Of a stretch of DNA of 64,000 bases, positions 1 through 64,000 are shown one piece after another (within the stretch, counting starts at the first letter, position 1; the number at the start of each line of letters is the position of its first letter). Made by a program: the position numbers and the translations under genes. The stretch is from positions 1 through 64,000 of the IMG/VR virus record IMGVR_UViG_3300025324_000011; one strand, 5' to 3'. This DNA comes from a virus. The notes under the pieces were generated by a model that was given only the letters and a program-made list of their open reading frames with translations, did no database searches and was not told the origin of the DNA.

Positions 1-12
1 GGGGGGGGGGGG
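1..12. other. Poly-G run at the window edge
   Basis: The window opens with 12 consecutive G. No other homopolymer of this length was noticed. It may be a contig-end artefact (two-colour sequencing gives poly-G) or a homopolymer at a real junction. It carries no coding signal. Confidence 0.6.
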
Positions 13-29
13 TAGCGGAAGATCGAGGA

Positions 30-992
30 CTAAAGACTCATGGGCGGCCCGTACTTTTCTTCCTCCTCTTCAACTTGATCCCTGACGCCCTTAGCTTCCG
101 GCCTGTTTATTAGTTCGTGCAGTTTCCAGGCTGGCGTAACGGCCATCATTCCGGTTGTTCGTTTTACGCCCCAAGCTCCTACCGGCTCATCGGTTTTAAC
201 ATTCACTACTTGCTCGTAGCGAGAAAACATTCCCCAACACACTCCGAGCAGATAAGGCTTAAGGCCCCGCCGAGTTCCGAGCGCGGATGGTTCTCCTGGC
301 GGATCATAAAGGAAGACAGGAGATCCGCTGTATGCGCTCTGGCTGTATCTGATATCTACCAAAAAACTATAGATGTCGTGTCCGTCGTCGTGTCTTATGG
401 GCTCTTCCGGGAGCACCGCTACGTTGCCGAAGTGCAGTGAAGGAATGATTCGTTCCCTGCCCTGATGATGGGTGAATCGACCAAGAACGAAGCACTCATC
501 TCCGAGACCGTAGCCTCCAATTTGGAACGCCTCTTCCGGAACAGTGTCCCATGCGAGAACCGCTTGGGTCTGGTAAGGATGCGGGTACGGTGTTCTGAGG
601 AGATATGCTGCTAGGTCATTCTCCTCATCCAGAAGCCAAGCGTCCAGCGTGGTCGCAATGGTGTCAGTTTTACCGGCCTTCGTGTTAATTCGTATTGTCG
701 TTGCCTGCGAAGCGGTAACAACGTGATGGTTGGTAACCACATATAAATGAGATATCCTCCCCCCCGTGCGTCTCTTCTCGCGGAGGACAGAAAAAAGGAA
801 TCCGGTTCCGCCCCGAGTAGACTCCTCGGGTTCAGATCTCGGTAAAAGATAGACGATGCTGTATTGTAGAAGGTCTGGTAGCTTTGGCATGGCTCGCACC
901 CAGGCCCGGAGCGGAACTCCGGCGGCGCTATATCTGGTCTCGAAGTGCCCGAGCCAGTTCTTGCGCGGAGTCTCCGGGTCAGGCGGGATCAT
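30..992 (-). CDS. Trypsin-like serine protease
   Basis: A 320-aa protein with a chymotrypsin-fold catalytic triad in the right order: His in VVTNHHVV (about residue 90), Asp in DEENDLAAYLL (about 125), and Ser in QSAYSGSPVFL (about 225), preceded by GTGFLF as in HtrA/trypsin-like peptidases. There is no signal peptide and no PDZ domain. A GGGAGG site precedes the ATG. It is the last gene of the minus-strand operon, far downstream of the terminase genes. Its role could be virion protein processing or cleavage of a host protein; the sequence cannot decide. Family assignment is good, target unknown. Confidence 0.8.
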   Translation of the reverse strand: MIPPDPETPRKNWLGHFETRYSAAGVPLRAWVRAMPKLPDLLQYSIVYLLPRSEPEESTRGGTGFLFSVLREKRRTGGRISHLYVVTNHHVVTASQATTIRINTKAGKTDTIATTLDAWLLDEENDLAAYLLRTPYPHPYQTQAVLAWDTVPEEAFQIGGYGLGDECFVLGRFTHHQGRERIIPSLHFGNVAVLPEEPIRHDDGHDIYSFLVDIRYSQSAYSGSPVFLYDPPGEPSALGTRRGLKPYLLGVCWGMFSRYEQVVNVKTDEPVGAWGVKRTTGMMAVTPAWKLHELINRPEAKGVRDQVEEEEEKYGPPMSL

Positions 993-1174
993 ACCGCCTC
1001 CCGGGACATCGCGGCGGATGCCGTGCCGTGGCGGTCAAGGCGCGGGCGTGCCTTGCGCCCCACTACCGCCACCAGGCCGCTCACCGCGCACCCCCTGCCG
1101 GGCGGGGTGTCAAGGTCCGGGGCGGGGGAGCAACATGGTGGTACCCCACTACCCGCCTGACCAAGTTGTGCCAT
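989..1174 (-). CDS. Small hypothetical protein, translationally coupled to the protease
   Basis: A 61-aa ORF starting at an ATG with AAAGGAC upstream and ending in an ATGA overlap with the protease start. It is rich in Gly, Pro, Ala and Arg and its DNA is more GC-rich than its neighbours. It has a CC pair near residue 14 and no recognisable domain. The overlap and ribosome site are the main reasons to accept it; composition alone would not be convincing. Confidence 0.4.
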   Translation of the reverse strand: MAQLGQAGSGVPPCCSPAPDLDTPPGRGCAVSGLVAVVGRKARPRLDRHGTASAAMSREAV

Positions 1175-1230
1175 TTTCTTGTCCTTTCGCTGATACAATC
1201 AGCTATTCATGTATCCATGCGTGCCAATTT

Positions 1231-1491
1231 TTATTTCCCGTCACTGCGCGCGTTATTTGATTCTTCCTTCGCCCTCTCCGCCCATGCCAACAATCCAACT
1301 CTCAGTATATCAATAATCGGCCGCCATCCCTGTGCCGCCACGAAAAGGAGGAGGCACAGCAGGCCACCGCTGATCCACCATACGCGAGCGTCGAGATATG
1401 AGGCGAGCGCCTTGGTAAGCAAGCCCCATGCGAGGAATGCGAGCGCCGCAGTTGCGATGTCCGGCAGGGCGTCACGCATCCGAGCGGCCAT
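1231..1491 (-). CDS. Small membrane protein with two transmembrane helices
   Basis: An 86-aa protein with two hydrophobic stretches, about residues 12-28 (ATAALAFLAWGLLTKAL) and 37-55 (VWWISGGLLCLLLFVAAQG), separated by a short turn, then a basic and polar tail. It overlaps the end of the next upstream gene. Size and topology fit a holin or antiholin, but such proteins cannot be told from other phage membrane proteins by sequence. The neighbours are also exported or membrane proteins, which makes a host-envelope role likely. Confidence 0.6.
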   Translation of the reverse strand: MAARMRDALPDIATAALAFLAWGLLTKALASYLDARVWWISGGLLCLLLFVAAQGWRPIIDILRVGLLAWAERAKEESNNARSDGK

Positions 1492-1828
1492 AGGCGTCCA
1501 GCAGCGCCTCCTGCAATCTGCTGATCAGTTTTTCTAGATCATCGCGCTCGAATACGGCAAAGAGCTGAGCGGGCTCGAAGCAGCCATCCCGCGACTCACA
1601 ATGAAAGTCCATGGAAACGGATGAACCATCGCCCTTCGATGCAAGAAGATGCCTTACCATCGCATCGGTTCCAGGCGCATCTATCGCTGATGTTATGTCT
1701 TGCGCCCAAAAATCAGTCTCTAGGCTATCACCCTTGATCAGCAGGTCGTCGAAGCCAACATCGTGATACTTCGCGAACACGGTGCCGGCGGGCAATGAAA
1801 GAAACACACCCAAGCTAACGATCCTCAT
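1472..1828 (-). CDS. Secreted hypothetical protein with signal peptide
   Basis: A 118-aa protein. The chosen ATG gives a clear signal peptide (MRIVSLGVFLSLPAGTVFA) with an AXA-like cleavage site and has GGAAGG upstream; a longer in-frame start would bury the signal. The mature part is acidic and mixed alpha/beta with two Cys (HCESRDGC) near residue 80. No family recognised. Probably periplasmic. Confidence 0.65.
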   Translation of the reverse strand: MRIVSLGVFLSLPAGTVFAKYHDVGFDDLLIKGDSLETDFWAQDITSAIDAPGTDAMVRHLLASKGDGSSVSMDFHCESRDGCFEPAQLFAVFERDDLEKLISRLQEALLDAYGRSDA

Positions 1829-1890
1829 GTCTCTCAACCTTCCTTTGCAGAAACGTTTCGCCTCGCCTGCAAGGATTTGCTGTTCCTTTC

Positions 1891-2127
1891 TTAGATCTCC
1901 GGGTAGCCGAAGAAGTCCGAGCAGTCTCTGTAGCACGCCTTCATCTCGCTCAAGCAATTCGGGGAGTAGTATGGACCGCCCCAACACTGAACCTCCTTGT
2001 CGCAGCAGTCGTAGCATGTCCAGGCATCGCTCACCATGCCGCAGGATGGTATCCATGCCGCTGCCGGCGCCACGATGACACCAATAAAACCAACGACAAC
2101 AACAAAAAACAAGCGTATGATCTTCAT
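1891..2127 (-). CDS. Cysteine-rich secreted small protein
   Basis: A 78-aa protein with a strong signal peptide (MKIIRLFFVVVVGFIGVIV, then APAAA) and a mature region of about 50 residues holding eight Cys (CYDCCDKEVQC motif), likely disulfide-bonded in the periplasm. AAGGAGA lies at ideal spacing before the ATG. No family recognised. It sits in a run of exported small proteins next to the terminase genes. Confidence 0.7.
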   Translation of the reverse strand: MKIIRLFFVVVVGFIGVIVAPAAAWIPSCGMVSDAWTCYDCCDKEVQCWGGPYYSPNCLSEMKACYRDCSDFFGYPEI

Positions 2128-2245
2128 GGTAGTTCTCCTTTTTTCGCTCAGGGCTCGTCGTAATCTCGTCCTACCATCGGAAACTCCGATAACGCAGCCG
2201 CCTCAAATGCTGCATTGCGGGCGTCAAAAGACCGCCATGCAATGA

Positions 2246-2467
2246 TCATTTGCGCCTGCACCAGCCTAGCACTAGAGCCAGGCCAGGTGCACTGGATCGG
2301 TGACTGCGATTGAACAATCGCCAGAACGGCAAGTAGATAGCAATAGCAGCAAACGTCCCTTCCGACGCGTCTTTGCACTGCGCGATATCAACCAACGGCG
2401 CTCTCTGCGCCTGAACACAAGTGGTGATAAGGGCTCGGCCGAACAGAACGGCGCTGTGTTTGTACAT
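2246..2467 (-). CDS. Small hypothetical protein with overlapping alternative frames
   Basis: A 73-aa ORF chosen because its ATG follows AAGGAGG about 12 nt upstream. All three minus frames are open in this stretch; a second frame (2148-2378, GTG start) encodes a hydrophobic N-terminus ending in a Cys, reminiscent of a small lipoprotein. A nested Rz1-like gene is possible but unproven. No domain is recognised in either product. Confidence 0.4.
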   Translation of the reverse strand: MYKHSAVLFGRALITTCVQAQRAPLVDIAQCKDASEGTFAAIAIYLPFWRLFNRSHRSSAPGLALVLGWCRRK

Positions 2468-2537
2468 GTCAATTTATTTCCTCCTTGATGAATCAGATAG
2501 ACGGCGGCAGTGCTGGCCTCAATGATAATCCGTGCCA

Positions 2538-2591
2538 CTAGGTCAGGTCTTCGCCGCAGCCATCGCAGGTTATTTGAATAGTTTTGCCCAT
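2538..2591 (-). pseudogene. 17-codon leaderless zinc-knuckle mini-ORF, probably broken
   Basis: The ATG lies 7 nt after a -10 box. It encodes MGKTIQITCDGCGEDLT and then TAG. The start resembles small phage CxxC proteins that begin with TCDGCG and continue for about 60 residues. Skipping one base before the stop continues as SGTDYH, again with a stop, so this may be a decayed gene or a very short peptide. Confidence 0.35.
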
Positions 2592-2598
2592 GGCTGCT

Positions 2599-2628
2599 AT
2601 TGTACAACTCATGAGGAGATGGTGTCAA
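2599..2628 (-). promoter_or_regulatory. Sigma70-type promoter downstream of terL
   Basis: TTGACA, an 18-nt spacer and TACAAT on the minus strand, just after the terL stop. The -10 box is followed by exactly 7 nt and an ATG, so the transcript may be leaderless. It would drive the secreted/membrane genes and the protease to its left. Confidence 0.6.
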
Positions 2629-2635
2629 GTACGGA

Positions 2636-4228
2636 TCAGAGGATTTCCCATCTCCTGCGCACTGGCGACCGCCTTCCGATCCAAGCGAGGATCTCGGAAA
2701 CAAATACGTCCTTACCGCTCAATGATGTTTTGCCCTTGCTATCACGATAAATGCCTAGCGCATCGTTGATCGCTGCGGCTGACGGATAGCCACCTTCGCC
2801 GCTTTTCGCGAATGCCAGAACCTCCCTGCCGGCGTCAAGCATAATCGGGTAAACGGGGCCGCTGGTTTGCCACCCGATTCTATCGCTAGCATCATAGAAT
2901 GCTGAATCAGGCACTGATTCACGATGGTAGATGGCCGACAATGGATAGCCGTTGTCCCTGAGCCGACGCAGGACAGTAATCCCGTGCTGATTCTTTTCTA
3001 TCACCAAAAAGGCAGGCTCTTGCGTATTGCGAGCATAGCGCCAACCTGCTGCCGCGATCTCGTCGGAGAACGCGATCGGCTCAATCCTCGAATCCTGGAA
3101 TACCGCCAACAACTTCCAGGAGTTGAATGATCTCGCGACAAATGCCGATCTATCGCCTCCAACTCCCTCAGCGGTATCGGCCCCGATGATAACGCGATCT
3201 GTCATCGGATCGAAATCAGAGAAGATTTCAAGCGTTCCGCTCCTTTCCTTCTTAATAGGCGTCGGAGCGCGTTGAGATAGATCTCTGAGTGTTTTTATAT
3301 CGTAGAATAGGTTGCCGCCGGTAAGCCAGCACGATTCATCGTCTTCGGGATATTCACGGAGGAACAGCGGCTCGCTTTCGCCGTAGACAAGCCTGATCCT
3401 CTCACGCCTCCATTTGATTTGCTCGTGATCCAACCCATGACGATGCAGCAATGCTTCTTCGATATCCGTTAAAGCCCCAAGCTCATCCGGTTCATCAAGC
3501 GGCAGCCTGTAGCGCAGCGGGTCACATTTCCACCACGGGAAGAACAGCGGCTTGAACTCACTCCTGCCATCTCGCGCGCGCCGCCATTCTTGATGCGCCT
3601 CGCAGTCGAAAAACGATGGCGTCGTTTCGATTAAAACAGACGATTCCGGGACCTTCTCCATGCTAGGAGAGAAACCAGCCAACACTTCCCTTGGATCGGC
3701 ATAAAAGGCAAATTCAGAGAGATGCAACTGCGTTAAGGTCCCGCCGCGGCCAGAGACCTTGGATCCCGCTGTCCCTGTCCAGAAATGTGAATCGCGCTCA
3801 GTGAACGTTACTTCGTGTGTGTCCTTGGCCCCCTTCTTTGGCAAGAGGGCGGCTGGAAATGCTTTCATCGCGCGGCGTGTAATCTCGAAGATCTTACCAG
3901 TTTCGTCGAGAGCGTGTGTCAACGTCATTGCATCGCGGCCCCTGCGCGACCATATGCAATTCAGGTTATCGGCCTGCGCATAGGTCGTTACCCCGGGCTG
4001 CCGCGCCTTGAGTACGTATTGCCGAGACCTTCCGTACCTTCTGAGTTGTCGTAGCTTATCGGCGTGAATTGCGCGCTGCACCTCGTTGAGGTCGAATCGG
4101 ATTAGCGCCCCGCTCTCGATACGGATTCTATAGCAGGTATAACACCAGCGAGGGAAGCTGCGCTTCAGCCATTTGATTCGTTCGTGCGCCTCTGCAAGGC
4201 TACTCCCCACAGCGTCGGAATGAATCAT
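2636..4228 (-). CDS. terL: Terminase large subunit
   Basis: A 530-aa ATPase/nuclease that packages phage DNA into the prohead. A phage-type Walker A (KARQPGVTT, about residue 74) and Walker B (LHLSEF, about 168) are followed by a C-terminal RNase H-like nuclease motif (IIGADTAEG, about 350). The start was placed at the ATG that overlaps the small-subunit stop (ATGA); a longer frame would add an acidic, low-complexity leader lying inside terS. The pair order terS-terL and the coupling are typical. The specific packaging strategy cannot be read from this sequence. Confidence 0.92.
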   Translation of the reverse strand: MIHSDAVGSSLAEAHERIKWLKRSFPRWCYTCYRIRIESGALIRFDLNEVQRAIHADKLRQLRRYGRSRQYVLKARQPGVTTYAQADNLNCIWSRRGRDAMTLTHALDETGKIFEITRRAMKAFPAALLPKKGAKDTHEVTFTERDSHFWTGTAGSKVSGRGGTLTQLHLSEFAFYADPREVLAGFSPSMEKVPESSVLIETTPSFFDCEAHQEWRRARDGRSEFKPLFFPWWKCDPLRYRLPLDEPDELGALTDIEEALLHRHGLDHEQIKWRRERIRLVYGESEPLFLREYPEDDESCWLTGGNLFYDIKTLRDLSQRAPTPIKKERSGTLEIFSDFDPMTDRVIIGADTAEGVGGDRSAFVARSFNSWKLLAVFQDSRIEPIAFSDEIAAAGWRYARNTQEPAFLVIEKNQHGITVLRRLRDNGYPLSAIYHRESVPDSAFYDASDRIGWQTSGPVYPIMLDAGREVLAFAKSGEGGYPSAAAINDALGIYRDSKGKTSLSGKDVFVSEILAWIGRRSPVRRRWEIL

Positions 4229-4695
4229 TTCTCGATCTTCTTCCGCCGCCGCTCCCTCATCATCTCCTTCCTCTTCTCCTCCCATGCGTCTGTTTCTTGG
4301 AGGATCTCATCCACGGACACGCTCAAGTGGCCGCTGACTTGGCGGGTGTTCGTGAATGCCCCGCCCATCTCCTTGGCGGCATATTCCAGTAATGCATCTC
4401 GCCGCGCTGGATTTTTCGTCTTCCTGTAGGAATGATCTGCCATATCCAGGCGCCACACCTTCTGGGCGATCCCGATTTCAGCGATGCTATTGAGATATTT
4501 CTCTCGGGTGGCTTGCCAGAGATCATGCCATTTCTTGGCGATCCTGACTTGCAATGGATTGTATCTATTGACGTGCTGACGCAGAATTTCGACGCCGAAT
4601 TCCTCTTTTACTTCGTCCGCTACCTCCTGCGGACTCCTGTAACAGGCGAGGCGTTGAATGATGAAGACTTTTTGCTCTTCTGTTAGGTTTGGCAT
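4225..4695 (-). CDS. terS: Terminase small subunit (DUF2280 type)
   Basis: A 156-aa protein whose N-terminus (EEQKVFIIQRLACYRSP, then VADEVKEEFGV) matches the DUF2280 family, a helix-turn-helix DNA-recognition protein found directly upstream of terL in several phages. The middle is helical and the C-terminus is a charged coil ending in a run of Arg and Lys. It overlaps terL by four bases. It should bind the pac or cos site and recruit TerL. Confidence 0.85.
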   Translation of the reverse strand: MPNLTEEQKVFIIQRLACYRSPQEVADEVKEEFGVEILRQHVNRYNPLQVRIAKKWHDLWQATREKYLNSIAEIGIAQKVWRLDMADHSYRKTKNPARRDALLEYAAKEMGGAFTNTRQVSGHLSVSVDEILQETDAWEEKRKEMMRERRRKKIEK

Positions 4696-4720
4696 AAATA
4701 TCCAAAAGTAAACGTTTAGT

Positions 4721-4909
4721 CTAATGTAGCTCGGCGAGCCAGGTGCGCAAGTCGATTACACAAAACACCAACGTGTCTCCACCGTCGATATACTGATCCT
4801 CGGTACGCTCCACCGTAGTACCGCCGTCACTTAACCGCCAAGCAATCAACTGGCGACGCATTTGCGTCTTTCGCCCTTCGATGATGGCGCGCACCTCCGA
4901 GGCCAACAA
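4721..4909 (-). pseudogene. Truncated ASCH-like phage gene
   Basis: The translated start LASEVRAIIEGRKTQMRR closely resembles the opening of phage ASCH-domain proteins (pattern: hydrophobic, RAILEGRKTQTRR). The full domain is about 120-200 residues, but this frame stops after about 62. There is no ATG in frame; the nearest upstream in-frame stop leaves only TTG starts and two nearby ATGs are out of frame. I read it as a remnant, though a short TTG-started protein is possible. Confidence 0.45.
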
Positions 4910-4954
4910 ATAGATGTGGGGCGCTTTTTCATTGGATGCTCATTTCAATTTTGA

Positions 4955-5551
4955 TTATTGATCATTCGTATGCCGGAGTCTAGACAATAAAATACGCGCA
5001 CATCGAACTGTAGCGCGCACGTCCTCTATGGCATCATGCGCCTGCGCCAGCTCAACGCCGAGCCACGCGCAGATGGTTCCGAGCTTGTGATTCGCGAGCT
5101 TTGTATCGCTCAGTAATGAAACCCAGCGAGCAAGGGCAAGCGTGTCTAGCGCCTCGTAACAAGCGGCTGGGCAGAATACACCAGCTCGCCTAAACCATGC
5201 GGCAAGGAATTCGCCGTCGAATCTGGCATTATGTCCAGCGACCCTCGCAACCGTATACATAGAACCCTTCGCGGAGATCTTTTCGAGTGTTGCATGGCGC
5301 CTGAATAGATCGCAGATTTTGCCCATTGCGATTGCCGGTGAAACAGCCGAGCGCCATGCTTCCTCTGAATAGCCATTAATGCGCAAAGCATCGGCATCTG
5401 CCGCCTGCGGATCGAACTTTATTTTCAACTCAAGCGATTCGATTTCTTCCCACGAACCGTCAATCACGATAGCGGCGAATTGAATGATCGGATGTCGCTG
5501 CGGATCTAGGCCGCCTGTTTCGACGTCGAAGAATACGATTCGATCGAACAT
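4955..5551 (-). CDS. DnaQ-like DEDDh 3'-5' exonuclease
   Basis: A 198-aa protein with exonuclease motif I (FFDVETGG, residues 6-13), motif II (HNARFD) and motif III (HDAIEDVRAT) containing the catalytic His, characteristic of the DEDDh group that includes the DNA polymerase III epsilon subunit and RNase T. GAGAGGAAGG precedes the chosen ATG, which matches the usual start just before motif I. It could proofread for a host polymerase or trim RNA/DNA ends. It follows the TM/zinc-ribbon gene by two bases. Confidence 0.85.
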   Translation of the reverse strand: MFDRIVFFDVETGGLDPQRHPIIQFAAIVIDGSWEEIESLELKIKFDPQAADADALRINGYSEEAWRSAVSPAIAMGKICDLFRRHATLEKISAKGSMYTVARVAGHNARFDGEFLAAWFRRAGVFCPAACYEALDTLALARWVSLLSDTKLANHKLGTICAWLGVELAQAHDAIEDVRATVRCARILLSRLRHTNDQ

Positions 5552-5553
5552 TC

Positions 5554-5853
5554 TTAGCCCTTCCTCTCGCAGGGTGGACGATGGCCCCCAAGGAAGCGAA
5601 ACCAATTCTCTCCGCAGTCCACGGAGAATTCCTCGTTGTTGTTATATTTGAACCGCATGAGTAGGCCGCACTTCTTGCATTCAGCCCATGCCAGATTTTG
5701 ATAATTCCACTTGTGTCGACCGTTGTTACTCATGTTTGATCTAGCTCCTCTTCCTTTGAACGCAGCGCCCATGCCCTGCAATATCGATACAAGCATTACA
5801 GCCGCCGCAAACAAGCCTGACAAGAAGATGATTCCGTAAGCGATGTCCTCCAT
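5554..5853 (-). CDS. Membrane-anchored zinc-ribbon protein
   Basis: A 99-aa protein with one N-terminal transmembrane helix (about residues 6-28) and a C-terminal domain with CKKCGLLMRF followed by two more Cys (VDCGENW and PPCERKG), consistent with a zinc ribbon. The ribbon would face the cytoplasm if the N-terminus is outside. No family recognised. Confidence 0.6.
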   Translation of the reverse strand: MEDIAYGIIFLSGLFAAAVMLVSILQGMGAAFKGRGARSNMSNNGRHKWNYQNLAWAECKKCGLLMRFKYNNNEEFSVDCGENWFRFLGGHRPPCERKG

Positions 5854-5856
5854 GCT

Positions 5857-6495
5857 TCATGTCGCCTTCGCCAAGCACGTACCGCAAGCAAGTGCGACCT
5901 TAGCCTGAGCAATCCGCGGGCCTCGCTTGGATGCTTCGATGAAACCGCGCGCTCCCATGGTCGCATCGATTCCAAAATCTTCTACAACGTCATTGAACTG
6001 TTCGATATCGTGTCCGCAGACTTCCCAGACTGGTAGCCCCTTCTTCGGGCCAGCCTTGTGGAACATCGGGCCATAATCGTTTTCTTTTTGGGCGCAATGG
6101 CATAACTCATGCTTTGCCAAAGCGCACCACGACGCATCATCTGCGGCCAGCGCCGCTTCAACCCAGAACGTCAGACGAAAATCAGGCCATTCTTCGGGAT
6201 CATCTCCAAAGAATTTAGCCATTGACCATTCCCAAATATTTCTCTCCCATCCGAAGGCGCCGAGTGGTGGGCGCATGATCTGAGCAGTTCCAGCCAAGAT
6301 TCGTCCTTTGCTTTTCGCCTCAGGACGAGCCCAGAGGACGCCGATGCTCGCTTGATCCAAGATCGCATGCCGCTCCGAGAAGAGGGGGCCGCGCGGATCG
6401 ATGAATGAAGCGCGTAGCCACTCTTCAAGTACAGGAGAGCGCATGAAGTCGGCCGCGTTCTCTGGCGGCATCGGTCGCCAGAGATAGTCAACCAT
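5857..6495 (-). CDS. Putative phage zinc metallopeptidase
   Basis: A 212-aa protein with the zinc-binding, catalytic motif HELCH (about residue 128) in ALAKHELCHC, followed by Cys and a downstream GHDIEQFNDVV that can supply a third ligand. This arrangement matches the phage metallopeptidase family of small SprT-like/HExxH proteins found in many phages. Substrate unknown. It overlaps the preceding TM-HhH gene by eight bases, which implies co-translation. Confidence 0.7.
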   Translation of the reverse strand: MVDYLWRPMPPENAADFMRSPVLEEWLRASFIDPRGPLFSERHAILDQASIGVLWARPEAKSKGRILAGTAQIMRPPLGAFGWERNIWEWSMAKFFGDDPEEWPDFRLTFWVEAALAADDASWCALAKHELCHCAQKENDYGPMFHKAGPKKGLPVWEVCGHDIEQFNDVVEDFGIDATMGARGFIEASKRGPRIAQAKVALACGTCLAKAT

Positions 6496-6898
6496 CCCCT
6501 GGCCTTCGTTCCGTGATATTCAATCGCCCAATCGCCGCAGCTATCTCTTCCGCCGTCTTTCTTCCTATTCCATCAAGCTTAAGTAATTCACCGAGGCTCA
6601 ACTCGGATATGTCCTCCATGCAGTTAAGGCCGTGCGCACGCAGGGCGTTTGCTGCTCTCGTCGAAAGACCAGAAAGGCCGCTGAGCTGAGAGGCGATTAC
6701 TCGTACACCATCAAGGGGGACCAGCGTGCCACTGTCTCCGAACGGCGGATACGTCACCACGGAAAAGTCACCAATCTTTGCAACTGATTTCAACCGCAAG
6801 ATCTTGCGGCGCTCGTAAACCTTCGCGAAGTAGACCCCCAAGTAGAACCCGCCGATTGTGAAGATGATCCCGGAAACAATAATCATCAGGTTATCCAC
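6488..6898 (-). CDS. Membrane-anchored helix-hairpin-helix protein
   Basis: A 136-aa protein with an N-terminal transmembrane helix (residues 4-25), a short beta region and a C-terminal helix-hairpin-helix domain: LSTRAANALRAHG, then ELLKLDGIGRKTAEEI. This last part resembles the RNA polymerase alpha C-terminal domain and other tandem HhH DNA-binding folds. A DNA-binding domain tethered to the membrane is unusual for a 136-aa phage protein. It may position DNA or interact with host transcription. Confidence 0.6.
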   Translation of the reverse strand: MDNLMIIVSGIIFTIGGFYLGVYFAKVYERRKILRLKSVAKIGDFSVVTYPPFGDSGTLVPLDGVRVIASQLSGLSGLSTRAANALRAHGLNCMEDISELSLGELLKLDGIGRKTAEEIAAAIGRLNITERRPGDG

Positions 6899-6919
6899 TT
6901 TGTAGCCTCCCTCGATCGC

Positions 6920-7183
6920 CTACCATCTCATCTTGGAAAAAATGGACGCCAGCTGCCCGCTGTCAACACCGAGTATCCGCAAGAAGCCGATCCTGTCAAC
7001 CGCAATGATCCGCGCCCACAACAGCAATTCACCGCGGCATTGCGGGTCGAGTTTCATCCGATCTCGGTTGCACCACTCGCAGGCGGTGTCAGCAAAGTGT
7101 GGTTCCTCGCATTTTCTGCAGCGTATGACATGGCGCGTTTTCTCCTCTTGACCTTGACCGGTGCCCATTCTCTCACTGCTCAT
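6920..7183 (-). CDS. Small zinc-finger protein
   Basis: An 87-aa protein with CRKC (about residue 22) and CEWC (about 35), a classic four-Cys zinc knuckle, then a helical C-terminus. The start overlaps the end of the HicB-like gene; an internal ATG (MGTGQG) five codons later is an alternative. No specific family. Confidence 0.55.
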   Translation of the reverse strand: MSSERMGTGQGQEEKTRHVIRCRKCEEPHFADTACEWCNRDRMKLDPQCRGELLLWARIIAVDRIGFLRILGVDSGQLASIFSKMRW

Positions 7184-7973
7184 TTTGCAGGCCGTCTCGG
7201 CGGCTATGGGTTATCACCTCTACCACTAGCCCGCCTCCGCGCAAAAGGCGTGCGAAGTCTTTCAGCGCCGCAACGTTCTCCGCGCGCGCGTCGTCGGTTT
7301 CTCCCATCTCGTCATCGAGCGGAACATGCAGCCTTCCACCAGACCATTCAATCGATGCCGAGTGTTTGACGATATCTATACTGATCACATTGCCACCTTT
7401 CTCAATTTGCCCCTCTACGTCGCGCGCGAGGGAGACGATGGCGCGCGGTATTTGCGATAGGCTAGCAACCCTGGCTTCCGCAAGAGCATCAACGGGACTC
7501 CCATCTATCTCGATTTTCCAACGATGCGCTGGATGCCAAGAGATAATGAGCTCGGCACGATTATCCAGCCGGCGGCGAAACTCGATCAAGGCTTGAGCGA
7601 ACGAGACGGGTACCGCATCATGATCCGATGATTCTTCTTGCGGTCCGCGATATTCAATCGCCACAACGATAACGCGACCCCCATCAATTGAGCCGACTGA
7701 ATACACCCGCCAATTGTTGGACTTGGCTTCGTCGAACATGTCAAAGAAGCGGCGCGGCGCTGGCTTAAAGTCCGCAAATGGATCATTTGGATTCAACTCA
7801 ATTAGGCACTCAATCTGCTCAATCAGGTTAAGCGAAAGTAATTCTTGCGTCATTGCGCAGCTCGCAAGGTTGTTCTCCAGGCACTGCGCGACCCATTGCC
7901 CGCTCTGCTGAAACACAACCGCCCTTAGCGCTATCACCATTTCCTGGCTGATCAGTTTACTGCTTGCCATCAT
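7173..7973 (-). CDS. Hypothetical protein with HicB-like N-terminus
   Basis: A 266-aa protein. Residues 14-60 (RAVVFQQSGQWVAQCLE, then NNLASCAMT) resemble the HicB-type partial RNase H fold used by antitoxins. The remaining 200 residues are mixed alpha/beta and unassigned. No hicA-like partner is visible beside it, so a toxin-antitoxin role is not supported; these domains also occur in phage regulators. AGGGAG precedes a double ATG. Confidence 0.5.
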   Translation of the reverse strand: MMASSKLISQEMVIALRAVVFQQSGQWVAQCLENNLASCAMTQELLSLNLIEQIECLIELNPNDPFADFKPAPRRFFDMFDEAKSNNWRVYSVGSIDGGRVIVVAIEYRGPQEESSDHDAVPVSFAQALIEFRRRLDNRAELIISWHPAHRWKIEIDGSPVDALAEARVASLSQIPRAIVSLARDVEGQIEKGGNVISIDIVKHSASIEWSGGRLHVPLDDEMGETDDARAENVAALKDFARLLRGGGLVVEVITHSRRDGLQNEQ

Positions 7974-7989
7974 GGCTCCCTCGTTTCCA

Positions 7990-8229
7990 CTATTGCGTTA
8001 ACTCAAACGGATCGCTCGTAAACAATGCAATGGGGCTCTGTGTGGCGCCCGATCGAACGCTAACCCAGATTGGCTTTCCGGCCGCGATATCTGCTAATTC
8101 ATCAACCGATGGGCGCCAGCAGGAAATGCACCTCTCGCCGTCCGTGAAAACGTGGAGATGGCCGCAGTCGTCCAGGGAATCAGGGGGACCGAGAATGCGA
8201 TTTGACTGCGGAAATCGGCTTGGTGTCAT
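7990..8229 (-). CDS. Conserved small phage protein
   Basis: A 79-aa protein with the pattern CISCWRPSVDELADIAAGKPIW, known from many phage hypothetical proteins with the form ISCW.P...EL..L..G.P.W. The two Cys (CISC) may bind metal. First gene after a strong promoter on the minus strand. Function unknown. Confidence 0.65.
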   Translation of the reverse strand: MTPSRFPQSNRILGPPDSLDDCGHLHVFTDGERCISCWRPSVDELADIAAGKPIWVSVRSGATQSPIALFTSDPFELTQ

Positions 8230-8250
8230 TTCATGGATTCCGTACTGGCA

Positions 8251-8279
8251 ATCTTACGCTAAGTCAGCTCGGTTGTCAA
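8251..8279 (-). promoter_or_regulatory. Sigma70-type promoter with shared TTAGCGTAAGATT box
   Basis: TTGACA, a 17-nt spacer and TAAGAT on the minus strand. The block TTAGCGTAAGATT around the -10 is repeated exactly at 10477-10505, so both look like copies of one phage promoter. The leader to the next ATG is about 20 nt. Confidence 0.7.
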
Positions 8280-8491
8280 GCTTCCGACGCCGAGGTTAAA
8301 ACTCTCCGGTTGGTTAAGAATCTATCGCTTTTGGCCAGTCGGAAGCTGACAGCTCGGGAGAGATCATCAAGCAATGGTGGGCGCGCTTCCGCGCTACCGT
8401 CGCTTCCAAGCTTCGAACCTGACGGACGGTCAACGCGATTGATTTGCGGATCTGCCGCATGCCGTTATGGCGAGGAATCGCCGGAAGCGGA

Positions 8492-8650
8492 TCATGGCAT
8501 CCACAGACACAAGGACCCGCCTCGGTTGCGATCCAACCGCAGCGAATTCTGGCGCCGGGGCCAGGACGGGGACAAAACGGACAGGGCACAATAGCCTCGT
8601 GTAAATACCTTCTCGCACACGAGGCAGTGTGCCACTATAGTAGTACACAT
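8492..8650 (-). CDS. Small cysteine-rich protein, possibly frameshifted
   Basis: A 52-aa ORF from an ATG with a weak AAAGGGC site. It begins with CLVCEKVFTRGYC, a zinc-knuckle start. After about residue 20 the frame becomes Ser/Arg-rich, while an adjacent frame (8314-8606) continues with CPFC, RCGW and CVCGCHD motifs. Either two overlapping small genes or one zinc protein with a frameshift. Confidence 0.4.
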   Translation of the reverse strand: MCTTIVAHCLVCEKVFTRGYCALSVLSPSWPRRQNSLRLDRNRGGSLCLWMP

Positions 8651-8651
8651 G

Positions 8652-9398
8652 TCAAGCCCTTTCGTCGAAAGATCTTTGGCAATCAGCGCAACAGGGACGA
8701 CGGCTTGCGGTCGTGAGCCGCATGGTCGTCTCTTCACCGCAACAAAAGCACCGAAGAATACGCGGGATCGGCCGAGACGCGCTCCTAGTATGATATTGCT
8801 CTGCTGGACTCCGAGGCGGCTGCGGTTCTGTAATTCGATTGTTTCGCGCGAAGGTACGGGAGGCTTGTTTATTGAGCCTCGCTCGCTCACGGGCCTCAGC
8901 AATGATACCGGGATCAAGTCTCCCATCGCTGAGCGACCACTGCGAACGCATGCTGAAGCCGTCTACCTTGATTAAATTTTTCTTGGTCGCCTTTTTCCGA
9001 GCGCCATAAAGCAGTCCATCGTCTGTGAATCCAGAAGCCCTAAGCTCCGCTAGGGCACTGCGCCCACTCATGCTCCCGCCGTTTTTCCTGAGTATTCTCA
9101 GGATCGCCGAGACGCAAGCATCCACCTCGCGGGAATCGCGCCAGCTAAGCCGTTCACGACGCGGTAAGAATTTCACGTTGAATCTCGCGTTCTTGATATC
9201 CTGTCCGTCGCCAATAAACCAGACGGCGGCAGAGGTATTCCCGGAGATCGAAATCTTGGCCCGAATGCGAGCCCTGCGGATAACCTTCATCCCGAATCCG
9301 CGCGCCCTCAATTCGCCGACAATCCATGTTGATCGCTGCGGTCCGCGTTTTCGCAGTAATTCGATGGCGAGCGCAGCGCATTGCTCAGTTTTACTCAT
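8652..9398 (-). CDS. Hypothetical protein with C-terminal zinc ribbon
   Basis: A 248-aa basic protein. The N-terminal half contains two similar helical segments (ALAIELLRKRG near the start and ISAILRILRKNGGSM near residue 100), each followed by a SALAELRA/IVGELRA helix, which suggests two winged-helix-like repeats. The C-terminus has CFCCGEE and CCADC, a zinc ribbon. The ATG (MSKTEQ) was preferred over a longer start. It overlaps the upstream gene by four bases. Confidence 0.55.
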   Translation of the reverse strand: MSKTEQCAALAIELLRKRGPQRSTWIVGELRARGFGMKVIRRARIRAKISISGNTSAAVWFIGDGQDIKNARFNVKFLPRRERLSWRDSREVDACVSAILRILRKNGGSMSGRSALAELRASGFTDDGLLYGARKKATKKNLIKVDGFSMRSQWSLSDGRLDPGIIAEARERARLNKQASRTFARNNRITEPQPPRSPAEQYHTRSASRPIPRILRCFCCGEETTMRLTTASRRPCCADCQRSFDERA

Positions 9399-9700
9399 TG
9401 CTTGGTCTGCGGTGAAGAGCGGTCCGCTTGCCACCTATATGCTACCGTTGGTAGCGACATATTGAGCCATCGCGAAAGCCATAGATGTGCCAGCTGATCT
9501 GGCGGTTTCTCAAATAGATCGCCTTGTTCACCTAGTCGCGCAATCGAATCTAAGTTTTGTTTTATCCCAGCTTCCTTCGCCAGAAGCGCCACATAGTAAT
9601 CGTCGTTGACCTCGATATGCAGAAAAACAGAACGGCCACATCTCGCGCAAAATCCGAAGTCAATATTTGCGGCGATAAACCAGACGCACGGGCTTTGCAC
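9395..9700 (-). CDS. Hypothetical zinc-binding protein
   Basis: A 101-aa protein starting at GTG directly after the upstream stop. It has CARCGRSVFLHIEV, a zinc-knuckle followed by a strand, then a helical tail. No family recognised. Confidence 0.5.
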   Translation of the reverse strand: MQSPCVWFIAANIDFGFCARCGRSVFLHIEVNDDYYVALLAKEAGIKQNLDSIARLGEQGDLFEKPPDQLAHLWLSRWLNMSLPTVAYRWQADRSSPQTKQ

Positions 9701-9705
9701 TGCCC

Positions 9706-9873
9706 TTATCCGAGTGGTTCAAACGGTCTTTGTTCGCCGTTAAGCAGCTCAATCGCTGCCTCGATTTTCGCAAGCCTATTCTCAAGCGAAATGAGTGCTT
9801 CAATGATGGCTTCCCGTAAGCTAGCGTTGAACGCTGCTTCATCGATCAATAAAAAGTCTTCCTTTTTTTCCAT
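9706..9873 (-). CDS. Small coiled-coil protein
   Basis: A 55-aa acidic protein whose central part (REAIIEALISLENRLAKIEA) has heptad spacing and probably forms a coiled coil. The start is the ATG with GGGATGAAGAA upstream that overlaps the end of the preceding gene; a longer frame lies inside it. Confidence 0.55.
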   Translation of the reverse strand: MEKKEDFLLIDEAAFNASLREAIIEALISLENRLAKIEAAIELLNGEQRPFEPLG

Positions 9874-9877
9874 TTCT

Positions 9878-10117
9878 TCATCCCGGTTTGCAGAAGCTCC
9901 GAGCCAGCGACCGCAAGGAGAGCAACCGATCGATTCTTCGAGAAAACTCCGACTCGAAAAGCAATGAACTACTATCGATCGCATCTAGGACTTCCAAGAC
10001 TACCGATAGTGGCAAGACACTGAATCGGTTTGCCGTTCCAGCGTCTTCGGCGAGACGCGCGTCTATAGCCCGCCCCGCATTCATTGACCATTCTTTCTGC
10101 TCATATTCAGGCTTCAT
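9878..10117 (-). CDS. Hypothetical helical protein
   Basis: A 79-aa protein starting at an ATG that overlaps the stop of the upstream gene (ATGA). Mostly helical with a run of Ser and Arg near the C-terminus. No recognised family. Confidence 0.5.
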   Translation of the reverse strand: MKPEYEQKEWSMNAGRAIDARLAEDAGTANRFSVLPLSVVLEVLDAIDSSSLLFESEFSRRIDRLLSLRSLARSFCKPG

Positions 10118-10413
10118 ACCAAAAGCTCCGCGGGGCGTGAGTAGAGTACAGCTCTCTGAAAAGCGAGCATCTCGCCAGTCGTGCGCTTGCGCGGATCGCG
10201 ATAACTCCGTCGTGATGCGCCGCGATAGACAAAACGCGATCCGTAAGCATGCAAAATGCATACGCAGAAGCCGCCTTGCTGGAATTCGTAGGAAACCGCC
10301 AAAGATCCAATATTTTCCACGAGCGGAACGGATAGAGGAATGCGGCCTTTCTTGGCCCAAGTCATGATCGCAGAACGTTCCATTTCATTCAGTGGGCGGA
10401 ACTCATTGCTCAT
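10114..10413 (-). CDS. Hypothetical small protein
   Basis: A 99-aa protein from an ATG with AAGGAGA at optimal distance. It is the first gene after the 10477-10505 promoter. The central strand region (FCVCILHAYGSRFVYRG) suggests a small alpha/beta fold. No recognised family. Confidence 0.6.
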   Translation of the reverse strand: MSNEFRPLNEMERSAIMTWAKKGRIPLSVPLVENIGSLAVSYEFQQGGFCVCILHAYGSRFVYRGASRRSYRDPRKRTTGEMLAFQRAVLYSRPAELLV

Positions 10414-10476
10414 TGCGGTCTCCTTCCCTCTCGGGGAATTCAAGGAACGCCATCGGTTGGCGCGGCGATTTACAGA

Positions 10477-10505
10477 ATCTTACGCTAAATCTACATCTCT
10501 GTCAA
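10477..10505 (-). promoter_or_regulatory. Sigma70-type promoter with shared TTAGCGTAAGATT box
   Basis: TTGACA, 17-nt spacer, TAAGAT on the minus strand, with the same TTAGCGTAAGATT block as the promoter at 8251. It lies inside the 3' end of a 37-codon gene whose TAA stop is part of the -10 box. Confidence 0.7.
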
Positions 10506-10593
10506 GATGCGTCCGCAGGTAATTTTGGCATATGCCCAGAAGGCCAACCGCCGCGAGCATTACGCCAGAGTTGATGTCCTGCGCTGTGTTCAC
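10480..10593 (-). CDS. 37-residue small protein coupled to the DnaC-like gene
   Basis: Starts at a GTG that overlaps the stop of the upstream ATPase gene (GTGA). The product has a short hydrophobic centre (GVMLAAVGLLGICQNYL) and acidic ends. Too short for family assignment; the overlap and amino-acid pattern support it. Confidence 0.4.
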   Translation of the reverse strand: MNTAQDINSGVMLAAVGLLGICQNYLRTHLDRDVDLA

Positions 10594-11240
10594 TTAGAAA
10601 TCCCTTCGCATGGGGGCGCCCACGGCCTCCGATGATCTATCTCCCCGCTGAGGTTTATTCTGATCTGATCCTTCAGACGAGAAGATAATCCGGGGTCCAA
10701 TTCATCCATACCCAGAAGCCCGAGCGGCGTAGTCAAGATCGTATCCCGTCGTTGAACAATCCTCTGCCGAATGATGTAGGCGAGCATAAAATCAGCCCAT
10801 GCTGTTTTATGGGTTATGAGCAATTCGTCCAACATGAGGACCTGCGCTCTCAGGATCTCATCTTGTAATCGCTCGCAATATCCTCGCTCGTCTCCAAAAT
10901 TCTTTTTCATCGTTTCGAGTAGATGCCCCGTGTCCCACCATGCGCAGCGCTCGCCAGATTCGATGCGTTCGATCAGGAGGGCGGTGCCGATATGCGTCTT
11001 CCCCGCCCCAACATTGCCATAGATGTAAAGCAATGGGCGCTCATCTGGCCAGAAGGACGCCTCGGCTGGCCACTCTCCGGGAAAATTAGCTCGGGTATAA
11101 TTACGGTATTCTGGCGGGATTCCAGCCCGCTCAAGCAGGGTGTCACGTGTCGGAGCTTGGCACGCGCACCGCCTAGCGGAACCGTTGCCGCTGTCTCGGA
11201 GCGTAATCCAGCCGCGACCGTCACACAATTCGCAGGGCAT
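10590..11240 (-). CDS. DnaC/IstB-like ATPase, probable helicase loader
   Basis: A 216-aa AAA+ protein. The N-terminus carries a zinc motif (CELCDGRG and RRCACQ), then a Walker A GNVGAGKTH (about residue 75), Walker B VLMLDEL (about 130) and a sensor-like TTPLG. This domain order is that of DnaC-type replicative helicase loaders of phages. No replicative helicase of DnaB type is seen in the window, so it may load the host helicase. It belongs with the two winged-helix replication proteins upstream. Confidence 0.82.
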   Translation of the reverse strand: MPCELCDGRGWITLRDSGNGSARRCACQAPTRDTLLERAGIPPEYRNYTRANFPGEWPAEASFWPDERPLLYIYGNVGAGKTHIGTALLIERIESGERCAWWDTGHLLETMKKNFGDERGYCERLQDEILRAQVLMLDELLITHKTAWADFMLAYIIRQRIVQRRDTILTTPLGLLGMDELDPGLSSRLKDQIRINLSGEIDHRRPWAPPCEGISK

Positions 11241-11255
11241 GATCTTGGGATTGCC

Positions 11256-11891
11256 TCAGTTACCACTGCGCTCCGGCGTCCAAGTGTCCATTCGGCCGTC
11301 CCGGTGCTCCGCGACATAAGCCGCCGCCCACTTGCCAACGCGACGAAACCACTCGTAATCCGATCCCTCGCTATCGTAGACACCAGCCCAACCCTTCGAG
11401 GTTTCTGATCGCGTTTCGCGCGATCGGTACTCTCTGATTTCGCCAGAGAGGCGCGCCATTGGAACGTACAGCCAAGCGGGAGTGACGGCGATCGCAAGCT
11501 TATCGGCCAAGCAGAGAACGCTTGGCATTCGATGGTCAAGCTTGGCAAGGTATCTGCTGTGGTATCGCACAAATTCATACCATCGCACTTCTCTGCGCAA
11601 AAACCCACCCCATCGGCCGCGCTTGTCGAATAAGCGATGAGCAATCCGAGCGCCCATCTCGGGATGCCGCCCTCCCTCGGCGCCGTCCATGTTCGGAGAT
11701 CCCCAATAACCGAGATCATGCACGATAAAACAAATCCACAGCCTCCAATCTAGTAAGCCCGCTTCAACTCTGGTAATCCCGCATTTGACAACTTTAAATC
11801 CGAATAGTCTCCACCACGCAAGCGCCACGAAGAACGGGTGAATGAAGAAGCAATGCGCGCCAAACAGGATCGACTTCGTGCCAATTCTCAT
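11256..11891 (-). CDS. HD-domain hydrolase
   Basis: A 211-aa protein with the HD signature (CFIVHDLGYWG, about residue 65), an upstream and a downstream His (GGRHPEMGARIAHRLF; YHSRYL) and a late Asp (LADKLAIAV), giving the usual metal ligands of HD phosphohydrolases. An N-terminal hydrophobic segment (FFIHPFFVALAWW) is typical of the phage version. Substrate not predictable; nucleotides are one possibility. GAGGAG precedes the chosen ATG. Confidence 0.7.
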   Translation of the reverse strand: MRIGTKSILFGAHCFFIHPFFVALAWWRLFGFKVVKCGITRVEAGLLDWRLWICFIVHDLGYWGSPNMDGAEGGRHPEMGARIAHRLFDKRGRWGGFLRREVRWYEFVRYHSRYLAKLDHRMPSVLCLADKLAIAVTPAWLYVPMARLSGEIREYRSRETRSETSKGWAGVYDSEGSDYEWFRRVGKWAAAYVAEHRDGRMDTWTPERSGN

Positions 11892-11901
11892 TTGTCGCTC
11901 C

Positions 11902-12081
11902 TCAATCCGTCGATGCTGATATGCCAGTCTTTTCTTCTCTGCGGTGGCCGACTTCACGCTCTAACCGATCCACGAATGCCTCGGCGTCAGCATCGCCAGT
12001 CAGTTCTCGCCATTGCGTTTCGTCAACGGTCCGATAGAGTTCGTCAAGATCATGCATCTTGCGCAATGTTAAGTCGCTCAT
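11902..12081 (-). CDS. Small acidic protein
   Basis: A 59-aa helical, acidic protein from an ATG with GAGGAGGGAAG upstream, one base after the previous stop. No recognised family. Confidence 0.5.
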   Translation of the reverse strand: MSDLTLRKMHDLDELYRTVDETQWRELTGDADAEAFVDRLEREVGHRREEKTGISASTD

Positions 12082-12082
12082 C

Positions 12083-12256
12083 TCATCTTCCCTCCTCAAC
12101 CTCGCGGTGCCATCCAGCCAACCGCTTGGCTTCGCAGAATGCCTCGCTCAACGTCATGCGTGTCGCCCTAGCCGCATCCTCTTGCGTGGTAGCCCGTTTC
12201 ACCATAACTCCACATTCTTCTCGTACAACAACCCACCGCCCTGAAATTTCATGCAT
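12083..12256 (-). CDS. Small hypothetical protein
   Basis: A 57-aa protein with an N-terminal beta pair (GRWVVVREECGVMVKRA) and a C-terminal helix. The strongest ribosome site (GGAGAGGAG) is about 20 nt upstream, so the exact start is uncertain. Confidence 0.45.
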   Translation of the reverse strand: MHEISGRWVVVREECGVMVKRATTQEDAARATRMTLSEAFCEAKRLAGWHREVEEGR

Positions 12257-12264
12257 CGAAGATC

Positions 12265-12474
12265 TCAATTTCCGTCTCCTCTCCTGAGGAATGGCATATC
12301 GACAAAGGATCGCTGGATCGTCGCTGCTGTTTTGTCTAATACCGTCTCCCAAAATCCAATCTCCCACGCGTCAAAGAGCCCAGCTTCGGAATGCGGATTA
12401 TCTATCTGTTCATCGCTATTCATCCAATCGAGACCAGCTACTCTGCCCTGCGCCATCGCTTCTTCGGTTGTCAT
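12265..12474 (-). CDS. Small phage protein with NPHSEAGLFDAWEIGF motif
   Basis: A 69-aa protein. The layout G..AG then NP....L..AWE.GF is a familiar one in small phage proteins related to ribosome-modulation-factor-like peptides. It overlaps the upstream replication gene by an ATGA junction. Function unknown. Confidence 0.55.
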   Translation of the reverse strand: MTTEEAMAQGRVAGLDWMNSDEQIDNPHSEAGLFDAWEIGFWETVLDKTAATIQRSFVDMPFLRRGDGN

Positions 12475-13439
12475 GGCTTCCGCCTCCGTGCCGCATCCGC
12501 TTGCTCCAATGCGGCTAGGTCGTTTCGTCGGTCTGGCGTGCTGCCAAGGGCGAGGTGGGGTGATTGTTGCGCCGAGAATACCTTGCCGTTTCCTGATTTA
12601 GAGCCCTTGTTCCTGAAGAAATCGCGGAATGTTTCAAGGTGCGATCCGTCCACGAGCAGTTGCGCTAAATCGTTCTGATTGACTCGCTCTTTCCAGGGAT
12701 CGAACGTCCAGCCCCGAACAGCGTCGAGTAGGTCCTGCTGAGTATACCCCTCCTTGCGGCGGGCCTTCAGCTTCGCTAGACGCTTGGCGTTGAGGATTCG
12801 AGGGGGGCCGCCGTTGTTCGGGAGAGTGGAGCACCAGGCGGCAAAGACTTCGCGGTCGGGCTTAGTTCCAAGACCGTCGTTGTCGTCCCTGGTGTCGAGA
12901 TGATGATCCTCTTGTTTTGTTCCTGTTCCTGTTCCTGTTCCTGTTCCTGTTCCTGATTCGCCAAAGATTTCCAGTAAGGCTTCGACAAAGCCTCTTCCCA
13001 TGCCTTCGATTGCGGACATAAGTCCTTTACGCGCAAGATCTTTCAGCGAACATTCAGGGATCTCATCCCATGTCTCGGCCCACGACCTGATAACGTTTGG
13101 TGACTGTGGCAGGTTATGATGGATGGCCTTTGGTAGCCATAGCAATCGACGCCTCCAGTCAGCTTCTGCCAACCCTTCTCGCGAGACCTCCGCAAACGCT
13201 TCTCGAAAGGATCTCGGTAAGCCTTCGGCGTAGCCTTTGCCAGAGACTTCAAGCGGCCAGCCCATCGCTTCCGCAAGCTGCGCTTCCCCAGCAACGCTCA
13301 GCCCGGGAATTATTCCGGTATGCGGACCAGTGAGTAAATAAAACCAGAGATACTTACCGTTCGGAGGGGGCGAAGACAGACGATCAAAGCGGGCGTCTGC
13401 GTGAATTTTCAACGATATTCTACGATAACGCCCAGCCAT
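12471..13439 (-). CDS. Winged-helix replication protein
   Basis: A 322-aa protein. The N-terminus (RYRRISLKIHADARFDRL, then YLWFYLLTGPHTGIIPGL) is the winged-helix start of phage replisome-organiser/DnaD-like proteins. The central linker has a (GT)n stretch encoded by a hexamer repeat, followed by a conserved C-terminal half with KARRKEGYTQQDLLDAVRG. It lies between a second winged-helix protein and, further on, the DnaC-like loader, so it probably melts the origin or recruits the loader. The ATG after the preceding HNH gene was chosen. Confidence 0.65.
   Translation of the reverse strand: MAGRYRRISLKIHADARFDRLSSPPPNGKYLWFYLLTGPHTGIIPGLSVAGEAQLAEAMGWPLEVSGKGYAEGLPRSFREAFAEVSREGLAEADWRRRLLWLPKAIHHNLPQSPNVIRSWAETWDEIPECSLKDLARKGLMSAIEGMGRGFVEALLEIFGESGTGTGTGTGTGTKQEDHHLDTRDDNDGLGTKPDREVFAAWCSTLPNNGGPPRILNAKRLAKLKARRKEGYTQQDLLDAVRGWTFDPWKERVNQNDLAQLLVDGSHLETFRDFFRNKGSKSGNGKVFSAQQSPHLALGSTPDRRNDLAALEQADAARRRKP
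12918..12955. repeat. Hexanucleotide microsatellite in the replication gene linker
   Basis: Six near-perfect CCTGTT/TTCCTG units encode the Gly-Thr linker on the minus strand. Because the unit is six bases, changes in copy number keep the frame and only alter linker length. Confidence 0.8.
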
Positions 13440-13443
13440 GGGA

Positions 13444-14073
13444 TCAAGGCTCCGTTGTTGCTCGACTTGATTCGTCATTGATGATTGCACTCCGCAGGCG
13501 ACCCTTACCGGCATTGCATTCGCCGCACGCCGCAATGAGGTTATCGCCGTCATCTCCGCCGCCATCCGCAACCGGGATAACATGATCTACATCCAACAAA
13601 CCATCTGGCGCCTTCGCGCCGCAGTATTGACAAGTGAAATTATCGCGCCTTAGAATCCAGAAGCGCAATCTAGGTGGAAGCTTCTTTCGCTTGATATGTC
13701 TCTCGCGATCCATGAACCGCGCGACGCCCGGATGGTCTACTAGAAAGTCTTTAATAAGCCTAGATTCAGGGAGAGACTGAAGATGCTTCGCTGCGCCCCG
13801 TTCGTTTTTTTGACCGCGAAGCTGAAAGCGAGACATTTCCAAAACCCAAACAATGTCCTCGTCTCGCTGAACAAAGCGTTTCAATTCATCCCATTCCAGG
13901 GGGACGGATAATCCAGTCTCATGTACAATCGTCGGGTCGGCAATCTGATAGAGCCCGCAAACGTGAGCGTGTCTATTTGTCCTCAGATAGAGGAATAGAA
14001 GCTTAGACGCAGCGGACAATTGCGCAAACTGCGGAGATGTCCACAATTCAGTTTCTATTACGCGACTCGCCAC
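13444..14073 (-). CDS. Winged-helix replication domain fused to HNH nuclease
   Basis: A 209-aa protein starting at GTG with GGAGAAT upstream. Residues 1-110 (ETELWTSPQFAQLSAASKLL, LYLRTNRHAHVCGLYQI) match the phage replisome-organiser winged-helix start. Residues 130-200 hold an HNH fold: CQYCGA, DVDHVIPVADGGG, DN, then ACGECNAGKG. The fusion suggests a nuclease directed to the origin or a homing-type insertion into a replication gene. It is the upstream neighbour of a second winged-helix replication protein. Confidence 0.75.
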   Translation of the reverse strand: MASRVIETELWTSPQFAQLSAASKLLFLYLRTNRHAHVCGLYQIADPTIVHETGLSVPLEWDELKRFVQRDEDIVWVLEMSRFQLRGQKNERGAAKHLQSLPESRLIKDFLVDHPGVARFMDRERHIKRKKLPPRLRFWILRRDNFTCQYCGAKAPDGLLDVDHVIPVADGGGDDGDNLIAACGECNAGKGRLRSAIINDESSRATTEP

Positions 14074-14128
14074 TCTGTTGTATTCTCCGAAGGAACCGCA
14101 TTACTATACCACCATTCCGCCTCGCCCG

Positions 14129-14326
14129 CTAGGCCCCGGCCGTCAACTCGGCGATTGATTTCTGAAAGGTTGCGAATGCCGCATCGATCCCTCTGATTCG
14201 CTGATTCAGCCTTTCTATTTCTGCGGCATGATGGCGAATGACATTCAATGCGGCTTCAAGTTCTGATACGTCGGGTGCCTTGAACTGTTTGACAACTTCC
14301 AGGAGGGCTTTATTTTCACTCGTCAT
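14129..14326 (-). CDS. Small coiled-coil protein
   Basis: A 65-aa protein from an ATG with GGAGACAG upstream. The region ELEAALNVIRHHAAEIERLN has coiled-coil heptads. It overlaps the preceding zinc-ribbon gene by ATGA. Confidence 0.55.
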   Translation of the reverse strand: MTSENKALLEVVKQFKAPDVSELEAALNVIRHHAAEIERLNQRIRGIDAAFATFQKSIAELTAGA

Positions 14327-14529
14327 GGTTGATCTGTCTCCGCGGCGATGCACTCGGGGCACCGTTGCAGCCAGCCCTTTTTCTGCCCGAGGGAGCCAAA
14401 TAAATAACACTCCGCGGAACCCTTGAGGTCGAATCTGCAATAGGGACAGAATCGGCCCGAGCCATCGCCGCAAGTTGTTGCGGTGGCTGGCGAGATCTGG
14501 AAGGTGAGCGCTATAATTCTATTGGACAT
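14323..14529 (-). CDS. Small zinc-ribbon protein
   Basis: A 68-aa protein with FCPYCRFDL and RCPECIA separated by about 28 residues, a four-Cys zinc ribbon. No family beyond that. Confidence 0.55.
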   Translation of the reverse strand: MSNRIIALTFQISPATATTCGDGSGRFCPYCRFDLKGSAECYLFGSLGQKKGWLQRCPECIAAETDQP

Positions 14530-14551
14530 TCTTCACCGTGGAGCAAGTTTT

Positions 14552-14974
14552 TCATTTGCCGTATTTCGCTTTCAATCGTGCAAACTCGGCGAGTTCCGCC
14601 TCTTCTTTCTTTTTGGCGACGATTTTATCTCGGTCGGCTTGGAGTTGCCGCGCCATCTCTCTTTTTTGTTCTTTCTCTGCCCTGCGTCTTTCGAGCCCCT
14701 CCTGGAGGAGGCGCGCCGCTGAAGCCTCGATTCTTGCAACGATATCTTCTGCGCCGGATGGGCTATCGTCGTCCCGCGCCTTCCTGCCGTCTATCAGGAT
14801 TGTGCATTCCCATTCGTCGCGTGGGTTATCTTCGCGCCAAAACATCCGCTCAGCGATGAATTGAGCCGCCGCGTCTTCGGTTAGTGGATATTCGATTGCG
14901 AATCCTGAGCCGCGAAGCACCTCGCCGTCCCTGTTGCGATATTCATCGAGTTGAAAGATCAGCGTTATATTCAT
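14552..14974 (-). CDS. Hypothetical protein with C-terminal coiled coil
   Basis: A 140-aa protein. The first 85 residues form a mixed alpha/beta region with a run like GSGFAIEYPLTEDAAAQFIA; the rest is a highly charged coiled coil. The ATG preceded by AGGTGG was chosen and it overlaps the stop of a 37-codon gene. Confidence 0.55.
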   Translation of the reverse strand: MNITLIFQLDEYRNRDGEVLRGSGFAIEYPLTEDAAAQFIAERMFWREDNPRDEWECTILIDGRKARDDDSPSGAEDIVARIEASAARLLQEGLERRRAEKEQKREMARQLQADRDKIVAKKKEEAELAEFARLKAKYGK

Positions 14975-15084
14975 GCGCGTTTCCACCTGATCGCCGCTTC
15001 CGAGCTGACCCCGAGAGCGAGGCGAAGATCAACGAACGATCGCTCATAAGCGGCAACAAGCCTAGTAAGTAGATAAAGTATCAT
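14972..15084 (-). CDS. 37-residue small basic protein
   Basis: An ORF bounded by a TAATG overlap with the MmcB-like gene and an ATGA overlap with the next gene. The product (starts MILYLLTRLVAAYERSF) contains a SSEAAIRWKRA end that could be a short HTH-like helix. Its tight packing supports it as a real gene. Confidence 0.5.
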
Positions 15085-15869
15085 TACCCTGCCTCTGTTT
15101 CGTCGCAGGCTTCCGTCGCAGACTCCCGCGTTTCTTTTATCTGATCGATTGCCTTGTGAGCCAAGGCGATAGTTTCCGGGATTTTTAAGCTCAGGGCGCT
15201 GCGCAGGCGCGAACGTATGTTATAATAGCCTCCAACGGAAGATGGGTCGAAGCCGAGTTCCTTGAATGCGCGCTCAACGTTCTGTAATTGCAGCGCCTTA
15301 GCCTCTGCTTCGTCAGCCCTGAGTTCGGCGCCCTTCACCCGGTCGGAGATCTCGCGGTTCATCGCCTTGCAAATCGAGCGTCCCAAATCCTTGCGTTCTT
15401 GCAGCATTCTTTTGTAATGCTCCATCCGATCGATCGGCCCAAGCTCGCACTTTATTTTTGTGCGGCACATGAGGATGTAGGCGAATAATTCAATCGGCGG
15501 AGAGATATTGCGATGGACCGCCTTGCGCTTCGTAAAAAAGCGGGAGGCATTGTCGGATGCCCAGAGAAGGCCGATTTCGGCAGGCAATTCTTCCGGTTGA
15601 ATCAAATTGCGCTGACACGCGACGTAGAGATCTGTGCAAAGCGGCAGATAGGCCGGGATCTTGTCATCTTTCAGAAAATCAGAGCGCGACACCTTTATTT
15701 CGTAGCCGAAGAAGCGAAGCGGCACCCATGAGCGGGGCATTGCCCATGCATCAAGGCGCAATTGACGGGCAGTTTTGATTTGCGTTGGGCCGTTCTTGCA
15801 CTCGGGAACGAATACGTCGCTCTTGTGACGCTCCGCGAGAAGCGCTAGCAGGTCGCTTCCTCGAATCAC
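15084..15869 (-). CDS. MmcB-like PD-(D/E)XK nuclease family protein
   Basis: A 261-aa protein. Residues 45-110 (FGYEIKVSRSDFLKDDKI, YLPLCTDLYVAC, then ELPAEIGLLW) match the MmcB DNA-repair nuclease-like core: E..K in YEIK and a following strand-turn-strand. The C-terminal 130 residues are helical and charged, with a coiled coil. It probably cleaves or binds damaged or branched DNA. It overlaps the DUF1064 gene by four bases; the two putative nucleases head the operon. Confidence 0.72.
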   Translation of the reverse strand: MIRGSDLLALLAERHKSDVFVPECKNGPTQIKTARQLRLDAWAMPRSWVPLRFFGYEIKVSRSDFLKDDKIPAYLPLCTDLYVACQRNLIQPEELPAEIGLLWASDNASRFFTKRKAVHRNISPPIELFAYILMCRTKIKCELGPIDRMEHYKRMLQERKDLGRSICKAMNREISDRVKGAELRADEAEAKALQLQNVERAFKELGFDPSSVGGYYNIRSRLRSALSLKIPETIALAHKAIDQIKETRESATEACDETEAG

Positions 15870-16240
15870 TTCCCTTTTTCCATTTCTAGAATGGCAATTC
15901 CGTGGACGGCGAGCATGAGTTTTTTCTTCAGCCTATAGGCGGGCGTTCTATATCCTTTCCAGTCCTCGGTAACCAGCGAGCCGCCTCTGGTGCGGTACTG
16001 AAAATCGGCAAAATACCTGCAAATATGAACGCCGTTCACGTCAATCGAGAATGGAATCTGGCGGCAGAGATGCGAGATTTCTCCAGCCCGTTCCAAAATG
16101 AGCAGCTCGGCCCACCTCTGCATTTCGCCCTTTGAAGCGAAGAGAAGACCGTCCAGCGTGCGCTGCGACTTCGGAGCGATGCCATACTTACCTTCGCCGC
16201 GTCGAATTCCTCGCCGCCGAATAATGCTGATCAATGCCAT
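15866..16240 (-). CDS. DUF1064 family nuclease-like protein
   Basis: A 124-aa protein with the DUF1064 pattern: LDGLLFASKGEMQRWAELL near residue 30, then GEISHLCRQIPF, CRYFADFQYR and TEDWKGYRTPAYRLKKKLM. This is a PD-(D/E)XK-like fold common in phage replication/recombination modules. Probable structure-specific nuclease, perhaps replacing RusA. Confidence 0.75.
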   Translation of the reverse strand: MALISIIRRRGIRRGEGKYGIAPKSQRTLDGLLFASKGEMQRWAELLILERAGEISHLCRQIPFSIDVNGVHICRYFADFQYRTRGGSLVTEDWKGYRTPAYRLKKKLMLAVHGIAILEMEKGK

Positions 16241-16249
16241 TAGAACGAC

Positions 16250-16468
16250 TCAAGCGGCGTCAGGTGGTTCGACAGAGTCGCCGAAAATACCGAGATCGCG
16301 GGCAAGAATGCGACGCGCAAGAACCCCGGGGTAAAGACGGCGGCGCTTTGCGCGCGCCTTTAGGCGAACGTACAATTCCTCCGAAACAACGAGCATTATT
16401 TTTCTCGGACCACGCGTGGGATCAGAGAAGTCAGGGATTCCTTCGTCTTCTTTGTCGAGTTCTACCAT
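16250..16468 (-). CDS. Ribbon-helix-helix-like regulator
   Basis: A 72-aa protein whose segment RKIMLVVSEELYVRLKARA, followed by VLARRILARDLG, fits a ribbon-helix-helix fold (strand, then two helices). First gene of the long minus-strand operon and adjacent to two overlapping promoters, so autoregulation is likely. N-terminus is acidic. Confidence 0.6.
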   Translation of the reverse strand: MVELDKEDEGIPDFSDPTRGPRKIMLVVSEELYVRLKARAKRRRLYPGVLARRILARDLGIFGDSVEPPDAA

Positions 16469-16494
16469 TTTGTTCTAATCCTTGCTGCCTGAGC

Positions 16495-16524
16495 TTGACA
16501 ACTGCGCCATGATTAGGCTATGAT
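16495..16524 (+). promoter_or_regulatory. Sigma70-type promoter, plus strand
   Basis: TTGACA, 18-nt spacer, TATGAT. It reads into the small genes that lead to the CCA-adding enzyme. Its -10 box overlaps that of an opposing promoter by five bases. Confidence 0.7.
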
Positions 16525-16549
16525 ATGCATAGTTGCTAGGCGGTGTCAA
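16520..16549 (-). promoter_or_regulatory. Sigma70-type promoter, minus strand, overlapping the plus promoter
   Basis: TTGACA, 18-nt spacer, TATCAT on the minus strand. It drives the RHH gene and the replication operon. The two promoters cannot be occupied together. Confidence 0.68.
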
Positions 16550-16572
16550 GCCTAGAAGGAGGGAGAAAAAGC

Positions 16573-16719
16573 ATGAAAGACTTCGAGGTTTTTGGGCTTG
16601 CTGAGGGGGGCGCCGTGAGCGCCGGGCGTCCGCTCACGGCCGCGGAGGTTGAATGGCTTGCTTGGGCGGGGAGCCTGGACGAGCGGATGGCCCGAGACCA
16701 CCTGGACAGCGGATTCTAG
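16573..16719 (+). CDS. Small hypothetical protein
   Basis: A 48-aa ORF with AAGGAGGG before its ATG, about 50 nt after the promoter. The product has a central LTAAEVEWLAWAGSLDERM helix. No recognised family. Confidence 0.6.
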   Translation: MKDFEVFGLAEGGAVSAGRPLTAAEVEWLAWAGSLDERMARDHLDSGF

Positions 16720-16722
16720 GCA

Positions 16723-16914
16723 GTGAGCCTCGCGGCCCTCCGGGCCGGCGGTGAGATTGCGAGCGCCAGCATCCGACGGGAGCTGCTCGCGCTGGTGGCG
16801 AACCTGCGCGAGGAGGCGGATCGAGCGAGCACGTGCGCAGCCAGTGCGCACGTCAGCGCAATTGCCAACCGGTTGGGCCGCGAAGTGGACCGCATTTGCC
16901 CGGAGGAGTGGTAA
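16723..16914 (+). CDS. Small helical protein
   Basis: A 63-aa ORF from a GTG four bases after the previous stop. Alanine- and arginine-rich helices. No recognised family. Confidence 0.45.
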   Translation: MSLAALRAGGEIASASIRRELLALVANLREEADRASTCAASAHVSAIANRLGREVDRICPEEW

Positions 16915-16917
16915 CCA

Positions 16918-17160
16918 ATGTTCGAGGATACCTGCGGCGAGGGATGGAAGGCCGGCGAGAGGCATGGGAGGATTTCCGAACGCGCCCGCCTCAGGCCCCT
17001 GCTGGAACGGTGCGAAGCTGTGCATTCGATGCTTATTGAGCAGGATTTGGACATGCTCCTCGTGTCGATCTTTCTCAAAAATCGAGAACGCTTGGGATTG
17101 GATGAGCAGTGGGCACAGTTGTTGCTCGCTGATCTTCGCCACGAGCTGGGGAATGGCTGA
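16918..17160 (+). CDS. Small helical protein with GWKAGERHGR motif
   Basis: An 80-aa protein with GGAGGAGTGG before the ATG. The GWKAGERHGR start followed by long helices is common in short phage proteins of unknown role. Confidence 0.6.
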   Translation: MFEDTCGEGWKAGERHGRISERARLRPLLERCEAVHSMLIEQDLDMLLVSIFLKNRERLGLDEQWAQLLLADLRHELGNG

Positions 17161-17211
17161 GCGACAAGGTCACCATTCAGCATCTCGAAAAACCGACAAC
17201 TGGAGTCAAGC

Positions 17212-17448
17212 ATGAGGCGACGGTACGGTAAGGTAATTCTCTGGACTGTAGTCTGGTTTGTGGTTATTGTAGCTATTCTCATCTCGATGTCTTGCCCGAC
17301 ATCTACGACATCGGAGCAGCAACCATATGACTGCTGCACGGGTTATGGAGAGGTGTCTGCGGATGGCTCATGTATGGGCCATGGCGCCGGGTGCTGTGAG
17401 GATGATATTGATGCTCATCCACCGTGTTTTGCAGAAGACAGACGGTGA
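17212..17448 (+). CDS. Membrane-anchored cysteine-rich protein
   Basis: A 78-aa protein with an N-terminal hydrophobic helix (VILWTVVWFVVIVAILISM) followed by Cys and a periplasmic region with CC, C, CC and C residues. The Cys right after the helix could be a lipidation site. Function unknown. Confidence 0.6.
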   Translation: MRRRYGKVILWTVVWFVVIVAILISMSCPTSTTSEQQPYDCCTGYGEVSADGSCMGHGAGCCEDDIDAHPPCFAEDRR

Positions 17449-17579
17449 TTAAGTGGCTAGAACTATCAACCACCGGCCGCGACCAAATCGAACACCGACC
17501 CACGACCCCGGCAGGATGAGCTGCGGCAGCTTTCAATTCTTTTGGTTGGATGGGCAAAAAACGGAGTGATGATTTAGCG

Positions 17580-18857
17580 ATGAGTCTGCGAACCTATCTC
17601 GTTGGCGGCGCTGTTCGCGATCGCCTCATGGGTCTAGGGCCGAAGGACATGGATTATGTCGTCGTCGGCTCAACACAGGAGGAAATGCTCGCTGCTGGAT
17701 TTCGCGAAGCGGGCGTCGGCTTTTCTTCCTATTTGCATCCCACTAACGGCGATCAATACGCACTGGCACGGCGAGAGCGGAAGAGCGGAAGCGGCTACCG
17801 CGGATTCGTGATTGAATCAGGGCCAGAGGTAACGTTGGCGGAAGATCTATACCGCCGCGATCTAACGATAAACGCAATTGCACAAGATCCAAATAGCGGA
17901 GAGATCATTGACCCTCATGGTGGGCGGCGAGACATCCAAGAGGGCGTTTTGCGTGCCGTCAACCCCGGAGCGTTTGCCGATGATCCAGTGCGCGTCCTCC
18001 GGCTCGCTCGGTTCGCCGCTCGTTATCCGTCGCTTACCGTCGATCCGCAAACCATGCTTTGCGCTTCCGAGAGCGTGCGCGGCGGCGAGCTTGAGCGAGA
18101 GCCAGCAGAGAGGATATACGAAGAATGCTCGCTGGCTCTTTGCGGGTCGCGTTCGCCGTCTCGCTTTTTTGAAATACTCTCTGATCTAGGTGCGCTGCGT
18201 CATATTCTACCAGAGGTAGAAAATCTCAAGGGGATTGAGCAACCAAAGCATGGACACCATGAAGGCGACGCCTTCCAGCACACCATGATGGTGATAGATT
18301 CCGCCTCGTGGCGAGAAGACAATCACCCACGTATTATGTGGGCTGCGCTTCTCCATGACATCGGAAAAGCACTTACGCCGCGCGAGGAGTGGCCCGCTCA
18401 TCATGGACACGAAAAGGCGGGAGAGCCATTGGTGCGCCAAGCGCTGGGCCGCCTACGGGCTCCACGTGACGTTCTGAATTTCGCGGCCGTCACCTGCCGT
18501 CAACATATGCGCGCTCATAAATGGTGCGAGCTGCGGGCTGGCACGATCCTGGAAATACTTGAAGAGATGAGTTATCTTCGCGAGCCGGCGGCGATCGATG
18601 ATTTCTTGGATGCCTTCGATGCCGATACACGCGGGCGAGCCATGCCCGTAGACGAGAGTGATTTGATCGCACGCAGGCTATTTTTCAGATCCGCGCAAGC
18701 CGCAGCGGCCTCGATTCATGCCCGCGATCTTTTGGCCGATCGCGCGTTGCATGGTCGCGAAGAGAAGCCTCCCGGGCCGTGGGTCGGTGATATGATAAGA
18801 TCCGCAAGGATCAGGGCAATCAAGTCGATCAAGAAAGTTGCTATTCGCCATGTCTAG
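17580..18857 (+). CDS. cca: CCA-adding tRNA nucleotidyltransferase with HD domain
   Basis: A 425-aa class II nucleotidyltransferase. The start YLVGGAVRDRLMG followed by DMDYVVVG carries the GG and DxD motifs; LYRRDLTINAIAQD and DDPVRVLRLARFAARY are the next conserved blocks. An HD domain follows (HHEGDAFQHTMMVID, ALLHDIGK), as in bacterial bifunctional Cca enzymes. It repairs or adds the 3' CCA of tRNAs. The tRNA in this window has no encoded CCA. The ATG at the usual family start was taken; another ATG 30 bases upstream is possible. It overlaps the RlaP-like gene by eight bases. Confidence 0.9.
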   Translation: MSLRTYLVGGAVRDRLMGLGPKDMDYVVVGSTQEEMLAAGFREAGVGFSSYLHPTNGDQYALARRERKSGSGYRGFVIESGPEVTLAEDLYRRDLTINAIAQDPNSGEIIDPHGGRRDIQEGVLRAVNPGAFADDPVRVLRLARFAARYPSLTVDPQTMLCASESVRGGELEREPAERIYEECSLALCGSRSPSRFFEILSDLGALRHILPEVENLKGIEQPKHGHHEGDAFQHTMMVIDSASWREDNHPRIMWAALLHDIGKALTPREEWPAHHGHEKAGEPLVRQALGRLRAPRDVLNFAAVTCRQHMRAHKWCELRAGTILEILEEMSYLREPAAIDDFLDAFDADTRGRAMPVDESDLIARRLFFRSAQAAAASIHARDLLADRALHGREEKPPGPWVGDMIRSARIRAIKSIKKVAIRHV

Positions 18858-19797
18858 CCGCGTCTGTGAATTGGCTGGCCGCGGTCTAATCTCGCCGCCG
18901 AAGTGGCTTCCGTCGAACGTCCATTACGAGACGATAGCTGGCGGCTTGTCTTACGGAACGAGCGATGACGATTCGGATTTCGATGTCCATGGATTCGCAA
19001 TTCCTCCCCGCGACTTGATCTTTCCTCATTTAGCGGGAGAGATTCCAGGCTTCGGGAGACAAGTCAAGCGATTTGAGCAATACCAGCAGCACCATGTCTT
19101 AGACAGGGATGCCCTCGGCGGCCGTGGCCGCATGTTCGATCTATCTATCTACTCCATCGTGAAGTACTTTCACCTCACGATGGAGGGCAACCCGAACATG
19201 ATAGATTCTTTGTTCACGCCAATGAATTGCGTGCTGCATGCTACCCTGATAGGGCAGCGCGTTCGCGAACAGAGAAAAATATTTTTGCACAAGGGATGCT
19301 TCCACAAGTTCAAGGGTTACGCCTTCGCTCAGCTCCACAAGATGCGCGGTCAGCGCGAGCGATTAGAAGGAAAGCGGAAGGAAGAAGCAGAAAGATTCGG
19401 CTTTGACGTAAAGTTTGCAGCGCACGTCGTTCGTTTGTTGGATGAATGCGAGCAAATCCTGGAAACCGGAGATCTAATTCTAGGCAGGAACCGCGAGGAA
19501 TTGAAGTCGATCAGGCGCGGCGAATGGGCCGAGGATCAGATCAGAGATCTTTTCACGCGGAAAGAGGCTCACTTGGAGGAGTTGTATAAATCATCGCCAC
19601 TTCCTCATGGGCCAGATGAGCCGAAGATAAAAGCGCTGCTGCTCGAATGCCTTGAGCAGCATTACGGATCGCTTTCTGCGGTTATAGTCCTTCCCGATGC
19701 GAGCAAGCAGGCGCTCGCTGAAATCTCGCAAATCCTCGTTCGTTATGAAGCATCTGAATCATTGATACAGGGAGACGAACTACGCAATGGAAGATGA
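18850..19797 (+). CDS. RlaP-like nucleotidyltransferase (COG3541 family)
   Basis: A 315-aa protein with a nucleotidyltransferase core: AGGLSYGTSDDDSDFDVHGF (GG/S and D.D, residues 32-50) followed by IPPRDL. This is the pattern of the predicted nucleotidyltransferase family often found beside RNA ligases and phage RNA-repair genes. It overlaps the CCA enzyme gene, so an RNA-end modifying task is likely. Substrate unknown. Confidence 0.78.
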   Translation: MSSRVCELAGRGLISPPKWLPSNVHYETIAGGLSYGTSDDDSDFDVHGFAIPPRDLIFPHLAGEIPGFGRQVKRFEQYQQHHVLDRDALGGRGRMFDLSIYSIVKYFHLTMEGNPNMIDSLFTPMNCVLHATLIGQRVREQRKIFLHKGCFHKFKGYAFAQLHKMRGQRERLEGKRKEEAERFGFDVKFAAHVVRLLDECEQILETGDLILGRNREELKSIRRGEWAEDQIRDLFTRKEAHLEELYKSSPLPHGPDEPKIKALLLECLEQHYGSLSAVIVLPDASKQALAEISQILVRYEASESLIQGDELRNGR

Positions 19798-20038
19798 ATC
19801 GCATTCCTCGCTTTCTATCTTTCCGGGTCCGTTCCGCGGGAAACCAGAGAGCATCGAATGGCAATGGGGAACGGTTCCGAAGATGGCCGGGAGATATGCA
19901 ATATGGGATGGCTACTGGATTCGCTTGATCGATTGGGATGGAAGGCGATGGATCGCCAGCGGTTATAAATCGAAGCTGGCGGAACCTTGGCCGGAGCCGT
20001 TGGCATGGAGGGAATTGCCTGCGCGACTTCGGCGCTAG
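19787..20038 (+). CDS. Small hypothetical tryptophan-rich protein
   Basis: An 83-aa protein with GRYAIWDGYWIRLIDWDGRR, a compact beta-rich pattern. Start overlaps the previous gene and GGGAGACG precedes it. It ends convergently with the next minus-strand gene, overlapping by four bases. Confidence 0.55.
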   Translation: MEDESHSSLSIFPGPFRGKPESIEWQWGTVPKMAGRYAIWDGYWIRLIDWDGRRWIASGYKSKLAEPWPEPLAWRELPARLRR

Positions 20039-20565
20039 ACTGGTCCACCCGGAGAACACTTCTCGCAAAGCTTGCGGCACTCTCCGGTGGCCTTGTCGAT
20101 CTCATCTATCAGGAGTCCAGAGGAGTGCCACTCTCCGCACTCGCCGCAACAATCGACGGGCAGAAGCCCGAGCTCGCGGCCTTCGGCGGCGAGCAATCCT
20201 GCGCGTTCGTGCAAATCAACTCCGTGTTTTTTTTCGAGGACGGGGAATCCAATGCGGCGGTGTCCGTCCTCATCGCACCTCCCGCATATCTGAATTTGAT
20301 CTTCCGCCTTGCCGCAATACCCGCGGGGCGTGACATGGTGAATGATACATGGAGGAGCGTATCGGCCGCAGATCTCGCAGCCATGATTCCGGAAGCGATC
20401 TTGCAGCCATCGTTTGTATTCGCAGCCTTCAGTTTCCGCCTTATCTTGCCTGCGCTTCGCCTTCTCTGCGGCCTTGCGCTCAGCTACAATGTCCGCCTTG
20501 AAATCATTGCGCGGATTCGGAGTGCGACGCCATGCGGAGCGCCTCAATCTCGAACGGCGAAGCAT
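20035..20565 (-). CDS. HNH-like zinc protein
   Basis: A 176-aa basic protein. The core CEICGRYAPPCIIHHVTPRG, then QIQICGRCDEDGHRRIG, has the Cys pair, the HH and a second Cys pair of HNH nucleases. A second zinc ribbon (CCGECGEW, LCEKCS) lies at the C-terminus. Possibly a recombination- or repair-associated nuclease. Confidence 0.65.
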   Translation of the reverse strand: MLRRSRLRRSAWRRTPNPRNDFKADIVAERKAAEKAKRRQDKAETEGCEYKRWLQDRFRNHGCEICGRYAPPCIIHHVTPRGYCGKAEDQIQICGRCDEDGHRRIGFPVLEKKHGVDLHERAGLLAAEGRELGLLPVDCCGECGEWHSSGLLIDEIDKATGECRKLCEKCSPGGPV

Positions 20566-20804
20566 CCCGCTCCCCCCTCATCAGATCTCCAGAATGCTTC
20601 TGTTGGCGGAGCATCAAAGAATTGCTCGCTGCACTTCGGACAGAGAATACGATCGTTGCTCCACAATGTCCAACCAGCGCGAATCGCAATCTCCATTTCT
20701 CCCGGAAATCCTATCTCTTTATACGCATGCCAGGGCAAGAAATCTTCCGCAGTGCAATGCTGAGCATCGCATGTAACCGGTAGCTGTATCGCATGAATCC
20801 CCAT
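20544..20804 (-). CDS. Small zinc-finger protein
   Basis: An 86-aa protein from an ATG with AGGAGAAGAG upstream. It has a Cys-His start (TCDAQHC) and ILCPKCSEQFF, which together can form a zinc site. It overlaps the HNH gene start. Confidence 0.55.
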   Translation of the reverse strand: MGIHAIQLPVTCDAQHCTAEDFLPWHAYKEIGFPGEMEIAIRAGWTLWSNDRILCPKCSEQFFDAPPTEAFWRSDEGGAGCFAVRD

Positions 20805-20931
20805 CTTCTCTTCTCCTACGAATAGACCATTTGAAAGTCTCTGAAGCCTGGATTCCATGCCCAAACATGAAGACGCATGGAGAGTGCAGCGCTGCGGCAA
20901 TTGGCTGTCCCCTTGCCGCCGGGAAACGCAA

Positions 20932-21288
20932 TCAATGCTTGTGCGCGGCTTTCTTTGAGCATGCGGAGATTCCTGCGCGGTCCTGCGGCGGGTCGCGCTG
21001 AAACAAGTTCTCCCGGCTCTCTTTGGCTTCCAATCGAATGCGCACCACGGCGTCTAGCGCCAAGGCAACCTTGACCATGGAGCCAAGCGTTGCGTTGGTG
21101 CCGTTGAGAAGCTTAGTGATGTATTGGCGCTGCACACCCATGCGACGGGCAAGCTCAGAGTTCTTGATTTTGCGCGCCTGCATTAGGTGTGTCAGCTCGC
21201 GAGCAAAATCGCTAACTGCAATTTCTCTCCAGTAATCCGCACCGGCTTCGGCCTTCAGCATGAGTTCTCTGTAGCGCTGCAAGCTCAT
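20932..21288 (-). CDS. Xre-family helix-turn-helix regulator
   Basis: A 118-aa protein with an HTH of Cro/CI type: MQARKIKNSELARRMGVQRQ then ITKLLNG and TLGSMVKVALAL. This layout is seen in HigA-like antitoxins as well as phage regulators. The gene just upstream, in an ATGA overlap, is a frameshifted small protein rather than a clear toxin. Confidence 0.78.
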   Translation of the reverse strand: MSLQRYRELMLKAEAGADYWREIAVSDFARELTHLMQARKIKNSELARRMGVQRQYITKLLNGTNATLGSMVKVALALDAVVRIRLEAKESRENLFQRDPPQDRAGISACSKKAAHKH

Positions 21289-21520
21289 GAAACCTCCAAG
21301 TCAATAATCGTAATGGCGTCTTGTTCCTTTTTCTGAAAGTACAGGCGCCTCACTTCTACAGCCTCATCTAGCACTTTCTGAGGCGTTTGATCGGTCTTGA
21401 GAAAGCCAGACAGCTTAAATCCTGCGCGAAATGCGCTCGTTGTTCATCGCCATTCTTCAGGCGCACCTTAATCCAGATTACATCTCGCGGGGCCGTCGCG
21501 ATGGGTTGCCAATCGCTCAT
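21285..21520 (-). pseudogene. Small gene interrupted by a frameshift
   Basis: The first frame (21368-21520) encodes MSDWQPIATAPRDVIWIKV and reaches AHFAQDLS, like a known type of short phage protein. It then becomes unlikely and stops. A second frame continues from about GFLKTDQTPQKV through an open, coding-like tail to a TGA that overlaps the HTH gene start. Together they look like one protein of about 78 residues with a one-base shift near 21410. It could be a sequencing error, a decayed gene or a programmed shift. Confidence 0.5.
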
Positions 21521-21717
21521 TTCCTGTTCCATTTTTTTCCGTGCCGCAATCGATGATATCTGGCACGATAGGCAATCGAATAGGCGTCATTTATCTCTAG
21601 AGCAAAGATATTTACAGCACCACGGCGAATATCATCCTCAGCTTCGGCTTCAGCCATCATCTCGACAAGCCGATGATCAACGGCGATAGCATCAATTCCA
21701 AGAAACTCTCCGCTCAT
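21517..21717 (-). CDS. Small acidic protein
   Basis: A 66-aa protein linked at both ends by ATGA overlaps. No recognised family; mostly helical with an acidic centre. Confidence 0.5.
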   Translation of the reverse strand: MSGEFLGIDAIAVDHRLVEMMAEAEAEDDIRRGAVNIFALEINDAYSIAYRARYHRLRHGKKWNRK

Positions 21718-23075
21718 TTCTTTCTCGATTGTTTTGGCATACGGTTCTTCTCGATGAACCGATAGAGTTCTATTTCGTGACCAGCCGGAATGCCGGCGAG
21801 ATCGCTTGACCCGCTGAGTCGCGCTGCCTCATCAAGAAGGAGCTTAAGCATGACGCCACCACCAGCCGCCTTCGCATGCTCAGCGAGCCGCCTCGCCTTC
21901 TCGGAGCCTAGCAATGGCAATGTAGCTTCTCGCGCCGCTTCCATGCTTGCCCGTGGCTCGATTTCTTGGGCTGGCGCGACCTCTGGCTCAGGTGGAGCGG
22001 CGATCGCCTCTTCCTGGGGCTCTGGTGCGGTTTGTTTTGGCGGCTCTTCGACAACTTGCCAGCTTATTGGATCGATTTCAGCTCGGCTTTCATGGCGAAC
22101 AGACTCCAGAAACTCCGTATCGGTCGCGGCCGGCAGAGCAAGCTGCTTTTCGGGCGCACTCAACAGAAGCTTATGCGACTCTCTTTGAGAGAGCAACCAC
22201 GCGACAAGATCGCCATCCGGTGAGAAGTTGACCACGGGATAGCGACGCCCATGCGGAGAAGACGCATCGGCCGCCTTCGTCTTTTCGCCGATGGTCATCA
22301 CGAACGGCATTCCGATCAAGCTCACATTTTCGATCCCAAGTCCCGCCGCAAGTCCTATTTTCCATTGTGCGCGCTCTTCGGCTGAGCTGTACTCTTGCTC
22401 CTCCTCGGTCAGAATCGCCTCCGTACCGAGGACTTGTTCGAGGAGCCCCATAAGACGGCTCGCGCTGTCCCATCCGCGGGTTGTCCATTCCGCAATCAAG
22501 GCGGGAAACTGAGCCTGCCATGGATCGTCCGCTTGCCATCGCAGCATGAAAATGAGATGAGCCGAAACCTTACAGGCGCCAGCAATTTGAAACGGGCATT
22601 CCCTGTTTGGGCATGGAATGGGCTCGAATTGCTCAACGCCGTTTTCTTCTTTCGTGAATCTAAGAGCGCGGATTCCATTACCCTCGCAGGCCGGTTTCCA
22701 CGATTTCGGATTTGGATGTCCCTCTGGCAATTTCTGAGCCGCTAGATGCCAGAGTGCCGAGTCTTGCCAACGCGCATGCACGAGATTTCCGCGCAGCGAA
22801 CCCACTCTACCGGGTCCTCGCCGCGGCACGTCTTTCCCGAGAGACTTTGCTTCCTCATTCCAAGCAACGAATGACGGATGCAGGCTGCGCGCAAGGCTTG
22901 TGTAGGTTCCCCTGCCTGATTTGAAAGACTCAGAATGCGCCTGTTGCGTCATCAGCCAGAACCTGCCGCCAAATCCAGGGGCGCCGCTTTCCCCCTTGAT
23001 CTTCGTGGAAATGTGAACTCCAATCGGCGGCTTTGGCCGAAGTCCAGCGACGCCCGTAGGCAAATCGAGCTTCAC
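21714..23075 (-). CDS. Possible recombination-directionality-factor-like protein
   Basis: A 453-aa protein starting at a GTG with GGAGGT seven bases upstream and overlapping the previous stop. The N-terminal third (RPKPPIGVHISTKI, FGGRFWLMT, ARSLHPSFVAW) and the zinc-like cluster (PCPNRECPF, GACKVS, LIFMLRW) recall the Gp3-like recombination directionality factors and related large phage proteins. The C-terminus is a Pro/Glu-rich linker and a helical tail. No integrase is present in the window, so the role may differ. Confidence 0.45.
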   Translation of the reverse strand: MKLDLPTGVAGLRPKPPIGVHISTKIKGESGAPGFGGRFWLMTQQAHSESFKSGRGTYTSLARSLHPSFVAWNEEAKSLGKDVPRRGPGRVGSLRGNLVHARWQDSALWHLAAQKLPEGHPNPKSWKPACEGNGIRALRFTKEENGVEQFEPIPCPNRECPFQIAGACKVSAHLIFMLRWQADDPWQAQFPALIAEWTTRGWDSASRLMGLLEQVLGTEAILTEEEQEYSSAEERAQWKIGLAAGLGIENVSLIGMPFVMTIGEKTKAADASSPHGRRYPVVNFSPDGDLVAWLLSQRESHKLLLSAPEKQLALPAATDTEFLESVRHESRAEIDPISWQVVEEPPKQTAPEPQEEAIAAPPEPEVAPAQEIEPRASMEAAREATLPLLGSEKARRLAEHAKAAGGGVMLKLLLDEAARLSGSSDLAGIPAGHEIELYRFIEKNRMPKQSRKK

Positions 23076-23278
23076 GGCGCTACCTCCGGAGCCCTTTTCC
23101 AGCAACGCGTGCACGTCCCGCTATCAGGTCTCGCGCCGCGTGCTTGGTTGCTTTCCCATTGCGGATGACCCCAAGCCATCCATCCACCGCAAAGCGAACG
23201 GCCGTTTCGGAAATAGTGAGCCTTGGCGGTGTCCGCGAGGCTTCCCCACCCCTCGGTTCGGTTGTCGTTGTCTGTCAT
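23072..23278 (-). CDS. Small zinc-binding phage protein
   Basis: A 68-aa protein with HYFRNGRSLCGGW and TCTRCWKRA, a split zinc knuckle seen in many short phage proteins. It is the first gene after an extended -10 promoter and has GGAGG upstream. Confidence 0.6.
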   Translation of the reverse strand: MTDNDNRTEGWGSLADTAKAHYFRNGRSLCGGWMAWGHPQWESNQARGARPDSGTCTRCWKRAPEVAP

Positions 23279-23302
23279 GGAGACCTCCTCCAATAAAAAT
23301 AA

Positions 23303-23311
23303 ATTATAGCA
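23303..23311 (-). promoter_or_regulatory. Extended -10 promoter
   Basis: TGCTATAAT on the minus strand, a TGn-extended perfect -10 box with no good -35. The leader to the next ATG is about 25 nt. Activity would initiate inside the 3' end of the upstream gene. Confidence 0.5.
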
Positions 23312-23957
23312 TGACGCATGCATCTCCGGCGACAAGGAACAAGCAGGACTCGCGCCCCTTGAGTCGCGGAGTTGCACCTGATTTGACTGTTTTCTTGATG
23401 TTCTCGAGATCCTCTGGACATCGCCATTTTAGGGCGCCGATCAGGGCTTCCCTGAGATCTGGCTTGATGGCTTCCTCTACCAAATCAGCCACTTCTGAGG
23501 CGAGCGCCATCTTCAGTTTCTTGACCGCCTCATCCGGCGCTTTCTTTAGAATAACTTCGTGCCACGCATCAAACGAAGCGCTGACGAAAAATGGGATCGA
23601 CGGATCTTCGCGCAGAGCATCGCAAAGTCTTGAGTAAAACTCTCGCAATTGCCGCACGGGAGCCGCCAAGAGCGGAAGCAGGTGCTCTTCTGCCTCGAAT
23701 TCGCAGCGGTCAATTTCATCCTTGGAATGAGCTACAGCAAGTCCGCGGATAATCGGAATCCATTTCGCGACGACAGCATCTATATCCATTATAGTTCTTT
23801 TCCTGTGACTTGGGTTATCGATCGCATAGCCGATCCATGATTGGATAGTTCTGTATGTCCATCGTTTGGCGAGACCATCTGGCGCGATCTGCATTCGTTT
23901 CGCAAGCTGGACTATTTCCCAGATCGCCAAGGAAGCTTCGCGCACGCCAAGGCTCAA
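23304..23957 (-). CDS. Hypothetical protein
   Basis: A 217-aa helical protein from a TTG with GGAGGAA upstream, overlapping the Cas4-like gene stop. The N-terminus (AIWEIVQLAKRMQIAP, RTIQSWIGYAIDNPSHRKR) resembles a short DNA-binding region; the rest is unassigned. Confidence 0.5.
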   Translation of the reverse strand: MSLGVREASLAIWEIVQLAKRMQIAPDGLAKRWTYRTIQSWIGYAIDNPSHRKRTIMDIDAVVAKWIPIIRGLAVAHSKDEIDRCEFEAEEHLLPLLAAPVRQLREFYSRLCDALREDPSIPFFVSASFDAWHEVILKKAPDEAVKKLKMALASEVADLVEEAIKPDLREALIGALKWRCPEDLENIKKTVKSGATPRLKGRESCLFLVAGDACVML

Positions 23958-25234
23958 AGCGATTCCTCCGCTGAATCCTCTCCATCGCTCCGATGAATTC
24001 CGAATTTCTGGACAATCTTGATACCGCTGATCTCTTCGAGAATTCTCTCGCGGCGTTCGATCTGATCTTTATCCTTCTTGTAGAAGTGCTTCAGGAATTT
24101 CTCCGCATTGGAGCGGAGTAGTCCGACAATCTTGAACAATCCGGGTAATTGAGCCTGAGCTGTCTCTAGGTCCGGCGCCTTTGTACGATCGATCCAGATT
24201 TGCGCCAGTCGCTCAGCGGCGTTGTCCTTGAGCGTTGTTTGTTCCTTGGCGATTGATCCGATCATCATGCCGTCAAGCATGATCGGGGATTCTGCGGTTG
24301 CGATCCTCAGCGGCCTCTCCAGTGATTTCGCCGCCGCCATGACAACGGAATAGGTTCGAGCAAGCTCGTCTCGTGTCGTCATGTCGTAGGAGCTTCCCAG
24401 GTAGTCTTTCGCTGGATCGCAAGCATGCAAGTAGGGACACCCGAAACACCGAGGCCCAGGAGAGGCTGGCCGCAATCCATCGGGTCCCTTCTGTTTTTCG
24501 CGAGCCTCTACCTCAGAGATTATATCGCGTTTCCATTGCTCCAGGACGGCGGCGCCCTCCGGCGTGTTAGGGAGAATCGTCAATTCGTACTCCCGCTGCA
24601 ATCGAAAGTTCACCACCACCAAACGCAGCACCTCATGCCCCTTGCCCCAGAGAATCCAAGAAAGGACCGCCTGGATCTTCCGTTGAATCGAGCGCAATTC
24701 GGGCTCGCGCGCCGACCATGCGCTTTTATAATCCTTTACTAGGAGCACGGGGCCGCCTGCATCACCATCTTCCTCATCCCACCACGCGGGCTCGCGCGTA
24801 CCTACGGCATCAACGAGAGCCCGGAGCCATGCCCCGCGACCATACGGACACGGAATCCAATCGCAATTGACCGCAATACCTATCTCGTATTTGAGATCGT
24901 AGGCCAGGGGTTTGGCGGATTGATAGGATAGGGCGAGGTCGCGTCCCTGCCAGACGAGATCCGAGGGAAGCGGCGGCTCCATTTCGCCGAGATAGTTGCG
25001 GCCATCGCGGATCAATCCCTCGCAGGTGCGCTGCGATACTTCCTCAACTTCCTCGGGCTCCAAGTAGCGCTTTCGTTCGGCGGACGCCTTGCCCAAATCC
25101 TCCAAAACGGCATGCGCGCTCACGCCGACCGCGAATATCTCCCGATCGTAGGGGACTTTCGCCTCCATATGGTCAAGCGCCCGCGGACAATTGCGCTCGG
25201 CGAGACGGAGAGAGGTTGAGGACCAGCCGCTCAT
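23954..25234 (-). CDS. Cas4-like PD-(D/E)XK nuclease
   Basis: A 426-aa protein. LAERNCPRALDHME near the start, a catalytic VLLVKDYKS (D-x-K) near residue 170 and a cluster CFGCPYLHAC near 275 fit the PD-(D/E)XK superfamily with an iron-sulfur-type Cys set (one N-terminal, three C-terminal), as in Cas4/AddB nucleases. Likely 5'-3' or end-processing exonuclease in recombination. Linked by TAATG to the upstream gene. No CRISPR array is present. Confidence 0.72.
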   Translation of the reverse strand: MSGWSSTSLRLAERNCPRALDHMEAKVPYDREIFAVGVSAHAVLEDLGKASAERKRYLEPEEVEEVSQRTCEGLIRDGRNYLGEMEPPLPSDLVWQGRDLALSYQSAKPLAYDLKYEIGIAVNCDWIPCPYGRGAWLRALVDAVGTREPAWWDEEDGDAGGPVLLVKDYKSAWSAREPELRSIQRKIQAVLSWILWGKGHEVLRLVVVNFRLQREYELTILPNTPEGAAVLEQWKRDIISEVEAREKQKGPDGLRPASPGPRCFGCPYLHACDPAKDYLGSSYDMTTRDELARTYSVVMAAAKSLERPLRIATAESPIMLDGMMIGSIAKEQTTLKDNAAERLAQIWIDRTKAPDLETAQAQLPGLFKIVGLLRSNAEKFLKHFYKKDKDQIERRERILEEISGIKIVQKFGIHRSDGEDSAEESL

Positions 25235-25467
25235 TACTTGGGCGCGCTTTCTGTTTCGCTGATTATGCCTTCGGCGACGAGGACATCCTGAAGATCATGC
25301 TGTATTTTTTCAAGCTCGGATCTTCGGCCGTCATCGAAAATGAGAGTACAGCAACGGCCCGCACAGTGCGGCCGATGCAATCGCGGAAACAGTCCCTGGT
25401 GTTGCTTGCCGTTATTATCATTTCGATCCCACTTTGTATCATTAAGAATGGTAGTCCACCGTAACAA
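25234..25467 (-). CDS. Small hypothetical protein
   Basis: A 77-aa ORF from a TTG, ending in a TAATG overlap with the nuclease gene. It has a GRCCTLIFDDGRRSELEKI segment. Start uncertain because no strong ribosome site is visible. Confidence 0.4.
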   Translation of the reverse strand: MLRWTTILNDTKWDRNDNNGKQHQGLFPRLHRPHCAGRCCTLIFDDGRRSELEKIQHDLQDVLVAEGIISETESAPK

Positions 25468-26134
25468 CTATCCAGTTTTCTGTCGGCGTCATGGCCTGAA
25501 CGTACTCCGGGGCCATGACGTCCAACGTCTTGAGATAGTCGTTCAGTGCGGCTCCGAAGGTTCCGTCCCAGCTTATTGGCATATAATTGTATCCATTCCA
25601 AACCGATTCGCTGAGCATGAATTTAGGCTCCAGTGCTCCACCCCACTCGTTTTCCGTAAACCCATGTCCAGCGAAAATTACACGTGCGCACTTCAACGTT
25701 CTCGGTGTATCTGCAATGGTCGCGATGTCACCGGAAAGAAACTCGCGGTATTGGTCATTGGAATGCCTGAAGATCGGGCACGGTCCTGCGGCTTCTGGAA
25801 ACATCTCGGTCCATTTATCATCCACCATCGGGATTTGTTTGGCTGGCGACAACTCTTCCTTACCCATATTGAGCGCATAGACGGTTATGCCTTCGTTGCG
25901 AAGCCATTCGTAGAAGGCATCAATCCGATCTTTTCCTAGTCGCTCCATCAATTTGGCACCGGCCCAACGACCGCCGATGACATACCAATCCCAGAAGGCA
26001 ATTCCGCGTGAGTCTTCATCGTCTCTGTTCTCATCGAATGGACTCATGACGGCACTCACGGCGGCGGTAATGTATTCTTCGTCAAGTTCCCTGGAATGAA
26101 GTGGCGGTATTACGATCTCGCAGTGGCAGTGCAT
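25442..26134 (-). CDS. Conserved phage protein of unknown function
   Basis: A 230-aa protein with FWDWYVIGGRWAG, a pattern known from phage proteins of unknown function, and a mixed alpha/beta C-terminal half. Its N-terminus carries HCHCEIVIPP. Confidence 0.6.
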   Translation of the reverse strand: MHCHCEIVIPPLHSRELDEEYITAAVSAVMSPFDENRDDEDSRGIAFWDWYVIGGRWAGAKLMERLGKDRIDAFYEWLRNEGITVYALNMGKEELSPAKQIPMVDDKWTEMFPEAAGPCPIFRHSNDQYREFLSGDIATIADTPRTLKCARVIFAGHGFTENEWGGALEPKFMLSESVWNGYNYMPISWDGTFGAALNDYLKTLDVMAPEYVQAMTPTENWIVVTVDYHS

Positions 26135-26167
26135 CTGATCTCTCCCTCGCGCATGGTTAGAACTTTC

Positions 26168-26452
26168 TCATTCCAAACAACAACCACTCGTACCCTCTGC
26201 GCGCATGAGTTCGCGGATTCCAGATTCCCGATTGAAGCACAAAAACCCACCAGACTCCATATCGCTGCCCGAGAAACGCCAACAAATAGGGTGAAAGTCT
26301 TGCAAGCGAACACCCCGGTTCCACCCCTGAGTACCGCGATATGAAAGCTCGGTGCGCGACCAAACGAAACCGATCTCCTTGCCGCCGAGGAAGACTTGAT
26401 AAGCAGTCCTTCCCCAGGATGGCGGATTGATCTTTTTGAGCTTGAGGTTCAT
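26168..26452 (-). CDS. Small hypothetical protein
   Basis: A 94-aa basic protein from an ATG with AAGGGA upstream. It begins with a beta-rich stretch (TAYQVFLGGKEIGFVW). No family recognised. Confidence 0.5.
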   Translation of the reverse strand: MNLKLKKINPPSWGRTAYQVFLGGKEIGFVWSRTELSYRGTQGWNRGVRLQDFHPICWRFSGSDMESGGFLCFNRESGIRELMRAEGTSGCCLE

Positions 26453-26640
26453 ACCATTCCCTTGACTCTCTCGCATCCTGCCAGGCACCACCGCCCGAAG
26501 AGGGATATCATCTCCCCGATTCCCGTTGCCAGCGGTAGCCGATTTGTTAGCGCAGCGACTGGCAATCAACTGCGGTTTTGTCGACTTCAAATAACGACGG
26601 CAACCGGCAGGATGTCAAAGAGCCAAGAAATGCCCGCGAC

Positions 26641-26850
26641 CTAGTCTCGGTGGTCGCCGCGCGGATCAAGCTGTCCCTCGGTGCCGAAGAAATCCTCATT
26701 GAGCAGATTGTCAAGCAGCACGTTCAGCTCTTCGGCATAAATTTGAGAAAAGCCATCCTTATCCTTCTTCTTCTCTGCGTCGGACTGTTCTGCCATCGCG
26801 CGAAGAACTCTGGATACTGTTGTTTTTGTTACTTTCCGATACTTTGGCAT
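26641..26850 (-). CDS. Small acidic helical protein
   Basis: A 69-aa protein with GGAGGAACTA before the ATG and a TAATG overlap with the next upstream gene. Helical, charged, no family. Confidence 0.55.
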   Translation of the reverse strand: MPKYRKVTKTTVSRVLRAMAEQSDAEKKKDKDGFSQIYAEELNVLLDNLLNEDFFGTEGQLDPRGDHRD

Positions 26851-27005
26851 TAGTTCCTCCGGTTCCAGTCGCCAACGTTATTTTTTGAAAGCATCCCAGA
26901 GAGGACGGCTAGCGCAGCTTTTCCGGTGGGGCTTTGGCTTGCGCCCACTGCGGAGAGCAATCCCGCAATCTCTGAGAGAATTGCGGCGAAGCTAAGCGCT
27001 TCCAT
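26850..27005 (-). CDS. 51-residue hydrophobic small protein
   Basis: An ORF that ends in a TAATG junction with the next gene. The product (starts MEALSFAAILSEIAGLLSAV) is amphipathic with a possible single membrane helix. No good ribosome site is visible. Confidence 0.45.
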   Translation of the reverse strand: MEALSFAAILSEIAGLLSAVGASQSPTGKAALAVLSGMLSKNNVGDWNRRN

Positions 27006-27391
27006 TTAAGACAGTCCGCTAGCGACTCTTTCCGTACCTCCCCGAGCGGCCAGCTCAGGGGGCCTAGATCCCGCTCTGCGCCCGGAACCGGCGAAGACGA
27101 ACCGCCCTCACTGCGACGCTTTCAAAGATCGACAAATTACTTTTCCAGTTCGGCGCTCACGGTGTGCGCGCTCAAAGTCTCCCCCCTCGGTCCGGCGACT
27201 CTGCGGAAGGCCGCCTCGCCTTCGGGGGTTGAGAGAGCAAGGAGCGTATTCCCCTACCCGCCACGAGCCGCAGATTCCACCACTCGCAGCCTCTCGGGGC
27301 TTTTTCGCGTCGCCGTCGCCGTTGACGCGCGCACCGTCAATGCCGAACTCTTCAAGGATTTCAAAGAACCGCCTCTCCGTTTCTAGAGGAG
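27006..27391. other. Untranslated leader or decayed coding region
   Basis: About 390 bases between the minus promoter and the first supported ATG. A minus frame (27108 to about 27384) is open with coding-like sequence (FFEILEEFGIDGARVNGDGD) but has no start codon and a stop just upstream; a 36-codon TTG ORF with GGAGAGG upstream overlaps it. I see no convincing gene. Confidence 0.4.
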
Positions 27392-27420
27392 ACTATACGG
27401 CAAAACTTCAGCTCTGTCAA
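27392..27420 (-). promoter_or_regulatory. Sigma70-type promoter, minus strand
   Basis: TTGACA, 17-nt spacer, TATAGT. It is the only strong promoter for the 20035-27005 minus cluster. Confidence 0.7.
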
Positions 27421-27478
27421 GTAGCCCCACAGAACAGCGCTATCTAGAGGACGCGCGGCCACCTCGGATCGTGCCAGC

Positions 27479-27507
27479 TTGACATGACGGCATGTCGATG
27501 CTATGGT
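27479..27507 (+). promoter_or_regulatory. Sigma70-type promoter, plus strand, leaderless layout
   Basis: TTGACA, 17-nt spacer, TATGGT, then 7 nt and ATG. It diverges from the minus promoter at 27392 and marks the orientation switch. Confidence 0.68.
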
Positions 27508-27514
27508 ATGCGGC

Positions 27515-27778
27515 ATGAGCAAGCGAGACGCAACTACCGAACTGGTCGCCTGGTGTTCTTCTGCTCGCACCAGGGCGGCGAGGACCGCCATGAGCTTTGA
27601 TCCCTACTGCGAGACCTGCCGCTCTGCAAGCCCCGCAGCCTCCTACCCTTGTACCCGTCTCCGCGGAATGGTCGCCGCGGTATCCGCCCGGATTATCTCG
27701 GCGGCGGGTCTCGCAGTGGGGATCAAAGCGCCTCTAGCGAGATACCGGAGATGTCATCGTGAGGAAACCCATGGCTGA
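27515..27778 (+). CDS. Small hypothetical protein, probably leaderless
   Basis: An 87-aa ORF whose ATG falls at the predicted transcription start. The product contains YCETCRS. A second small ORF (27508-27600) overlaps in another frame but starts before the expected +1. It overlaps the next gene by eight bases. Confidence 0.4.
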   Translation: MSKRDATTELVAWCSSARTRAARTAMSFDPYCETCRSASPAASYPCTRLRGMVAAVSARIISAAGLAVGIKAPLARYRRCHREETHG

Positions 27779-28010
27779 CCGCTCCCTACTACACCTCTCG
27801 CAGTTGCACGACTTCGTGGCATTTGCAAGGGGTCTCGGCTACGTGGAGGAGCCCACCAAGGGGCTTTACGAGGTGCTGCGGCTTCGGCACAGGACGCTAC
27901 CAGTGCTAATCTACCACCGCCGCACCGGGGCAGACCACGCCTCGGCCGAGGGAGATGGTCTTCGGCTCGTCCGGGCATTTTTGCGCAGCAAAAAAGAAAC
28001 CACGGTATGA
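27771..28010 (+). CDS. Small hypothetical protein
   Basis: A 79-aa protein; GAGGAAA lies five bases before the chosen ATG. It has a HDFVAFARGLGYVEEP region with a beta strand LYEVLRL. Connected to the next gene by ATGA. Confidence 0.6.
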   Translation: MADRSLLHLSQLHDFVAFARGLGYVEEPTKGLYEVLRLRHRTLPVLIYHRRTGADHASAEGDGLRLVRAFLRSKKETTV

Positions 28011-28165
28011 CAATCACGCATGACGCCCTTGTCAAGATTGCCGGCCGGTGGCTCAAAACGACTGTCGGCTGCACGGTTGTCCTGACTGAGCTGGTGACGA
28101 CGGCGCAGGAGGGTGATGCCATCGAAAAACATCTCGGTGATTTATCTCTGGGCAGGGAGGAATAA
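28007..28165 (+). CDS. Truncated nuclease N-terminus (MmcB/VRR-NUC-like start)
   Basis: A 52-aa ORF. HDALVKIAGRWLKTTVGCTV, then TELVT and GDAI, looks like the opening of phage PD-(D/E)XK nucleases (pattern H.ELV..A.RWL....GC.VVLTE). The usual continuation is absent and the frame ends after a short acidic tail. ATGA and TAAATG junctions on both sides suggest it is still translated. Confidence 0.45.
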   Translation: MTITHDALVKIAGRWLKTTVGCTVVLTELVTTAQEGDAIEKHLGDLSLGREE

Positions 28166-28486
28166 ATGACGGATGAAGAACTCGCCGCGTTACAATCCGA
28201 GGTATGTGCGGCCGAAAGCGTCCATGCGGAGATGCGAGCGAGACTGGATACCGAGCTTCTCCGGCGCGCCCAGGAAGCGTGCCTCCTCAAGGTGGGCGAC
28301 ATCGTCGGTGCATTAAACTACAAACAAAAGCCCGATTATGTTATCACTCGCATCGGCATATCATATGGTAGGGTCGCCGTTTACGGCCGCCGCATCCTCA
28401 AATCTGGAGATCTCGGGAAGGCGGAAAGAAAGATCTGGTGGAAAGTAGAAAAGATTGGATACCGAGGGATTCTCGGTGGCGTGTAG
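28166..28486 (+). CDS. Hypothetical protein
   Basis: A 106-aa protein with GGAGGAATAA before the ATG. An N-terminal helix and a beta-rich C-terminal half (VGDIVGALN, DYVITRIGISYGRVAVYG). Confidence 0.6.
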   Translation: MTDEELAALQSEVCAAESVHAEMRARLDTELLRRAQEACLLKVGDIVGALNYKQKPDYVITRIGISYGRVAVYGRRILKSGDLGKAERKIWWKVEKIGYRGILGGV

Positions 28487-28487
28487 T

Positions 28488-28649
28488 TTGACGACGCGAC
28501 TTCAACGGGAGCAAACCGCCCAGAATGGGACGGCGGCTCAGGGAGACATAGAGAATGCAATGGTTAGAGCAGCACTCGCTGATCCAATGATCCGCGCACG
28601 CTGGCTTGCAAGACACAGAGCAATGGTAGAGAGGGCGGAGAAATTATGA
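28488..28649 (+). CDS. Small hypothetical protein
   Basis: A 53-aa ORF in the frame whose stop overlaps the next ATG. The likely start is a TTG just after the previous stop; an internal ATG at MVRAALADP is an alternative. Helical. Confidence 0.35.
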   Translation: MTTRLQREQTAQNGTAAQGDIENAMVRAALADPMIRARWLARHRAMVERAEKL

Positions 28650-28972
28650 CGGACAAAAACCACGCCGAGGTTGCCGACGAAGAGAGAATCGCCGAGCTCG
28701 CGCTGCGCTACACCGTCGCAATGCATCGAATGCAAACCGGCGTCGCACTGTTGATGAACTTCGATCCGAAACCTACCGAACCGAAGCACCTGCGCGTAGG
28801 CGTCAACAGCGCAATGTCGGATCAGGCGGCGCTTGCAAATCTGTTGATCGCGAAGGGCATCATCTCGCGGCTTGAATATGCCGAAGCTGTTGCAGAATCA
28901 GCCGAGCAAGAGGCGGCACACTACGAAAAGAAAATCAGGGAAATCTACGGCGATAAGATTTCTCTCGGATGA
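28646..28972 (+). CDS. Hypothetical helical protein
   Basis: A 108-aa protein, mostly helical, with long stretches of Ala, Glu and Lys near the C-terminus. No family recognised. Confidence 0.6.
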   Translation: MTDKNHAEVADEERIAELALRYTVAMHRMQTGVALLMNFDPKPTEPKHLRVGVNSAMSDQAALANLLIAKGIISRLEYAEAVAESAEQEAAHYEKKIREIYGDKISLG

Positions 28973-28991
28973 GAAAGGCGGAGAAGTTCAA

Positions 28992-29213
28992 ATGAACGAA
29001 CGTCAAGCAGCCTTCCTTGAATCGGCGCGCCTTGCCGCTGGGAAGACTGATAAATGCCAGATCAAGAATGGTCCCCAGAATGGCCGGTTATCGCTGGTTT
29101 CTATTGGTTCTACGGCGAGCGCTTTACTGGCGACCCTAGAGAAATCAGGCTTGTGCAGGTCCGTCACTATGGAACTAGCACTCCGTTTTATATCACAGAG
29201 GGTGGATTTCTAA
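28992..29213 (+). CDS. Small ORF overlapping the next gene
   Basis: A 73-aa ORF starting with a good GGCGGAGAAG site and a plausible N-terminus (MNERQAAFLESARLAAGKTDK). Its second half lies antiphase to a clearer gene, so only the first 20 residues look natural; it may be a truncated gene. Confidence 0.35.
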   Translation: MNERQAAFLESARLAAGKTDKCQIKNGPQNGRLSLVSIGSTASALLATLEKSGLCRSVTMELALRFISQRVDF

Positions 29214-29287
29214 GTCGATCGGAAGCCGCTGGCCTTTGGATGATCGCCTCGCTTCCATCGCCGCCCGCAGAGGGAAGAATAACGTGA
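29054..29287 (+). CDS. Small phage protein with WPVIAGFYWFYG motif
   Basis: A 77-aa protein beginning with EWPVIAGFYWFYG, a beta-rich pattern common in short phage proteins of unknown function. Linked to the next gene by GTGA. Confidence 0.55.
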   Translation: MPDQEWSPEWPVIAGFYWFYGERFTGDPREIRLVQVRHYGTSTPFYITEGGFLSRSEAAGLWMIASLPSPPAEGRIT

Positions 29288-29487
29288 ACAATGAATCCAC
29301 ATTGCGGATGAAGCGCAAGGAAATGAATCTCTCAATCGAGGATATGGCCCATCTCCTCGGATGCTCGCCGGGGCATGTCTCCCGATTGGAACGCCGCAAG
29401 GCTGGCGCTCAATCTCCAGAGAACATCATGCGCCTTTCCAAGCGTTACGGCCTGTCAATCGAGCAGGTGGTAAGGAGTCTGTCATGA
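29284..29487 (+). CDS. Xre-family HTH regulator
   Basis: A 67-aa helix-turn-helix protein starting at GTG: KRKEMNLSIEDMAHLLGCSP, GHVSRLERRKAG, then MRLSKRYGLSIEQVV. Single-domain Cro/CI type. It may govern this early plus-strand cluster. Confidence 0.75.
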   Translation: MNNESTLRMKRKEMNLSIEDMAHLLGCSPGHVSRLERRKAGAQSPENIMRLSKRYGLSIEQVVRSLS

Positions 29488-29711
29488 TGACGTTTCATGA
29501 GTCGATGAACATGGAAGGCGAGATCGATCGGCATCTCTCGAAGCTCAACAAGTTTCTAATGTCAACACAGGAGGAACGAGATGGAGGTCAATGCCCGGTC
29601 TTTGATGGAGGCGACGCTTTTCGAGATCGCCTGCCGAGTAGTTCACTGCGTGACCACTCGCGAGGCGGCCATGAATTCGATTCCGACGACCTACGGCGTC
29701 ACCCGCCGTAG
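29484..29711 (+). CDS. Small ORF, partly overlapping the next gene
   Basis: A 75-aa ORF coupled by ATGA to the regulator. The first 35 residues (MMTFHESMNMEGEIDRHLSK) look coding; the rest overlaps the next gene in another frame. Confidence 0.4.
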   Translation: MMTFHESMNMEGEIDRHLSKLNKFLMSTQEERDGGQCPVFDGGDAFRDRLPSSSLRDHSRGGHEFDSDDLRRHPP

Positions 29712-29847
29712 GTGGGGTGACCTCAGCGTGACGGAGCAATACGAGATTGCGAGGTCGGTGCAATCCGCGCTCGAAGGTACGGCGACAGACGATCTCCTGA
29801 GCACCGTCGTTCTTGCTGTCTTCGATCGGGAGAAAACCGATGTCTGA
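29581..29847 (+). CDS. Hypothetical protein
   Basis: An 88-aa helical protein from an ATG with AGGAGGAACGAG upstream. No family recognised. Confidence 0.55.
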   Translation: MEVNARSLMEATLFEIACRVVHCVTTREAAMNSIPTTYGVTRRRWGDLSVTEQYEIARSVQSALEGTATDDLLSTVVLAVFDREKTDV

Positions 29848-30028
29848 TCTTTACAAAGTAGTGCTCTGGGGTGGCCGCCAGATGCTTTGTTGCAGGGAAT
29901 GCGGCCAATGCTTCGGCGCTCTCCATTGGGGTGGCGGTGGAAACAAGCCGAAATGTTCTCTCTGGGGATCTGAAGCGGTCCCTGATTCTGCCTTTGATCG
30001 ATTAGAGAAAAGAGAATCAAGCAAATGA
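29840..30028 (+). CDS. Small zinc-binding protein
   Basis: A 62-aa protein with LCCRECGQCF and CSLWG, consistent with a zinc knuckle. ATGA overlap with the J-domain gene. Confidence 0.5.
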   Translation: MSDLYKVVLWGGRQMLCCRECGQCFGALHWGGGGNKPKCSLWGSEAVPDSAFDRLEKRESSK

Positions 30029-31005
30029 ACCGCGAGGACGCCATTCTCTTGATTGAAAGGGCATCGAGCCCGTTGGAACTTTTCCCTAATCGGGAGTTGG
30101 CGCAGAAACTTTACCATCGGTTGGCAAGGCTCTGTCATCCAGATGTCGCAGGTCGCGGTGGACGTGCCGAAGCCGCATTCATCAAGGCGAGCAAACTATG
30201 GGCGCAGTATAACGATAACGGCAACAAATCATCCATGAACGCTATCGCTGAATGGGAGATCGTTCGTCCGCTCGCTCGCGGAGGAATTGCCGATTTGTTT
30301 TGCGTCTGTAAAAACGAAATAAGCGGTCTCTTGAAAATAGCGCGACGGCCAGAAGACAATGATCTGCTGGTCAAGGAAGAGGAGCACCTAGGACTACTGC
30401 GCGCAGATTCACGTTGCGGATCGTTTGCTCGTTTTCTTCCCGTCGTGCTTGATGTTTTCGAGGCATCTAACCGCCGCGCCCTAGTCTTTGCTTTCGCGCC
30501 TGATCTGCTGTCGTTGAATGCGATTAAGGCGCAGTTGCCAAGGGCAGTTCCATTCCATCATATTATATGGATGGTCAATCGGGCGCTAGAAATACTCGGA
30601 TACGCCCATCAAATCGGGATTATTCACGGAGGCATTCTGCCGCATCATCTGCTATATCGCTTGGCGGATCATGGTTTAGTGTTGATCGATTGGTCATGTT
30701 CCGTGCGATTCCCTGGCGATCAACACATACCGCTATTGGTGAAGCGATGGATTGAACACTATCCGAAAGAGGTGAAGAATCGCGACGCCTATATTGCCAC
30801 GGATCTCTACATGACAATGAGGTCAGCGCAATGGGCCGCCGACCGCATTCCCAGTCGATTCCGCGCGTTATTCGATTGGTGTCTCGCAGAATCACCGGCG
30901 GCTAGACCACATGACGCATGGGAGCTTCAAGACCGCTGGCGAAAGCTTGCGGAAGAAGAATACGGTAAACCAACTTTCATGCATCTGAATATCCCGATGC
31001 ATTAG
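30025..31005 (+). CDS. J-domain fused to protein-kinase-like fold, possible pseudokinase
   Basis: A 326-aa protein. Residues 1-60 form a DnaJ-like J domain (KLYHRLARLCHPDVAG, AFIKASKLW) with the HPD loop intact. Residues 70-310 have a kinase outline: glycine-rich ARGGIADLF, a Lys in GLLKIARR, a catalytic-loop region IIHGGILPHHLL and a DWS in place of DFG. The HRD Asp and the loop Lys are missing, so catalysis is doubtful. It stands 24 nt before a VWA protein that overlaps a PurA-like gene. I infer recruitment of Hsp70 to a partner. Confidence 0.68.
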   Translation: MNREDAILLIERASSPLELFPNRELAQKLYHRLARLCHPDVAGRGGRAEAAFIKASKLWAQYNDNGNKSSMNAIAEWEIVRPLARGGIADLFCVCKNEISGLLKIARRPEDNDLLVKEEEHLGLLRADSRCGSFARFLPVVLDVFEASNRRALVFAFAPDLLSLNAIKAQLPRAVPFHHIIWMVNRALEILGYAHQIGIIHGGILPHHLLYRLADHGLVLIDWSCSVRFPGDQHIPLLVKRWIEHYPKEVKNRDAYIATDLYMTMRSAQWAADRIPSRFRALFDWCLAESPAARPHDAWELQDRWRKLAEEEYGKPTFMHLNIPMH

Positions 31006-31028
31006 TTTCCACGAAAGGAGAACGAAAC

Positions 31029-32048
31029 ATGGGCGGTTCAAGCTACTCTCACGATGCATACTCAGCACGTGCGGCGTTTCGCGTTGCAAGCGCTACTCCA
31101 GTGTTCAAGCATGACTCAGACGTCCGCACGGGTAAGGCCGCTGCCGCCGTGCATGCCAACCTGAATCCCTATAACGTCAAACTGCGGGAAAGCCGGGATT
31201 CCGAAGAGCATGCAACAACGATCCCGATCGGCATTCTACTCGACACCACTGGCAGTATGGCTGAGGTGCCGAAAATCATCGAAGCGCGTTTGCCGCGTCT
31301 CATGGGATCATTTCTCGACGACAAGGCGAGCGGGAAGCGGTATCTCGGCGATGGATATCCCGCCATCCTCATCGGCGCAGTAGATGATTACGATGCTCAA
31401 ATCCGATGCGGCTACTCGCCGTCCGCTTCTGGATGTCTTCAGGTCGGACAATTCGAGAGCGGCATTGAAATCGACAACGATCTAGAGCGCCTGTGGCTCA
31501 CTGGTCACGGAGGGGGCACTTACGAGGAATCATATCAGCTCGGCATCTACTTCTTCGCTCGCCATACAGCACATGATCACTTCGAGAAGCGCGGCAGAAA
31601 GGGGTATCTATTCATCATCGGAGATGAGCACGCCTACGGAACGGTTGCCGCCTCAGAGGTCAAGGATGTTATCGGCGACACCATACAAGCAGATATTCCG
31701 CTCGCAAGCATCCTCGCTGAGGCTGGCCGCTTGTATCACACATTCTTTATCCTCCCGAATTTGACGCAACATTACGGAGACGGTAATCTCCGCGCCTACT
31801 GGATGAAACTGATCGGTCAACAAAACGTGATTCTCTTGGACGATCCAGAGAAGGTCTGCGAAGCAATCGTCTCGGCGGTTGCTCTCTGCGAGAGGCACGT
31901 CGGGATTGCGGATCTAGTTGGTGACGGCGTTGCCTCTGGAATCGAGAATGCGCTGGTGCCGCTGTCTGCATCTACGGCAGTTGCGCGCTTCAGTGCTGAC
32001 GCCCTGCCAGTCATAGATGGCGAAGGCGGCGAGATCGATCGCCTATGA
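31029..32048 (+). CDS. VWA (von Willebrand factor A) domain protein
   Basis: A 339-aa protein with a MIDAS motif IGILLDTTGSMAEVP (DxTxS, about residue 70), a Thr in LTGHGGGTYEESYQL and an Asp in IIGDEHAYG, which together bind a divalent metal in VWA folds. GAAAGGAGAA precedes the ATG. VWA proteins paired with kinases occur in Ter-type stress systems. It ends in an ATGA overlap with the adenylosuccinate-synthetase-like gene. Confidence 0.78.
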   Translation: MGGSSYSHDAYSARAAFRVASATPVFKHDSDVRTGKAAAAVHANLNPYNVKLRESRDSEEHATTIPIGILLDTTGSMAEVPKIIEARLPRLMGSFLDDKASGKRYLGDGYPAILIGAVDDYDAQIRCGYSPSASGCLQVGQFESGIEIDNDLERLWLTGHGGGTYEESYQLGIYFFARHTAHDHFEKRGRKGYLFIIGDEHAYGTVAASEVKDVIGDTIQADIPLASILAEAGRLYHTFFILPNLTQHYGDGNLRAYWMKLIGQQNVILLDDPEKVCEAIVSAVALCERHVGIADLVGDGVASGIENALVPLSASTAVARFSADALPVIDGEGGEIDRL

Positions 32049-33250
32049 TCGCCTATGCGGTCGCCGGAATGGCCTTCGGTGACGAAGGCAAGGGAGTAGT
32101 AACGGATTATCTATCCCGTCGCTTCGCAGCAGACATAGTGATCCGTTTCAACGGCGGCTCGCAGGCTCGGCACAACGTCATAACGCCATCGGGCATTCAT
32201 CATACCTTTGCTCAGTTCGGCGCCGGAACGCTGGCCGGCGCCGCGACTTTTCTTTCTCGCTTTATGCTAGTGGAACCGTGCGCGCTCTTGCATGAAGCAG
32301 CGACGCTCGCGCGCAAGGGAATCGCGGCCCCGCTTTCTCGAATGACGATTGACCCGGAATGCGTCATCGTCACGCCGTTCCATCGTTACGCAAACCGTCT
32401 TCGCGAAACAGCGCGCGGAAGCATGCGCCACGGATCAGTTGGACAGGGGATAGGCGAGGCGCGCTCCGATGAAATTGATGGATTAGCGTTACGTATAAAG
32501 GATCTATCAGAGAATCCGCGAGCCATATTGTCTCGTATTCAAGAAAAGAAGCTAGCAGAACTTGAGGCGATTTCTGGGGCTGACGCGAATCTCTATGAAG
32601 CGATTCGCAAAGAGAACACAGAATCACTGATTTCTGTCTATAGTCTCATGCTCCAGGCCGTTACGATCTCTCCGGCGCGGAGGGCGCTGAGTTCCGCAAG
32701 ACAAGCTATTTTTGAAGGAGCGCAGGGTGTGCTCTTGGATGAGATTCACGGCTATGCTCCCTACAACTCATGGACCGATTGCACATTCGGTAACGCGGTA
32801 ACTATTGCGGATGAGATGGGCTGGTCTCTGAATAAAGTAGGAGTTTTTCGTTCTTACTTCACGCGCCATGGAGCTGGACCGTTCGCCACGGAAGATAGCT
32901 CCCTTCGCGCGCCAGAGCCCCACAATGGAGCACATCCATGGATGGGGGAATTTCGCTGCGGTCATTTCGACATGATGGCAGCGCAATATTCCGCGAGAAT
33001 TGCGCGTCCCGACGCATTAGCCGTCACGCACATGGATCGCCGCCCATCCAATAAAGTTGCGATTGAATACAATGGCGGATTACCGAGGTATAAGGATGAA
33101 CCGCATTTGATCCGGGCAATGAATCAATCGCTCGGCGTTGAAATCGAATATCAATTCTTCGGCCCTACCGCCTCATACGGCAGGGCATTGCGAGACGAGA
33201 GAAGGCGCCGCCTTGATTACGCTGGACAAGCGATCCATTCAAACGCTTGA
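32045..33250 (+). CDS. purA: Adenylosuccinate synthetase-like enzyme (PurA/PurZ superfamily)
   Basis: A 401-aa protein with GDEGKG (residues 12-17), FNGGSQARHNVI, THHTFAQFGAG-like block, IFEGAQGVLLDEIHG, TFGNA and TRHGAGPFATED, all typical of GTP-dependent adenylosuccinate synthetase. The catalytic Asp of GDEGKG is retained; in PurZ enzymes that make 2-aminoadenine precursor this position is usually changed, while PurZ0-type enzymes keep it. Phages carry members of this family for Z-DNA synthesis, yet no clear DatZ, MazZ or polymerase partner is visible here. It could instead be an AMP-salvage enzyme. Confidence 0.75.
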   Translation: MIAYAVAGMAFGDEGKGVVTDYLSRRFAADIVIRFNGGSQARHNVITPSGIHHTFAQFGAGTLAGAATFLSRFMLVEPCALLHEAATLARKGIAAPLSRMTIDPECVIVTPFHRYANRLRETARGSMRHGSVGQGIGEARSDEIDGLALRIKDLSENPRAILSRIQEKKLAELEAISGADANLYEAIRKENTESLISVYSLMLQAVTISPARRALSSARQAIFEGAQGVLLDEIHGYAPYNSWTDCTFGNAVTIADEMGWSLNKVGVFRSYFTRHGAGPFATEDSSLRAPEPHNGAHPWMGEFRCGHFDMMAAQYSARIARPDALAVTHMDRRPSNKVAIEYNGGLPRYKDEPHLIRAMNQSLGVEIEYQFFGPTASYGRALRDERRRRLDYAGQAIHSNA

Positions 33251-33370
33251 ATTCAATCCCGTGGATTTTGTCCAACTAATTGAACCGAGAAGCTCTAGAC
33301 ATAGCGCTTGGCGCGACGTAGGCCACTATATCTAGTGTTGGCGCTGTTGGCACGGTGTCTGCAAGAGATA
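33247..33370 (+). repeat. Dispersed element, copy 1 (decayed)
   Basis: Collinear with copies at 54176 and 60462. Shared blocks: TTG.ATTCAA, TGGATTTT.TCCA, AATTG, CTAGA at 48 nt, and the core GTGTTGGCGCTGTTGGCA ending 57 nt after CTAG. In the frame open in copy 3, this copy has two stop codons. A hairpin CACTA/TAGTG precedes the core. Confidence 0.7.
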
Positions 33371-33478
33371 TGGAGTGCGAGGCCACACCATGAACACGCT
33401 TCTCCAAGGCACAGAGAGCGCGCGAGAGCGGCGATCAGCTCGCAGTTGCGTTCGGCTGGAAGTATGCCTGAGCCCTGC

Positions 33479-33503
33479 GGGTAGGGGACCCGGTCCCCTG
33501 CCC
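33479..33503. other. Hairpin in the leader of a small-gene cluster
   Basis: AGGGGAC/GTCCCCT stem with a 3-nt loop, extended by GGG/CCC across one mismatch. No T-run follows, so a transcription terminator is not supported. It lies in a 300-base stretch without a gene, between the repeat element and the next ATG. Confidence 0.5.
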
Positions 33504-33550
33504 GGAGCACTCAAGCGCAAGAGCAGGACGCACGAAGAGGAGACCGGACA

Positions 33551-33760
33551 ATGACATATCAAATCACGCGGCACAGCGGGACAAGAAAATTCACCTGGGC
33601 GTGGTGCAACACACTGGAGGAAGCTGTCAGAATTGCAAATTCTGTCAGCATAAAAATTGTAGGAGAGCTGACCATCGTCGACTGCAACACGGGCAAAAGA
33701 TTCACGATTGCTCAAGCGATTGCTCAAGCGCAGGCCCGGAAAGAGCAGCTCGGAGCCTAG
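33551..33760 (+). CDS. Small hypothetical protein
   Basis: A 69-aa protein from an ATG with GAGGAGA upstream. A tandem 12-nt repeat in its 3' end encodes IAQAIAQAQA. No family recognised. Confidence 0.6.
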   Translation: MTYQITRHSGTRKFTWAWCNTLEEAVRIANSVSIKIVGELTIVDCNTGKRFTIAQAIAQAQARKEQLGA

Positions 33761-33762
33761 AA

Positions 33763-33780
33763 CGACAAACCACAAGGATA
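33763..33780 (+). repeat. Duplicated leader segment, copy 1
   Basis: GAACGACAAACCACAAGGA is repeated exactly at 34004-34022 and a shorter form (GAACGACAA) precedes the ATG at 34268. It contains the Shine-Dalgarno AAGGA. Confidence 0.6.
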
Positions 33781-33834
33781 CTCAACTACTTTGCCAGTAA
33801 TCCTACAGGGCACACCACCGCTCTAGGACCAGTA

Positions 33835-33954
33835 GTGCAAAGACTGTTGCTCAACACCGACGGACAAGTGTTACTCATGGGTACACTGTACGAGATCAAA
33901 ACCGAGCATATTGGGGCAGGTGTTTACAAGTTATCACTTAGACCTTGGAAATAA
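33835..33954 (+). CDS. 39-residue small protein
   Basis: Chosen from a GTG with AGGA six bases upstream; an internal ATG (MGTLYEIKTEHIGAGVYKLS) is an alternative. The peptide is beta-like. The repeated leader lies upstream but without a start codon at the right distance. Confidence 0.35.
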   Translation: MQRLLLNTDGQVLLMGTLYEIKTEHIGAGVYKLSLRPWK

Positions 33955-34003
33955 TAGGTCCAATGTCACTGCTGATCGTGGCGATAACCTACATCTCGGT
34001 CTG

Positions 34004-34022
34004 TCGAACGACAAACCACAAG
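34004..34022 (+). repeat. Duplicated leader segment, copy 2
   Basis: The same 19-nt block as at 33763, here directly followed by AGGAAGGTACC and an ATG, giving a strong initiation site. Confidence 0.6.
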
Positions 34023-34034
34023 GAGGAAGGTACC

Positions 34035-34232
34035 ATGAAAATCCATCCGTTGAAATCTGCAGACAAGGCATACAACTGTGGGATTATCGACGAGCGCGAG
34101 GGTGAAGGCTTCTATCTCTACAAAATCTCTGCCGCGCACGAAGCAGAGTACGAAGCAGGACGTGAAGAAGAGCGAGAGAGGCGGGAGTACGAACGTAGGG
34201 GCAGAGTTATAGGCAGAATGTACAGACACTAG
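34035..34232 (+). CDS. Small charged protein
   Basis: A 65-aa protein with AGGAGGAAGG before the ATG; the second half is an Arg/Glu-rich helix. No family recognised. Confidence 0.6.
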   Translation: MKIHPLKSADKAYNCGIIDEREGEGFYLYKISAAHEAEYEAGREEERERREYERRGRVIGRMYRH

Positions 34233-34267
34233 GTTGACAAAGCAAACTGAGAAAAGGAGAACGACAA

Positions 34268-34444
34268 ATGATTGTCCGCTCGAACCCAAGAAAGCACAAA
34301 GAAGGCTATGCAGTAGATCTATATAACGGCCAGTCGAAAGAGATCCGTCTAGCAACAGTGTACGGAGCCACAGTCGCAGAAGCTGTGAACCGTTCTAGGT
34401 GGATCATGAGATCGCTTGAGATACTTCTAGAGAGAGGATTTTGA
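34268..34444 (+). CDS. Small hypothetical protein
   Basis: A 58-aa protein with AAAAGGAGA before the ATG, starting MIVRSNPRKHKEGYAVDLYN. Compact beta-alpha pattern (KEIRLATVYGATVAEAVNRS). No family recognised. Confidence 0.6.
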   Translation: MIVRSNPRKHKEGYAVDLYNGQSKEIRLATVYGATVAEAVNRSRWIMRSLEILLERGF

Positions 34445-34508
34445 CAACGGTTAGTAAAGTAGCCCAGCAAGATATCACACTGAATCAGACGCAAAAAGGA
34501 GAAACGAA

Positions 34509-34754
34509 ATGTTGACCAGATACGATATCGTCGAAGAGGTCGAAGACAGCTCTCCACGCGAATGGAGAGTGCTAAGCAGAGACGAGACCGCACTACAGGC
34601 AGTGAAAACTCTAAGAGCTTTACGAAACATGAGTCCGTTAGCAAGGTTAGCTCGACGTGAGGCGTATGAGGCAGAGAAAGAGCAGGGCGTGTGCGATCGA
34701 TTTGGTTACAGGTACTTTACGTCACTCGATCTCAATCGAGGTCTACGGCAGTGA
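34509..34754 (+). CDS. Small hypothetical protein
   Basis: An 81-aa protein with AAAAGGAGA upstream. Basic helical centre (LRALRNMSPLARLARREAY). Its stop overlaps the next ATG. Confidence 0.6.
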   Translation: MLTRYDIVEEVEDSSPREWRVLSRDETALQAVKTLRALRNMSPLARLARREAYEAEKEQGVCDRFGYRYFTSLDLNRGLRQ

Positions 34755-35224
34755 TGGACACCAGTGACCGTCGCCGAATGATCCACTCCGGAGTCTGTCC
34801 TGCCTGTGGTGGCGACCTATCCGTCCGGGTACCTCGTAAGGTCAAGGTCTGTGCTCGGCATGGCGCCTGCGGCCGGCTATGGGGCCTCGACGGAGACGAG
34901 ATCATACAGGACGAGCATCCAATCGAAGCGCCCGCAGGATTCGAGGCAGCACGCTGGTACTGCGCCGCGCAGGAACAGGCCCTGCTCGCCGATCCGGCCG
35001 GTCGGGAAGCTCGGAACGAATCCCGGCGGCGGCCGGACGCGCCGGCCTGGACGGCCTGCCCGGTCTGCTCTTACCCTCACCCGGGAGACCGCTGTGATAA
35101 CCCCGGTTGCGTCGCCTCCGGCAACGTCCCGCCCGAGATCCAGGCCCGCCGGGAACGCGAAGCCGCGGAAGCGGCAGAGCGGGAGCGTTTTGCTCGCATT
35201 CGCTACGGGAAGGTGCTTTCATGA
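34754..35224 (+). CDS. Protein with two zinc-binding modules
   Basis: A 156-aa protein. CPACGGDL and VCARHGACG form an N-terminal zinc ribbon; ACPVCSYPHPGDRCDNPGC forms a second near residue 110. The C-terminal helix is highly charged. The ATG overlapping the previous TGA was chosen. DNA is more GC-rich here than in the preceding small genes. Confidence 0.6.
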   Translation: MDTSDRRRMIHSGVCPACGGDLSVRVPRKVKVCARHGACGRLWGLDGDEIIQDEHPIEAPAGFEAARWYCAAQEQALLADPAGREARNESRRRPDAPAWTACPVCSYPHPGDRCDNPGCVASGNVPPEIQARREREAAEAAERERFARIRYGKVLS

Positions 35225-35355
35225 GACATCCCGTCTACGGACACCTCCACACTATCGCTGCCCGGCGTCCAGAGCGATTGTCCAGAAGTTTGAGAAAATC
35301 AACAAACGGCCGGCGTGCGGGCCGACAAGGGAGGAACTCAAAATGGTCACTTTGA
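35221..35355 (+). CDS. 44-residue basic protein
   Basis: An ORF coupled by ATGA. The product is Arg-rich and starts MRHPVYGHLHTIAARRPERL. Overlaps the next gene by 13 bases. Confidence 0.4.
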   Translation: MRHPVYGHLHTIAARRPERLSRSLRKSTNGRRAGRQGRNSKWSL

Positions 35356-35570
35356 AAGCATTGAGACAGAGAGCAGAAGGACTAGCCCGCCACCGCGGGC
35401 ACTCCTTGGCATGGGAGACACCATGGCAGGATGGTGAGCGCCAGTGTCAGAACGCCATCTGCTGGCACGGCAAATGCTTTGCCGAGGTGCAAATCATCAC
35501 ACGACCTTTGCCGAACGAGGCCGATGTTGGCGGATCCGGCGTCGCTGGGCCTTGTCCCTGTCGAGAGTGA
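35343..35570 (+). CDS. Small cysteine-containing protein
   Basis: A 75-aa protein with GGGAGGAACTC before the ATG. The pattern ALRQRAEGLARHRGHSLAW followed by RQCQNAICWHGKCFAEV suggests a small conserved phage protein. Function unknown. Confidence 0.55.
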   Translation: MVTLKALRQRAEGLARHRGHSLAWETPWQDGERQCQNAICWHGKCFAEVQIITRPLPNEADVGGSGVAGPCPCRE

Positions 35571-35627
35571 GACGCAATACGGGCCAGGATGTTCCCCTAG
35601 CGGGGAGAGTACGGCGGGATTGGCGAC

Positions 35628-35656
35628 TTGACGGCATGCCCGTCATGCTGTAAGGT
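35628..35656 (+). promoter_or_regulatory. Sigma70-type promoter before the ParB-like gene
   Basis: TTGACG, 17-nt spacer, TAAGGT, followed by a 40-nt leader and AAGGAGGAGAACG. Confidence 0.65.
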
Positions 35657-35695
35657 AGCGGGAAATGGGATTCACCGCAAAAAAGGAGGAGAACG

Positions 35696-37063
35696 ATGGC
35701 GACCGAATACGATGGTGCCAAACGGGTAGATGCGCAGCGCTATCCTTGGGAGGAATTTTCGCGCGTCAAGATTGACGCTGCGCGCTCCTGTCGATGGACA
35801 GGGGCGCAGGAAGACCCGGCGGTTTGGCGAAAATTCCTCGAGAGTCTCGTTGTCTCGGGGCAGATCCAGCCATGCGTTATGGCGAAGGTCCCCCCGAACA
35901 AGGAAATCCATCTTCTTGTCGGATCTCGCCGCTTCCTGGGGATCAAGGAAATCAATGAAAATCTGCCTGAGTGGCAGGCTTGGATTGAGTCCAAGATCGA
36001 GGAAATTGCGAATCGCCTAGTCGCCGACACCACGCTCTCAGAGGCGCTCGCCGACGAATTGCATTCCTTGAAGCGTGTCTACGAGGACGCACGCAAGCGC
36101 ATAGAAGTCCCGATGTCGCTCATCTTCATGTCGCGGCAGGTTAGGTCTCGGGAGGAGGCTGACCGTATTGCCTTGGAGGAAAATGACAACAGGCTGGATA
36201 TGTCGCCGATGGACCGTGCGAACTTCGCCTACACGAAAAAGCAGAGAGGGGAAACCAATCGCGAGATCGCCGTGGCGATGAAGCTCAAATCGGCAACCGC
36301 TGTCAAGAATCTTCTAGAATATATCAGTCTCATACCCGAGGCTCAGGAACTGCTTCATCAAGGGCATCTCACTGAGGCCCTAGCGGGAAGAATGAGGCGA
36401 TTGCCAGCGGAGAGGCAACTAGAATTCTGTCTCGCCGCCAAGGAAGGCAAAAAGCCTTCGGAGCTTCTCAGACAAGCCAATTCTGAATCCCGCCTAGGTG
36501 GCGAACAGGTACTCCGTTCCGCCGCAGAGTTGCGTCAGAAACTCGCTGAAATCCGCAGTAAGGACGGAGACTTGATCGTAAAAACCATTGCGGCTTGGCT
36601 ACTGGAGTGGGTAAACGGGAATCCAGATGCCCCGGATCTGGAGACGATCTTCGCTGCCGACACTCTACCCGAGCCGCCGAAGCCTCCCGAGCCGAAACCG
36701 CCAAAGAGCCCAGGGGTTCCGAAGCCACCGAAGGTTCAAAAACCGAAGAAGGAAAAGAAAGCGAAAAAAGCTACTAGCGGTAAGCGGGGGCGCCCTCCCG
36801 GATCGAAGAACAAGAAACCGGCGCAGGCGGCATTACCGCTCCCCATGGATCCCGACGCCGACGCGCAGGAAGAATACGCTGACGATGTCCCGGCAATTGA
36901 GCGCGCGGAAGACATCGAGGTTCTGGAAGCCGAAGACGATACGCGCATGATCAGCGCCAGGGGGCTCCTCGACCCCGACGCAGGGTATGCCGATCCCTTC
37001 GAGGATCGGTCAATCATGGAAGCATTCGGGGATTCTGCCGTAGCCCGCGAGTGGCAGTGCTGA
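35696..37063 (+). CDS. ParB/Srx-like DNA-binding protein with AT-hook tail
   Basis: A 455-aa protein. Residues 45-95 (KFLESLVVSGQIQPCVMAKV, LVGSRRFLGIKEI) form a ParB-like nuclease/CTPase N-terminal fold; the central part (RLDMSPMDRANFAYTKKQRG, IAVAMKLKSATAVKNLLEYI) is the ParB HTH. A Pro/Lys-rich linker with an AT-hook (GKRGRPPGSKNKK) and an acidic C-terminus follow. No ParA is visible. Possible roles are DNA segregation, nuclease activity or transcription control. Confidence 0.72.
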   Translation: MATEYDGAKRVDAQRYPWEEFSRVKIDAARSCRWTGAQEDPAVWRKFLESLVVSGQIQPCVMAKVPPNKEIHLLVGSRRFLGIKEINENLPEWQAWIESKIEEIANRLVADTTLSEALADELHSLKRVYEDARKRIEVPMSLIFMSRQVRSREEADRIALEENDNRLDMSPMDRANFAYTKKQRGETNREIAVAMKLKSATAVKNLLEYISLIPEAQELLHQGHLTEALAGRMRRLPAERQLEFCLAAKEGKKPSELLRQANSESRLGGEQVLRSAAELRQKLAEIRSKDGDLIVKTIAAWLLEWVNGNPDAPDLETIFAADTLPEPPKPPEPKPPKSPGVPKPPKVQKPKKEKKAKKATSGKRGRPPGSKNKKPAQAALPLPMDPDADAQEEYADDVPAIERAEDIEVLEAEDDTRMISARGLLDPDAGYADPFEDRSIMEAFGDSAVAREWQC

Positions 37064-37093
37064 AAAGCGCGACCGCGGGTCAGGGGAAAGGGG

Positions 37094-37246
37094 GTGGTCA
37101 AGCAGCCGCCGTCAGCGACTTGGGCAAAGATCAGCGAGGCTGCAAAGGTGGAAAACGTGACGGGATCGCCGCATCGCAAAGAGATGAATGACGGCTGCGA
37201 CGATCAACTATGCTGGACATCCAGTGAGCGAAGAGGTGAGCATTGA
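37094..37246 (+). CDS. 50-residue small protein
   Basis: Starts at GTG with GGGGAAAGGGG upstream and ends in a TTGA overlap with the next gene. Acidic C-terminal part. No family recognised. Confidence 0.45.
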   Translation: MVKQPPSATWAKISEAAKVENVTGSPHRKEMNDGCDDQLCWTSSERRGEH

Positions 37247-37596
37247 CTATTCGCGAATTTATCTTGCATAAGGTGGTACGCATCTATAGTGCGGAGAAGG
37301 GTTGGTGGGGAGGCGTGCTACTGGCTGGAAATCAAGAGGAGCAAGCGGCGAAGCTCGCCGCAGCAGGAATCAAGCCTCTCGGGAGGTGCTCCGAATGTCA
37401 TACCACCTACGTGCGAGACGGAGGCGATGCATGCGATCGATGCAATCCGCCAGCTGGCCGCCATGTCATTGGCGGGAAAATCGTAGTTTGTGCTGACGGT
37501 TGCAAGGTTTGCGCCGCCGAATCCAGCACTAAGGGTAAGAGCGCACACGTTCTTCCGCTGCGGCGCGAAGGGAAAACGAAAAATGAGAGAGGTTGA
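37243..37596 (+). CDS. Zinc-binding hypothetical protein
   Basis: A 117-aa protein from a TTG with GAGGTGA upstream. CSECHTTYVRDGGDACDRC is a zinc ribbon and VCADGCKVCAAE gives a second Cys group. Confidence 0.55.
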   Translation: MTIREFILHKVVRIYSAEKGWWGGVLLAGNQEEQAAKLAAAGIKPLGRCSECHTTYVRDGGDACDRCNPPAGRHVIGGKIVVCADGCKVCAAESSTKGKSAHVLPLRREGKTKNERG

Positions 37597-38032
37597 AGCC
37601 ATCAGTTCTCGCCGCTCTGGCCGGGATTGCCAAGAGTCCCATCCAAGTCCCGCAAGCGGTCCATCGTGGTGGTGTTGCTCTGGCGACTATCCGGAGCATG
37701 ATGCGACGTGCCAGAACCGCAAGCCTGAGTCTCCAGCGAGGCGGATTGATCCAATGCGCCGCAAGAGATTAGCAACTGATTTGCCGAACGGCGTGCCGCC
37801 TTGGGCACCGCTGCGCAGGGTTATTCGGCTTTCAGGTGGCCGCACGCCAGAGGCGGAGGCGGAGGCGCGGGATATCCTTATAGCCTGGGGACGGTCTCGC
37901 AATCTCAAAATGGGATCGCTCGAATCATTCGTCTTCCCGACTAAGCACGGGGGGCGTCGGATGCGAATCAATGGCGGGCGCGTCTATCTTGGGCCGGTGA
38001 ATTGCACGGACTGGTACGCCGATTTCTCGTGA
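37583..38032 (+). CDS. Hypothetical protein
   Basis: A 149-aa protein with GAAGGGAAA upstream. The N-terminal half is Ser/Pro/Cys-rich; the C-terminal half (DILIAWGRSRN, RRMRINGGRVYLGPVN) looks folded. GTGA overlap with the next gene. Confidence 0.5.
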   Translation: MREVEAISSRRSGRDCQESHPSPASGPSWWCCSGDYPEHDATCQNRKPESPARRIDPMRRKRLATDLPNGVPPWAPLRRVIRLSGGRTPEAEAEARDILIAWGRSRNLKMGSLESFVFPTKHGGRRMRINGGRVYLGPVNCTDWYADFS

Positions 38033-38400
38033 TATATCTAGCGATTCCGATCAAACACAACAACCCCGAGATTGAAGGCGCGCGCATCGAATGTGCCAAC
38101 CGAATCGCTGCGTTGTTTCATGATCGTGGAATTCCAGTGTTCTCGCCAGCCTCACATGGTGGCGCCTTCGCGCGTCACGGATCAAATGGACGCGGGTGGG
38201 ATTATTGGAAAAAAATAGATCTTCCGATCCTTACTCTATGCTGCTCTAAAATGCTGATCGTCAAGATCCCGGGATGGCAAGAATCGAGAGGAATCCAGGT
38301 CGAGAGAGCTGCTGCTATGGAAGTTGGAATTCCGATCGTTGAGATCATGCCGCATTATAAATTTATGCCTGAATTGATACGACAGCAGCTTGCATCCTGA
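38029..38400 (+). CDS. DUF1937-family protein (nucleoside deoxyribosyltransferase-like)
   Basis: A 123-aa protein starting at GTG. The pattern YLAIPIKHNN, AALFHDRGIPVFSPASHGG, WKKIDLPILTLC and KIPGWQESRGIQVE with a final VGIPI matches DUF1937, a fold related to nucleoside 2-deoxyribosyltransferases. Nucleotide metabolism is a reasonable inference; substrate unknown. Confidence 0.65.
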   Translation: MIYLAIPIKHNNPEIEGARIECANRIAALFHDRGIPVFSPASHGGAFARHGSNGRGWDYWKKIDLPILTLCCSKMLIVKIPGWQESRGIQVERAAAMEVGIPIVEIMPHYKFMPELIRQQLAS

Positions 38401-38418
38401 CGGCTAATGTGATAGGTT
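38390..38418 (+). promoter_or_regulatory. Possible leaderless promoter for the clamp gene
   Basis: TTGCAT, 17-nt spacer, TAGGTT, then 7 nt and ATG. The boxes are weak, but the geometry matches four others in the window. The clamp gene has no good Shine-Dalgarno site. Confidence 0.4.
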
Positions 38419-38425
38419 GTCAAGC

Positions 38426-39532
38426 ATGCGGATAAGAGTCCACAGGCAATCGCTCCTCTCCTCCTTGCAAAAACTTTCCCATCTCACGAAGGGAAAAACG
38501 CTCCCGTTGTTGAAAGACGTTCTACTGTACGCAGAGGGCGGCGATCTAATCGTCGCCGCAACTGACCTGGAGTCAACGGCGCTTCATCGCCATGATGAGG
38601 CAGTAGAATCCCCGGGACAGCCGTTTGCAATCGACCGCGAACGACTCGCGCGTGCAGTCGATGCCATGGGTGGCGAGGAAGTCATCGCCGAGGTCGGAGA
38701 TGGTTTCCTTAACCTCGGAGAGGGAATGACGATCAGGTTCATTCCAGCCGACGCGCCCAACTTTCCGACGCTTCCGTCTTGGGAGCCCGGTAGTCCCATA
38801 GCACTTCCATTTTCTCCCGTGGTTGCCGCCCTATCGCGGGCCTACCTATTTGCCTCAAAAGAGGAATCTCGTTCCGAGATTGCCTCTATCCAATTGACGA
38901 CAGAGAAGAAAAAGGTTTCAGTCAGCAGCACGAACGGCAGGCGCCTATGGTATGAGTCGCTGCCGATTGACGATGCTGAATCGACAGAATTTCTGATTCC
39001 CTCCTTCGCCGCAAAGCTGATCGATTCTCTCCCGTCATCGAAGGAGCTACGCTTGGCGAGAAGCGATGCCAGCCCAGGGCACATTTATGTCTGGAGCGAC
39101 GATTCCGAAAGGCTCATGATCAGGGCGTGGGAAGGAACATTTCCAAACGTAGAAACAATACTGAAACAGCAACCGGAGGCATCCTCATCATTCATTGCAG
39201 AGTCGGGGAGTGATCTTGTCTCTGCGCTACGAAGAGCGGCGGTTGTATCGCAAAACGCAAACCTGATCTGCGACAAAGATGGCCTCATGGTCGCCGCGTT
39301 CGGTGATGACACGGGCTCCGTCAGCGTAGCCGTTAGCGGAGAGAGCGAGACTGAGTTTGATCTCTCTCTTCCGATCGCTCAGCTCATAGAGACCTGCTCA
39401 GCGCTAGACGCAGGGAACGGAAATATCATCCTCCAGCATGCTTCTCTCGTGGGCGGGGGCGGAGGACCGCTATTCTTGACTTGCTCGGCGCATCCCGAGC
39501 GGATCTCCCTGGTTATGCCGATGCGGCGATAG
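38426..39532 (+). CDS. dnaN: DNA sliding clamp (DnaN-like)
   Basis: A 368-aa protein with the three-repeat layout of bacterial beta clamps: LLSSLQKLSHLTKGKTLPLLKD near the start (as in V..V..I....TLPIL..V), VIAATDLES, then RFIPADAPNFPTLPSW and a third repeat ending HPERISLVMPMRR, matching the C-terminal MPMR. It encircles DNA and tethers a polymerase. No polymerase is present here, so it probably serves a host polymerase or other phage enzymes. Confidence 0.85.
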   Translation: MRIRVHRQSLLSSLQKLSHLTKGKTLPLLKDVLLYAEGGDLIVAATDLESTALHRHDEAVESPGQPFAIDRERLARAVDAMGGEEVIAEVGDGFLNLGEGMTIRFIPADAPNFPTLPSWEPGSPIALPFSPVVAALSRAYLFASKEESRSEIASIQLTTEKKKVSVSSTNGRRLWYESLPIDDAESTEFLIPSFAAKLIDSLPSSKELRLARSDASPGHIYVWSDDSERLMIRAWEGTFPNVETILKQQPEASSSFIAESGSDLVSALRRAAVVSQNANLICDKDGLMVAAFGDDTGSVSVAVSGESETEFDLSLPIAQLIETCSALDAGNGNIILQHASLVGGGGGPLFLTCSAHPERISLVMPMRR

Positions 39533-39539
39533 AGCGCGC

Positions 39540-40940
39540 ATGGACTACGAAGACTTTATTGCCTCGAAGGCAGCATCGCGTCGCTTCGAGGGGATCGAAT
39601 CTACAGATCTTCCGAGCGTAATGTTCCCATTTCAAAGAGACTTGACTAAATGGGCGTTGCGAAGAGGAAGAGCTGCCATATTCGCCGGTACCGGTCTCGG
39701 TAAATCACTCATGGAGCTCGCGTGGGCAAGGGAAATCTCCAAGCTTGGCCGCGTGATCCTGGTTGCTCCGCTGGCCGTCGCTGAGCAAATGATCGGAGAG
39801 TCCAATAAATTCGATATTCCAGCGACATATACGCGGCGTGGCGAAAGATGCAGATCCCCAATAACAATCACCAATTATGAGCTTCTGCGGCATTTTAATG
39901 CAGATGATTTCGTCGGCGTAATTCTAGACGAATCAGGGATCATGAAGGACTTCACCGGCGCGATGCGCAACCTTTTAATCGAGATGTTCGCCGAGACTCC
40001 GTATCGTCTCGCTTGTACCGCAACGCCGGCGCCTAACGATTACACAGAGCTAGGGAATCACTCGGAATTCCTTGGAATTAAAACTAGAACAGAAATGCTG
40101 GCTGAGTATTTCGTTCACGACGGAGAGACGACGCAAGAATGGCGACTCAAGCGTCACGCCGAAAATGATTTCTGGCGATGGGTTTGCTCATGGGGAGCAA
40201 TGATATCGCAGCCCTCTGATCTGGGATACGAGAATGAAGGCTTTGATCTCCCGCCGCTAAGAATGCACGATGTACGGGTTGACGTCGGAGATTCTGATTT
40301 CATGGCCGAGGGTTATCTTTTCCCGCCGGCCGCGCGAACGCTGAGCGATCAGCGAACGACGCGCAGGGCAACAAGAAATCAGAGGATCGGAGCGGCCGAA
40401 AAGATCCTGCTGAATCATCCGTCGAAGCCCGCAGTAGTTTGGTGCGAATTGAATACCGAGCAAGACGAAATGTCCGAGGCTCTTGGTTCTCGGGCGGTTT
40501 CAATCTACGGCTCTATGACCCCGGAGGAAAAGGTATCACTCCATCAAGAGTGGATCCGCGGATCGGTTCCATTCCTTGTCACAAAGGGATCGATCTTTGG
40601 GCATGGGATGAATTGGCAGCATTGTGCGCGCCAAGTGTTCCTGGGCTCCAGTCATTCCTTCGAGATGATCTATCAGTCTATCCGCAGGTGTTGGCGATTC
40701 GGACAGACAAGTCCAGTTGATATTTATATGATCTCGGCGGCCACGGAATCTGCAATCGTCGCAAATTATAGGCGCAAGGAAGCTGATTTCGCGCGAATGA
40801 CGGGAGCGATGATCGAACATATGCGGGACACGATGCGCGCCGAGATCTCCTCGGCTCCGCGAGAGTGGAATGATTATACCGCCGAGGTTGATATGATCAT
40901 CCCTGAATGGCTCAGGAGGGAAGAGTCGGCATGCGCGTAA
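39540..40940 (+). CDS. SNF2/DEAD-type helicase
   Basis: A 466-aa superfamily 2 ATPase. Motif I AAIFAGTGLGKSLM (about residue 50), Ia VAPLAVAEQM, motif II ILDESG (about 133), motif III ACTATPAPND (about 160), and in the second domain VFLGSSHSFEMIYQSIRRCWRFGQ (motif VI). This resembles phage replication or repair helicases of the DEAD/SNF2 type. It lies between the clamp and a methyltransferase gene in one operon. Confidence 0.85.
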   Translation: MDYEDFIASKAASRRFEGIESTDLPSVMFPFQRDLTKWALRRGRAAIFAGTGLGKSLMELAWAREISKLGRVILVAPLAVAEQMIGESNKFDIPATYTRRGERCRSPITITNYELLRHFNADDFVGVILDESGIMKDFTGAMRNLLIEMFAETPYRLACTATPAPNDYTELGNHSEFLGIKTRTEMLAEYFVHDGETTQEWRLKRHAENDFWRWVCSWGAMISQPSDLGYENEGFDLPPLRMHDVRVDVGDSDFMAEGYLFPPAARTLSDQRTTRRATRNQRIGAAEKILLNHPSKPAVVWCELNTEQDEMSEALGSRAVSIYGSMTPEEKVSLHQEWIRGSVPFLVTKGSIFGHGMNWQHCARQVFLGSSHSFEMIYQSIRRCWRFGQTSPVDIYMISAATESAIVANYRRKEADFARMTGAMIEHMRDTMRAEISSAPREWNDYTAEVDMIIPEWLRREESACA

Positions 40941-41935
40941 TCGATCAGGGGGGAGGCGCATCGTTCACAGCGTATCGCGGAGATTGCGTTGAGATTGTGC
41001 GCGGAATACCAGATTGCTCAATAGATTATTCTATTTTCTCTCCGCCCTTCGCCTCATTGTACACTTATTCTGCGTCTCCGCGAGATCTCGGTAACTGCAA
41101 GACGCATGAAGAATTCGCTGCGCACTTCAGGTATCTTATTCCTGAATTATTTCGCGTGACCAAGAACGGTAGACTCCTTTCATTCCATTGTATGGTATTG
41201 CCTACATCGAAGGTCAGAGACGGCGTTATCGGTCTTACCGATTTCCGCGGGAATCTCATAAGGGACTTCACTGAGTGCGGCTGGATTCATCATTCAGAGG
41301 TAGTGATTTGGAAAGATCCCGTAACGGCCATGCAGCGGACAAAGGCTCTCGGATTGCTCCACAAGCAGATCGTGAAAGACAGCGCTATGGGTCGCCAGGG
41401 AATTCCAGACTATCTCATTACAATGAGAAAGCCCGGCGTCAACGAGGAGCCGATTCCTGAATGCTTCGATCGCTATTTTGGAGAAGATCCAGCGCCAACC
41501 GATCCCTATACCACGGATTTCCATACTCGCAACCCCTACTCAATCGCGGTGTGGCAACGTTACGCCTCTCCTGTGTGGATGGACATCAAGCCAAGCGATA
41601 CCTTGCAATACAGGTCTGCTCGCGAGCATGCGGATGAACGGCACATAGCGCCCTTGCAGCTTACGGTTATACGGAGAGCCGTTGAGTTATGGACAAACCC
41701 CGGCGACGTAGTCCTTTCGCCGTTCTCTGGCATTGGCTCCGAGGGCGTTGTCTCGCTGGAAATGCAGCGCAGATTTATCGGAATTGAATTGAAGAAATCA
41801 TATTACGAGCAAGGGGTCAGGAATCTGCAAGCGGCAGAATCGCAACAAGGGTCGATGTTTCCAGATTCCGTTAGGGGCTACGCAGGCGAGATAGCCACTG
41901 ATCTGGTGGATGACAAAGACGAGGGCGACGATTAA
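40931..41935 (+). CDS. DNA methyltransferase (N4-cytosine or N6-adenine)
   Basis: A 334-aa protein with the catalytic motif SIFSPPF (about residue 38) and the S-adenosylmethionine loop FSGIGSEG (about 268), the order of the beta class. The SPPF form favours N4-cytosine methylation, though N6-adenine cannot be excluded. AGGAGGGAAG precedes the ATG. Likely protects phage DNA from restriction or marks replication. No partner restriction enzyme nearby. Confidence 0.83.
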   Translation: MRVIDQGGGASFTAYRGDCVEIVRGIPDCSIDYSIFSPPFASLYTYSASPRDLGNCKTHEEFAAHFRYLIPELFRVTKNGRLLSFHCMVLPTSKVRDGVIGLTDFRGNLIRDFTECGWIHHSEVVIWKDPVTAMQRTKALGLLHKQIVKDSAMGRQGIPDYLITMRKPGVNEEPIPECFDRYFGEDPAPTDPYTTDFHTRNPYSIAVWQRYASPVWMDIKPSDTLQYRSAREHADERHIAPLQLTVIRRAVELWTNPGDVVLSPFSGIGSEGVVSLEMQRRFIGIELKKSYYEQGVRNLQAAESQQGSMFPDSVRGYAGEIATDLVDDKDEGDD

Positions 41936-42258
41936 GGCTGACCGTCCATACCGAACGCTTCGGCTATCAAGTGGCGAACGCAGGTTCCGATTGGGACGCC
42001 TCGTTGCGCTGCGGCCCTTGACAACTTATCGCTCAGGCTTTCCGAGATCTCGACTTGGATGCGCTTGGTTCCACGTGTCGGATCTGCCGGCAATCTCCTG
42101 TATGCCATCGGATCGTAAGATGGCCGGTGCTTCTTGACGATCGCGTGCGCAGTCTGACGCGAGCATTGAATGCCGCGTTTTTGCAGGCGCTTGGCAATAC
42201 GCGATGCCACGACTTCGCCAGCATCAAACTCCTGCAATATATAGACCCGAAGGTTCAT
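41932..42258 (-). CDS. DNA-binding regulator with HTH and RHH parts
   Basis: A 108-aa protein. Residues 12-45 (GEVVASRIAKRLQKRG, CSRQTAHAIVKKH) look like an HTH; residues 65-100 (KRIQVEISESLSDKLSRAA, GTCVRHLIAEAF) fit a ribbon-helix-helix. It overlaps the convergent methyltransferase gene by four bases and is preceded by its own promoter facing a divergent one, which suggests autoregulation. Confidence 0.62.
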   Translation of the reverse strand: MNLRVYILQEFDAGEVVASRIAKRLQKRGIQCSRQTAHAIVKKHRPSYDPMAYRRLPADPTRGTKRIQVEISESLSDKLSRAAAQRGVPIGTCVRHLIAEAFGMDGQP

Positions 42259-42267
42259 CGCATGGTA

Positions 42268-42297
42268 ATCTTACAATAATGAGGACAATAACGTCAA
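42268..42297 (-). promoter_or_regulatory. Sigma70-type promoter for the RHH regulator
   Basis: TTGACG, 18-nt spacer, TAAGAT; the ATG is 9 nt after the -10 box, so the transcript is nearly leaderless. Confidence 0.62.
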
Positions 42298-42306
42298 CCC
42301 GAGAAC

Positions 42307-42336
42307 TTGACAAGGTATACGGCAACGCGGTAAGAT
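42307..42336 (+). promoter_or_regulatory. Sigma70-type promoter, divergent
   Basis: TTGACA, 18-nt spacer, TAAGAT. Its -35 box lies nine bases from the -35 of the minus promoter, back to back. Drives the membrane protein and NADAR genes. Confidence 0.7.
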
Positions 42337-42358
42337 TCGAGACACGGGAGGAAACCAA

Positions 42359-42697
42359 ATGAAGAGGCATATCGTAATCGTTCTTAGCGCCATCTTGGCA
42401 ATTGCCATCCTCATGATCTGCTATGGGACAGACAAGAGTCTACATCAACGAGCCCATGAAGCGAACGACGGAGAGGCGCTCTGCGGATTTTTCTGGCCGC
42501 AAGGCGGCACAGCGCCGCATCCTCATCCTGTCAAATTTAGCATTACCACTTCCTTGCGTGAGGTGTCGCTCCGGCTTCCGGATGACATCGTCACGCTCCG
42601 AAAGTGTCGAGCCGATACTTCGCTAAGAGAACTTCGAGAACGAGATTACGAGGATCTGCTACAGACAGCACGCGGCGGTGGCAAGGAGGAAAAATGA
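42359..42697 (+). CDS. Exported or membrane-anchored protein
   Basis: A 112-aa protein with an N-terminal hydrophobic helix (IVIVLSAILAIAILMICYG) and a periplasmic helical tail. GGGAGGAAA precedes the ATG. Overlaps the next gene by four bases. Confidence 0.6.
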   Translation: MKRHIVIVLSAILAIAILMICYGTDKSLHQRAHEANDGEALCGFFWPQGGTAPHPHPVKFSITTSLREVSLRLPDDIVTLRKCRADTSLRELRERDYEDLLQTARGGGKEEK

Positions 42698-42999
42698 AGG
42701 GAATCTACAGATTTAATTTCGATTGTGGCCGAGACGGCAATCTGCTCGGCATCTTCGTCTCGACACCCGATGATTTAGAGAAGCGGTACGGCAGGGAATT
42801 AGACTTTGGCTACGCTCTCGGGAAGTATAGTGAGATATATGGAGAGCTAGAACCGCGCCATGTCACCCTCGTGACCGACGATCCGAAAGCTGTAGCCATC
42901 TTCGAGAAGTACAAACTGGAGACCGGGAGAACGCCGTTCAATGACTACTCCGTAGACGAAGACCAAGACATAGACGACGAAGATATTTCAGAGGAGTAA
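42694..42999 (+). CDS. Hypothetical acidic protein
   Basis: A 101-aa protein with a folded N-terminal half (YRFNFDCGRDGNLLGIFV) and a highly acidic tail (DEDQDIDDEDISEE). DNA-mimic-like charge is notable but not evidence of function. Confidence 0.55.
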   Translation: MKGIYRFNFDCGRDGNLLGIFVSTPDDLEKRYGRELDFGYALGKYSEIYGELEPRHVTLVTDDPKAVAIFEKYKLETGRTPFNDYSVDEDQDIDDEDISEE

Positions 43000-43107
43000 T
43001 CGCCTGCGCCTACTAATCGTTGACGGTATAGTAAGGGAAATGCGGGGATGGTTAACTGCCGGTCTCTTTGCATAGACAATGTTCCAGACCTGCCTAATGG
43101 AGGTTGC

Positions 43108-44019
43108 ATGAGTGATGGAGCGAGCTTCGGGGACAGACTGCGAGCTGCGTCTGATTTCGCTTTTCTGGATGGCGTTGCCATCGCTATTGACCATGACGCA
43201 GAGAAATTGCGTGCGGAACGTGATGCATGGAAAGAAGCGGCCAGAGCTTGCGCCGATAACAGGGAAGTCCACCTCAGGGACAATTGCCTGCTCATTCGGC
43301 GAAAGTTACTTGCGGATGTTTTGACAAGCGGGTGGTGTGATCGCTGCGAGGCAAGACTACGCAGGATGATCGATCGCATCCTGCCAGACGAGACATCCGA
43401 TCCAGGTATCCAGTACCCAGTAGAAGAGACTTCTGCTTGCGACACGCACCTAGCAATCGATACAGGGAGACCACCGAGTGCGCCAGTTATCGCATTTTTT
43501 ACTGGTCAGCACCGGTTTCTGTCAAACTTTTGGCCGTGCGAGGTCACCGGCCCTGGTGGCCTCATATATCCCAGCGTTGAGCATGCCTACCAAGCCTATA
43601 AGTCAACATCTCCAGACGACTGGGCAGCGATTCATATGGCAATCTCACCAGGATTTGCCAGAAGCATGGGACGCTCGATACCACGGGCTAGGTTTGATCC
43701 AGATTGGGATGACAAATGTCTGTCCATCATGGAGGAGCTACTACGACAGAAGTTCAGCCAGCCACCACTGAGAGATTATCTCTGTGCCACAGAGCCAGCG
43801 ACGCTTATCGAAGGCAACACCTGGCGAGACCGGTTCTGGGGAGTGTATAACGGGAAGGGTGAGAACCATTTAGGCAGACTGCTCATGCGCATCAGGGCCG
43901 ATGCATCACGCAGCATCAATCCAACGGACTGGCCTGGGGGCGTGCCGTCAGATCCGCGTCCCTACCTGGAAGGGCATCCGCTGTCAGAGGATGAGGTAGC
44001 GCGCGGCCAGGCGCTTTAA
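43108..44019 (+). CDS. NADAR-domain protein
   Basis: A 303-aa protein from an ATG with GGAGGT upstream. Residues about 125-285 match NADAR (YbiA/DUF1768): FFTGQHRFLSNFWP, YPSVEHAYQAYKS, GFARSMGRS, then DRFWGVYNGKGENHLGRLLM. Members remove ADP-ribose from guanosine in DNA or RNA and act as antitoxins to DarT1-type toxins. A phage copy could undo a host DarTG1-like defence. The N-terminal 120 residues hold a CDRCEAR pair and a coil of unknown use. Not tested. Confidence 0.82.
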   Translation: MSDGASFGDRLRAASDFAFLDGVAIAIDHDAEKLRAERDAWKEAARACADNREVHLRDNCLLIRRKLLADVLTSGWCDRCEARLRRMIDRILPDETSDPGIQYPVEETSACDTHLAIDTGRPPSAPVIAFFTGQHRFLSNFWPCEVTGPGGLIYPSVEHAYQAYKSTSPDDWAAIHMAISPGFARSMGRSIPRARFDPDWDDKCLSIMEELLRQKFSQPPLRDYLCATEPATLIEGNTWRDRFWGVYNGKGENHLGRLLMRIRADASRSINPTDWPGGVPSDPRPYLEGHPLSEDEVARGQAL

Positions 44020-44085
44020 GGGAGCATCCCGGACTCGGATGGCGGCCAGCCCAACTGCCCGCTAAGAACCGTCTTGCGTCCCTGT

Positions 44086-44247
44086 ATGTGTGACCTGCCG
44101 CGGTGTCCAAGGTGCAACTACACGAAGCACGACGCGGCCTTCGAACTTGACCATGACATGTGCCCTGGAACAATTCCCCTAGACACGCTCGATGGCGCCG
44201 GGCGCGATGGCGCCGGGCCAAGGGACGGAACGGAGTGGGATGCATGA
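44086..44247 (+). CDS. 53-residue zinc-finger protein
   Basis: The product starts MCDLPRCPRCNYTKHDAAFE and later has MCP, giving a probable CxxC zinc site. A 15-nt tandem repeat encodes LDGAGRDGAGPRDG. Coupled by ATGA to the next gene; the start may lie further upstream at a TTG. Confidence 0.45.
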   Translation: MCDLPRCPRCNYTKHDAAFELDHDMCPGTIPLDTLDGAGRDGAGPRDGTEWDA

Positions 44248-44489
44248 ACGCTATTGAAGAATGGCTATCAGGCTGGGTGGCTGGAGAGGCTGCGGGATGC
44301 GCTGCATGCGCCAATCTTGTACGGTCGGCTGGATGCATTTGTAGATCGCTTCGGAAAGCCAACGACTTCCGCGGCACCATGAAGCCGATCGGCGCACGGG
44401 CCACCATGGGAAGGGATGGGGAGTGGACCATCGGTGAGCATGATCCTCGCTGCCCGGAGGCCCTTGCTGCGGATATAGAAGCACAATAG
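44244..44489 (+). CDS. Small hypothetical protein
   Basis: An 81-aa protein with several Cys (GCAACANLVRSAGCIC) and a basic middle. GGAGTGG precedes the ATG. No family recognised. Confidence 0.5.
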   Translation: MNAIEEWLSGWVAGEAAGCAACANLVRSAGCICRSLRKANDFRGTMKPIGARATMGRDGEWTIGEHDPRCPEALAADIEAQ

Positions 44490-44519
44490 TGAATTGCTGA
44501 ATGGGTAGGGCTGAAGCCG

Positions 44520-45014
44520 ATGATGCAGTGGGTGATTAGCAACCGCGCCGACCAGAAAACAAGAGAGATAGCTGATCGTCATTATAACAGACAAAAAATC
44601 GGTTCGCCGCAGTTCGTTCCGCCTGGAAGGTGTGTCGTGCTAGTTACATTAGCGAAAGATGCGTTCTGGGTTACTTCGTGGCCGTTCGCACAATACGTGA
44701 AACATTCATGGGCTGGCGCTTGGGTGTGCTCGGCATTTAGGAACGAAAGCAAGACACTTTCAAGCCTATTGATTATTGAGGCGCTCGCGGCTACGCGGTT
44801 CATCTTTGGAGATCCGCCGACGAATGGCTGCGTCACGTTCGTTGATCCATCGAAAGTGCGGAAGAAGCGCGATCCCGGAAGGTGCTTCCTGCGCGCCGGA
44901 TTCGTGCATGCTATTCCGCCGCAGACCAAGGGCGGCCTACTGGCATTCCAAATGTTGCCAGAGAATATTCCGAATGCAGTGCCGCCAGTTGGCCTTCAAC
45001 TCTATTTATTCTGA
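44520..45014 (+). CDS. GNAT-like/Mom-like phage protein
   Basis: A 164-aa protein with IADRHYNRQKIGSPQFVPPG, CSAFRNE, then LIIEALAATRFIFG and GCVTFVDPSKV. This pattern is shared by a family of phage proteins that I associate with Mom-like acetyltransferase-fold DNA modification proteins. The link is by pattern, not by a known active site. If right, it would modify adenines. It sits between NADAR and an exonuclease gene. Confidence 0.5.
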   Translation: MMQWVISNRADQKTREIADRHYNRQKIGSPQFVPPGRCVVLVTLAKDAFWVTSWPFAQYVKHSWAGAWVCSAFRNESKTLSSLLIIEALAATRFIFGDPPTNGCVTFVDPSKVRKKRDPGRCFLRAGFVHAIPPQTKGGLLAFQMLPENIPNAVPPVGLQLYLF

Positions 45015-45025
45015 AAGATCAAATC

Positions 45026-45790
45026 ATGCGCCTGCTGCTCGTTGATGGCACCAACGCCGTTCTCCGTTACGCCGCCGCTATGATCGGAGATCTTCGCGCC
45101 GAGTCAGTGCCAGACGCTGATTCCCTACGCGTCCTATCAGCGGTAGAGCGCGCGATCCGTCAATGCGCCGCGATTGCTCATTGCGACCATGCGATCATCG
45201 CCTTCGACGCCGCGGAGGGGACATGGCGCCGCGAGCTATTCTCTGAATACAAGAAGGGGCGGAAAAAGATCCCCTTCCCATGGTCTGCTGGTCTTTCTCG
45301 ATTTCTCGCGGACGGTGGATGGTTTTGCTCGGTCGCCCCGGGATTCGAGGCAGACGATATTATTGCGACTATGGCGCGACGAAGCATCGACGCAGGCCAT
45401 AGAGTTGCCGTGCTTTCCTCGGATTCAGACCTTCTCCAGTTGGCCTCCGAGTGGTGTTCGATTTACCAATACAGCAGCGGAGAGGTGCGCTTCGTTCTGC
45501 GAAATCCGCAATGGATCGCGGAGCACTACGGTATCCGCGACGTTTGGCAACTCGCCTATTACAAGGCGCTGGTAGGCGAGCTAGGAGATGGCCTTCCAGG
45601 AGTCCCCGGGATCGGTCCGAAGCGAGCGCTGCATCTCATGGCGCAATATCCCTCGGCCAAGGACCTATCGTCCTCCAGGGCGCTTCCTGCGAAGGATTTG
45701 GCCCGCTTTAGACGGATGCTTGAGCTTGTGACGCTGCGAGAGGATGTTCCGCTGGCGCCGCTGATTCCGATGGTCTGCAGGGTACCCTGA
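45026..45790 (+). CDS. FEN-type 5'-3' exonuclease
   Basis: A 254-aa protein with LLLVDGTNAVLRY, HAIIAFDAAEGTWRRELFSEYKKGRKK, GFEADDIIATMARR, VLSSDSDLLQL and a helix-hairpin-helix VPGIGPKRALHLM, the full set of 5' nuclease/flap endonuclease motifs (as in PolA N-terminal domain and T5 D15). It removes RNA primers and flaps at the lagging strand. Ends 70 bases before a convergent gene. Confidence 0.88.
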   Translation: MRLLLVDGTNAVLRYAAAMIGDLRAESVPDADSLRVLSAVERAIRQCAAIAHCDHAIIAFDAAEGTWRRELFSEYKKGRKKIPFPWSAGLSRFLADGGWFCSVAPGFEADDIIATMARRSIDAGHRVAVLSSDSDLLQLASEWCSIYQYSSGEVRFVLRNPQWIAEHYGIRDVWQLAYYKALVGELGDGLPGVPGIGPKRALHLMAQYPSAKDLSSSRALPAKDLARFRRMLELVTLREDVPLAPLIPMVCRVP

Positions 45791-45806
45791 TCCGGAGGAG
45801 AAGCGC

Positions 45807-45834
45807 TGCGGGAAGGTGGCCCCACCTCCCCGCA
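45807..45834. terminator. Convergent-junction hairpin
   Basis: TGCGGG/CCCGCA outer and GGTGG/CCACC inner stems with a 2-nt loop. It lies between two converging genes but has no T-run, so a Rho-independent terminator is only possible. Confidence 0.4.
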
Positions 45835-45858
45835 AAATACAGAGGCGCGGCTGGACCT

Positions 45859-46167
45859 CTACGTAAGATCGAGATTGAGAACGGACATCAGCTCGTTCAC
45901 GATCTCGACGAGGGCATCCTCATTCGCCGTATACGGTCGCGCCTGAGCATCCCGCCGCGTCGTCACCAGCCCGCCGGCCTTGAGCTTCGCTAGGTGTTGT
46001 GAGACCGCCGAGAGCGAGATCTTGGCATGCTCCGCCAGATTCCCGACCCCGGTCTCTCCATCCGCGCGCAGCTTGGCGAGCATGCTGAGGCGGCTGGAAT
46101 TCCCGAGCAGATTCACCGCCTCTGCCAGTTCATAGATGTCCATCGTTTCCTTGGTCTTCTTTGCCAT
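45859..46167 (-). CDS. ArsR-family winged-helix regulator
   Basis: A 102-aa protein with NLLGNSSRLSMLAKLRADG, GVGNLAEHAKISLSAVSQHL and AKLKAGGLVTTRRDAQARPY, a classic ArsR wHTH. No metal-binding Cys motif is visible. Strong AAGGAGG start site. It diverges from an RHH gene. Confidence 0.85.
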   Translation of the reverse strand: MAKKTKETMDIYELAEAVNLLGNSSRLSMLAKLRADGETGVGNLAEHAKISLSAVSQHLAKLKAGGLVTTRRDAQARPYTANEDALVEIVNELMSVLNLDLT

Positions 46168-46191
46168 TTCGTTGTTTCCTCCTTTGGAACA

Positions 46192-46220
46192 ACCTTATCA
46201 AAATGCGCTCAGCATGTCAA
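46192..46220 (-). promoter_or_regulatory. Sigma70-type promoter for the ArsR gene
   Basis: TTGACA, 17-nt spacer, TAAGGT. Diverges from a plus-strand TTGACA at 46255. Confidence 0.7.
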
Positions 46221-46254
46221 GGGGAACGCGATTAGCAAAACATCGGTGGGGGGC

Positions 46255-46283
46255 TTGACAAGCTCCGCCGCTATGTGCAAGAC
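46255..46283 (+). promoter_or_regulatory. Weak promoter with leaderless geometry
   Basis: TTGACA, 17-nt spacer, CAAGAC, then 7 nt and ATG of the RHH gene. The -10 box is poor. Confidence 0.4.
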
Positions 46284-46290
46284 TAGGTCC

Positions 46291-46479
46291 ATGAGCGAGT
46301 CTGGCACACTCCAATTGCCCCCGCCGCGGACGATCCGCACGCGCCGCGTGCTGGTTGCTCTCACGATTGAGGAGCATGCGGCGCTGTCGGACTTGGCGGC
46401 ACAACGAAGCGAGCCCCCTGCGACCGTCGCGCGGGCATTGATCGTGGCCGCCCTGCATGCGCTAAGGACAGAACGATGA
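46291..46479 (+). CDS. Small RHH-like protein
   Basis: A 62-aa protein with TRRVLVALTIEEHAALSDLA and VARALIVAALHAL, resembling a ribbon-helix-helix fold. A minus-strand ORF overlaps it, so only one may be used. Confidence 0.5.
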   Translation: MSESGTLQLPPPRTIRTRRVLVALTIEEHAALSDLAAQRSEPPATVARALIVAALHALRTER

Positions 46480-46783
46480 TCCTGGACGTGGCGAAGGTGT
46501 CGGTTACTTCTCGGGGAAGCGGAAGCGGGTCGGCTTCGTCCGTCACCACAATGACCCGGTGCGCGGCCGGCGCCGCAGCGCGACGCGGCCGGCTGCCTTG
46601 CGGTAATCCTTCGAGCCGCTCCCAGGTTTCCTTCTTGTCGGCTCCGCCCGATAGGGCAACCTCCCATGTATCCGGCGTTTCCAGCTCGCCGGCGACGAGC
46701 CGCTTCCAGGCGCTGCTTGAAGGGCGCGGGCGGGAGCGAATGTTCCCGTATCGATTCCTCGCCGAGCTCTGCCTGCTCTTCAT
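46361..46783 (-). CDS. Candidate hypothetical protein, antisense to neighbours
   Basis: A 140-aa ORF with a natural-looking middle (RLVAGELETPDTWEVALSGG, VIVVTDEADPLPLPREV). Another minus frame upstream begins with MIGAKPKNEEQAELGEES and could be its true start through a frameshift. The plus frame here is Ser/Arg-rich and looks like a shadow. Confidence 0.3.
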   Translation of the reverse strand: MKSRQSSARNRYGNIRSRPRPSSSAWKRLVAGELETPDTWEVALSGGADKKETWERLEGLPQGSRPRRAAAPAAHRVIVVTDEADPLPLPREVTDTFATSRIIVLSLAHAGRPRSMPARRSQGARFVVPPSPTAPHAPQS

Positions 46784-46830
46784 TCTTCGGCTTCGCTCCT
46801 ATCATGGCCTGCCACTTGTGACGCACCGCA

Positions 46831-47076
46831 ATGAATCTGAGATCGCACCGCAGAACAGCGTTTGCGCTGGATACGCGCTTATCCGAGGAAGGAAGAGGAA
46901 ATCTAAATCTGCGCATGCTGGCGATTCGCGGCGAGGTTGATCTGCGATCTATTCAATGCGACGAACCGCTGCATCCAAGCTTCGAGGCGATGATTGCGGC
47001 CAATCCGCCGCATCGAAAGGGGAGGCGCAGAAACGCCTCGTGTCCTGTAAATCAGCCTATCGATGTTCCACGCTAA
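46831..47076 (+). CDS. Small basic hypothetical protein
   Basis: An 81-aa ORF without a clear ribosome site. Contains LRMLAIRGEVDLRSIQCDE. Low-confidence call. Confidence 0.35.
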   Translation: MNLRSHRRTAFALDTRLSEEGRGNLNLRMLAIRGEVDLRSIQCDEPLHPSFEAMIAANPPHRKGRRRNASCPVNQPIDVPR

Positions 47077-47087
47077 ACTTACTCCGC

Positions 47088-47116
47088 TTGCTTTCTCTTG
47101 TGCTTTCTGCTAGGAT
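47088..47116 (+). promoter_or_regulatory. Promoter with leaderless geometry
   Basis: TTGCTT, 17-nt spacer, TAGGAT, then 7 nt and ATG. No Shine-Dalgarno site is present for the following gene. Confidence 0.5.
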
Positions 47117-47123
47117 GTGCAGC

Positions 47124-47360
47124 ATGAACAACGGATGCCCGCATTGTAAGTATAGAGGGATTCGCTTTTTCCTGAATTCCGGGATGTGGAGAGACATTCT
47201 TCAGGAAAGGGGGCGAGCTGTTTTTTATTGCCCGAACTGCAAGGAATTGCTGCCGAAGGACGGAGGCGTCGCTAGCACGGAGCATATCGGAGTAGTTCTC
47301 ACGATCATTGCCGCCCTTGCCATTTTCCTTGTCATCGCTTTCATCATAGCGAGTCTCTAA
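47124..47360 (+). CDS. Zinc-ribbon protein with C-terminal membrane helix
   Basis: A 78-aa protein with CPHCKYRG and YCPNCKELLP, a zinc ribbon, then a transmembrane helix (VLTIIAALAIFLVIAFIIA). Tail-anchored topology. Confidence 0.65.
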   Translation: MNNGCPHCKYRGIRFFLNSGMWRDILQERGRAVFYCPNCKELLPKDGGVASTEHIGVVLTIIAALAIFLVIAFIIASL

Positions 47361-47698
47361 TGGCGCATCCACACCCAAAATCACGCAGGGTAGAGCTTCC
47401 CGGCGAATGGCCCGGGACAATCACCATGACCCCGGATGGACGGCTGCGGATCTACCTTGGTCGTGGTCATGGAGCGGCAAATAGCGCTGGCTGGACATGG
47501 CTCGGTAGATTTCTCGCCTGGGCTTCGACGGGCGTAAGGTTGCCGACCGAGATCCATGTCCATCACATGGACAATGATCACTTGAATATCCGAGAAGAAA
47601 ACAGGATGCACCTCCATCGTTCCGAGCATTCGCGGCTGCATGCGGCAACTAGGACTCGCAACGAGAAAGGGCAATTCGCCGTCGAGGAGGCAGAATGA
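47360..47698 (+). CDS. HNH homing-type endonuclease
   Basis: A 112-aa protein. The C-terminal half (EIHVHHMDNDHLNIREENR, MHLHRSEHSRLHA) is an HNH motif of the HNH_3/homing type. The N-terminal half has a GRLRIYLGRGHG strand region. Likely self-propagating nuclease; no intron is evident. Confidence 0.75.
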   Translation: MAHPHPKSRRVELPGEWPGTITMTPDGRLRIYLGRGHGAANSAGWTWLGRFLAWASTGVRLPTEIHVHHMDNDHLNIREENRMHLHRSEHSRLHAATRTRNEKGQFAVEEAE

Positions 47699-48174
47699 AA
47701 CTCCTTTTCGTAATCGTATACATACTATGGATAGTATGCGGTGCGGTTGCGACTATCTCCGGGTTTCTCGGCATCGCTCTCATGATCGGCGCCAACGATC
47801 AACCGTTGACAATGGGAAGCGATTCATTCGTTATTCTGATCTTTCTCGGATTGGTCTTCGGCGTTGCATTTATCGTCCTTGCGTCAGGCATCGAGCGGCT
47901 CGGAAGGGAGATCAGTTCAGGCTATAGAAATGTCGGTCGCCTGCTGGCGATCATGGTCCTATCTCTTGTCTTCGCCGCAGCAACCGGCTCAAGACGAGAA
48001 GAGAAGAAATGCTATTTCAGCGTTGTCGCCAAGATATGCTACAAGCTTGGGCAACTGCGTAGATTCGGCGACACCATCGGCTGTTGCGTTTACAGTGCAT
48101 GGGCAAGCCGCCCCATCTATTATGAATTTTGTCATTTTGATACGAAGACTAGGCGATGGATCTATACTCGCTGA
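47695..48174 (+). CDS. Membrane protein with three hydrophobic helices
   Basis: A 159-aa protein with helices at about residues 3-30, 44-65 and 82-98, and a Cys-rich soluble C-terminus. It overlaps the HNH gene by four bases. Confidence 0.55.
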   Translation: MKLLFVIVYILWIVCGAVATISGFLGIALMIGANDQPLTMGSDSFVILIFLGLVFGVAFIVLASGIERLGREISSGYRNVGRLLAIMVLSLVFAAATGSRREEKKCYFSVVAKICYKLGQLRRFGDTIGCCVYSAWASRPIYYEFCHFDTKTRRWIYTR

Positions 48175-48581
48175 TCAGCGCACCACCAAGTAAGCGCGTC
48201 GGCCGCGGCAAGCGCATGATGCTCACGGTACCGCAAGATGTCATTCCGCGCTTTGTGGCGCAGGCAGCCAAGTGGGGATGCAGGCCGGCAACGGCCGTTC
48301 TAAACCTCGCGCTCGGAGCATTGCGAGCGATCGAAGATCAAGAGATGCGCTTGTCACACAATCACCCGCTCAGGGCGGATGGTTATGACCTCGGTTCGAA
48401 TGTGCCGTTTGAAGTGGCCTTGGCGGCGTCCTACAATCCTCGTTGTGAGGCGTTCTGCGGTTGGGAGATAGGACCGTACCCCTGCACCAGGGAGCGTGGC
48501 CACGGTGGCGCTCACGTGGCGCGTGCGGCTGGCGGTGTTATCGTGGCAGCATGGGATGAAGAAGGAGGGCAGGGAGCATGA
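48156..48581 (+). CDS. Hypothetical protein with RHH-like segment
   Basis: A 141-aa protein. The segment GKRMMLTVPQDVIPRFVAQA, ATAVLNLALGALRAIED resembles a ribbon-helix-helix; a later part (FCGWEIGPYPCTRERGHGG) resembles a short zinc or Cys motif seen in other phages. Confidence 0.5.
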   Translation: MDLYSLISAPPSKRVGRGKRMMLTVPQDVIPRFVAQAAKWGCRPATAVLNLALGALRAIEDQEMRLSHNHPLRADGYDLGSNVPFEVALAASYNPRCEAFCGWEIGPYPCTRERGHGGAHVARAAGGVIVAAWDEEGGQGA

Positions 48582-48712
48582 AGGCGCTCAGGCGTTGTTT
48601 TCTGTTTTTTGGCTTAACTGTTGCGATAATCTCTCCACCGAAAGATCCGTGGCGAAACCTAGCAGTGGCCGCCATTTTTGTGTACGCTGCTTGTCACTGG
48701 CGCGAGGAGTAA
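48578..48712 (+). CDS. 44-residue membrane peptide
   Basis: A small ORF joined by ATGA. It has a hydrophobic start (CFLFFGLTVAIIS) and a second hydrophobic run (LAVAAIFVYAACHW). Confidence 0.5.
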   Translation: MKALRRCFLFFGLTVAIISPPKDPWRNLAVAAIFVYAACHWREE

Positions 48713-48717
48713 CGGTC

Positions 48718-48912
48718 ATGGGCGGAACTGCGCTAGATCCACGGAAAGAGGAAGCATCGCAGGGCAGCAAATCCGCCAGCAATATCGGATGCGCGGCGAA
48801 AATCGCAATCTTCCTAATCTTGCTTTCCATGGCTCGCATGAATTGCTATGACCATTTGTCGATCTATCCAGCTTGGATGCGAGCGGTCTGTAGTTGCCTA
48901 TTTGCGGGCTAG
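48718..48912 (+). CDS. Small membrane protein
   Basis: A 64-aa ORF with GAGGAGTAA upstream and a single membrane helix (IGCAAKIAIFLILLSMA). Confidence 0.5.
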   Translation: MGGTALDPRKEEASQGSKSASNIGCAAKIAIFLILLSMARMNCYDHLSIYPAWMRAVCSCLFAG

Positions 48913-48918
48913 GATGAG

Positions 48919-50041
48919 ATGAGGTTCGCATCGGTTTGCTCGGGGTGCGGAGGGTTTGACCTTGGCCTTGAGCAAGCGGGCCTGCGATGCGTCGTACAAA
49001 TCGAGATCAATAAGCAATGTTTCTCAGTTCTGGAAAAGCATTGGCCTTATGTTAAGCGGTTGAAAGATCTCTATGAGACGAAAGCGGAAGATCTTCCAGC
49101 CGTTGATGTTTTCGCAGGAGGAACACCCTGCCAGGATCTCTCGATTTCTGGACGCCGTGCGGGATTGGATGGAAGCGAATCCAGACTCTTCTACGAATTC
49201 GTTCGCCTCGCTGATTCGCAGCCTGCCGCTGCGGTTCTCTGGGAAAACGTCCCTGGCGCTTTCACCTCCTCGGAGGGAGAGGATTTTGCGATCATCCTCC
49301 GAGAACTCAGCGGATACTATCCTTCCGTCCCGATCGGAGGATGGAGAAATTCAGGCTTCTGCGTTGGACATTAAACGATACGTGCTCTGGCGCGTGCTGG
49401 ACGCTCAATACTTCGGAATTCCACAGCGACGCCGTCGCGTCTTCGTTGTTGGATTGCCTCGAAACGGGGAGCGGGGAAGAATTCGAGGCGTACATCCAGA
49501 GATACTTTTTGACGAAACGAGCCTGCGCAGGCATCCTCCGTCGAGCCTTGAAAAGGAACAGACCGTTGCCCCATTACTTGGAGGAAGCCTTGGCGGCCAC
49601 AGAATAGGAGCAGAAGAGGCGGCAGGCGGGCATCTAATTAGTCACACCGTCACCACCCGCAGCGGTATGCATCATGATCCAACAAGCGACACATTCATTG
49701 TCCATACCCTGACAAGTGAGGGGGCGGACGCGAGCGAAGACGGCACAGGACGCGGCCTTCCGCTTGTTCTCGGAACTCTCGCTGCCTCATACGGAAAACA
49801 AGCAGGGAGGGACTTCGAGGTGTCGGATAATTTGATCGTTGCTCGCCGTCGCGTCCGGAGGATAACACCGATTGAGGCTGAGCGCTTGCAGGGCTTCCCA
49901 GATCATTGGACTAAGCATGACTCGAACGGTCGGAAGTTATCGGATGCGTCACGCTATCGAATGATAGGTAACGCGGTAGCCGTGCCAGTCGCAAAATGGA
50001 TAGGATCTCGTTTAATTCAAGCAGTGGAGGATTCGCAATGA
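48919..50041 (+). pseudogene. Cytosine-C5 DNA methyltransferase split by a frameshift
   Basis: The first frame (48919-49374) has FASVCSGCGGFDLGLEQAG (SAM motif I), the catalytic TPCQDLS and WENVPG. It stops after GGWRNSGFCVGH. The next frame resumes exactly as KRYVLWRVLDAQYFGIPQRRRRVFVVG and continues through a TRD region to motif IX/X (ERLQGFPDHW, YRMIGNAVAVPVAKWIG). A +1 shift at the CAT TAA A site near 49371 restores a 374-aa enzyme. All catalytic motifs are intact, so a sequencing indel or a recent mutation is likely. Confidence 0.85.
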
Positions 50042-50367
50042 GACACGCTAGGCCAGTAGATCAAGAGCGATGGAATAGCCGCCTCGCGCGCCTACGCAAG
50101 ATCCTAGAGATCAACGTCCCCGATGTTGTGATTGCGACCGAGGCTGGCCTAATCTTGGAGGCGTGGCACGGCAACAAATGGCGCCGAGCTTTCTGGTGCC
50201 TGCGCGATGCTACGCGGTGGGCTTTGTTGTGGCGGGTTATACTGCCGCTCGAAATCGGATCTTGCCGATTTTTCGGAATCCACAGTTGGGATACGATCGA
50301 AGAGGAACAATGTGACGGGAGTTTCGCCGCGATAGAGCGATGCTGTTTCTGCATGAAGGCTAGGTAG
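50038..50367 (+). CDS. Hypothetical protein
   Basis: A 109-aa protein coupled by ATGA to the methyltransferase. It has a Trp-rich centre (EAWHGNKWRRAFWCLRD) and ends CCFCMKAR. It overlaps the convergent gene by eight bases. Confidence 0.5.
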   Translation: MRHARPVDQERWNSRLARLRKILEINVPDVVIATEAGLILEAWHGNKWRRAFWCLRDATRWALLWRVILPLEIGSCRFFGIHSWDTIEEEQCDGSFAAIERCCFCMKAR

Positions 50368-50812
50368 ATTTCTTCCTCATCGATTCAATCCTTTCCCGTA
50401 GCTCTTCGATCGTCGTTGCGCTATCCTCAAGGGATGCCTCAGCGAGATCAGCCCTAGTCCTAAGTTCCTTGACCTCTTCCTCGAGCAGAACGGCGTATTT
50501 GGCGCGCGGGCGAAGCTCTGCGACCTCTTCTCGCAGCGCCGCTAGTTGCGTTTCCGCCGCATCGAGTCTCGCCTCTAAGGTGGCTTGTCTCTTTTCGTAC
50601 CTATCAAGTAATTGGCTGACTCGACCGAATTCCGATGTATCTTTAGCCGTAAGAACCTGCGTTTCCAACACAGCAGCATCTGCAATCATCTTGCGAGCTT
50701 CTGGGCGACGAAACATAAAGGTACGAAGCAGGGCTAGCAGCGTGGCTAATCCACCTCCAGCGACTACGGACACGAGGACTGTAACCCAGCCCGGGGTTGA
50801 CGGTTCCGCCAC
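50360..50812 (-). CDS. Membrane-anchored coiled-coil protein, spanin-like
   Basis: A 150-aa protein with one N-terminal transmembrane helix (WVTVLVSVVAGGGLATLLALL) and a long charged coiled coil. This is the layout of an inner-membrane spanin (Rz). It is the last gene of the minus membrane cassette. Confidence 0.5.
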   Translation of the reverse strand: MAEPSTPGWVTVLVSVVAGGGLATLLALLRTFMFRRPEARKMIADAAVLETQVLTAKDTSEFGRVSQLLDRYEKRQATLEARLDAAETQLAALREEVAELRPRAKYAVLLEEEVKELRTRADLAEASLEDSATTIEELRERIESMRKKST

Positions 50813-51229
50813 TCAGGAATGCCTTGCTTTCTCGCGGTCTAGATCGATCATTAGGGTGCGGACTTTTTCAACCATCTCATCATAATCACTCATCGCTTGG
50901 CGGATTGGCCGCACTGCGCGATGAAGCACAATGCCAGCAATAAGCGAGACAACCGCAGTCAAGATTAGCATTCCCGATTCGAGTCCGTAGTAGGGCTGGA
51001 AGATGACAACGACGCCAATCAAATGGGAGATCCCGCAGAAGGCGATGAATACCGATGCTAGCATCCATAGCGCAGGCTGCGGTATTTTTGACTGCGATGA
51101 AAGAACTCTTACAATCGAAACGGGGATCCAGGTATAGGCAATAAAAATCAGGACGTTGCCTATGATGATAGCCCACAGAAGAACTGGATCAGAAATACAA
51201 GATTCCCGAGCGATCGATAAAACTTCCAT
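50813..51229 (-). CDS. Ethylene-receptor-like transmembrane protein
   Basis: A 138-aa protein with three membrane helices matching the sensor domain of ethylene receptors (ETR1, bacterial homologues): IFIAYTWIPVSIVRVL, then WMLASVFIAFCGISHLIGVV and LILTAVVSLIAGIVLH. The Cys and His of CGxxH that bind copper in those receptors are present; the helix-1 Asp is Asn. It lacks the kinase and GAF domains and ends in a coil. It may be a holin-type membrane protein that reuses the fold, or a true ligand binder. Confidence 0.6.
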   Translation of the reverse strand: MEVLSIARESCISDPVLLWAIIIGNVLIFIAYTWIPVSIVRVLSSQSKIPQPALWMLASVFIAFCGISHLIGVVVIFQPYYGLESGMLILTAVVSLIAGIVLHRAVRPIRQAMSDYDEMVEKVRTLMIDLDREKARHS

Positions 51230-51247
51230 CTCCTTCCCTTTCCACTC

Positions 51248-51514
51248 TTACGCTGGAGATCGGGGACGATTTCGCGTTACTGCGGCGCGGATGCCCCAGA
51301 GGCCCAGGGCAGTCGCTACCGCCTCACCGACCTTGTAAAGATCGAGGTCGCCTCGGAAGTAGCCGGCGAAGGCCAACGCCACCAGCGTGGCGACGGCGAG
51401 CAGGGTTTTCAAGCCCGGCAACGGATCGCTTGGAGTACCGAGCTTGATCCTGCGGCCTCGGCGAGGCTTGCCGAGGCCCTTGGGGAGATATGGCGCTGTT
51501 GGGTGGTGTGGCAT
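51248..51514 (-). CDS. Small membrane protein, holin candidate
   Basis: An 88-aa protein with a basic N-terminus and one or two hydrophobic segments (KTLLAVATLVALAFAGYF; VATALGLWGIRAAV). Holin-like size and topology within a membrane cassette. Confidence 0.5.
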   Translation of the reverse strand: MPHHPTAPYLPKGLGKPRRGRRIKLGTPSDPLPGLKTLLAVATLVALAFAGYFRGDLDLYKVGEAVATALGLWGIRAAVTRNRPRSPA

Positions 51515-51517
51515 GGC

Positions 51518-51811
51518 TTAGAGCTCCTCGGGCGGCTCAAGATAGCCAAGATCGAAGATGATCTGCCGCAGCTCGCGTCGCACGGTGCGGTTCAACTCTA
51601 CCAGGCGTTCCGAGGCAGCCTGAGCCTGCGCGGTGCCCTTTCGCGCTGCGGTCGGTTCGAGATCGAGCGGCAGGGGGCGGAGGCGGTCTAGCACCTTGGT
51701 GGCGGCCTCGAAGGAGATGCCGATTTCTGAGGCGAGGGCTCTTGCCGCTGCCGGCGGGGGGCAGCAGAGATACAGCCAGCAGCACGGACTACCGAGCGAC
51801 GATTGAGGCAC
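51518..51811 (-). CDS. Small Cys/Pro-rich hydrophobic start protein
   Basis: A 97-aa protein from a GTG with GGAGGATAG upstream. The N-terminus (SPCCWLYLCCPPPAAARAL) could be a lipoprotein signal with Cys, while the rest is helical and charged. Not clearly an Rz1, but the position fits. Confidence 0.45.
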   Translation of the reverse strand: MPQSSLGSPCCWLYLCCPPPAAARALASEIGISFEAATKVLDRLRPLPLDLEPTAARKGTAQAQAASERLVELNRTVRRELRQIIFDLGYLEPPEEL

Positions 51812-51816
51812 CCTTT

Positions 51817-52164
51817 CTATCCTCCCAGCTTCGCAAGTCCAGAGAAGACTCGGACATTGATCTGCTCTTGATTGGCCATCTTTTCCTCCATAACGGAGAT
51901 GCGCCCACCGAGAGAGGAGACGCGCTCTTGGTATCGCACCAACTCCACGGTCGCCGTCTGATTGGCCGTTGTGGACTTCTCGATCGCGGCCTGAAGCTCG
52001 CCAACCTTTGTCTCGAGACCGTTGAGCCGCATCGAGGCGACGCCGAGCAAAAAGATCCAGCCGACGACGCCCAAGATGACCCCCGGGCTGATCCACTGTT
52101 TGAGATATTCCATCGCTCGATCACCCATGGCGGTAGCCTCCTGCATGGACGGAGTGTCGCTCAC
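51817..52164 (-). CDS. Membrane-anchored coiled-coil protein
   Basis: A 115-aa protein with one helix (GVILGVVGWIFLLGVASM) and a coiled coil (GLETKVGELQAAIEKST). Spanin- or holin-regulator-like. Starts at GTG overlapping the upstream stop. Confidence 0.5.
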   Translation of the reverse strand: MSDTPSMQEATAMGDRAMEYLKQWISPGVILGVVGWIFLLGVASMRLNGLETKVGELQAAIEKSTTANQTATVELVRYQERVSSLGGRISVMEEKMANQEQINVRVFSGLAKLGG

Positions 52165-52286
52165 GGCCCTGCTGCCGCCCTGCGGCTACCCCTGGCCTGA
52201 TAGAGGTGAACCGAGAAGGCCAAACCGAGGGCCAAGATCTCGGCGCCCCAAACGGTTGCCAGGAGAATGAGAAGATTTGCGGTCAC
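52161..52286 (-). CDS. 41-residue membrane peptide
   Basis: GTGA overlaps on both ends. A single hydrophobic helix (NLLILLATVWGAEILALGL) and a basic tail. Confidence 0.5.
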   Translation of the reverse strand: MTANLLILLATVWGAEILALGLAFSVHLYQARGSRRAAAGP

Positions 52287-52441
52287 GTGGCGATGGCCCT
52301 CCGCAGCTTCAGGCCCTTCTCTTTGTCTCTAGTGAATCGAAAATACAGAAACACAGAGACGCAGAGCGCCACGGCAAGGGGTGCAACCACCCTGAGCATG
52401 GCGAAGTAGTGCACTGCCTCAGTAACATTCGGATGGATCAT
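52283..52441 (-). CDS. 52-residue membrane peptide
   Basis: First gene of the cassette after the terminator. A single helix (VVAPLAVALCVSVFLYF) with a basic cytoplasmic tail. AGGATTTC lies upstream of the ATG. Confidence 0.5.
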   Translation of the reverse strand: MIHPNVTEAVHYFAMLRVVAPLAVALCVSVFLYFRFTRDKEKGLKLRRAIAT

Positions 52442-52464
52442 CGGATGAAATCCTCATTGCGGTT

Positions 52465-52519
52465 AAAAAAAGAGCCAAGGCGACAACCGGAGGAGGAACG
52501 AAACCTTCGCCTTGGCTCT
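52465..52519 (-). terminator. Rho-independent terminator
   Basis: A perfect 13-bp stem (AGAGCCAAGGCGA/TCGCCTTGGCTCT) with a 23-nt loop, followed on the minus strand by seven T. It ends the transcript from the gene at 52538 and isolates the membrane cassette. Confidence 0.85.
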
Positions 52520-52537
52520 GTCGAAACCACCACTCTT

Positions 52538-52948
52538 TCACCGCCGCCCCCTCGCTTCCGCCCGTGATAGATGCGCCCTCTTAGATTCGCGGATGGCAGC
52601 CTGAGGAAACCCTTCGACTTCCGACCATTCTCCGTCATCTGCCAAGGCTGCCCATTTTCCGTCTCGACGCTGCAACCGATCTGTCATTAGATAGGATACA
52701 ACTTCAGCATCGTCCGCCACAACCCGAGATGCGAGCATCTCGGTCAACCGTTCCTCGGTCGCCAAGATCGCCTCTTCGGGAGTAGAAAACCCGGTGCCGG
52801 CCGCATGGAGAGAGGTGAACGATCCACCGCCTTCTGCGATTTTGCACAGCCACAAGGAGGAATCATGGCCGATGGGCTCGGGCCGCATACGGATGCCTTG
52901 AGCAAGACGCGCGACCATTACGGCGAACGGATTGGGTGCTACGGCCAT
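52538..52948 (-). CDS. Hypothetical protein
   Basis: A 136-aa protein upstream of the terminator. It has a folded central region (SLWLCKIAEGGGSFTSLHA, FSTPEEAILATEERLTEML) and a basic C-terminus. No family recognised. Confidence 0.6.
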   Translation of the reverse strand: MAVAPNPFAVMVARLAQGIRMRPEPIGHDSSLWLCKIAEGGGSFTSLHAAGTGFSTPEEAILATEERLTEMLASRVVADDAEVVSYLMTDRLQRRDGKWAALADDGEWSEVEGFPQAAIRESKRAHLSRAEARGRR

Positions 52949-53048
52949 CGGTCTCTATTCTAGAACCACTGCGGCGTTTGATGCAACCCGAAGGATGATG
53001 GGCAGTGATCGGACCCGCACTTAAAGCTCACTGCGTATTGAGCGATGT

Positions 53049-53231
53049 CTATCCACTTTTCCGAACCGCATCCGATATTCCTGCTCCATGTGCCAGCAGT
53101 TTCTCGCTCAGCTCCCTTACCTTATCCATCAACCACAGCATGGCCTCCCGTTCGCGAAGGTAGTGGCCGCAAGGGAGTCCGTTATCTCTATTCCATGCAA
53201 TCTTCCCGTTTAGCCATTGGACGCGAGTCAA
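53049..53231 (-). CDS. Small helical protein
   Basis: A 60-aa protein starting at a TTG that overlaps the previous stop. It has a helix (LREREAMLWLMDKVRELSEKL). No family recognised. Confidence 0.45.
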   Translation of the reverse strand: MTRVQWLNGKIAWNRDNGLPCGHYLREREAMLWLMDKVRELSEKLLAHGAGISDAVRKSG

Positions 53232-53350
53232 GGTAATCTTGAATACCCCATCTTCATTGATTTGTAGGTAGGACCTCCGCCTCCCTCTTCTATCCGCTGA
53301 AGGCGCTCAGCTTGGCGCATCTTGTTTCGTTGGCGAGATGCAATGGACAT
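53228..53350 (-). CDS. 40-residue basic protein
   Basis: An ORF with GGAGG before the ATG, rich in Arg, Lys and Gln with a Gly run. TTGA overlap with the next gene supports translation. Confidence 0.45.
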   Translation of the reverse strand: MSIASRQRNKMRQAERLQRIEEGGGGPTYKSMKMGYSRLP

Positions 53351-53372
53351 GATGCAACCTCCGAAGTTGAAG

Positions 53373-53444
53373 TGGGGCCAGCAGGGATCGAACCTGCGAC
53401 CATCCGCTTAAGAGGCGGCAGCTCTACCGCTGAGCTATGGCCCC
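53373..53444 (-). tRNA. tRNA-Lys(CUU)
   Basis: A full cloverleaf on the minus strand: acceptor GGGGCCA/TGGCCCC, D arm AGCTCAGCGGTAGAGCT, anticodon loop CTCTTAA (anticodon CTT, Lys), T arm GCAGG TTCGATC CCTGC. The discriminator base is A, followed by CTTC, so the 3' CCA is not encoded and must be added. It is the only tRNA gene found here. Confidence 0.9.
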
Positions 53445-53468
53445 ATGGTTTTTAATACATCGTCCCAT

Positions 53469-53666
53469 TTACCACCCCTCCGCGCGCCGACGATTGACGC
53501 GGTGCCCGCAATCGATGCAGGTGACGCCCCGCGTGTAAATACCACCCCCGCTCGACTCCGAGTCGTCCCTTCCCCATGTTCCCGCCATCCTCACCTTCGC
53601 GTAAAACTCAAATCCGGAGGTACCTCCGCAGTGCGGGCAGCACATTATCTGGGCGCTCTTTTTCAT
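53469..53666 (-). CDS. Small zinc-ribbon protein
   Basis: A 65-aa protein with CCPHCGG and CIDCGHRVNRRR, a zinc ribbon. GGAGAGA precedes the chosen ATG. Confidence 0.6.
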   Translation of the reverse strand: MKKSAQIMCCPHCGGTSGFEFYAKVRMAGTWGRDDSESSGGGIYTRGVTCIDCGHRVNRRRAEGW

Positions 53667-53810
53667 TTCTCTCCGTCCCTTCATTTCGTCACCCATGCAC
53701 CCCAACGATCAAACTTGATGGGCGAGCAGAAAATCTCGCAATCCAATCCATTCCTTGTTTCGCCAGCAGCTCGCAACGTAGATTCTCGGATCTTTCAGGT
53801 TGTGGCCTAA

Positions 53811-54104
53811 TTAGCACGGGTCAAGACGCGCCCATACAATGGACTCGCCGTCCGTGCCGCGCTCGATTGATGTACTGACACGATAGTGTCGCCGTACATA
53901 TCGCTTGTCGTTGTAATAATGGACGATCGACCTCTGGAGCCGCCTGACCTCGGTGGTCGGCACCGGGATGGGCCAATAGAGGAGTGGATTCCTCCGCGCC
54001 TCCGGGCTCGCCATCACCTCCTCGAGTCTCCTGTACACCTCCCGCCATCGGTCTCGGTCGTTGAGATGACGGGGAGGGATTGCTAAGCGCTGCTCTACGT
54101 CCAT
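53811..54104 (-). CDS. Hypothetical protein
   Basis: A 97-aa basic protein with GGGAGGCG before the ATG. It has a helical N-terminal half (RDRWREVYRRLEEVMASPEA) and a RRHYRVSTSIERG strand region. Confidence 0.5.
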   Translation of the reverse strand: MDVEQRLAIPPRHLNDRDRWREVYRRLEEVMASPEARRNPLLYWPIPVPTTEVRRLQRSIVHYYNDKRYVRRHYRVSTSIERGTDGESIVWARLDPC

Positions 54105-54175
54105 GGTTGACGCCTCCCGCGTAACATGCTAACATAGGACCGCCATGAGATGCAAGCGCCAACAGATCCAACGCC

Positions 54176-54300
54176 TTGAATCCAAGTTTCCGTAGAGATC
54201 CAAGGAAATGGACTGACCGGCGCTAGATCTAGTGCATGAGGCCATAGACACCACTATATGTTGTGTTGGCGCTGTTGGCACAGGTGCTGCATTAGTATGG
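54176..54300 (+). repeat. Dispersed element, copy 2
   Basis: Shares TTGAATCCAAG, ATCCAAGGAAATGGA, CTAGA and the core GTGTTGGCGCTGTTGGCA with copies 1 and 3. One base is missing in the 5' half. The core is translated as TTICCVGAVG in a frame open from a GTG at 54232 into the next gene. Confidence 0.7.
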
Positions 54301-54363
54301 ACTCAGGACGGACAAAGGACAGACCAGAAGCGAGACAGGATAAACAACGGAAGAGAGGACAAA

Positions 54364-54546
54364 ATGAGACTGACCAAGGCAGACCACGAGAAGATTAACA
54401 AGCTGGCTGACAAGTACTACGATTGCCGCGACCGAGAGGGCAGGACGCACGAAGAGGCAGTCTCTGAGGTCTTCGAGCTGTCATCTGAGATTAGTGCATC
54501 TATGCACCTTGTCCGGATCACTCTTTCTACTATTGCAGTGGTCTAA
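54364..54546 (+). CDS. Small helical protein after element copy 2
   Basis: A 60-aa protein with GAGAGGACAAA upstream. Helical and acidic (DHEKINKLADKYYDCRDREG). The frame is open upstream through the repeat element, so an extended form starting at GTG is possible. Confidence 0.55.
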   Translation: MRLTKADHEKINKLADKYYDCRDREGRTHEEAVSEVFELSSEISASMHLVRITLSTIAVV

Positions 54547-54581
54547 ACCGACCAACCAGCGCGGATTAAGGAGATGATGTC

Positions 54582-55001
54582 ATGAGCATTCTCGCATACC
54601 GCGACTTCGTCCCTGGTGTAACCGTCAAGCTTACGGGTAACTTCCTCATCTCAACAGGACAACGCAAAGGCGGCGAAGGCTCAAAGCGTTGGACAGTCTT
54701 AGCCTGCACTTGCGGTCTATGCCGTAGCAACAAACATGTTGCAGTCAATGAGCCTTCAATGTCAATCTTCACTCCAGAGGAGATAGCTAAAGAGCCCAGG
54801 ATTGTCCATCGTCACATTGCAAAAGAGAACCTCGCGATTGTCGGACAATTGGACCATCGTAACTGTGGAGATGTCTATGCAGGGCAGACGATGGAGGGGC
54901 TCATAGCAGGGAGAAAGCCTCTAGGATCAAGGCCGATAGATACAGAGCCCGAGCCTGAGACTAAGCCTGCAAAGCCATGCCCCGATGAACAGGAGGCTTG
55001 A
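54582..55001 (+). CDS. Hypothetical protein
   Basis: A 139-aa protein with a beta-rich, Cys-containing first half (GVTVKLTGNFLIST, VLACTCGLCRS) and a Pro/Glu-rich tail. No family recognised. Confidence 0.6.
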   Translation: MSILAYRDFVPGVTVKLTGNFLISTGQRKGGEGSKRWTVLACTCGLCRSNKHVAVNEPSMSIFTPEEIAKEPRIVHRHIAKENLAIVGQLDHRNCGDVYAGQTMEGLIAGRKPLGSRPIDTEPEPETKPAKPCPDEQEA

Positions 55002-55006
55002 AGTAG

Positions 55007-55237
55007 ATGTCAACCACAATTAACACTATCCGAGAATTCAAAGCAAGATCTGTCTCGCTTTTTGAGAATAACAACTACCTCCAACGCGGAACCACTATTA
55101 CGTGGCGTGGAGCCAGGAAGACAACTTGGCGCGGCGGATCATCTGGATTCAGTGGGGAGTTCGAAGTCTCACATCCGTCACACAAAACTGTCCTTATTGT
55201 AGCATCTTACGACGATGAAGGACTAACAATAAGATGA
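55007..55237 (+). CDS. Hypothetical beta-rich protein
   Basis: A 76-aa protein with GRGARKTTWRGGSSGFSGEF-like strands. Linked by ATGA to the next gene. Confidence 0.55.
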   Translation: MSTTINTIREFKARSVSLFENNNYLQRGTTITWRGARKTTWRGGSSGFSGEFEVSHPSHKTVLIVASYDDEGLTIR

Positions 55238-55386
55238 GCCAAAATGCTCTGCCGTGTTATATCCTCTGCCGAACCCCCACCTTGCGCGCCCATGCCGCCG
55301 CCGATGTCGTTGCTCCCGCAAGCCTAGAAGAGGTCGCTGAGGGGGTGCTTGAAATTCTTCGCGCGAGCATGGAGGGTGCGCCATGA
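55234..55386 (+). CDS. 50-residue small protein
   Basis: ATGA overlaps on both sides. N-terminus MSQNALPCYILCRTPTLRAH followed by an acidic helix. Short but tightly embedded. Confidence 0.5.
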   Translation: MSQNALPCYILCRTPTLRAHAAADVVAPASLEEVAEGVLEILRASMEGAP

Positions 55387-55649
55387 GCGCAGGAGTCTCG
55401 GAGAGGGGAGTTGGGATGTCTTCCCCGACCTTCCGCCCAGGCGATCGAATCGAATGGCGCCAAGGACCGCGAGGACTGCGCCGCAGCGGCGTTGTCGTCT
55501 CGGCGCGCAATCAGATTGCCAGACTGCAAGTGCGCCGCGATTCGACGGGCGAGCTTTGCTATGTTACTCCAAGCGCCAACCCGGTGGTCTTGACAGAAGA
55601 AAGACAACAGGACCTCGGACTCGTCAACACCCCTTACGGGTGGGAGTGA
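55383..55649 (+). CDS. Small beta-barrel-like protein
   Basis: An 88-aa protein with the pattern PGDRIEWRQGPRGLRRSGVV, QIARLQVRRDSTGELCYVTP, which resembles KOW/SH3-like small barrels. Nucleic-acid binding is possible. Confidence 0.55.
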   Translation: MSAGVSERGVGMSSPTFRPGDRIEWRQGPRGLRRSGVVVSARNQIARLQVRRDSTGELCYVTPSANPVVLTEERQQDLGLVNTPYGWE

Positions 55650-55655
55650 GATCGC

Positions 55656-56024
55656 ATGAACACTGCCGCTTGTCACGCCCGCGCCGTCAGCAACGGCATC
55701 AGGCTCGCCATGTCCAGCCGCACGGGCCGCGAGTCCCTAGATCGCTTCTGGCGACTCCTGCGGCGGTTACAGCGCCTGCCGATGGGCGACCTACGCCTCT
55801 TGGCGGGCAACCTGCGGCTCGCTTGGAGTCCACTCAGGGGCCGTACGGAGCTGGCCTCCAAGCTGGCCTTAGAGGGCGAGATCCGCTACGCCAGTCGATC
55901 AATGGCCGGTCCTGACGGATCAATCAGATACGCCCTGACGAGTCCATCTCGACGGCATCATGATGCCGCCTTTCTTCGCGCTCCTAGTGGACGCATGTGT
56001 TTCCTGTTGGGGGCGCGCCGATGA
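55656..56024 (+). CDS. Hypothetical basic protein
   Basis: A 122-aa Arg/Leu-rich protein with helical N-terminal half. GGGAGTGAG lies upstream. Overlaps the next gene. Confidence 0.5.
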   Translation: MNTAACHARAVSNGIRLAMSSRTGRESLDRFWRLLRRLQRLPMGDLRLLAGNLRLAWSPLRGRTELASKLALEGEIRYASRSMAGPDGSIRYALTSPSRRHHDAAFLRAPSGRMCFLLGARR

Positions 56025-56293
56025 ACCTCTTTTCGAACCGTCTTTTTGTTACAGGCGTATTCGCAGGCATCGCTTATGGCTCCGCGATGTTTGGGCTAGG
56101 GTACGCGACGGGCAGAGACGCGTACAGGCCGCGGAACTTGATCTGTATCACGCCATTGGATGACAACGCGGTGCGAATCACGCACTATCGTCTAGATGGC
56201 AGCATGGCAACCGAGGACACCCTGACAGATAACGACGCGAAGACAGGGTGGGCAATTCCGGGCTGGGCGGCCGAAACCCTGGGGCAGAGATGA
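56021..56293 (+). CDS. Membrane-anchored small protein
   Basis: A 90-aa protein with a membrane helix (FVTGVFAGIAYGSAMFGLGYA) and a soluble beta-rich tail. Confidence 0.55.
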   Translation: MNLFSNRLFVTGVFAGIAYGSAMFGLGYATGRDAYRPRNLICITPLDDNAVRITHYRLDGSMATEDTLTDNDAKTGWAIPGWAAETLGQR

Positions 56294-56321
56294 CCCGCAC
56301 CGGTAAAAAGGAGACGTGAAA

Positions 56322-56663
56322 ATGGATATGCAAGGGCCAGCCGTCACGCAAGTCGGCTCCAAGCCTAGCTACTCGGATAGCCACAAGGAGACTTTAATGG
56401 ACGCGGCCGCTCTGCTCTGGCTGGACAACCAGATCCTCAGGACCAAGATCAGCCGGCTCGAAGCGGCTCTCCGCTGGGCTGAATGCGAGCGCGATGCCGC
56501 AAAGGCTGCGGTCGCTGATAATTTGGGCATCGGTACCCTCTACGCTGTACTGGATGATGCCGTCCAGCGCCTCGGCACCCGGGAAGTTGCTGGCCTTTGC
56601 GGGGCGGTGAGCTTCCCGGAGATGGCGAGCGCTTCAAGACTGACGGGTGGCGCCCAGCCCTGA
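56322..56663 (+). CDS. Hypothetical protein with shared DMQGPAV start
   Basis: A 113-aa protein with AAAGGAGACG before the ATG. It starts with MDMQGPAVTQVG; the same DMQGPAV occurs at the start of the gene at 57571. The centre is a coiled coil (DNQILRTKISRLEAALRWAE). Confidence 0.55.
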   Translation: MDMQGPAVTQVGSKPSYSDSHKETLMDAAALLWLDNQILRTKISRLEAALRWAECERDAAKAAVADNLGIGTLYAVLDDAVQRLGTREVAGLCGAVSFPEMASASRLTGGAQP

Positions 56664-56774
56664 GCCCCCGCCCCTCTCCTCTCAGAGGGGAGCGGCGAGC
56701 GCTCAACGGAGAGCGCCAATCGCTGCTGGACGAAACCCAAGGGAACCCACCCGTGGGCCAGCGAGGAGAACGCC

Positions 56775-57113
56775 ATGAACCCAACGGAGATGAAGCCGGC
56801 GTCAAAGGCAATGCAGGACTTCTTGGAAGGAAAGACCGATCGAGAAGAAGTAGACGATCCCTACTACAGTGAGATGGAAACGGCTCTCAGGTCGGCAGAT
56901 GAACAGTGGTTCGAGGTCACGGGCTCTTCACCGAAGGTTGGGGGAGGATGGGATGACCTAATGGCATCTCTGTCGAGGCGGTTTACGCAGCCACGCGGTA
57001 CGGACCGTTTCGAAGTCAGGACGGTCCCGGCTGGCCGGGATCTCAAGGGAGATCCAACGGAGCGGGAGTTCATTCGGTACACCTGCGGGGTGACAGGCGA
57101 GAAGATCGACTGA
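56775..57113 (+). CDS. Hypothetical protein
   Basis: A 112-aa acidic protein with GAGGAGAACG before the ATG. Upstream, a perfect 7-bp hairpin (CCCCTCT/AGAGGGG) lies in the leader. Confidence 0.55.
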   Translation: MNPTEMKPASKAMQDFLEGKTDREEVDDPYYSEMETALRSADEQWFEVTGSSPKVGGGWDDLMASLSRRFTQPRGTDRFEVRTVPAGRDLKGDPTEREFIRYTCGVTGEKID

Positions 57114-57150
57114 GGTATCCTGAGCTACCACTGGTCTTTAGGAGATGAGC

Positions 57151-57544
57151 ATGGCGACGCAAGAACAGATTACGGAGGACCTGCTTGAGAATCGCCTTTT
57201 GCTCGACCATTACCCGCGGACGCGTGTCTGCTGGTACAACACCGCGCCGTTGCATCCAGAGACAAACGAAGGGAGATTGGAAGCTGTCACGCTCGACGCT
57301 GTGCCACGGGTAAGTGATCTTGTGATGTTCGGAAAGTCCAACCTTACCCGTGAAGCATGTTTGTTGGTATCCGGATACCTGCAAGGTCTGGGTGACTTGC
57401 CAAGCGACAGGAGCCACGAACGATGTCACGGCCGACCGAGAAGACCACCCACTACTTGCCCGGCCCAAGTCTGGCAGCGAGGCGGAGCGTGCGCTGCAAC
57501 GGATCGAGCAGAGACTCATGGATCACGGATTTAACCTGACTTGA
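57151..57544 (+). pseudogene. Small protein gene with an apparent +1 frameshift
   Basis: The first frame (to about 57345) encodes MATQEQITEDLLENRLLLDH and VPRVSDLVMFGKSNLT. It then becomes unnatural. The next frame, open from a GTG at 57350, encodes KHVCWYPDTCKVWVTCQATG and continues to a stop at 57544. Together they give one protein of about 130 residues. The break is the same +1 type as in the cytosine methyltransferase. Confidence 0.5.
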
Positions 57545-57570
57545 ACTTTGCCGGCGAAGGAGAGACCGAC

Positions 57571-58092
57571 GTGAGCGATATGCAAGGACCCGCCGTCAAC
57601 AAGCCTCAGAAGGCCGCGCTGTGGTTGTACGAGACCGAGACCTGGTTTCTCCTAGAGCTTCTCAAAGACACGAGAAATCGTTTTTGGACAACTACGACTG
57701 CGAGAGGTGTACAGCTTGAAGAAGTGGAGCAGAAACTCGAGAAGGTTCTCGAAGGCTATAGGCGGCAGAACACAGAATCGGCTCCAAGAGAAGATTCGCG
57801 AGACCTGGCCGTCCGGATGGAAAAGGCAGAAACCAGACTCAATGAACAGGCTCGCATGATCAACTTTATGAGGAACTACCTGATCGACCTTGAGAACAAG
57901 CAGACCGCGAGCCCGATGTTTGACCGCGATGAGCTTTCCCGTCTACGCAGCGCTTTGGAATGCGAGCTACGCACGTGGACCAAAGAATCACAGGAGGCAG
58001 GAGAGGGAAAGGAGATCAGAGAGTTGTATGTCAAGGTGTGCAGGCTTGCCGGGTGTGGTCTTCGTGATGATGAGCTGGAGCTAGGCTATTAA
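57571..58092 (+). CDS. Hypothetical coiled-coil protein with DMQGPAV start
   Basis: A 173-aa protein from a GTG with GGAGAGACC upstream. It begins VSDMQGPAVNKPQKAAL, then a long helical region (LEEVEQKLEKVLEGYRRQN, RMEKAETRLNEQARMINFM). A later ATG in DMQG is an alternative start. Confidence 0.6.
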   Translation: MSDMQGPAVNKPQKAALWLYETETWFLLELLKDTRNRFWTTTTARGVQLEEVEQKLEKVLEGYRRQNTESAPREDSRDLAVRMEKAETRLNEQARMINFMRNYLIDLENKQTASPMFDRDELSRLRSALECELRTWTKESQEAGEGKEIRELYVKVCRLAGCGLRDDELELGY

Positions 58093-58101
58093 AAAGACCG
58101 A

Positions 58102-58149
58102 AGCCCTGCCGGTACCTCCTGCCAGTCTGGGGGAGGTGCCGAGAGGGCT
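58102..58149 (+). other. Nested RNA hairpin in an mRNA leader
   Basis: AGCCCT/AGGGCT outer stem, then GGTACCTCC/GGAGGTGCC (nine pairs, one G-U) with a 12-nt loop. The GGGGGAGG inside could bind ribosomes, but no ATG follows at the right distance. It precedes the gene at 58193 and looks like a regulatory leader structure. Confidence 0.5.
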
Positions 58150-58192
58150 CCGGAATAGGGAACTCCACTTTTGGGCCAGCAAGGAGAAAGTC

Positions 58193-58369
58193 ATGACCGA
58201 TAATGAGATTGGCAAAAGGGTTACCTGGGAAGGCGGTCACTGGATCGTCCGAGCGCGCTTACAAAGAGATTGGTTTGAGCTTGAGCACGACGATGGACGC
58301 ATTAGGCAGGCACATCGTCGGGACATCTGCGGGCTGGCATATCTCCGCGCCGGAAAGGAAAGCTCATGA
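58193..58369 (+). CDS. Small hypothetical protein
   Basis: A 58-aa protein with AAGGAGAAAG before the ATG, preceded by a structured leader. It has a compact beta pattern (GKRVTWEGGHWIVRARL). No family recognised. Confidence 0.6.
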   Translation: MTDNEIGKRVTWEGGHWIVRARLQRDWFELEHDDGRIRQAHRRDICGLAYLRAGKESS

Positions 58370-58641
58370 AGATCATCGATCAATGGCGGGCCGATGACGA
58401 AGTTTTCCGCCTGACGACCGAAGATGACGGCACGCATCGCTTGGAATGCCGTCCTGTTACCTCGGGCGGTGGCGCTTGGCGTGATGTAACCGGGGACAGC
58501 GAGGCATTGCTCGTCAGGATTGAGGAGTTGGCCTCCGCTATCGAGATCCTCGTAAAGACGGCGCGGTACGGCCTGCTCCCGCTTCCCTCAAGGCTTGATT
58601 ATCCAGATCTACTAGAGCCCGGAATCGAGGGGGCACCATGA
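58366..58641 (+). CDS. Hypothetical protein
   Basis: A 91-aa protein; beta-rich start (FRLTTEDDGTHRLECRPV) and helical end. ATGA overlaps on both sides. Confidence 0.55.
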   Translation: MKIIDQWRADDEVFRLTTEDDGTHRLECRPVTSGGGAWRDVTGDSEALLVRIEELASAIEILVKTARYGLLPLPSRLDYPDLLEPGIEGAP

Positions 58642-59333
58642 TTTCGGCGCTACATAAGCAGGGACGGCGAGCGCCGAAGCTGAAATCACGGCAGCCGCGC
58701 ATCGTTGACGGAATCGTTACTCACGAGCTGAGCGATGTCTCTAAGACTCAGGCCGTCTCTGTCGCAACATTTTTCGGCACCTTTGATATCGCTGGGGCAG
58801 AGATTTACGATCCTGCGCCGTCTTCGCGATTGCCAGAGGTTGGCTCTTGGGCGATGATTACTCGCAGACTTCCAGCCATCGAGGGCGGCGTTGACAAGCA
58901 CTTCAGGGTAGGGCGATGCTTCTATTTGGAGCGCTCGGGTAACACCGACTCAAAGGGCTTCGGCCCCCGCGGCATTTATAAAGTAAAATGCCATTCTCCG
59001 TGGGGTGACGTCTCTTTATTCCCCTACGAATACAGCACCATCTCGATTCCCATGCTAATCGAGCTATGGGGCTCTGGGGAATTGATCTTCCACCCTACCG
59101 CAGTTGATCCATTGCGATTGAATCAGGTTGTATTCTATGCACGCTCGCGCGGCCTCTCGCTTGCGGATGCGGCGGTGTTGGCACTCGGAACTATCACTGC
59201 GCCGGTTGGCTGGTTTGAGCCGCGCGCAGATCTCGCGGAAGAATGCGAAGAGATGGAACGCCGCATTCATGCGCGGAAGCCGCCGCGGCGCTTCGGAATT
59301 CACGACATCGCAATCAAAGGGATATCGCCATGA
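58638..59333 (+). CDS. Hypothetical protein
   Basis: A 231-aa protein. Beta-rich centre (SWAMITRRLPAIEGGVDKHF, IYKVKCHSPWGDV) and a C-terminal helix. No family recognised. Confidence 0.6.
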   Translation: MISALHKQGRRAPKLKSRQPRIVDGIVTHELSDVSKTQAVSVATFFGTFDIAGAEIYDPAPSSRLPEVGSWAMITRRLPAIEGGVDKHFRVGRCFYLERSGNTDSKGFGPRGIYKVKCHSPWGDVSLFPYEYSTISIPMLIELWGSGELIFHPTAVDPLRLNQVVFYARSRGLSLADAAVLALGTITAPVGWFEPRADLAEECEEMERRIHARKPPRRFGIHDIAIKGISP

Positions 59334-59566
59334 ACAATTGGCCTGATCGAACAGATGAAGTCTGGAGGAAATGGCGGGCGTTGCCAGACAATCAAGAGCG
59401 ATGCGTAGCCGTTGCTCGATTCTTCGGAGCCTTGGCGGCCGGATCGCCTACGGAACGGGCTACGACCATCCTGCGCCTTTTGGAATTGGCAATTGACAAG
59501 CAGGCGGGAGCGGATATCCGCTGGCCTGCCGTGACGGATGCGCTTACAGGAGGAAACAATCCATGA
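59330..59566 (+). CDS. Small helical protein
   Basis: A 78-aa helical protein; ATGA overlap with both neighbours. No family recognised. Confidence 0.55.
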   Translation: MNNWPDRTDEVWRKWRALPDNQERCVAVARFFGALAAGSPTERATTILRLLELAIDKQAGADIRWPAVTDALTGGNNP

Positions 59567-60441
59567 GCGAAGCGCTTGCTGTAACCTATACGGTGACCGC
59601 CGAAGACATCGCGGCGAAGCGATTGGCCTACGATGTCCTTGCGGCAGATACGCCGCAGGGATACGAATCCGTGCGAGTCGCTATCGCAGATTGTAGGGCG
59701 ACCCGCACCTCCATCGAAAAACGGAGAGTCGAACTGAAGGCGGACGCATTGGCTTTTGGGCGGCGCGTCGATTCGATCGCAAGGGAATTGACATCCCTGA
59801 TCGAATCGATCGAAGAGCCGCTGAGGCTCAAAAAGGCGGCCGTGGATGACGCAAGGGAACGCGCCAAGGCGGAGAAGGAAGCCGAGGCACGGCGCATCGT
59901 TGAAGAGGAATTGCGAATCGAAAGGGAGGCGAGGGAGACTCAGGAGCACGCTGCGCGGGAAGCCGAGGAGAAGCGGCTGGCAGAGGAGCGCGAAAGACTG
60001 GCCGCAGAACGCGCCGAGATCGAACGGCAGCGCGCGGAATCGGAGGCAAGGGAAAGGGCCGCATCCGAAGCACTGAGAGCAGAGAAGGAAGCCCTGGAGA
60101 CGGAGCGACAGCGCCTCGAAGCCGAGAAGCGGGCCGCTGAGCATGCAGAGTTTGAGCGGCTCGCAAAGATCCGCGCCGAAGCAGAGGCGAAGGAGCTGGC
60201 GCGCTTGGCGGTAATCGCCGCCGAGGAAGAGCGGATCGCTGAGGCGGAGCGTGCCGAGGGGCACCGCAAGCGCTTGGAGGCCCTGAAGCCCGACAAGGAC
60301 AAGCTCGCCGCCTTCGCCGCCCGCCTACGCGAAGCGGAGGCCCCTATCGTCAAGACGCGAGATGGTAAGCGAGCACTGGCGGTGGCGGTCGCTGCGCTCG
60401 AAGAGATCGCCACTGCCTTGGAGGCGTTCGGCTCGCCATGA
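59563..60441 (+). CDS. Coiled-coil protein (DUF1351-like layout)
   Basis: A 292-aa protein. The N-terminus (VTAEDIAAKRLAYDVLAA, CRATRTSIEKRRVELKADAL) resembles DUF1351-type phage proteins linked to recombination modules, followed by about 140 residues of Glu/Arg/Ala coiled coil and a short C-terminal domain. GGAGGAAAC precedes the ATG. A structural or SSAP-accessory role is possible. Confidence 0.6.
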   Translation: MSEALAVTYTVTAEDIAAKRLAYDVLAADTPQGYESVRVAIADCRATRTSIEKRRVELKADALAFGRRVDSIARELTSLIESIEEPLRLKKAAVDDARERAKAEKEAEARRIVEEELRIEREARETQEHAAREAEEKRLAEERERLAAERAEIERQRAESEARERAASEALRAEKEALETERQRLEAEKRAAEHAEFERLAKIRAEAEAKELARLAVIAAEEERIAEAERAEGHRKRLEALKPDKDKLAAFAARLREAEAPIVKTRDGKRALAVAVAALEEIATALEAFGSP

Positions 60442-60872
60442 ACCCGATTCGATCCAATTCCTTGGATTCAAGACGCTGGATTTTATCCAGGGAATTGGAT
60501 GCCGATATCCTAGATGCGGTAGCGTTGACTGCCTGCACCACCATATGTGGTGTTGGCGCAGTTGGCATGATGGCTGCAATAGATAGGGACCGAGACGACA
60601 AAACGGAGCCAAAACCAAAGGAGATGGCCGCCATGAAAATCGGGACTCAAATCTACTACACGGGCGACTGTGCCAATGAACCCGGGGTCTTTTACGTGAG
60701 TGAGGTCTTCCCGGCTGGTTACTTCACCCTGAGTGAGCGCGGATGGGATGGGGCGGGTCGTATCATTCGCGGTGTTCGACCGTCACAGGTCGGTAGCCAG
60801 TACGAGGGGCACTGCGACCCCCGCTTTGTCCTACTGGACGCCGTAGAGGCTTGGCGGGCGCAGCGCGCGTAG
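60438..60872 (+). CDS. Protein encoded across element copy 3, internal start at 60633
   Basis: An open frame of 144 residues. Its first 65 codons are the intact form of the dispersed element (LDSRRWILSRELDADILDA, TTICGVGAVGMMAA). A strong AAAGGAG site precedes an internal ATG at 60633, which would give an 79-aa protein (KIGTQIYYTGDCANEPGVFY) without the element. The short form is the safer product; the long form may also be made because the first ATG overlaps the previous stop. Confidence 0.5.
   Translation: MNPIRSNSLDSRRWILSRELDADILDAVALTACTTICGVGAVGMMAAIDRDRDDKTEPKPKEMAAMKIGTQIYYTGDCANEPGVFYVSEVFPAGYFTLSERGWDGAGRIIRGVRPSQVGSQYEGHCDPRFVLLDAVEAWRAQRA
60462..60577 (+). repeat. Dispersed element, copy 3 (intact reading frame)
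   Basis: Collinear with copies 1 and 2. It also contains nested inverted repeats: ATCCAATTCC/GGAATTGGAT around CTGGAT-ttt-ATCCAG, and a CACCAC/GTGGTG hairpin just before the core GTGTTGGCGCAGTTGGCA. Confidence 0.72.
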
Positions 60873-60954
60873 AGACGCTAGATCCTCCACGGTAGGGTGT
60901 ACCGCACCCCGCCGCGGGCGATCCAGCCCAGGGCCGAAACCAAAGGAGACGGCA

Positions 60955-61314
60955 ATGCGCTACAGCATCTACAGCAGCTCGACAGGACAGCACGTCGGAA
61001 TCTACGCCGCAACGAGCGAGGATGGAGCGCTGGTCGCTCTGCTCGCGGACAAAGCAGACAACGCACAATACTGCCGCGAATTTCGGGCCGATCAGTGGCG
61101 CATCCGGCCGCTGCTCTCCCGCACTGGCGCCAAGCAGACCGCGCACCGGGAATCTCACATGTATCGTCAAGGTCGCGGGTGGATCGTCTCAACCTGGGAT
61201 GAGTGCGTGCAATGCCATCGCCTCTCGCATGAGCTGCCGTTCTTCGAGGCTCGCCAGCAGCTCGCGGAGTGGCGGCAGCAGAGAGCGGCCTACCTCTGCG
61301 GTGAGGACAACTGA
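60955..61314 (+). CDS. Hypothetical protein with zinc-like Cys pairs
   Basis: A 119-aa protein with AAAGGAGACGG before the ATG. The C-terminal half has WDECVQCHRLSHEL, a possible zinc site. Confidence 0.55.
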   Translation: MRYSIYSSSTGQHVGIYAATSEDGALVALLADKADNAQYCREFRADQWRIRPLLSRTGAKQTAHRESHMYRQGRGWIVSTWDECVQCHRLSHELPFFEARQQLAEWRQQRAAYLCGEDN

Positions 61315-61397
61315 TCGTCCAACTAGCCGCGTTGAAAGCAAAAGGATTGGAACTGAAACCATCGGCCCGCGGGCCACAAACCAAAGAGGAGTATGAC

Positions 61398-61838
61398 ATG
61401 AGACTCAAGATCGCCTTTGTCCTGTTCATCGCCGCCCTGCTGCTGGGGTTTGCGGGGAACGCCTTCGCGCAGGCCACAACGCCTCAGCAGATCCGCGCAG
61501 CGCTGCTTAATGACGGCACGGTGAGCCTTGTGTTTCGCGGGCGGATCGTTCGCACTCCAGCGGGCGTCGCGTCCAGTGAAGCCTTGCCTCCGGCGCTCGG
61601 CAAGGTCGGCTATGTCATGGCCGCGTTGCCGCCCGGTGTCCACCCGAACAAACGATCCATCTATGAACTGCTCTGCCTCTATCCCGACCTGATCGAGTTC
61701 GCCGCATCCGAAGGCTGCGAATATCTGAGCGAAGCTGGCCTGCCGGTGGAGGTGACGGTCTACCTCATCGGTTACGCAGAGGGTGAACACTTTGAGACCC
61801 ACCTAGTAGCAACGAAAATCAAGCCGCTTCGCCATTGA
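61398..61838 (+). CDS. Secreted hypothetical protein
   Basis: A 146-aa protein with a clear signal peptide (MRLKIAFVLFIAALLLGF, cleavage after NAFA). The mature part is a mixed alpha/beta domain. The ATG after AGAGGAG was chosen. Confidence 0.65.
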   Translation: MRLKIAFVLFIAALLLGFAGNAFAQATTPQQIRAALLNDGTVSLVFRGRIVRTPAGVASSEALPPALGKVGYVMAALPPGVHPNKRSIYELLCLYPDLIEFAASEGCEYLSEAGLPVEVTVYLIGYAEGEHFETHLVATKIKPLRH

Positions 61839-61909
61839 GGCAACGCAGCCTAGATGGGGGGAATTGTCCCCAATAACTGGAAGGCCGTATCTTCTGAAGG
61901 AGTAGATTT

Positions 61910-62239
61910 ATGTTGCGTAGCGCGATCGTTGCCGCAGTCGTCATCGCTCTTTGCCTTTGCTCTCCAGCGAGCGCCGCAAGCTTCGGGACGCTCAACGGCG
62001 TTGTCATTGGCAAGGAAATCAGTTACGGACCGAGCGGTCTAATCAACCAGATCCTTTTGATTCTCGACACCCAGGATGGCATGTATTGGTCCGTCACTTG
62101 CCGCCGCGCTGAAGCGAACCTAGGAAGGTGCATCAACGTCGAGCAGCTAGATATCGTCTCCGTCGATGGTGTCTTCAGGGCGGGACCCACTGGGCCAGCC
62201 TCGCACCTCCTGTCCCCTCTATCGCTGTTCATCCTCTAG
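61910..62239 (+). CDS. Secreted hypothetical protein
   Basis: A 109-aa protein with a signal peptide (AIVAAVVIALCLCSPASA) and two Cys in the mature part. GAAGGAG upstream. Converges on the next gene with a 21-base overlap. Confidence 0.6.
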   Translation: MLRSAIVAAVVIALCLCSPASAASFGTLNGVVIGKEISYGPSGLINQILLILDTQDGMYWSVTCRRAEANLGRCINVEQLDIVSVDGVFRAGPTGPASHLLSPLSLFIL

Positions 62240-62593
62240 CTTCTCGTCCCCAAGCAACTGCCGCAGCGAGGCAGGCTGCGGCAGTTGCTCCTGCCGCATT
62301 CCGAATAATGGACCGAGAGCAGATACGAATACTTCGCGAAATTCCGCGTTCTCAGTTCTTCCTCTTTGTGATGTTTCAGCCCCACGATTCGCCGCCTGAA
62401 TTACATGTCGTGAAATTCTCACACTTTCCGGAAAGTAGCATCCAGTCAATAGCCTCTCTTCTCCAGTGGCTGGATTCGATTCAACGATCCCGCTTTCTGG
62501 GCCGATCCAAGCGGGGCACTTTGAATCATTGCCAATCAGAGAATCGAGAATCGCGCGGACTCCGCATGACTGACAGATAACTGGATGCTGCAT
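62219..62593 (-). CDS. Hypothetical protein with N-terminal zinc site
   Basis: A 124-aa protein beginning HPVICQSCGVRAI with later C residues (KCPAW, GCYF). TAATG overlap with the tail fibre gene suggests a tail assembly or host-range accessory role. Confidence 0.5.
   Translation of the reverse strand: MQHPVICQSCGVRAILDSLIGNDSKCPAWIGPESGIVESNPATGEERLLTGCYFPESVRISRHVIQAANRGAETSQRGRTENAEFREVFVSALGPLFGMRQEQLPQPASLRQLLGDEKLEDEQR
62253..62289. other. 14-bp perfect hairpin at a convergent junction
   Basis: AGCAACTGCCGCAG pairs with CTGCGGCAGTTGCT around a 9-nt loop. No T-run on either strand, so it may slow polymerase or stabilise 3' ends rather than act as a classical terminator. Confidence 0.6.
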
Positions 62594-63693
62594 TAGGTCA
62601 TCTTTCCGACAACTGCGTCGAGATAAGATGGCCGCCACGCGCCAGTTGAGGCGATCGAAGCAGCAGAAAGTCCATGGCTATGGCCTCCACTGCTACCAGT
62701 GGAGTTAGTTTGAAATGTGCTAACGATGCTAGCCGCATCATGAGTTCCGTATTCAAGAGCCTGGATGGCTCCAGAGGTTCCACTGTTCAGCGCTGAGATT
62801 GTATGAGTATGGGCCGGGATATCAGTCGTGGTAAGCGTATACGAATCAGTGCTCCCGCTAACACTCAGGCCCGAGACTGTCCAGCTCCCGCCAGTGCCGC
62901 CACCGGTTGTATTAACGATTCTCAAAACTTTATCATGGGCAGCTGTGTCCAATGTGAACATTGCGGGGACTGCGGATTGCGGGAAGATAAGCTTGTCTCC
63001 GGAACCGCCGGCCGCCAGCGCCACATACTTCAGCCCCGCCGCAGTTTCAAGCGCAGAAGTCGCCTGATTCCAGCGGAACCGCGGTTGATTCTGTGTGTAG
63101 AAATCCATTCGATGCGGAGTCGTCGCATGCGAACCGCAGTAGTAAACGATCCGCCCGCCGGCTGATTCTCCGGTGGTTGGATCAGAAAGCATTATTTGCA
63201 CGTTCGCATTGGCCGCCCCGATCAGGGAGAGCCAACACTCGGTAGCCGAGTTGCTATTCTGCGCCAATAACGCCGTGTAGGCGCTCGGAGTGATGAGCGC
63301 GCCAGAGAGGTGCGCGGTCTGGCGGGCAGTGAAAACGTTTGCCGCTGCAAGCAGGGCTAAAGCTTCAATCGGTGTGAAAACGATGATATCCCGCGTCCCG
63401 GCCCCCCAAGAAACGGCGCCGCCGGCATTCGAGGACTGATAGATCTCTACGCGAGTAATCGTCAGCGTCGCAGTATCAAGAATTCCGCGTCCTACCTCCA
63501 GGAGGTTTGCCGAACCTGCGGCGGTCCTGTCCTCCGCTGCGTAGAAGATCGTATCGCCGCTAGCAATCGATCCATCGGATACTGCGTCGGAGATCGTGCG
63601 GTATCCAGTCGTCGGGGTCTCGACATACGTATATGTCGAAGTACCGGTCGTGCTGGACGTGACCTTCGTCAAGGCTGGTGCTCGGAATGCCAT
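62593..63693 (-). CDS. Tail fibre protein with collar-like C-terminus
   Basis: A 366-aa protein rich in Thr, Ser, Ala and Gly. The C-terminus has DIPAHTHTISA, GGHSHGLS and WRPSYLDAVVGKM, the pattern of phage tail collar/fibre ends. The N-terminal part likely attaches to the tail. Host receptor binding is the expected role. Confidence 0.75.
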   Translation of the reverse strand: MAFRAPALTKVTSSTTGTSTYTYVETPTTGYRTISDAVSDGSIASGDTIFYAAEDRTAAGSANLLEVGRGILDTATLTITRVEIYQSSNAGGAVSWGAGTRDIIVFTPIEALALLAAANVFTARQTAHLSGALITPSAYTALLAQNSNSATECWLSLIGAANANVQIMLSDPTTGESAGGRIVYYCGSHATTPHRMDFYTQNQPRFRWNQATSALETAAGLKYVALAAGGSGDKLIFPQSAVPAMFTLDTAAHDKVLRIVNTTGGGTGGSWTVSGLSVSGSTDSYTLTTTDIPAHTHTISALNSGTSGAIQALEYGTHDAASIVSTFQTNSTGSSGGHSHGLSAASIASTGAWRPSYLDAVVGKMT

Positions 63694-63704
63694 CTATTCC
63701 TCCG

Positions 63705-64000
63705 CTAAGATGCCGTCACCTTCAAGTCCACTTCCCAATGGTTGTAGAACGGGTTCATGAACGGCGCGGATTCCTTGATCCGGCCGCAGAACAGGTAGTC
63801 TAGGGGATAGACGGTTTCTTCGGGCTTGAAGTCTATTACCACGTCTTTCGAGGAACCACGCGCCCGACAGAACGGCTTGACGCTGCCCAAGGCTTCCGTA
63901 TCGCTCAACCCCCATATCTTGATTGTACCACTCACCTCCAACCTTCGTGGCCGCGGGCTTGCCTCTCCGCCCATGTCCACGGTCTCCACGACAGGTTCCT
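63705..64000 (-). CDS. Partial structural-region protein, cut by the window edge
   Basis: The frame stays open to the right edge, so the true start is outside. The visible part ends NPFYNHWEVDLKVTAS and contains PEETVYPLDYLFCG. No family recognised; position suggests a tail component. Confidence 0.5.
   Translation of the reverse strand, partial: EPVVETVDMGGEASPRPRRLEVSGTIKIWGLSDTEALGSVKPFCRARGSSKDVVIDFKPEETVYPLDYLFCGRIKESAPFMNPFYNHWEVDLKVTAS

Follow-up and report, generated by a model that had tools for sequence, protein, structure and literature searches.

What would a bacteriophage do with a J domain fused to a kinase-like fold, a VWA protein and a homologue of adenylosuccinate synthetase, encoded one after the other? 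The question arises from a locus in the window analysed here, which comprises positions 1 to 64,000 (64,000 nucleotides) of the IMG/VR virus record IMGVR_UViG_3300025324_000011. A preliminary description of this window had proposed three coupled genes at 30025-33250, and the coordinates of the open reading frames bear this out, down to the ATGA at 32045-32048 in which the VWA gene ends and the PurA-like gene begins. The features of the locus are as follows.

29840-30028, + strand: small four-Cys ORF (zinc-ribbon-like), with an ATGA overlap with the J-kinase start
30025-31005, + strand: J-domain and pseudokinase protein, 326 aa (PHROG 3043, 'kinase')
30136-30144, + strand: HPD motif of the J domain (H38-P39-D40), from conservation in 50 family members
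30625-30633, + strand: HRD position, here H201-G202-G203, with the catalytic Asp missing
30688-30696, + strand: DFG position, here D222-W223-S224, from the same 50-member comparison
31029-32048, + strand: VWA-fold protein, 339 aa (PHROG 2971, unknown function), without a Pfam family
31242-31256, + strand: MIDAS core D72-T-T74-G-S76, from conservation in 55 family members
32045-33250, + strand: divergent adenylosuccinate-synthetase paralogue (PurA-like), 401 aa (PHROG 1211)
32078-32095, + strand: phosphate-binding loop GDEGKG with the catalytic Asp (E. coli Asp13), from family conservation
32939-32956, + strand: rebuilt substrate loop W-M-G-E-F-R, against E. coli T300-T301-G-R303-R-R305-R306

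The four-Cys ORF at the head of the locus was seen in this phage only, with no relative elsewhere among 172 loci, and so lies outside the conserved core.

A recurrent gene set in phages, bacteria and plasmids

Far from being peculiar to one phage, the gene order recurs widely and far beyond chance. The trio is present in ~190 Mycobacterium phages (Bixzunavirus), and a scan seeded with the VWA protein only, covering 80 bacterial and 80 viral loci, found the PurA-like gene in 79 of the former and 77 of the latter. The full trio lay on one strand in 74/80 bacterial and 40/80 viral loci, and among these the order J-kinase, VWA, PurA-like was kept in 74/74 and 39/40 cases, respectively. The J-kinase is missing from half of the viral loci, in many of which an unrelated small gene takes its place; the J-pseudokinase is thus dispensable in some settings. 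A PurA-like start at -4 bp (ATGA) from the VWA gene is the commonest spacing, occurring in ~40 of 105 loci. The pairwise distances of the three genes correlate with r of 0.84-0.89. On the tree the label of cell or virus switches at least four times, which indicates that the cassette has moved between phages and their hosts. Plasmids also bear the gene set, one with its regulator divergent; it is not phage-specific and is found in phages, bacteria and plasmids alike. Sampling of genomes returned 1/199 across a whole phylum (the starting genome itself) as against 67/151 (two of them weak) in one order, and because of this patchy distribution core-gene status is not claimed.

We found no published account of the gene set as a system, or of its function, and the conserved trio extends well beyond the phage locus first noted. 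Since the Bixzunavirus phages infect Mycobacterium smegmatis, the trio can be tested in a standard laboratory host. Three candidates were set aside along the way: ORFs of 600-700 aa in Actinomadura and others, which resemble a Nudix/J-kinase fusion but whose extra N-terminus comes from translating the preceding Nudix gene in the wrong frame; a match in an Acinetobacter 'phage' contig (L007), which is a host purA region; and a further match (L003), which is a true PurA without VWA.

The J-domain pseudokinase and the VWA protein

In the first protein, single-sequence comparison with Pfam gives a weak DnaJ match, under the cut-off (E=0.011). Its AF2 model (pLDDT 94.9) shows the J fold, and Foldseek places a DnaJ-PKA chimera (4wb7) first, followed by the bacterial and eukaryotic Ser/Thr kinases PknI, PknB and Pim, so that structure prediction favours the J domain and kinase-like fold originally suggested. 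The HPD motif, through which J domains stimulate Hsp70, is well retained among 50 family members (H in 45, P in 47 and D in 47). Equally well founded were the reported loss of the HRD Asp and the replacement of DFG by DWS. The His of the HRD site is present in 50/50 members and the Asp in 0/50 (A in 45, G in 2, S in 2, E in 1); at the DFG site the first position is D in 38, G in 11 and E in 1, and the Trp is kept in 47/50. The ATP-anchoring residues K104 and E118 are each retained in 49/50. The kinase domain thus looks inactive, judging from the HRD Asp, and the gene set supplies a natural fusion of J domain and pseudokinase in both bacteria and phages.

No Pfam VWA match was obtained for the second protein. 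Its AF2 model (pLDDT 91.3) is matched by Foldseek to integrin I-domains and NorD, and the MIDAS residues D72 (55/55), T74 (54/55) and S76 (54/55) are invariant or nearly so, as are the further candidate metal-site residues D120 and D199 (both 55/55), supporting a VWA fold with its MIDAS core retained. The VWA proteins of the set form a family without a Pfam entry.

A rebuilt adenylosuccinate synthetase

That the third gene encodes an adenylosuccinate-synthetase homologue is clear (PF00709, E=2.8e-56), and the catalytic pair is retained throughout the family, the Asp13 equivalent in 107/107 ungapped members and the His41 equivalent in 108/108. The substrate loop is another matter. Instead of Thr300-Thr301-Gly-Arg303 the family has [WFY]QG, with the Arg303 equivalent deleted in 108/108 and T301 replaced by Q in 103/108. 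Further changes affect N38 (to Q in 106/108), T129 (to C or V in 107/108), K331 (to H or C in 103/108) and the R143 position, all of which we take to be functional positions from their roles in E. coli PurA. Arg303 itself senses the 2'-oxygen of IMP and contacts aspartate (PMC8342488).

These changes set the family apart from the PurA of its own hosts. Exactly two PF00709 genes are present in 10/10 sampled bacterial genomes, the housekeeping PurA scoring 558-610 bits against 174-236 bits for the operon paralogue, and the PurA loop is intact in 7/7 usable housekeeping controls (7 of 10, three with a wrong reading frame being left out). Although the residue changes could shift kinetics and not substrate, the genes, labelled 'adenylosuccinate synthetase' in plasmid records and in the ~190 sequenced Mycobacterium phages, are probably misnamed, because the IMP/aspartate loop is lost and the same partners are nearly always present. 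The phage record (96,984 bases) contains no member of the adenylosuccinate lyase family.

A Nudix regulator and its putative operator in bacteria

In 69/80 bacterial loci the trio is joined by a Nudix and NrtR-type regulator, making a bacterial operon of four genes: Nudix regulator, J-domain pseudokinase, VWA and PurA-like. When neighbours were clustered over 30 representative loci, the Nudix gene alone recurred immediately next to the bacterial trio. PF00293 and PF21906 (NrtR_WHD) are over cut-off in loci L026, L012, L013 and L186 and weaker in L184/L185, and the Nudix-to-J-kinase spacing is -4 bp in ~30 of 63 loci. Nocardiopsis, the planctomycete and Nocardia/Gordonia have a degenerate Nudix box, as would be expected of a sensor.

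The operon promoter carries CTCA-N3-TGAG sites spaced by 16 bp, a putative operator that was spotted by eye and then tested, counting of perfect palindromes having missed it. At least one site with at most one mismatch occurs in 57/66 promoters, a 46-fold excess over the rest of the loci for a motif defined from the same promoters, and 124 sites with 16-bp spacing were observed against 4.8 in shuffles. The tandem site is confined to the operon promoter in 19/20 genomes searched, with 25/25 of its occurrences there; uniqueness on this scale opens a direct route to a search for the inducing ligand.

Proposed mechanism and alternative explanations

What device might unite these parts? Our preferred reading, held with a little less than even confidence, is that the three genes are the effectors of a conserved cassette that moves between genomes, and that together they make up a purine-ligase device which regulates itself and is controlled through a chaperone-type module. 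In bacteria the Nudix regulator would hold its own promoter through the 16-bp-phased CTCA-N3-TGAG array and release it once a nucleotide-type ligand (ADP-ribose-like, or the substrate or product of the device) binds the Nudix domain. The PurA-like enzyme would keep adenylosuccinate-synthetase chemistry, with Asp13/His41 serving GTP-dependent phosphorylation of a 6-oxopurine followed by attack of an amine, and its acceptor, amine or both would differ from the IMP and aspartate of host PurA. The VWA protein, through its MIDAS metal site, and the J-pseudokinase may form a complex for control or assembly of the enzyme or its target, the HPD motif recruiting host DnaK (no Hsp70 gene was found in the 96,984-base phage record) and the nucleotide-binding pseudokinase acting as sensor or scaffold. 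Operon structure and co-inheritance are what tie VWA and J-kinase to the enzyme; the best reading is still that a nucleotide enzyme works together with a chaperone-linked module, and within it the module may control the enzyme, as suggested in the preliminary description. Phages, which have the effector genes but not the switch, would express them during infection and benefit accordingly. A more specific version, which we offer tentatively, is that the ligase derived from PurA produces a purine nucleotide foreign to known metabolism, either a signal or an antimetabolite; the VWA/J-pseudokinase module would be the chaperone that loads or gates it and the Nudix repressor of the operon would sense it, with the effector genes repeatedly exchanged between phage and host and phages mostly lacking the repressor.

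It is unlikely, if worth weighing, that the cassette serves counter-ADP-ribosylation or NAD+ conflict, VWA and J-pseudokinase handling ADP-ribosylated host molecules, the PurA-like enzyme processing an ADP-ribose-derived nucleotide and Nudix sensing ADP-ribose. The prevalence of the NrtR-type regulator is consistent with this, as are ARG-centred operons in which a vWA chaperone accompanies a Nudix-HTH regulator (PMC9503650 section 3.8) and the NADAR, NadV or Nudix genes near the VWA/PurA-like pair in several phages, this phage having NADAR at 43048-44019. Yet none of the ARG, macro, sirtuin and ART genes was seen to recur in the operon, the operator occurs nowhere but at this operon, unlike a general NAD regulon, and the NrtR family is not limited to NAD ligands, one member regulating arabinose utilisation (PMC4666351). 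A phage-wide NADAR link, suggested by Vibrio Va1, L134/L135 and this phage, was rejected: of 50 viral records that contain the VWA gene only 9 have NADAR, which is not enrichment but falls under the published rate of >48% of medium and jumbo phages (PMC9503650).

We give still less credence to base modification, in which the PurA-like enzyme, much like PurZ, would supply phage DNA with a deoxypurine nucleotide substituted at N6. Deletion of Arg303, an aromatic residue at T300 as in the aligned S-2L PurZ, and two DNA methyltransferases encoded by the phage speak for it; against it, all 147 phage PurZ sequences have Ser at the Asp13 position (PMC12884076) where this family has Asp. Nor was a DatZ-type YfbR gene (PF12917) found in the phage record, which may be incomplete, and no replication gene recurs beside the bacterial copies.

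It is very improbable that this is an ordinary auxiliary purine gene boosting IMP to AMP among unrelated neighbours. Nucleotide genes are common in phages and the catalytic pair and phosphate loop are intact, but from phylum to phylum the gene keeps the same partners, order and coupling, a complete PurA is already present in the hosts and the substrate loop is rebuilt family-wide. Least credible is a TerY-P-like triad, with adjacent VWA and kinase-fold genes as a phosphorylation switch: the Ter-type comparison drawn at the outset fails for want of a PP2C partner, the catalytic Asp or any ter gene among recurrent neighbours, and PADLOC, returning generic kinase-fold matches only, assigns the locus to no known defence system.

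Comparison with known systems

TerY-P, defined as VWA, PP2C and a kinase with a C-terminal zinc ribbon (PMC11090510), likewise encodes VWA and kinase-fold proteins together, but the trio has a J domain in place of the zinc ribbon and a kinase of inactive appearance. VWA chaperone-like proteins are also shared with the MoxR-vWA and GAP1-N2 conflict systems (eLife 2020, PMC7159879), of which one theme has a DnaJ domain and another combines kinase and vWA; the trio is without a MoxR or GTPase partner, and those systems are without a PurA-like enzyme. ARG-centred operons (Iyer et al. 2022, PMC9503650) resemble the bacterial operon in pairing Nudix-HTH with vWA in actinobacteria, planctomycetes and proteobacteria, but their ARG domain and phosphatases are absent from the trio operon (neighbour clustering of bacterial loci found no recurring ARG gene), and their description includes neither J-pseudokinase nor PurA-like enzyme, the terms adenylosuccinate, PurA and DnaJ having 0 occurrences.

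PurZ/PurZ0 of 2-aminoadenine phages is, like the present enzyme, a phage-borne PurA relative without an Arg303 equivalent, though with Ser (or Gly) for the catalytic Asp, a linked DatZ-type dATP hydrolase and other neighbours. Judged by its sequence the PurA-like protein is not PurZ, because the Asp13/His41 pair is kept, and it scores 44 bits against an NCBIfam PurZ cut-off of 300. With PurA itself it shares the PF00709 fold, the phosphate loop and Asp13/His41, differing in the rebuilt TTGR loop and the altered N38, T129, R143 and K331, and coexisting with a normal PurA.

Genes and predicted folds of the trio

The contig carrying the trio is a 96,984-base virus record from IMG/VR, and an ORF check bore out the positions given for its three reading frames in the preliminary description. 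The genes discussed here are, in window order:

17550-18857 (+), HD-domain nucleotidyltransferase of the poly(A) polymerase / CCA-adding type
29840-30028 (+), 62-aa ORF with four cysteines, sharing an ATGA overlap with the J-kinase start; relatives absent among the compared loci
30025-31005 (+), J-domain/kinase-like protein (J-kinase)
31029-32048 (+), VWA protein
32045-33250 (+), PurA-like protein (relative of adenylosuccinate synthetase)
40907-41935 (+), DNA methyltransferase, N6/N4 type
43048-44019 (+), 323-aa protein ~10 kb downstream of the trio, with NADAR at its C-terminus (PF08719, E=6.7e-21) and ~150 N-terminal aa of unrecognised kind
49073-50041 (+), DNA methyltransferase, C5 type
53372-53444, single tRNA-Lys(ctt)

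With two methyltransferases, the phage DNA is probably methylated. PHROG names for the trio are 3043 'kinase', 2971 unknown and 1211 '2-aminooxy adenylosuccinate synthetase'. Single-sequence Pfam searches matched the J domain (E 0.011) and kinase fold (E 0.032) weakly and gave no VWA match for the VWA protein, so both proteins were checked through family alignment and structure. AF2 models built from 49 J-kinase and 52 VWA family members reached pLDDT of 94.9 and 91.3, respectively. The J-kinase model best matched the DnaJ-PKA chimera 4wb7 in the PDB, followed by mycobacterial PknI/PknB and Pim kinases, upholding the proposed kinase-like fold; the HRD Asp, said to be missing, is indeed absent throughout the family alignment (Asp 0/50, His 50/50). 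The HPD motif of the J domain is kept (H 45/50, P 47/50, D 47/50), as are K104 and E118 (49/50 each), and the DFG Asp is present in 38/50. These residues point to a J-domain pseudokinase that has probably retained nucleotide binding. The VWA model matched integrin I-domains and NorD, and the MIDAS described as intact has an invariant D72 (55/55), so that by its aligned residues the protein carries a conserved metal site.

A cassette shared by phages and bacteria

Each trio gene has tblastn relatives in 190 Mycobacterium phage records; in Napoleon13, gp257 (kinase), gp258 (hypothetical) and gp260 (PurA-like) are interrupted by one small gene. A VWA alignment was used to scan GTDB species genomes and IMG/VR, yielding 80 loci from each, in which the partner genes were then sought with HMMs. 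The combination, unfamiliar to the preliminary description, does recur: the full trio occurs in 74/80 bacterial loci, always in order and on one strand, and as a single-strand trio in 40/80 viral loci (39 in order), with a PurA-like gene in 79/80 and 77/80, respectively. Because loci were chosen by the VWA gene only, its pairing with these partners is not a selection effect. VWA-to-PurA spacing is tight, most commonly -4 bp. Distribution is patchy, with the cassette in 1 of 199 genomes sampled across one phylum (the starting genome itself) and in 67 of 151 within one order, two being weak matches. The cell/virus label switches 6 times on a 49-locus tree, at least 4 of these forced by supported branches, and distances are correlated among the three genes; the cassette travels between hosts and phages as a unit. 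Plasmid records label the set hypothetical - hypothetical - adenylosuccinate synthetase - NUDIX. For one Nocardiopsis genome, we read the sequences flanking the operon as ruvB- and yebC-like, and the operon thus appears chromosomal there rather than prophage.

Several loci vary. A conserved 129-aa protein replaces the J-kinase in 28 viral loci (L119-L166), ~0.6 kb upstream of VWA, and Rhizobium and Vibrio phages, as well as L158 and L164, have a different 'VDGVVWD' protein upstream of VWA. Among viral fold matches to the VWA model, the best-ranked, A0A3G3M5V4 of Mycobacterium phage Sauce, has 595 aa versus ~340 elsewhere and may bear a ~250-aa insert in or beside the VWA protein, perhaps an intein or homing element. 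A 416-kb viral contig (L089) carries VWA, PurA-like and kinase genes alongside Nudix, NadV-like and NADAR genes within ~8 kb, and four loci (L005, L127, L130, L131) have what are presumably TROVE-domain (Ro60-like) genes 3.4-5 kb downstream of VWA.

An altered PurA

All ten sampled bacterial genomes encode a normal PurA plus the operon paralogue. Among 108 non-redundant members of the PurA-like family (36 cellular, 72 viral; E. coli PurA numbering), catalytic Asp13 and His41 are retained. Other positions, which in PurA have roles in IMP phosphate and guanine contact, are altered: Asn38 to Gln in 106/108, Thr129 to Cys/Val in 107/108 and Lys331 to His/Cys in 103/108, with Asp333 retained in 104/108. 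Thr300-Thr301-Gly-Arg303 has become [WFY]-Q-G, the Arg303 position being lost in 108/108, and the PurA loop is preserved in the seven housekeeping PurA sequences of these genomes that were usable as controls. Arg303 of PurA balances the IMP 2'-oxygen charge and contacts aspartate (PMC8342488). Catalytic residues kept within an altered substrate site suggest that PurA chemistry is probably retained and the acceptor and/or amine changed. Identity with PurZ is rejected, since the family keeps Asp13, where PurZ has Ser (PMC12884076), and the 96,984-base record holds no DatZ-type gene; nor was an adenylosuccinate lyase family or Hsp70 gene found in that record.

A fourth gene and its predicted operator array

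Neighbour clustering of 30 bacterial loci found one recurrent gene directly adjoining the trio, encoding a Nudix + NrtR-type winged-helix protein (PF00293 + PF21906). It occurs in 69/80 bacterial loci, most often directly upstream of the J-kinase (overlap of -4 bp in about 30/63). Exceptions are Nocardia, Gordonia, Tsukamurella and Rhodococcus, where it follows PurA on the 3' side, and Agrobacterium, where it is divergent. Many lineages have an intact Nudix box, but that of Nocardiopsis, a planctomycete and Nocardia/Gordonia is degenerate, which would suit a sensor role.

CTCA-N3-TGAG, with at most one mismatch, lies 5' of the Nudix gene start in 57/66 bacterial loci. Its copies recur at 16-bp spacing (65 pairs at 16 bp, then 14 at 32 bp and 4 at 27 bp) and number 124, where shuffled sequences predict 4.8. 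Density is 46-fold that of the remaining locus sequence, in a test not independent of discovery, as the motif was defined after promoters were inspected. The stronger result is whole-genome uniqueness: with up to one mismatch, the tandem pattern is present in 19 of 20 whole genomes searched, and 25/25 occurrences fall at the operon promoter. Rather than a general NAD regulon, we read this as a predicted regulator that is dedicated and local. No such array precedes the phage trio. The divergent Agrobacterium promoter (L186, 4771-4905) lacks CTCA-N3-TGAG and has CTTAGAC/GTCTAAG-like repeats, perhaps a local operator version.

Proposed function and nearest known systems

The gene set, order, coupling, folds, residues and site array of the cassette are established. 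In the mechanism we propose, the Nudix protein would repress the operon until a ligand releases it, the PurA-like enzyme would act on a changed substrate, the J domain would recruit DnaK, and the VWA protein and pseudokinase would form a complex with the enzyme, to the presumed benefit of the phage. A search of the open-licence PMC literature (subscription papers lay outside it) found no description of this combination; as far as could be searched, the component folds are known and the system as a unit is undescribed. The strongest rival is an ADP-ribose role; however, NADAR co-occurs with the VWA gene in phages below the published rate. The closest published arrangement is that of ARG-centred ADP-ribose operons (PMC9503650). 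Those operons resemble ours in combining Nudix-HTH with vWA, whereas their description mentions neither a PurA-like enzyme nor a J-pseudokinase, both of which the trio operon has.
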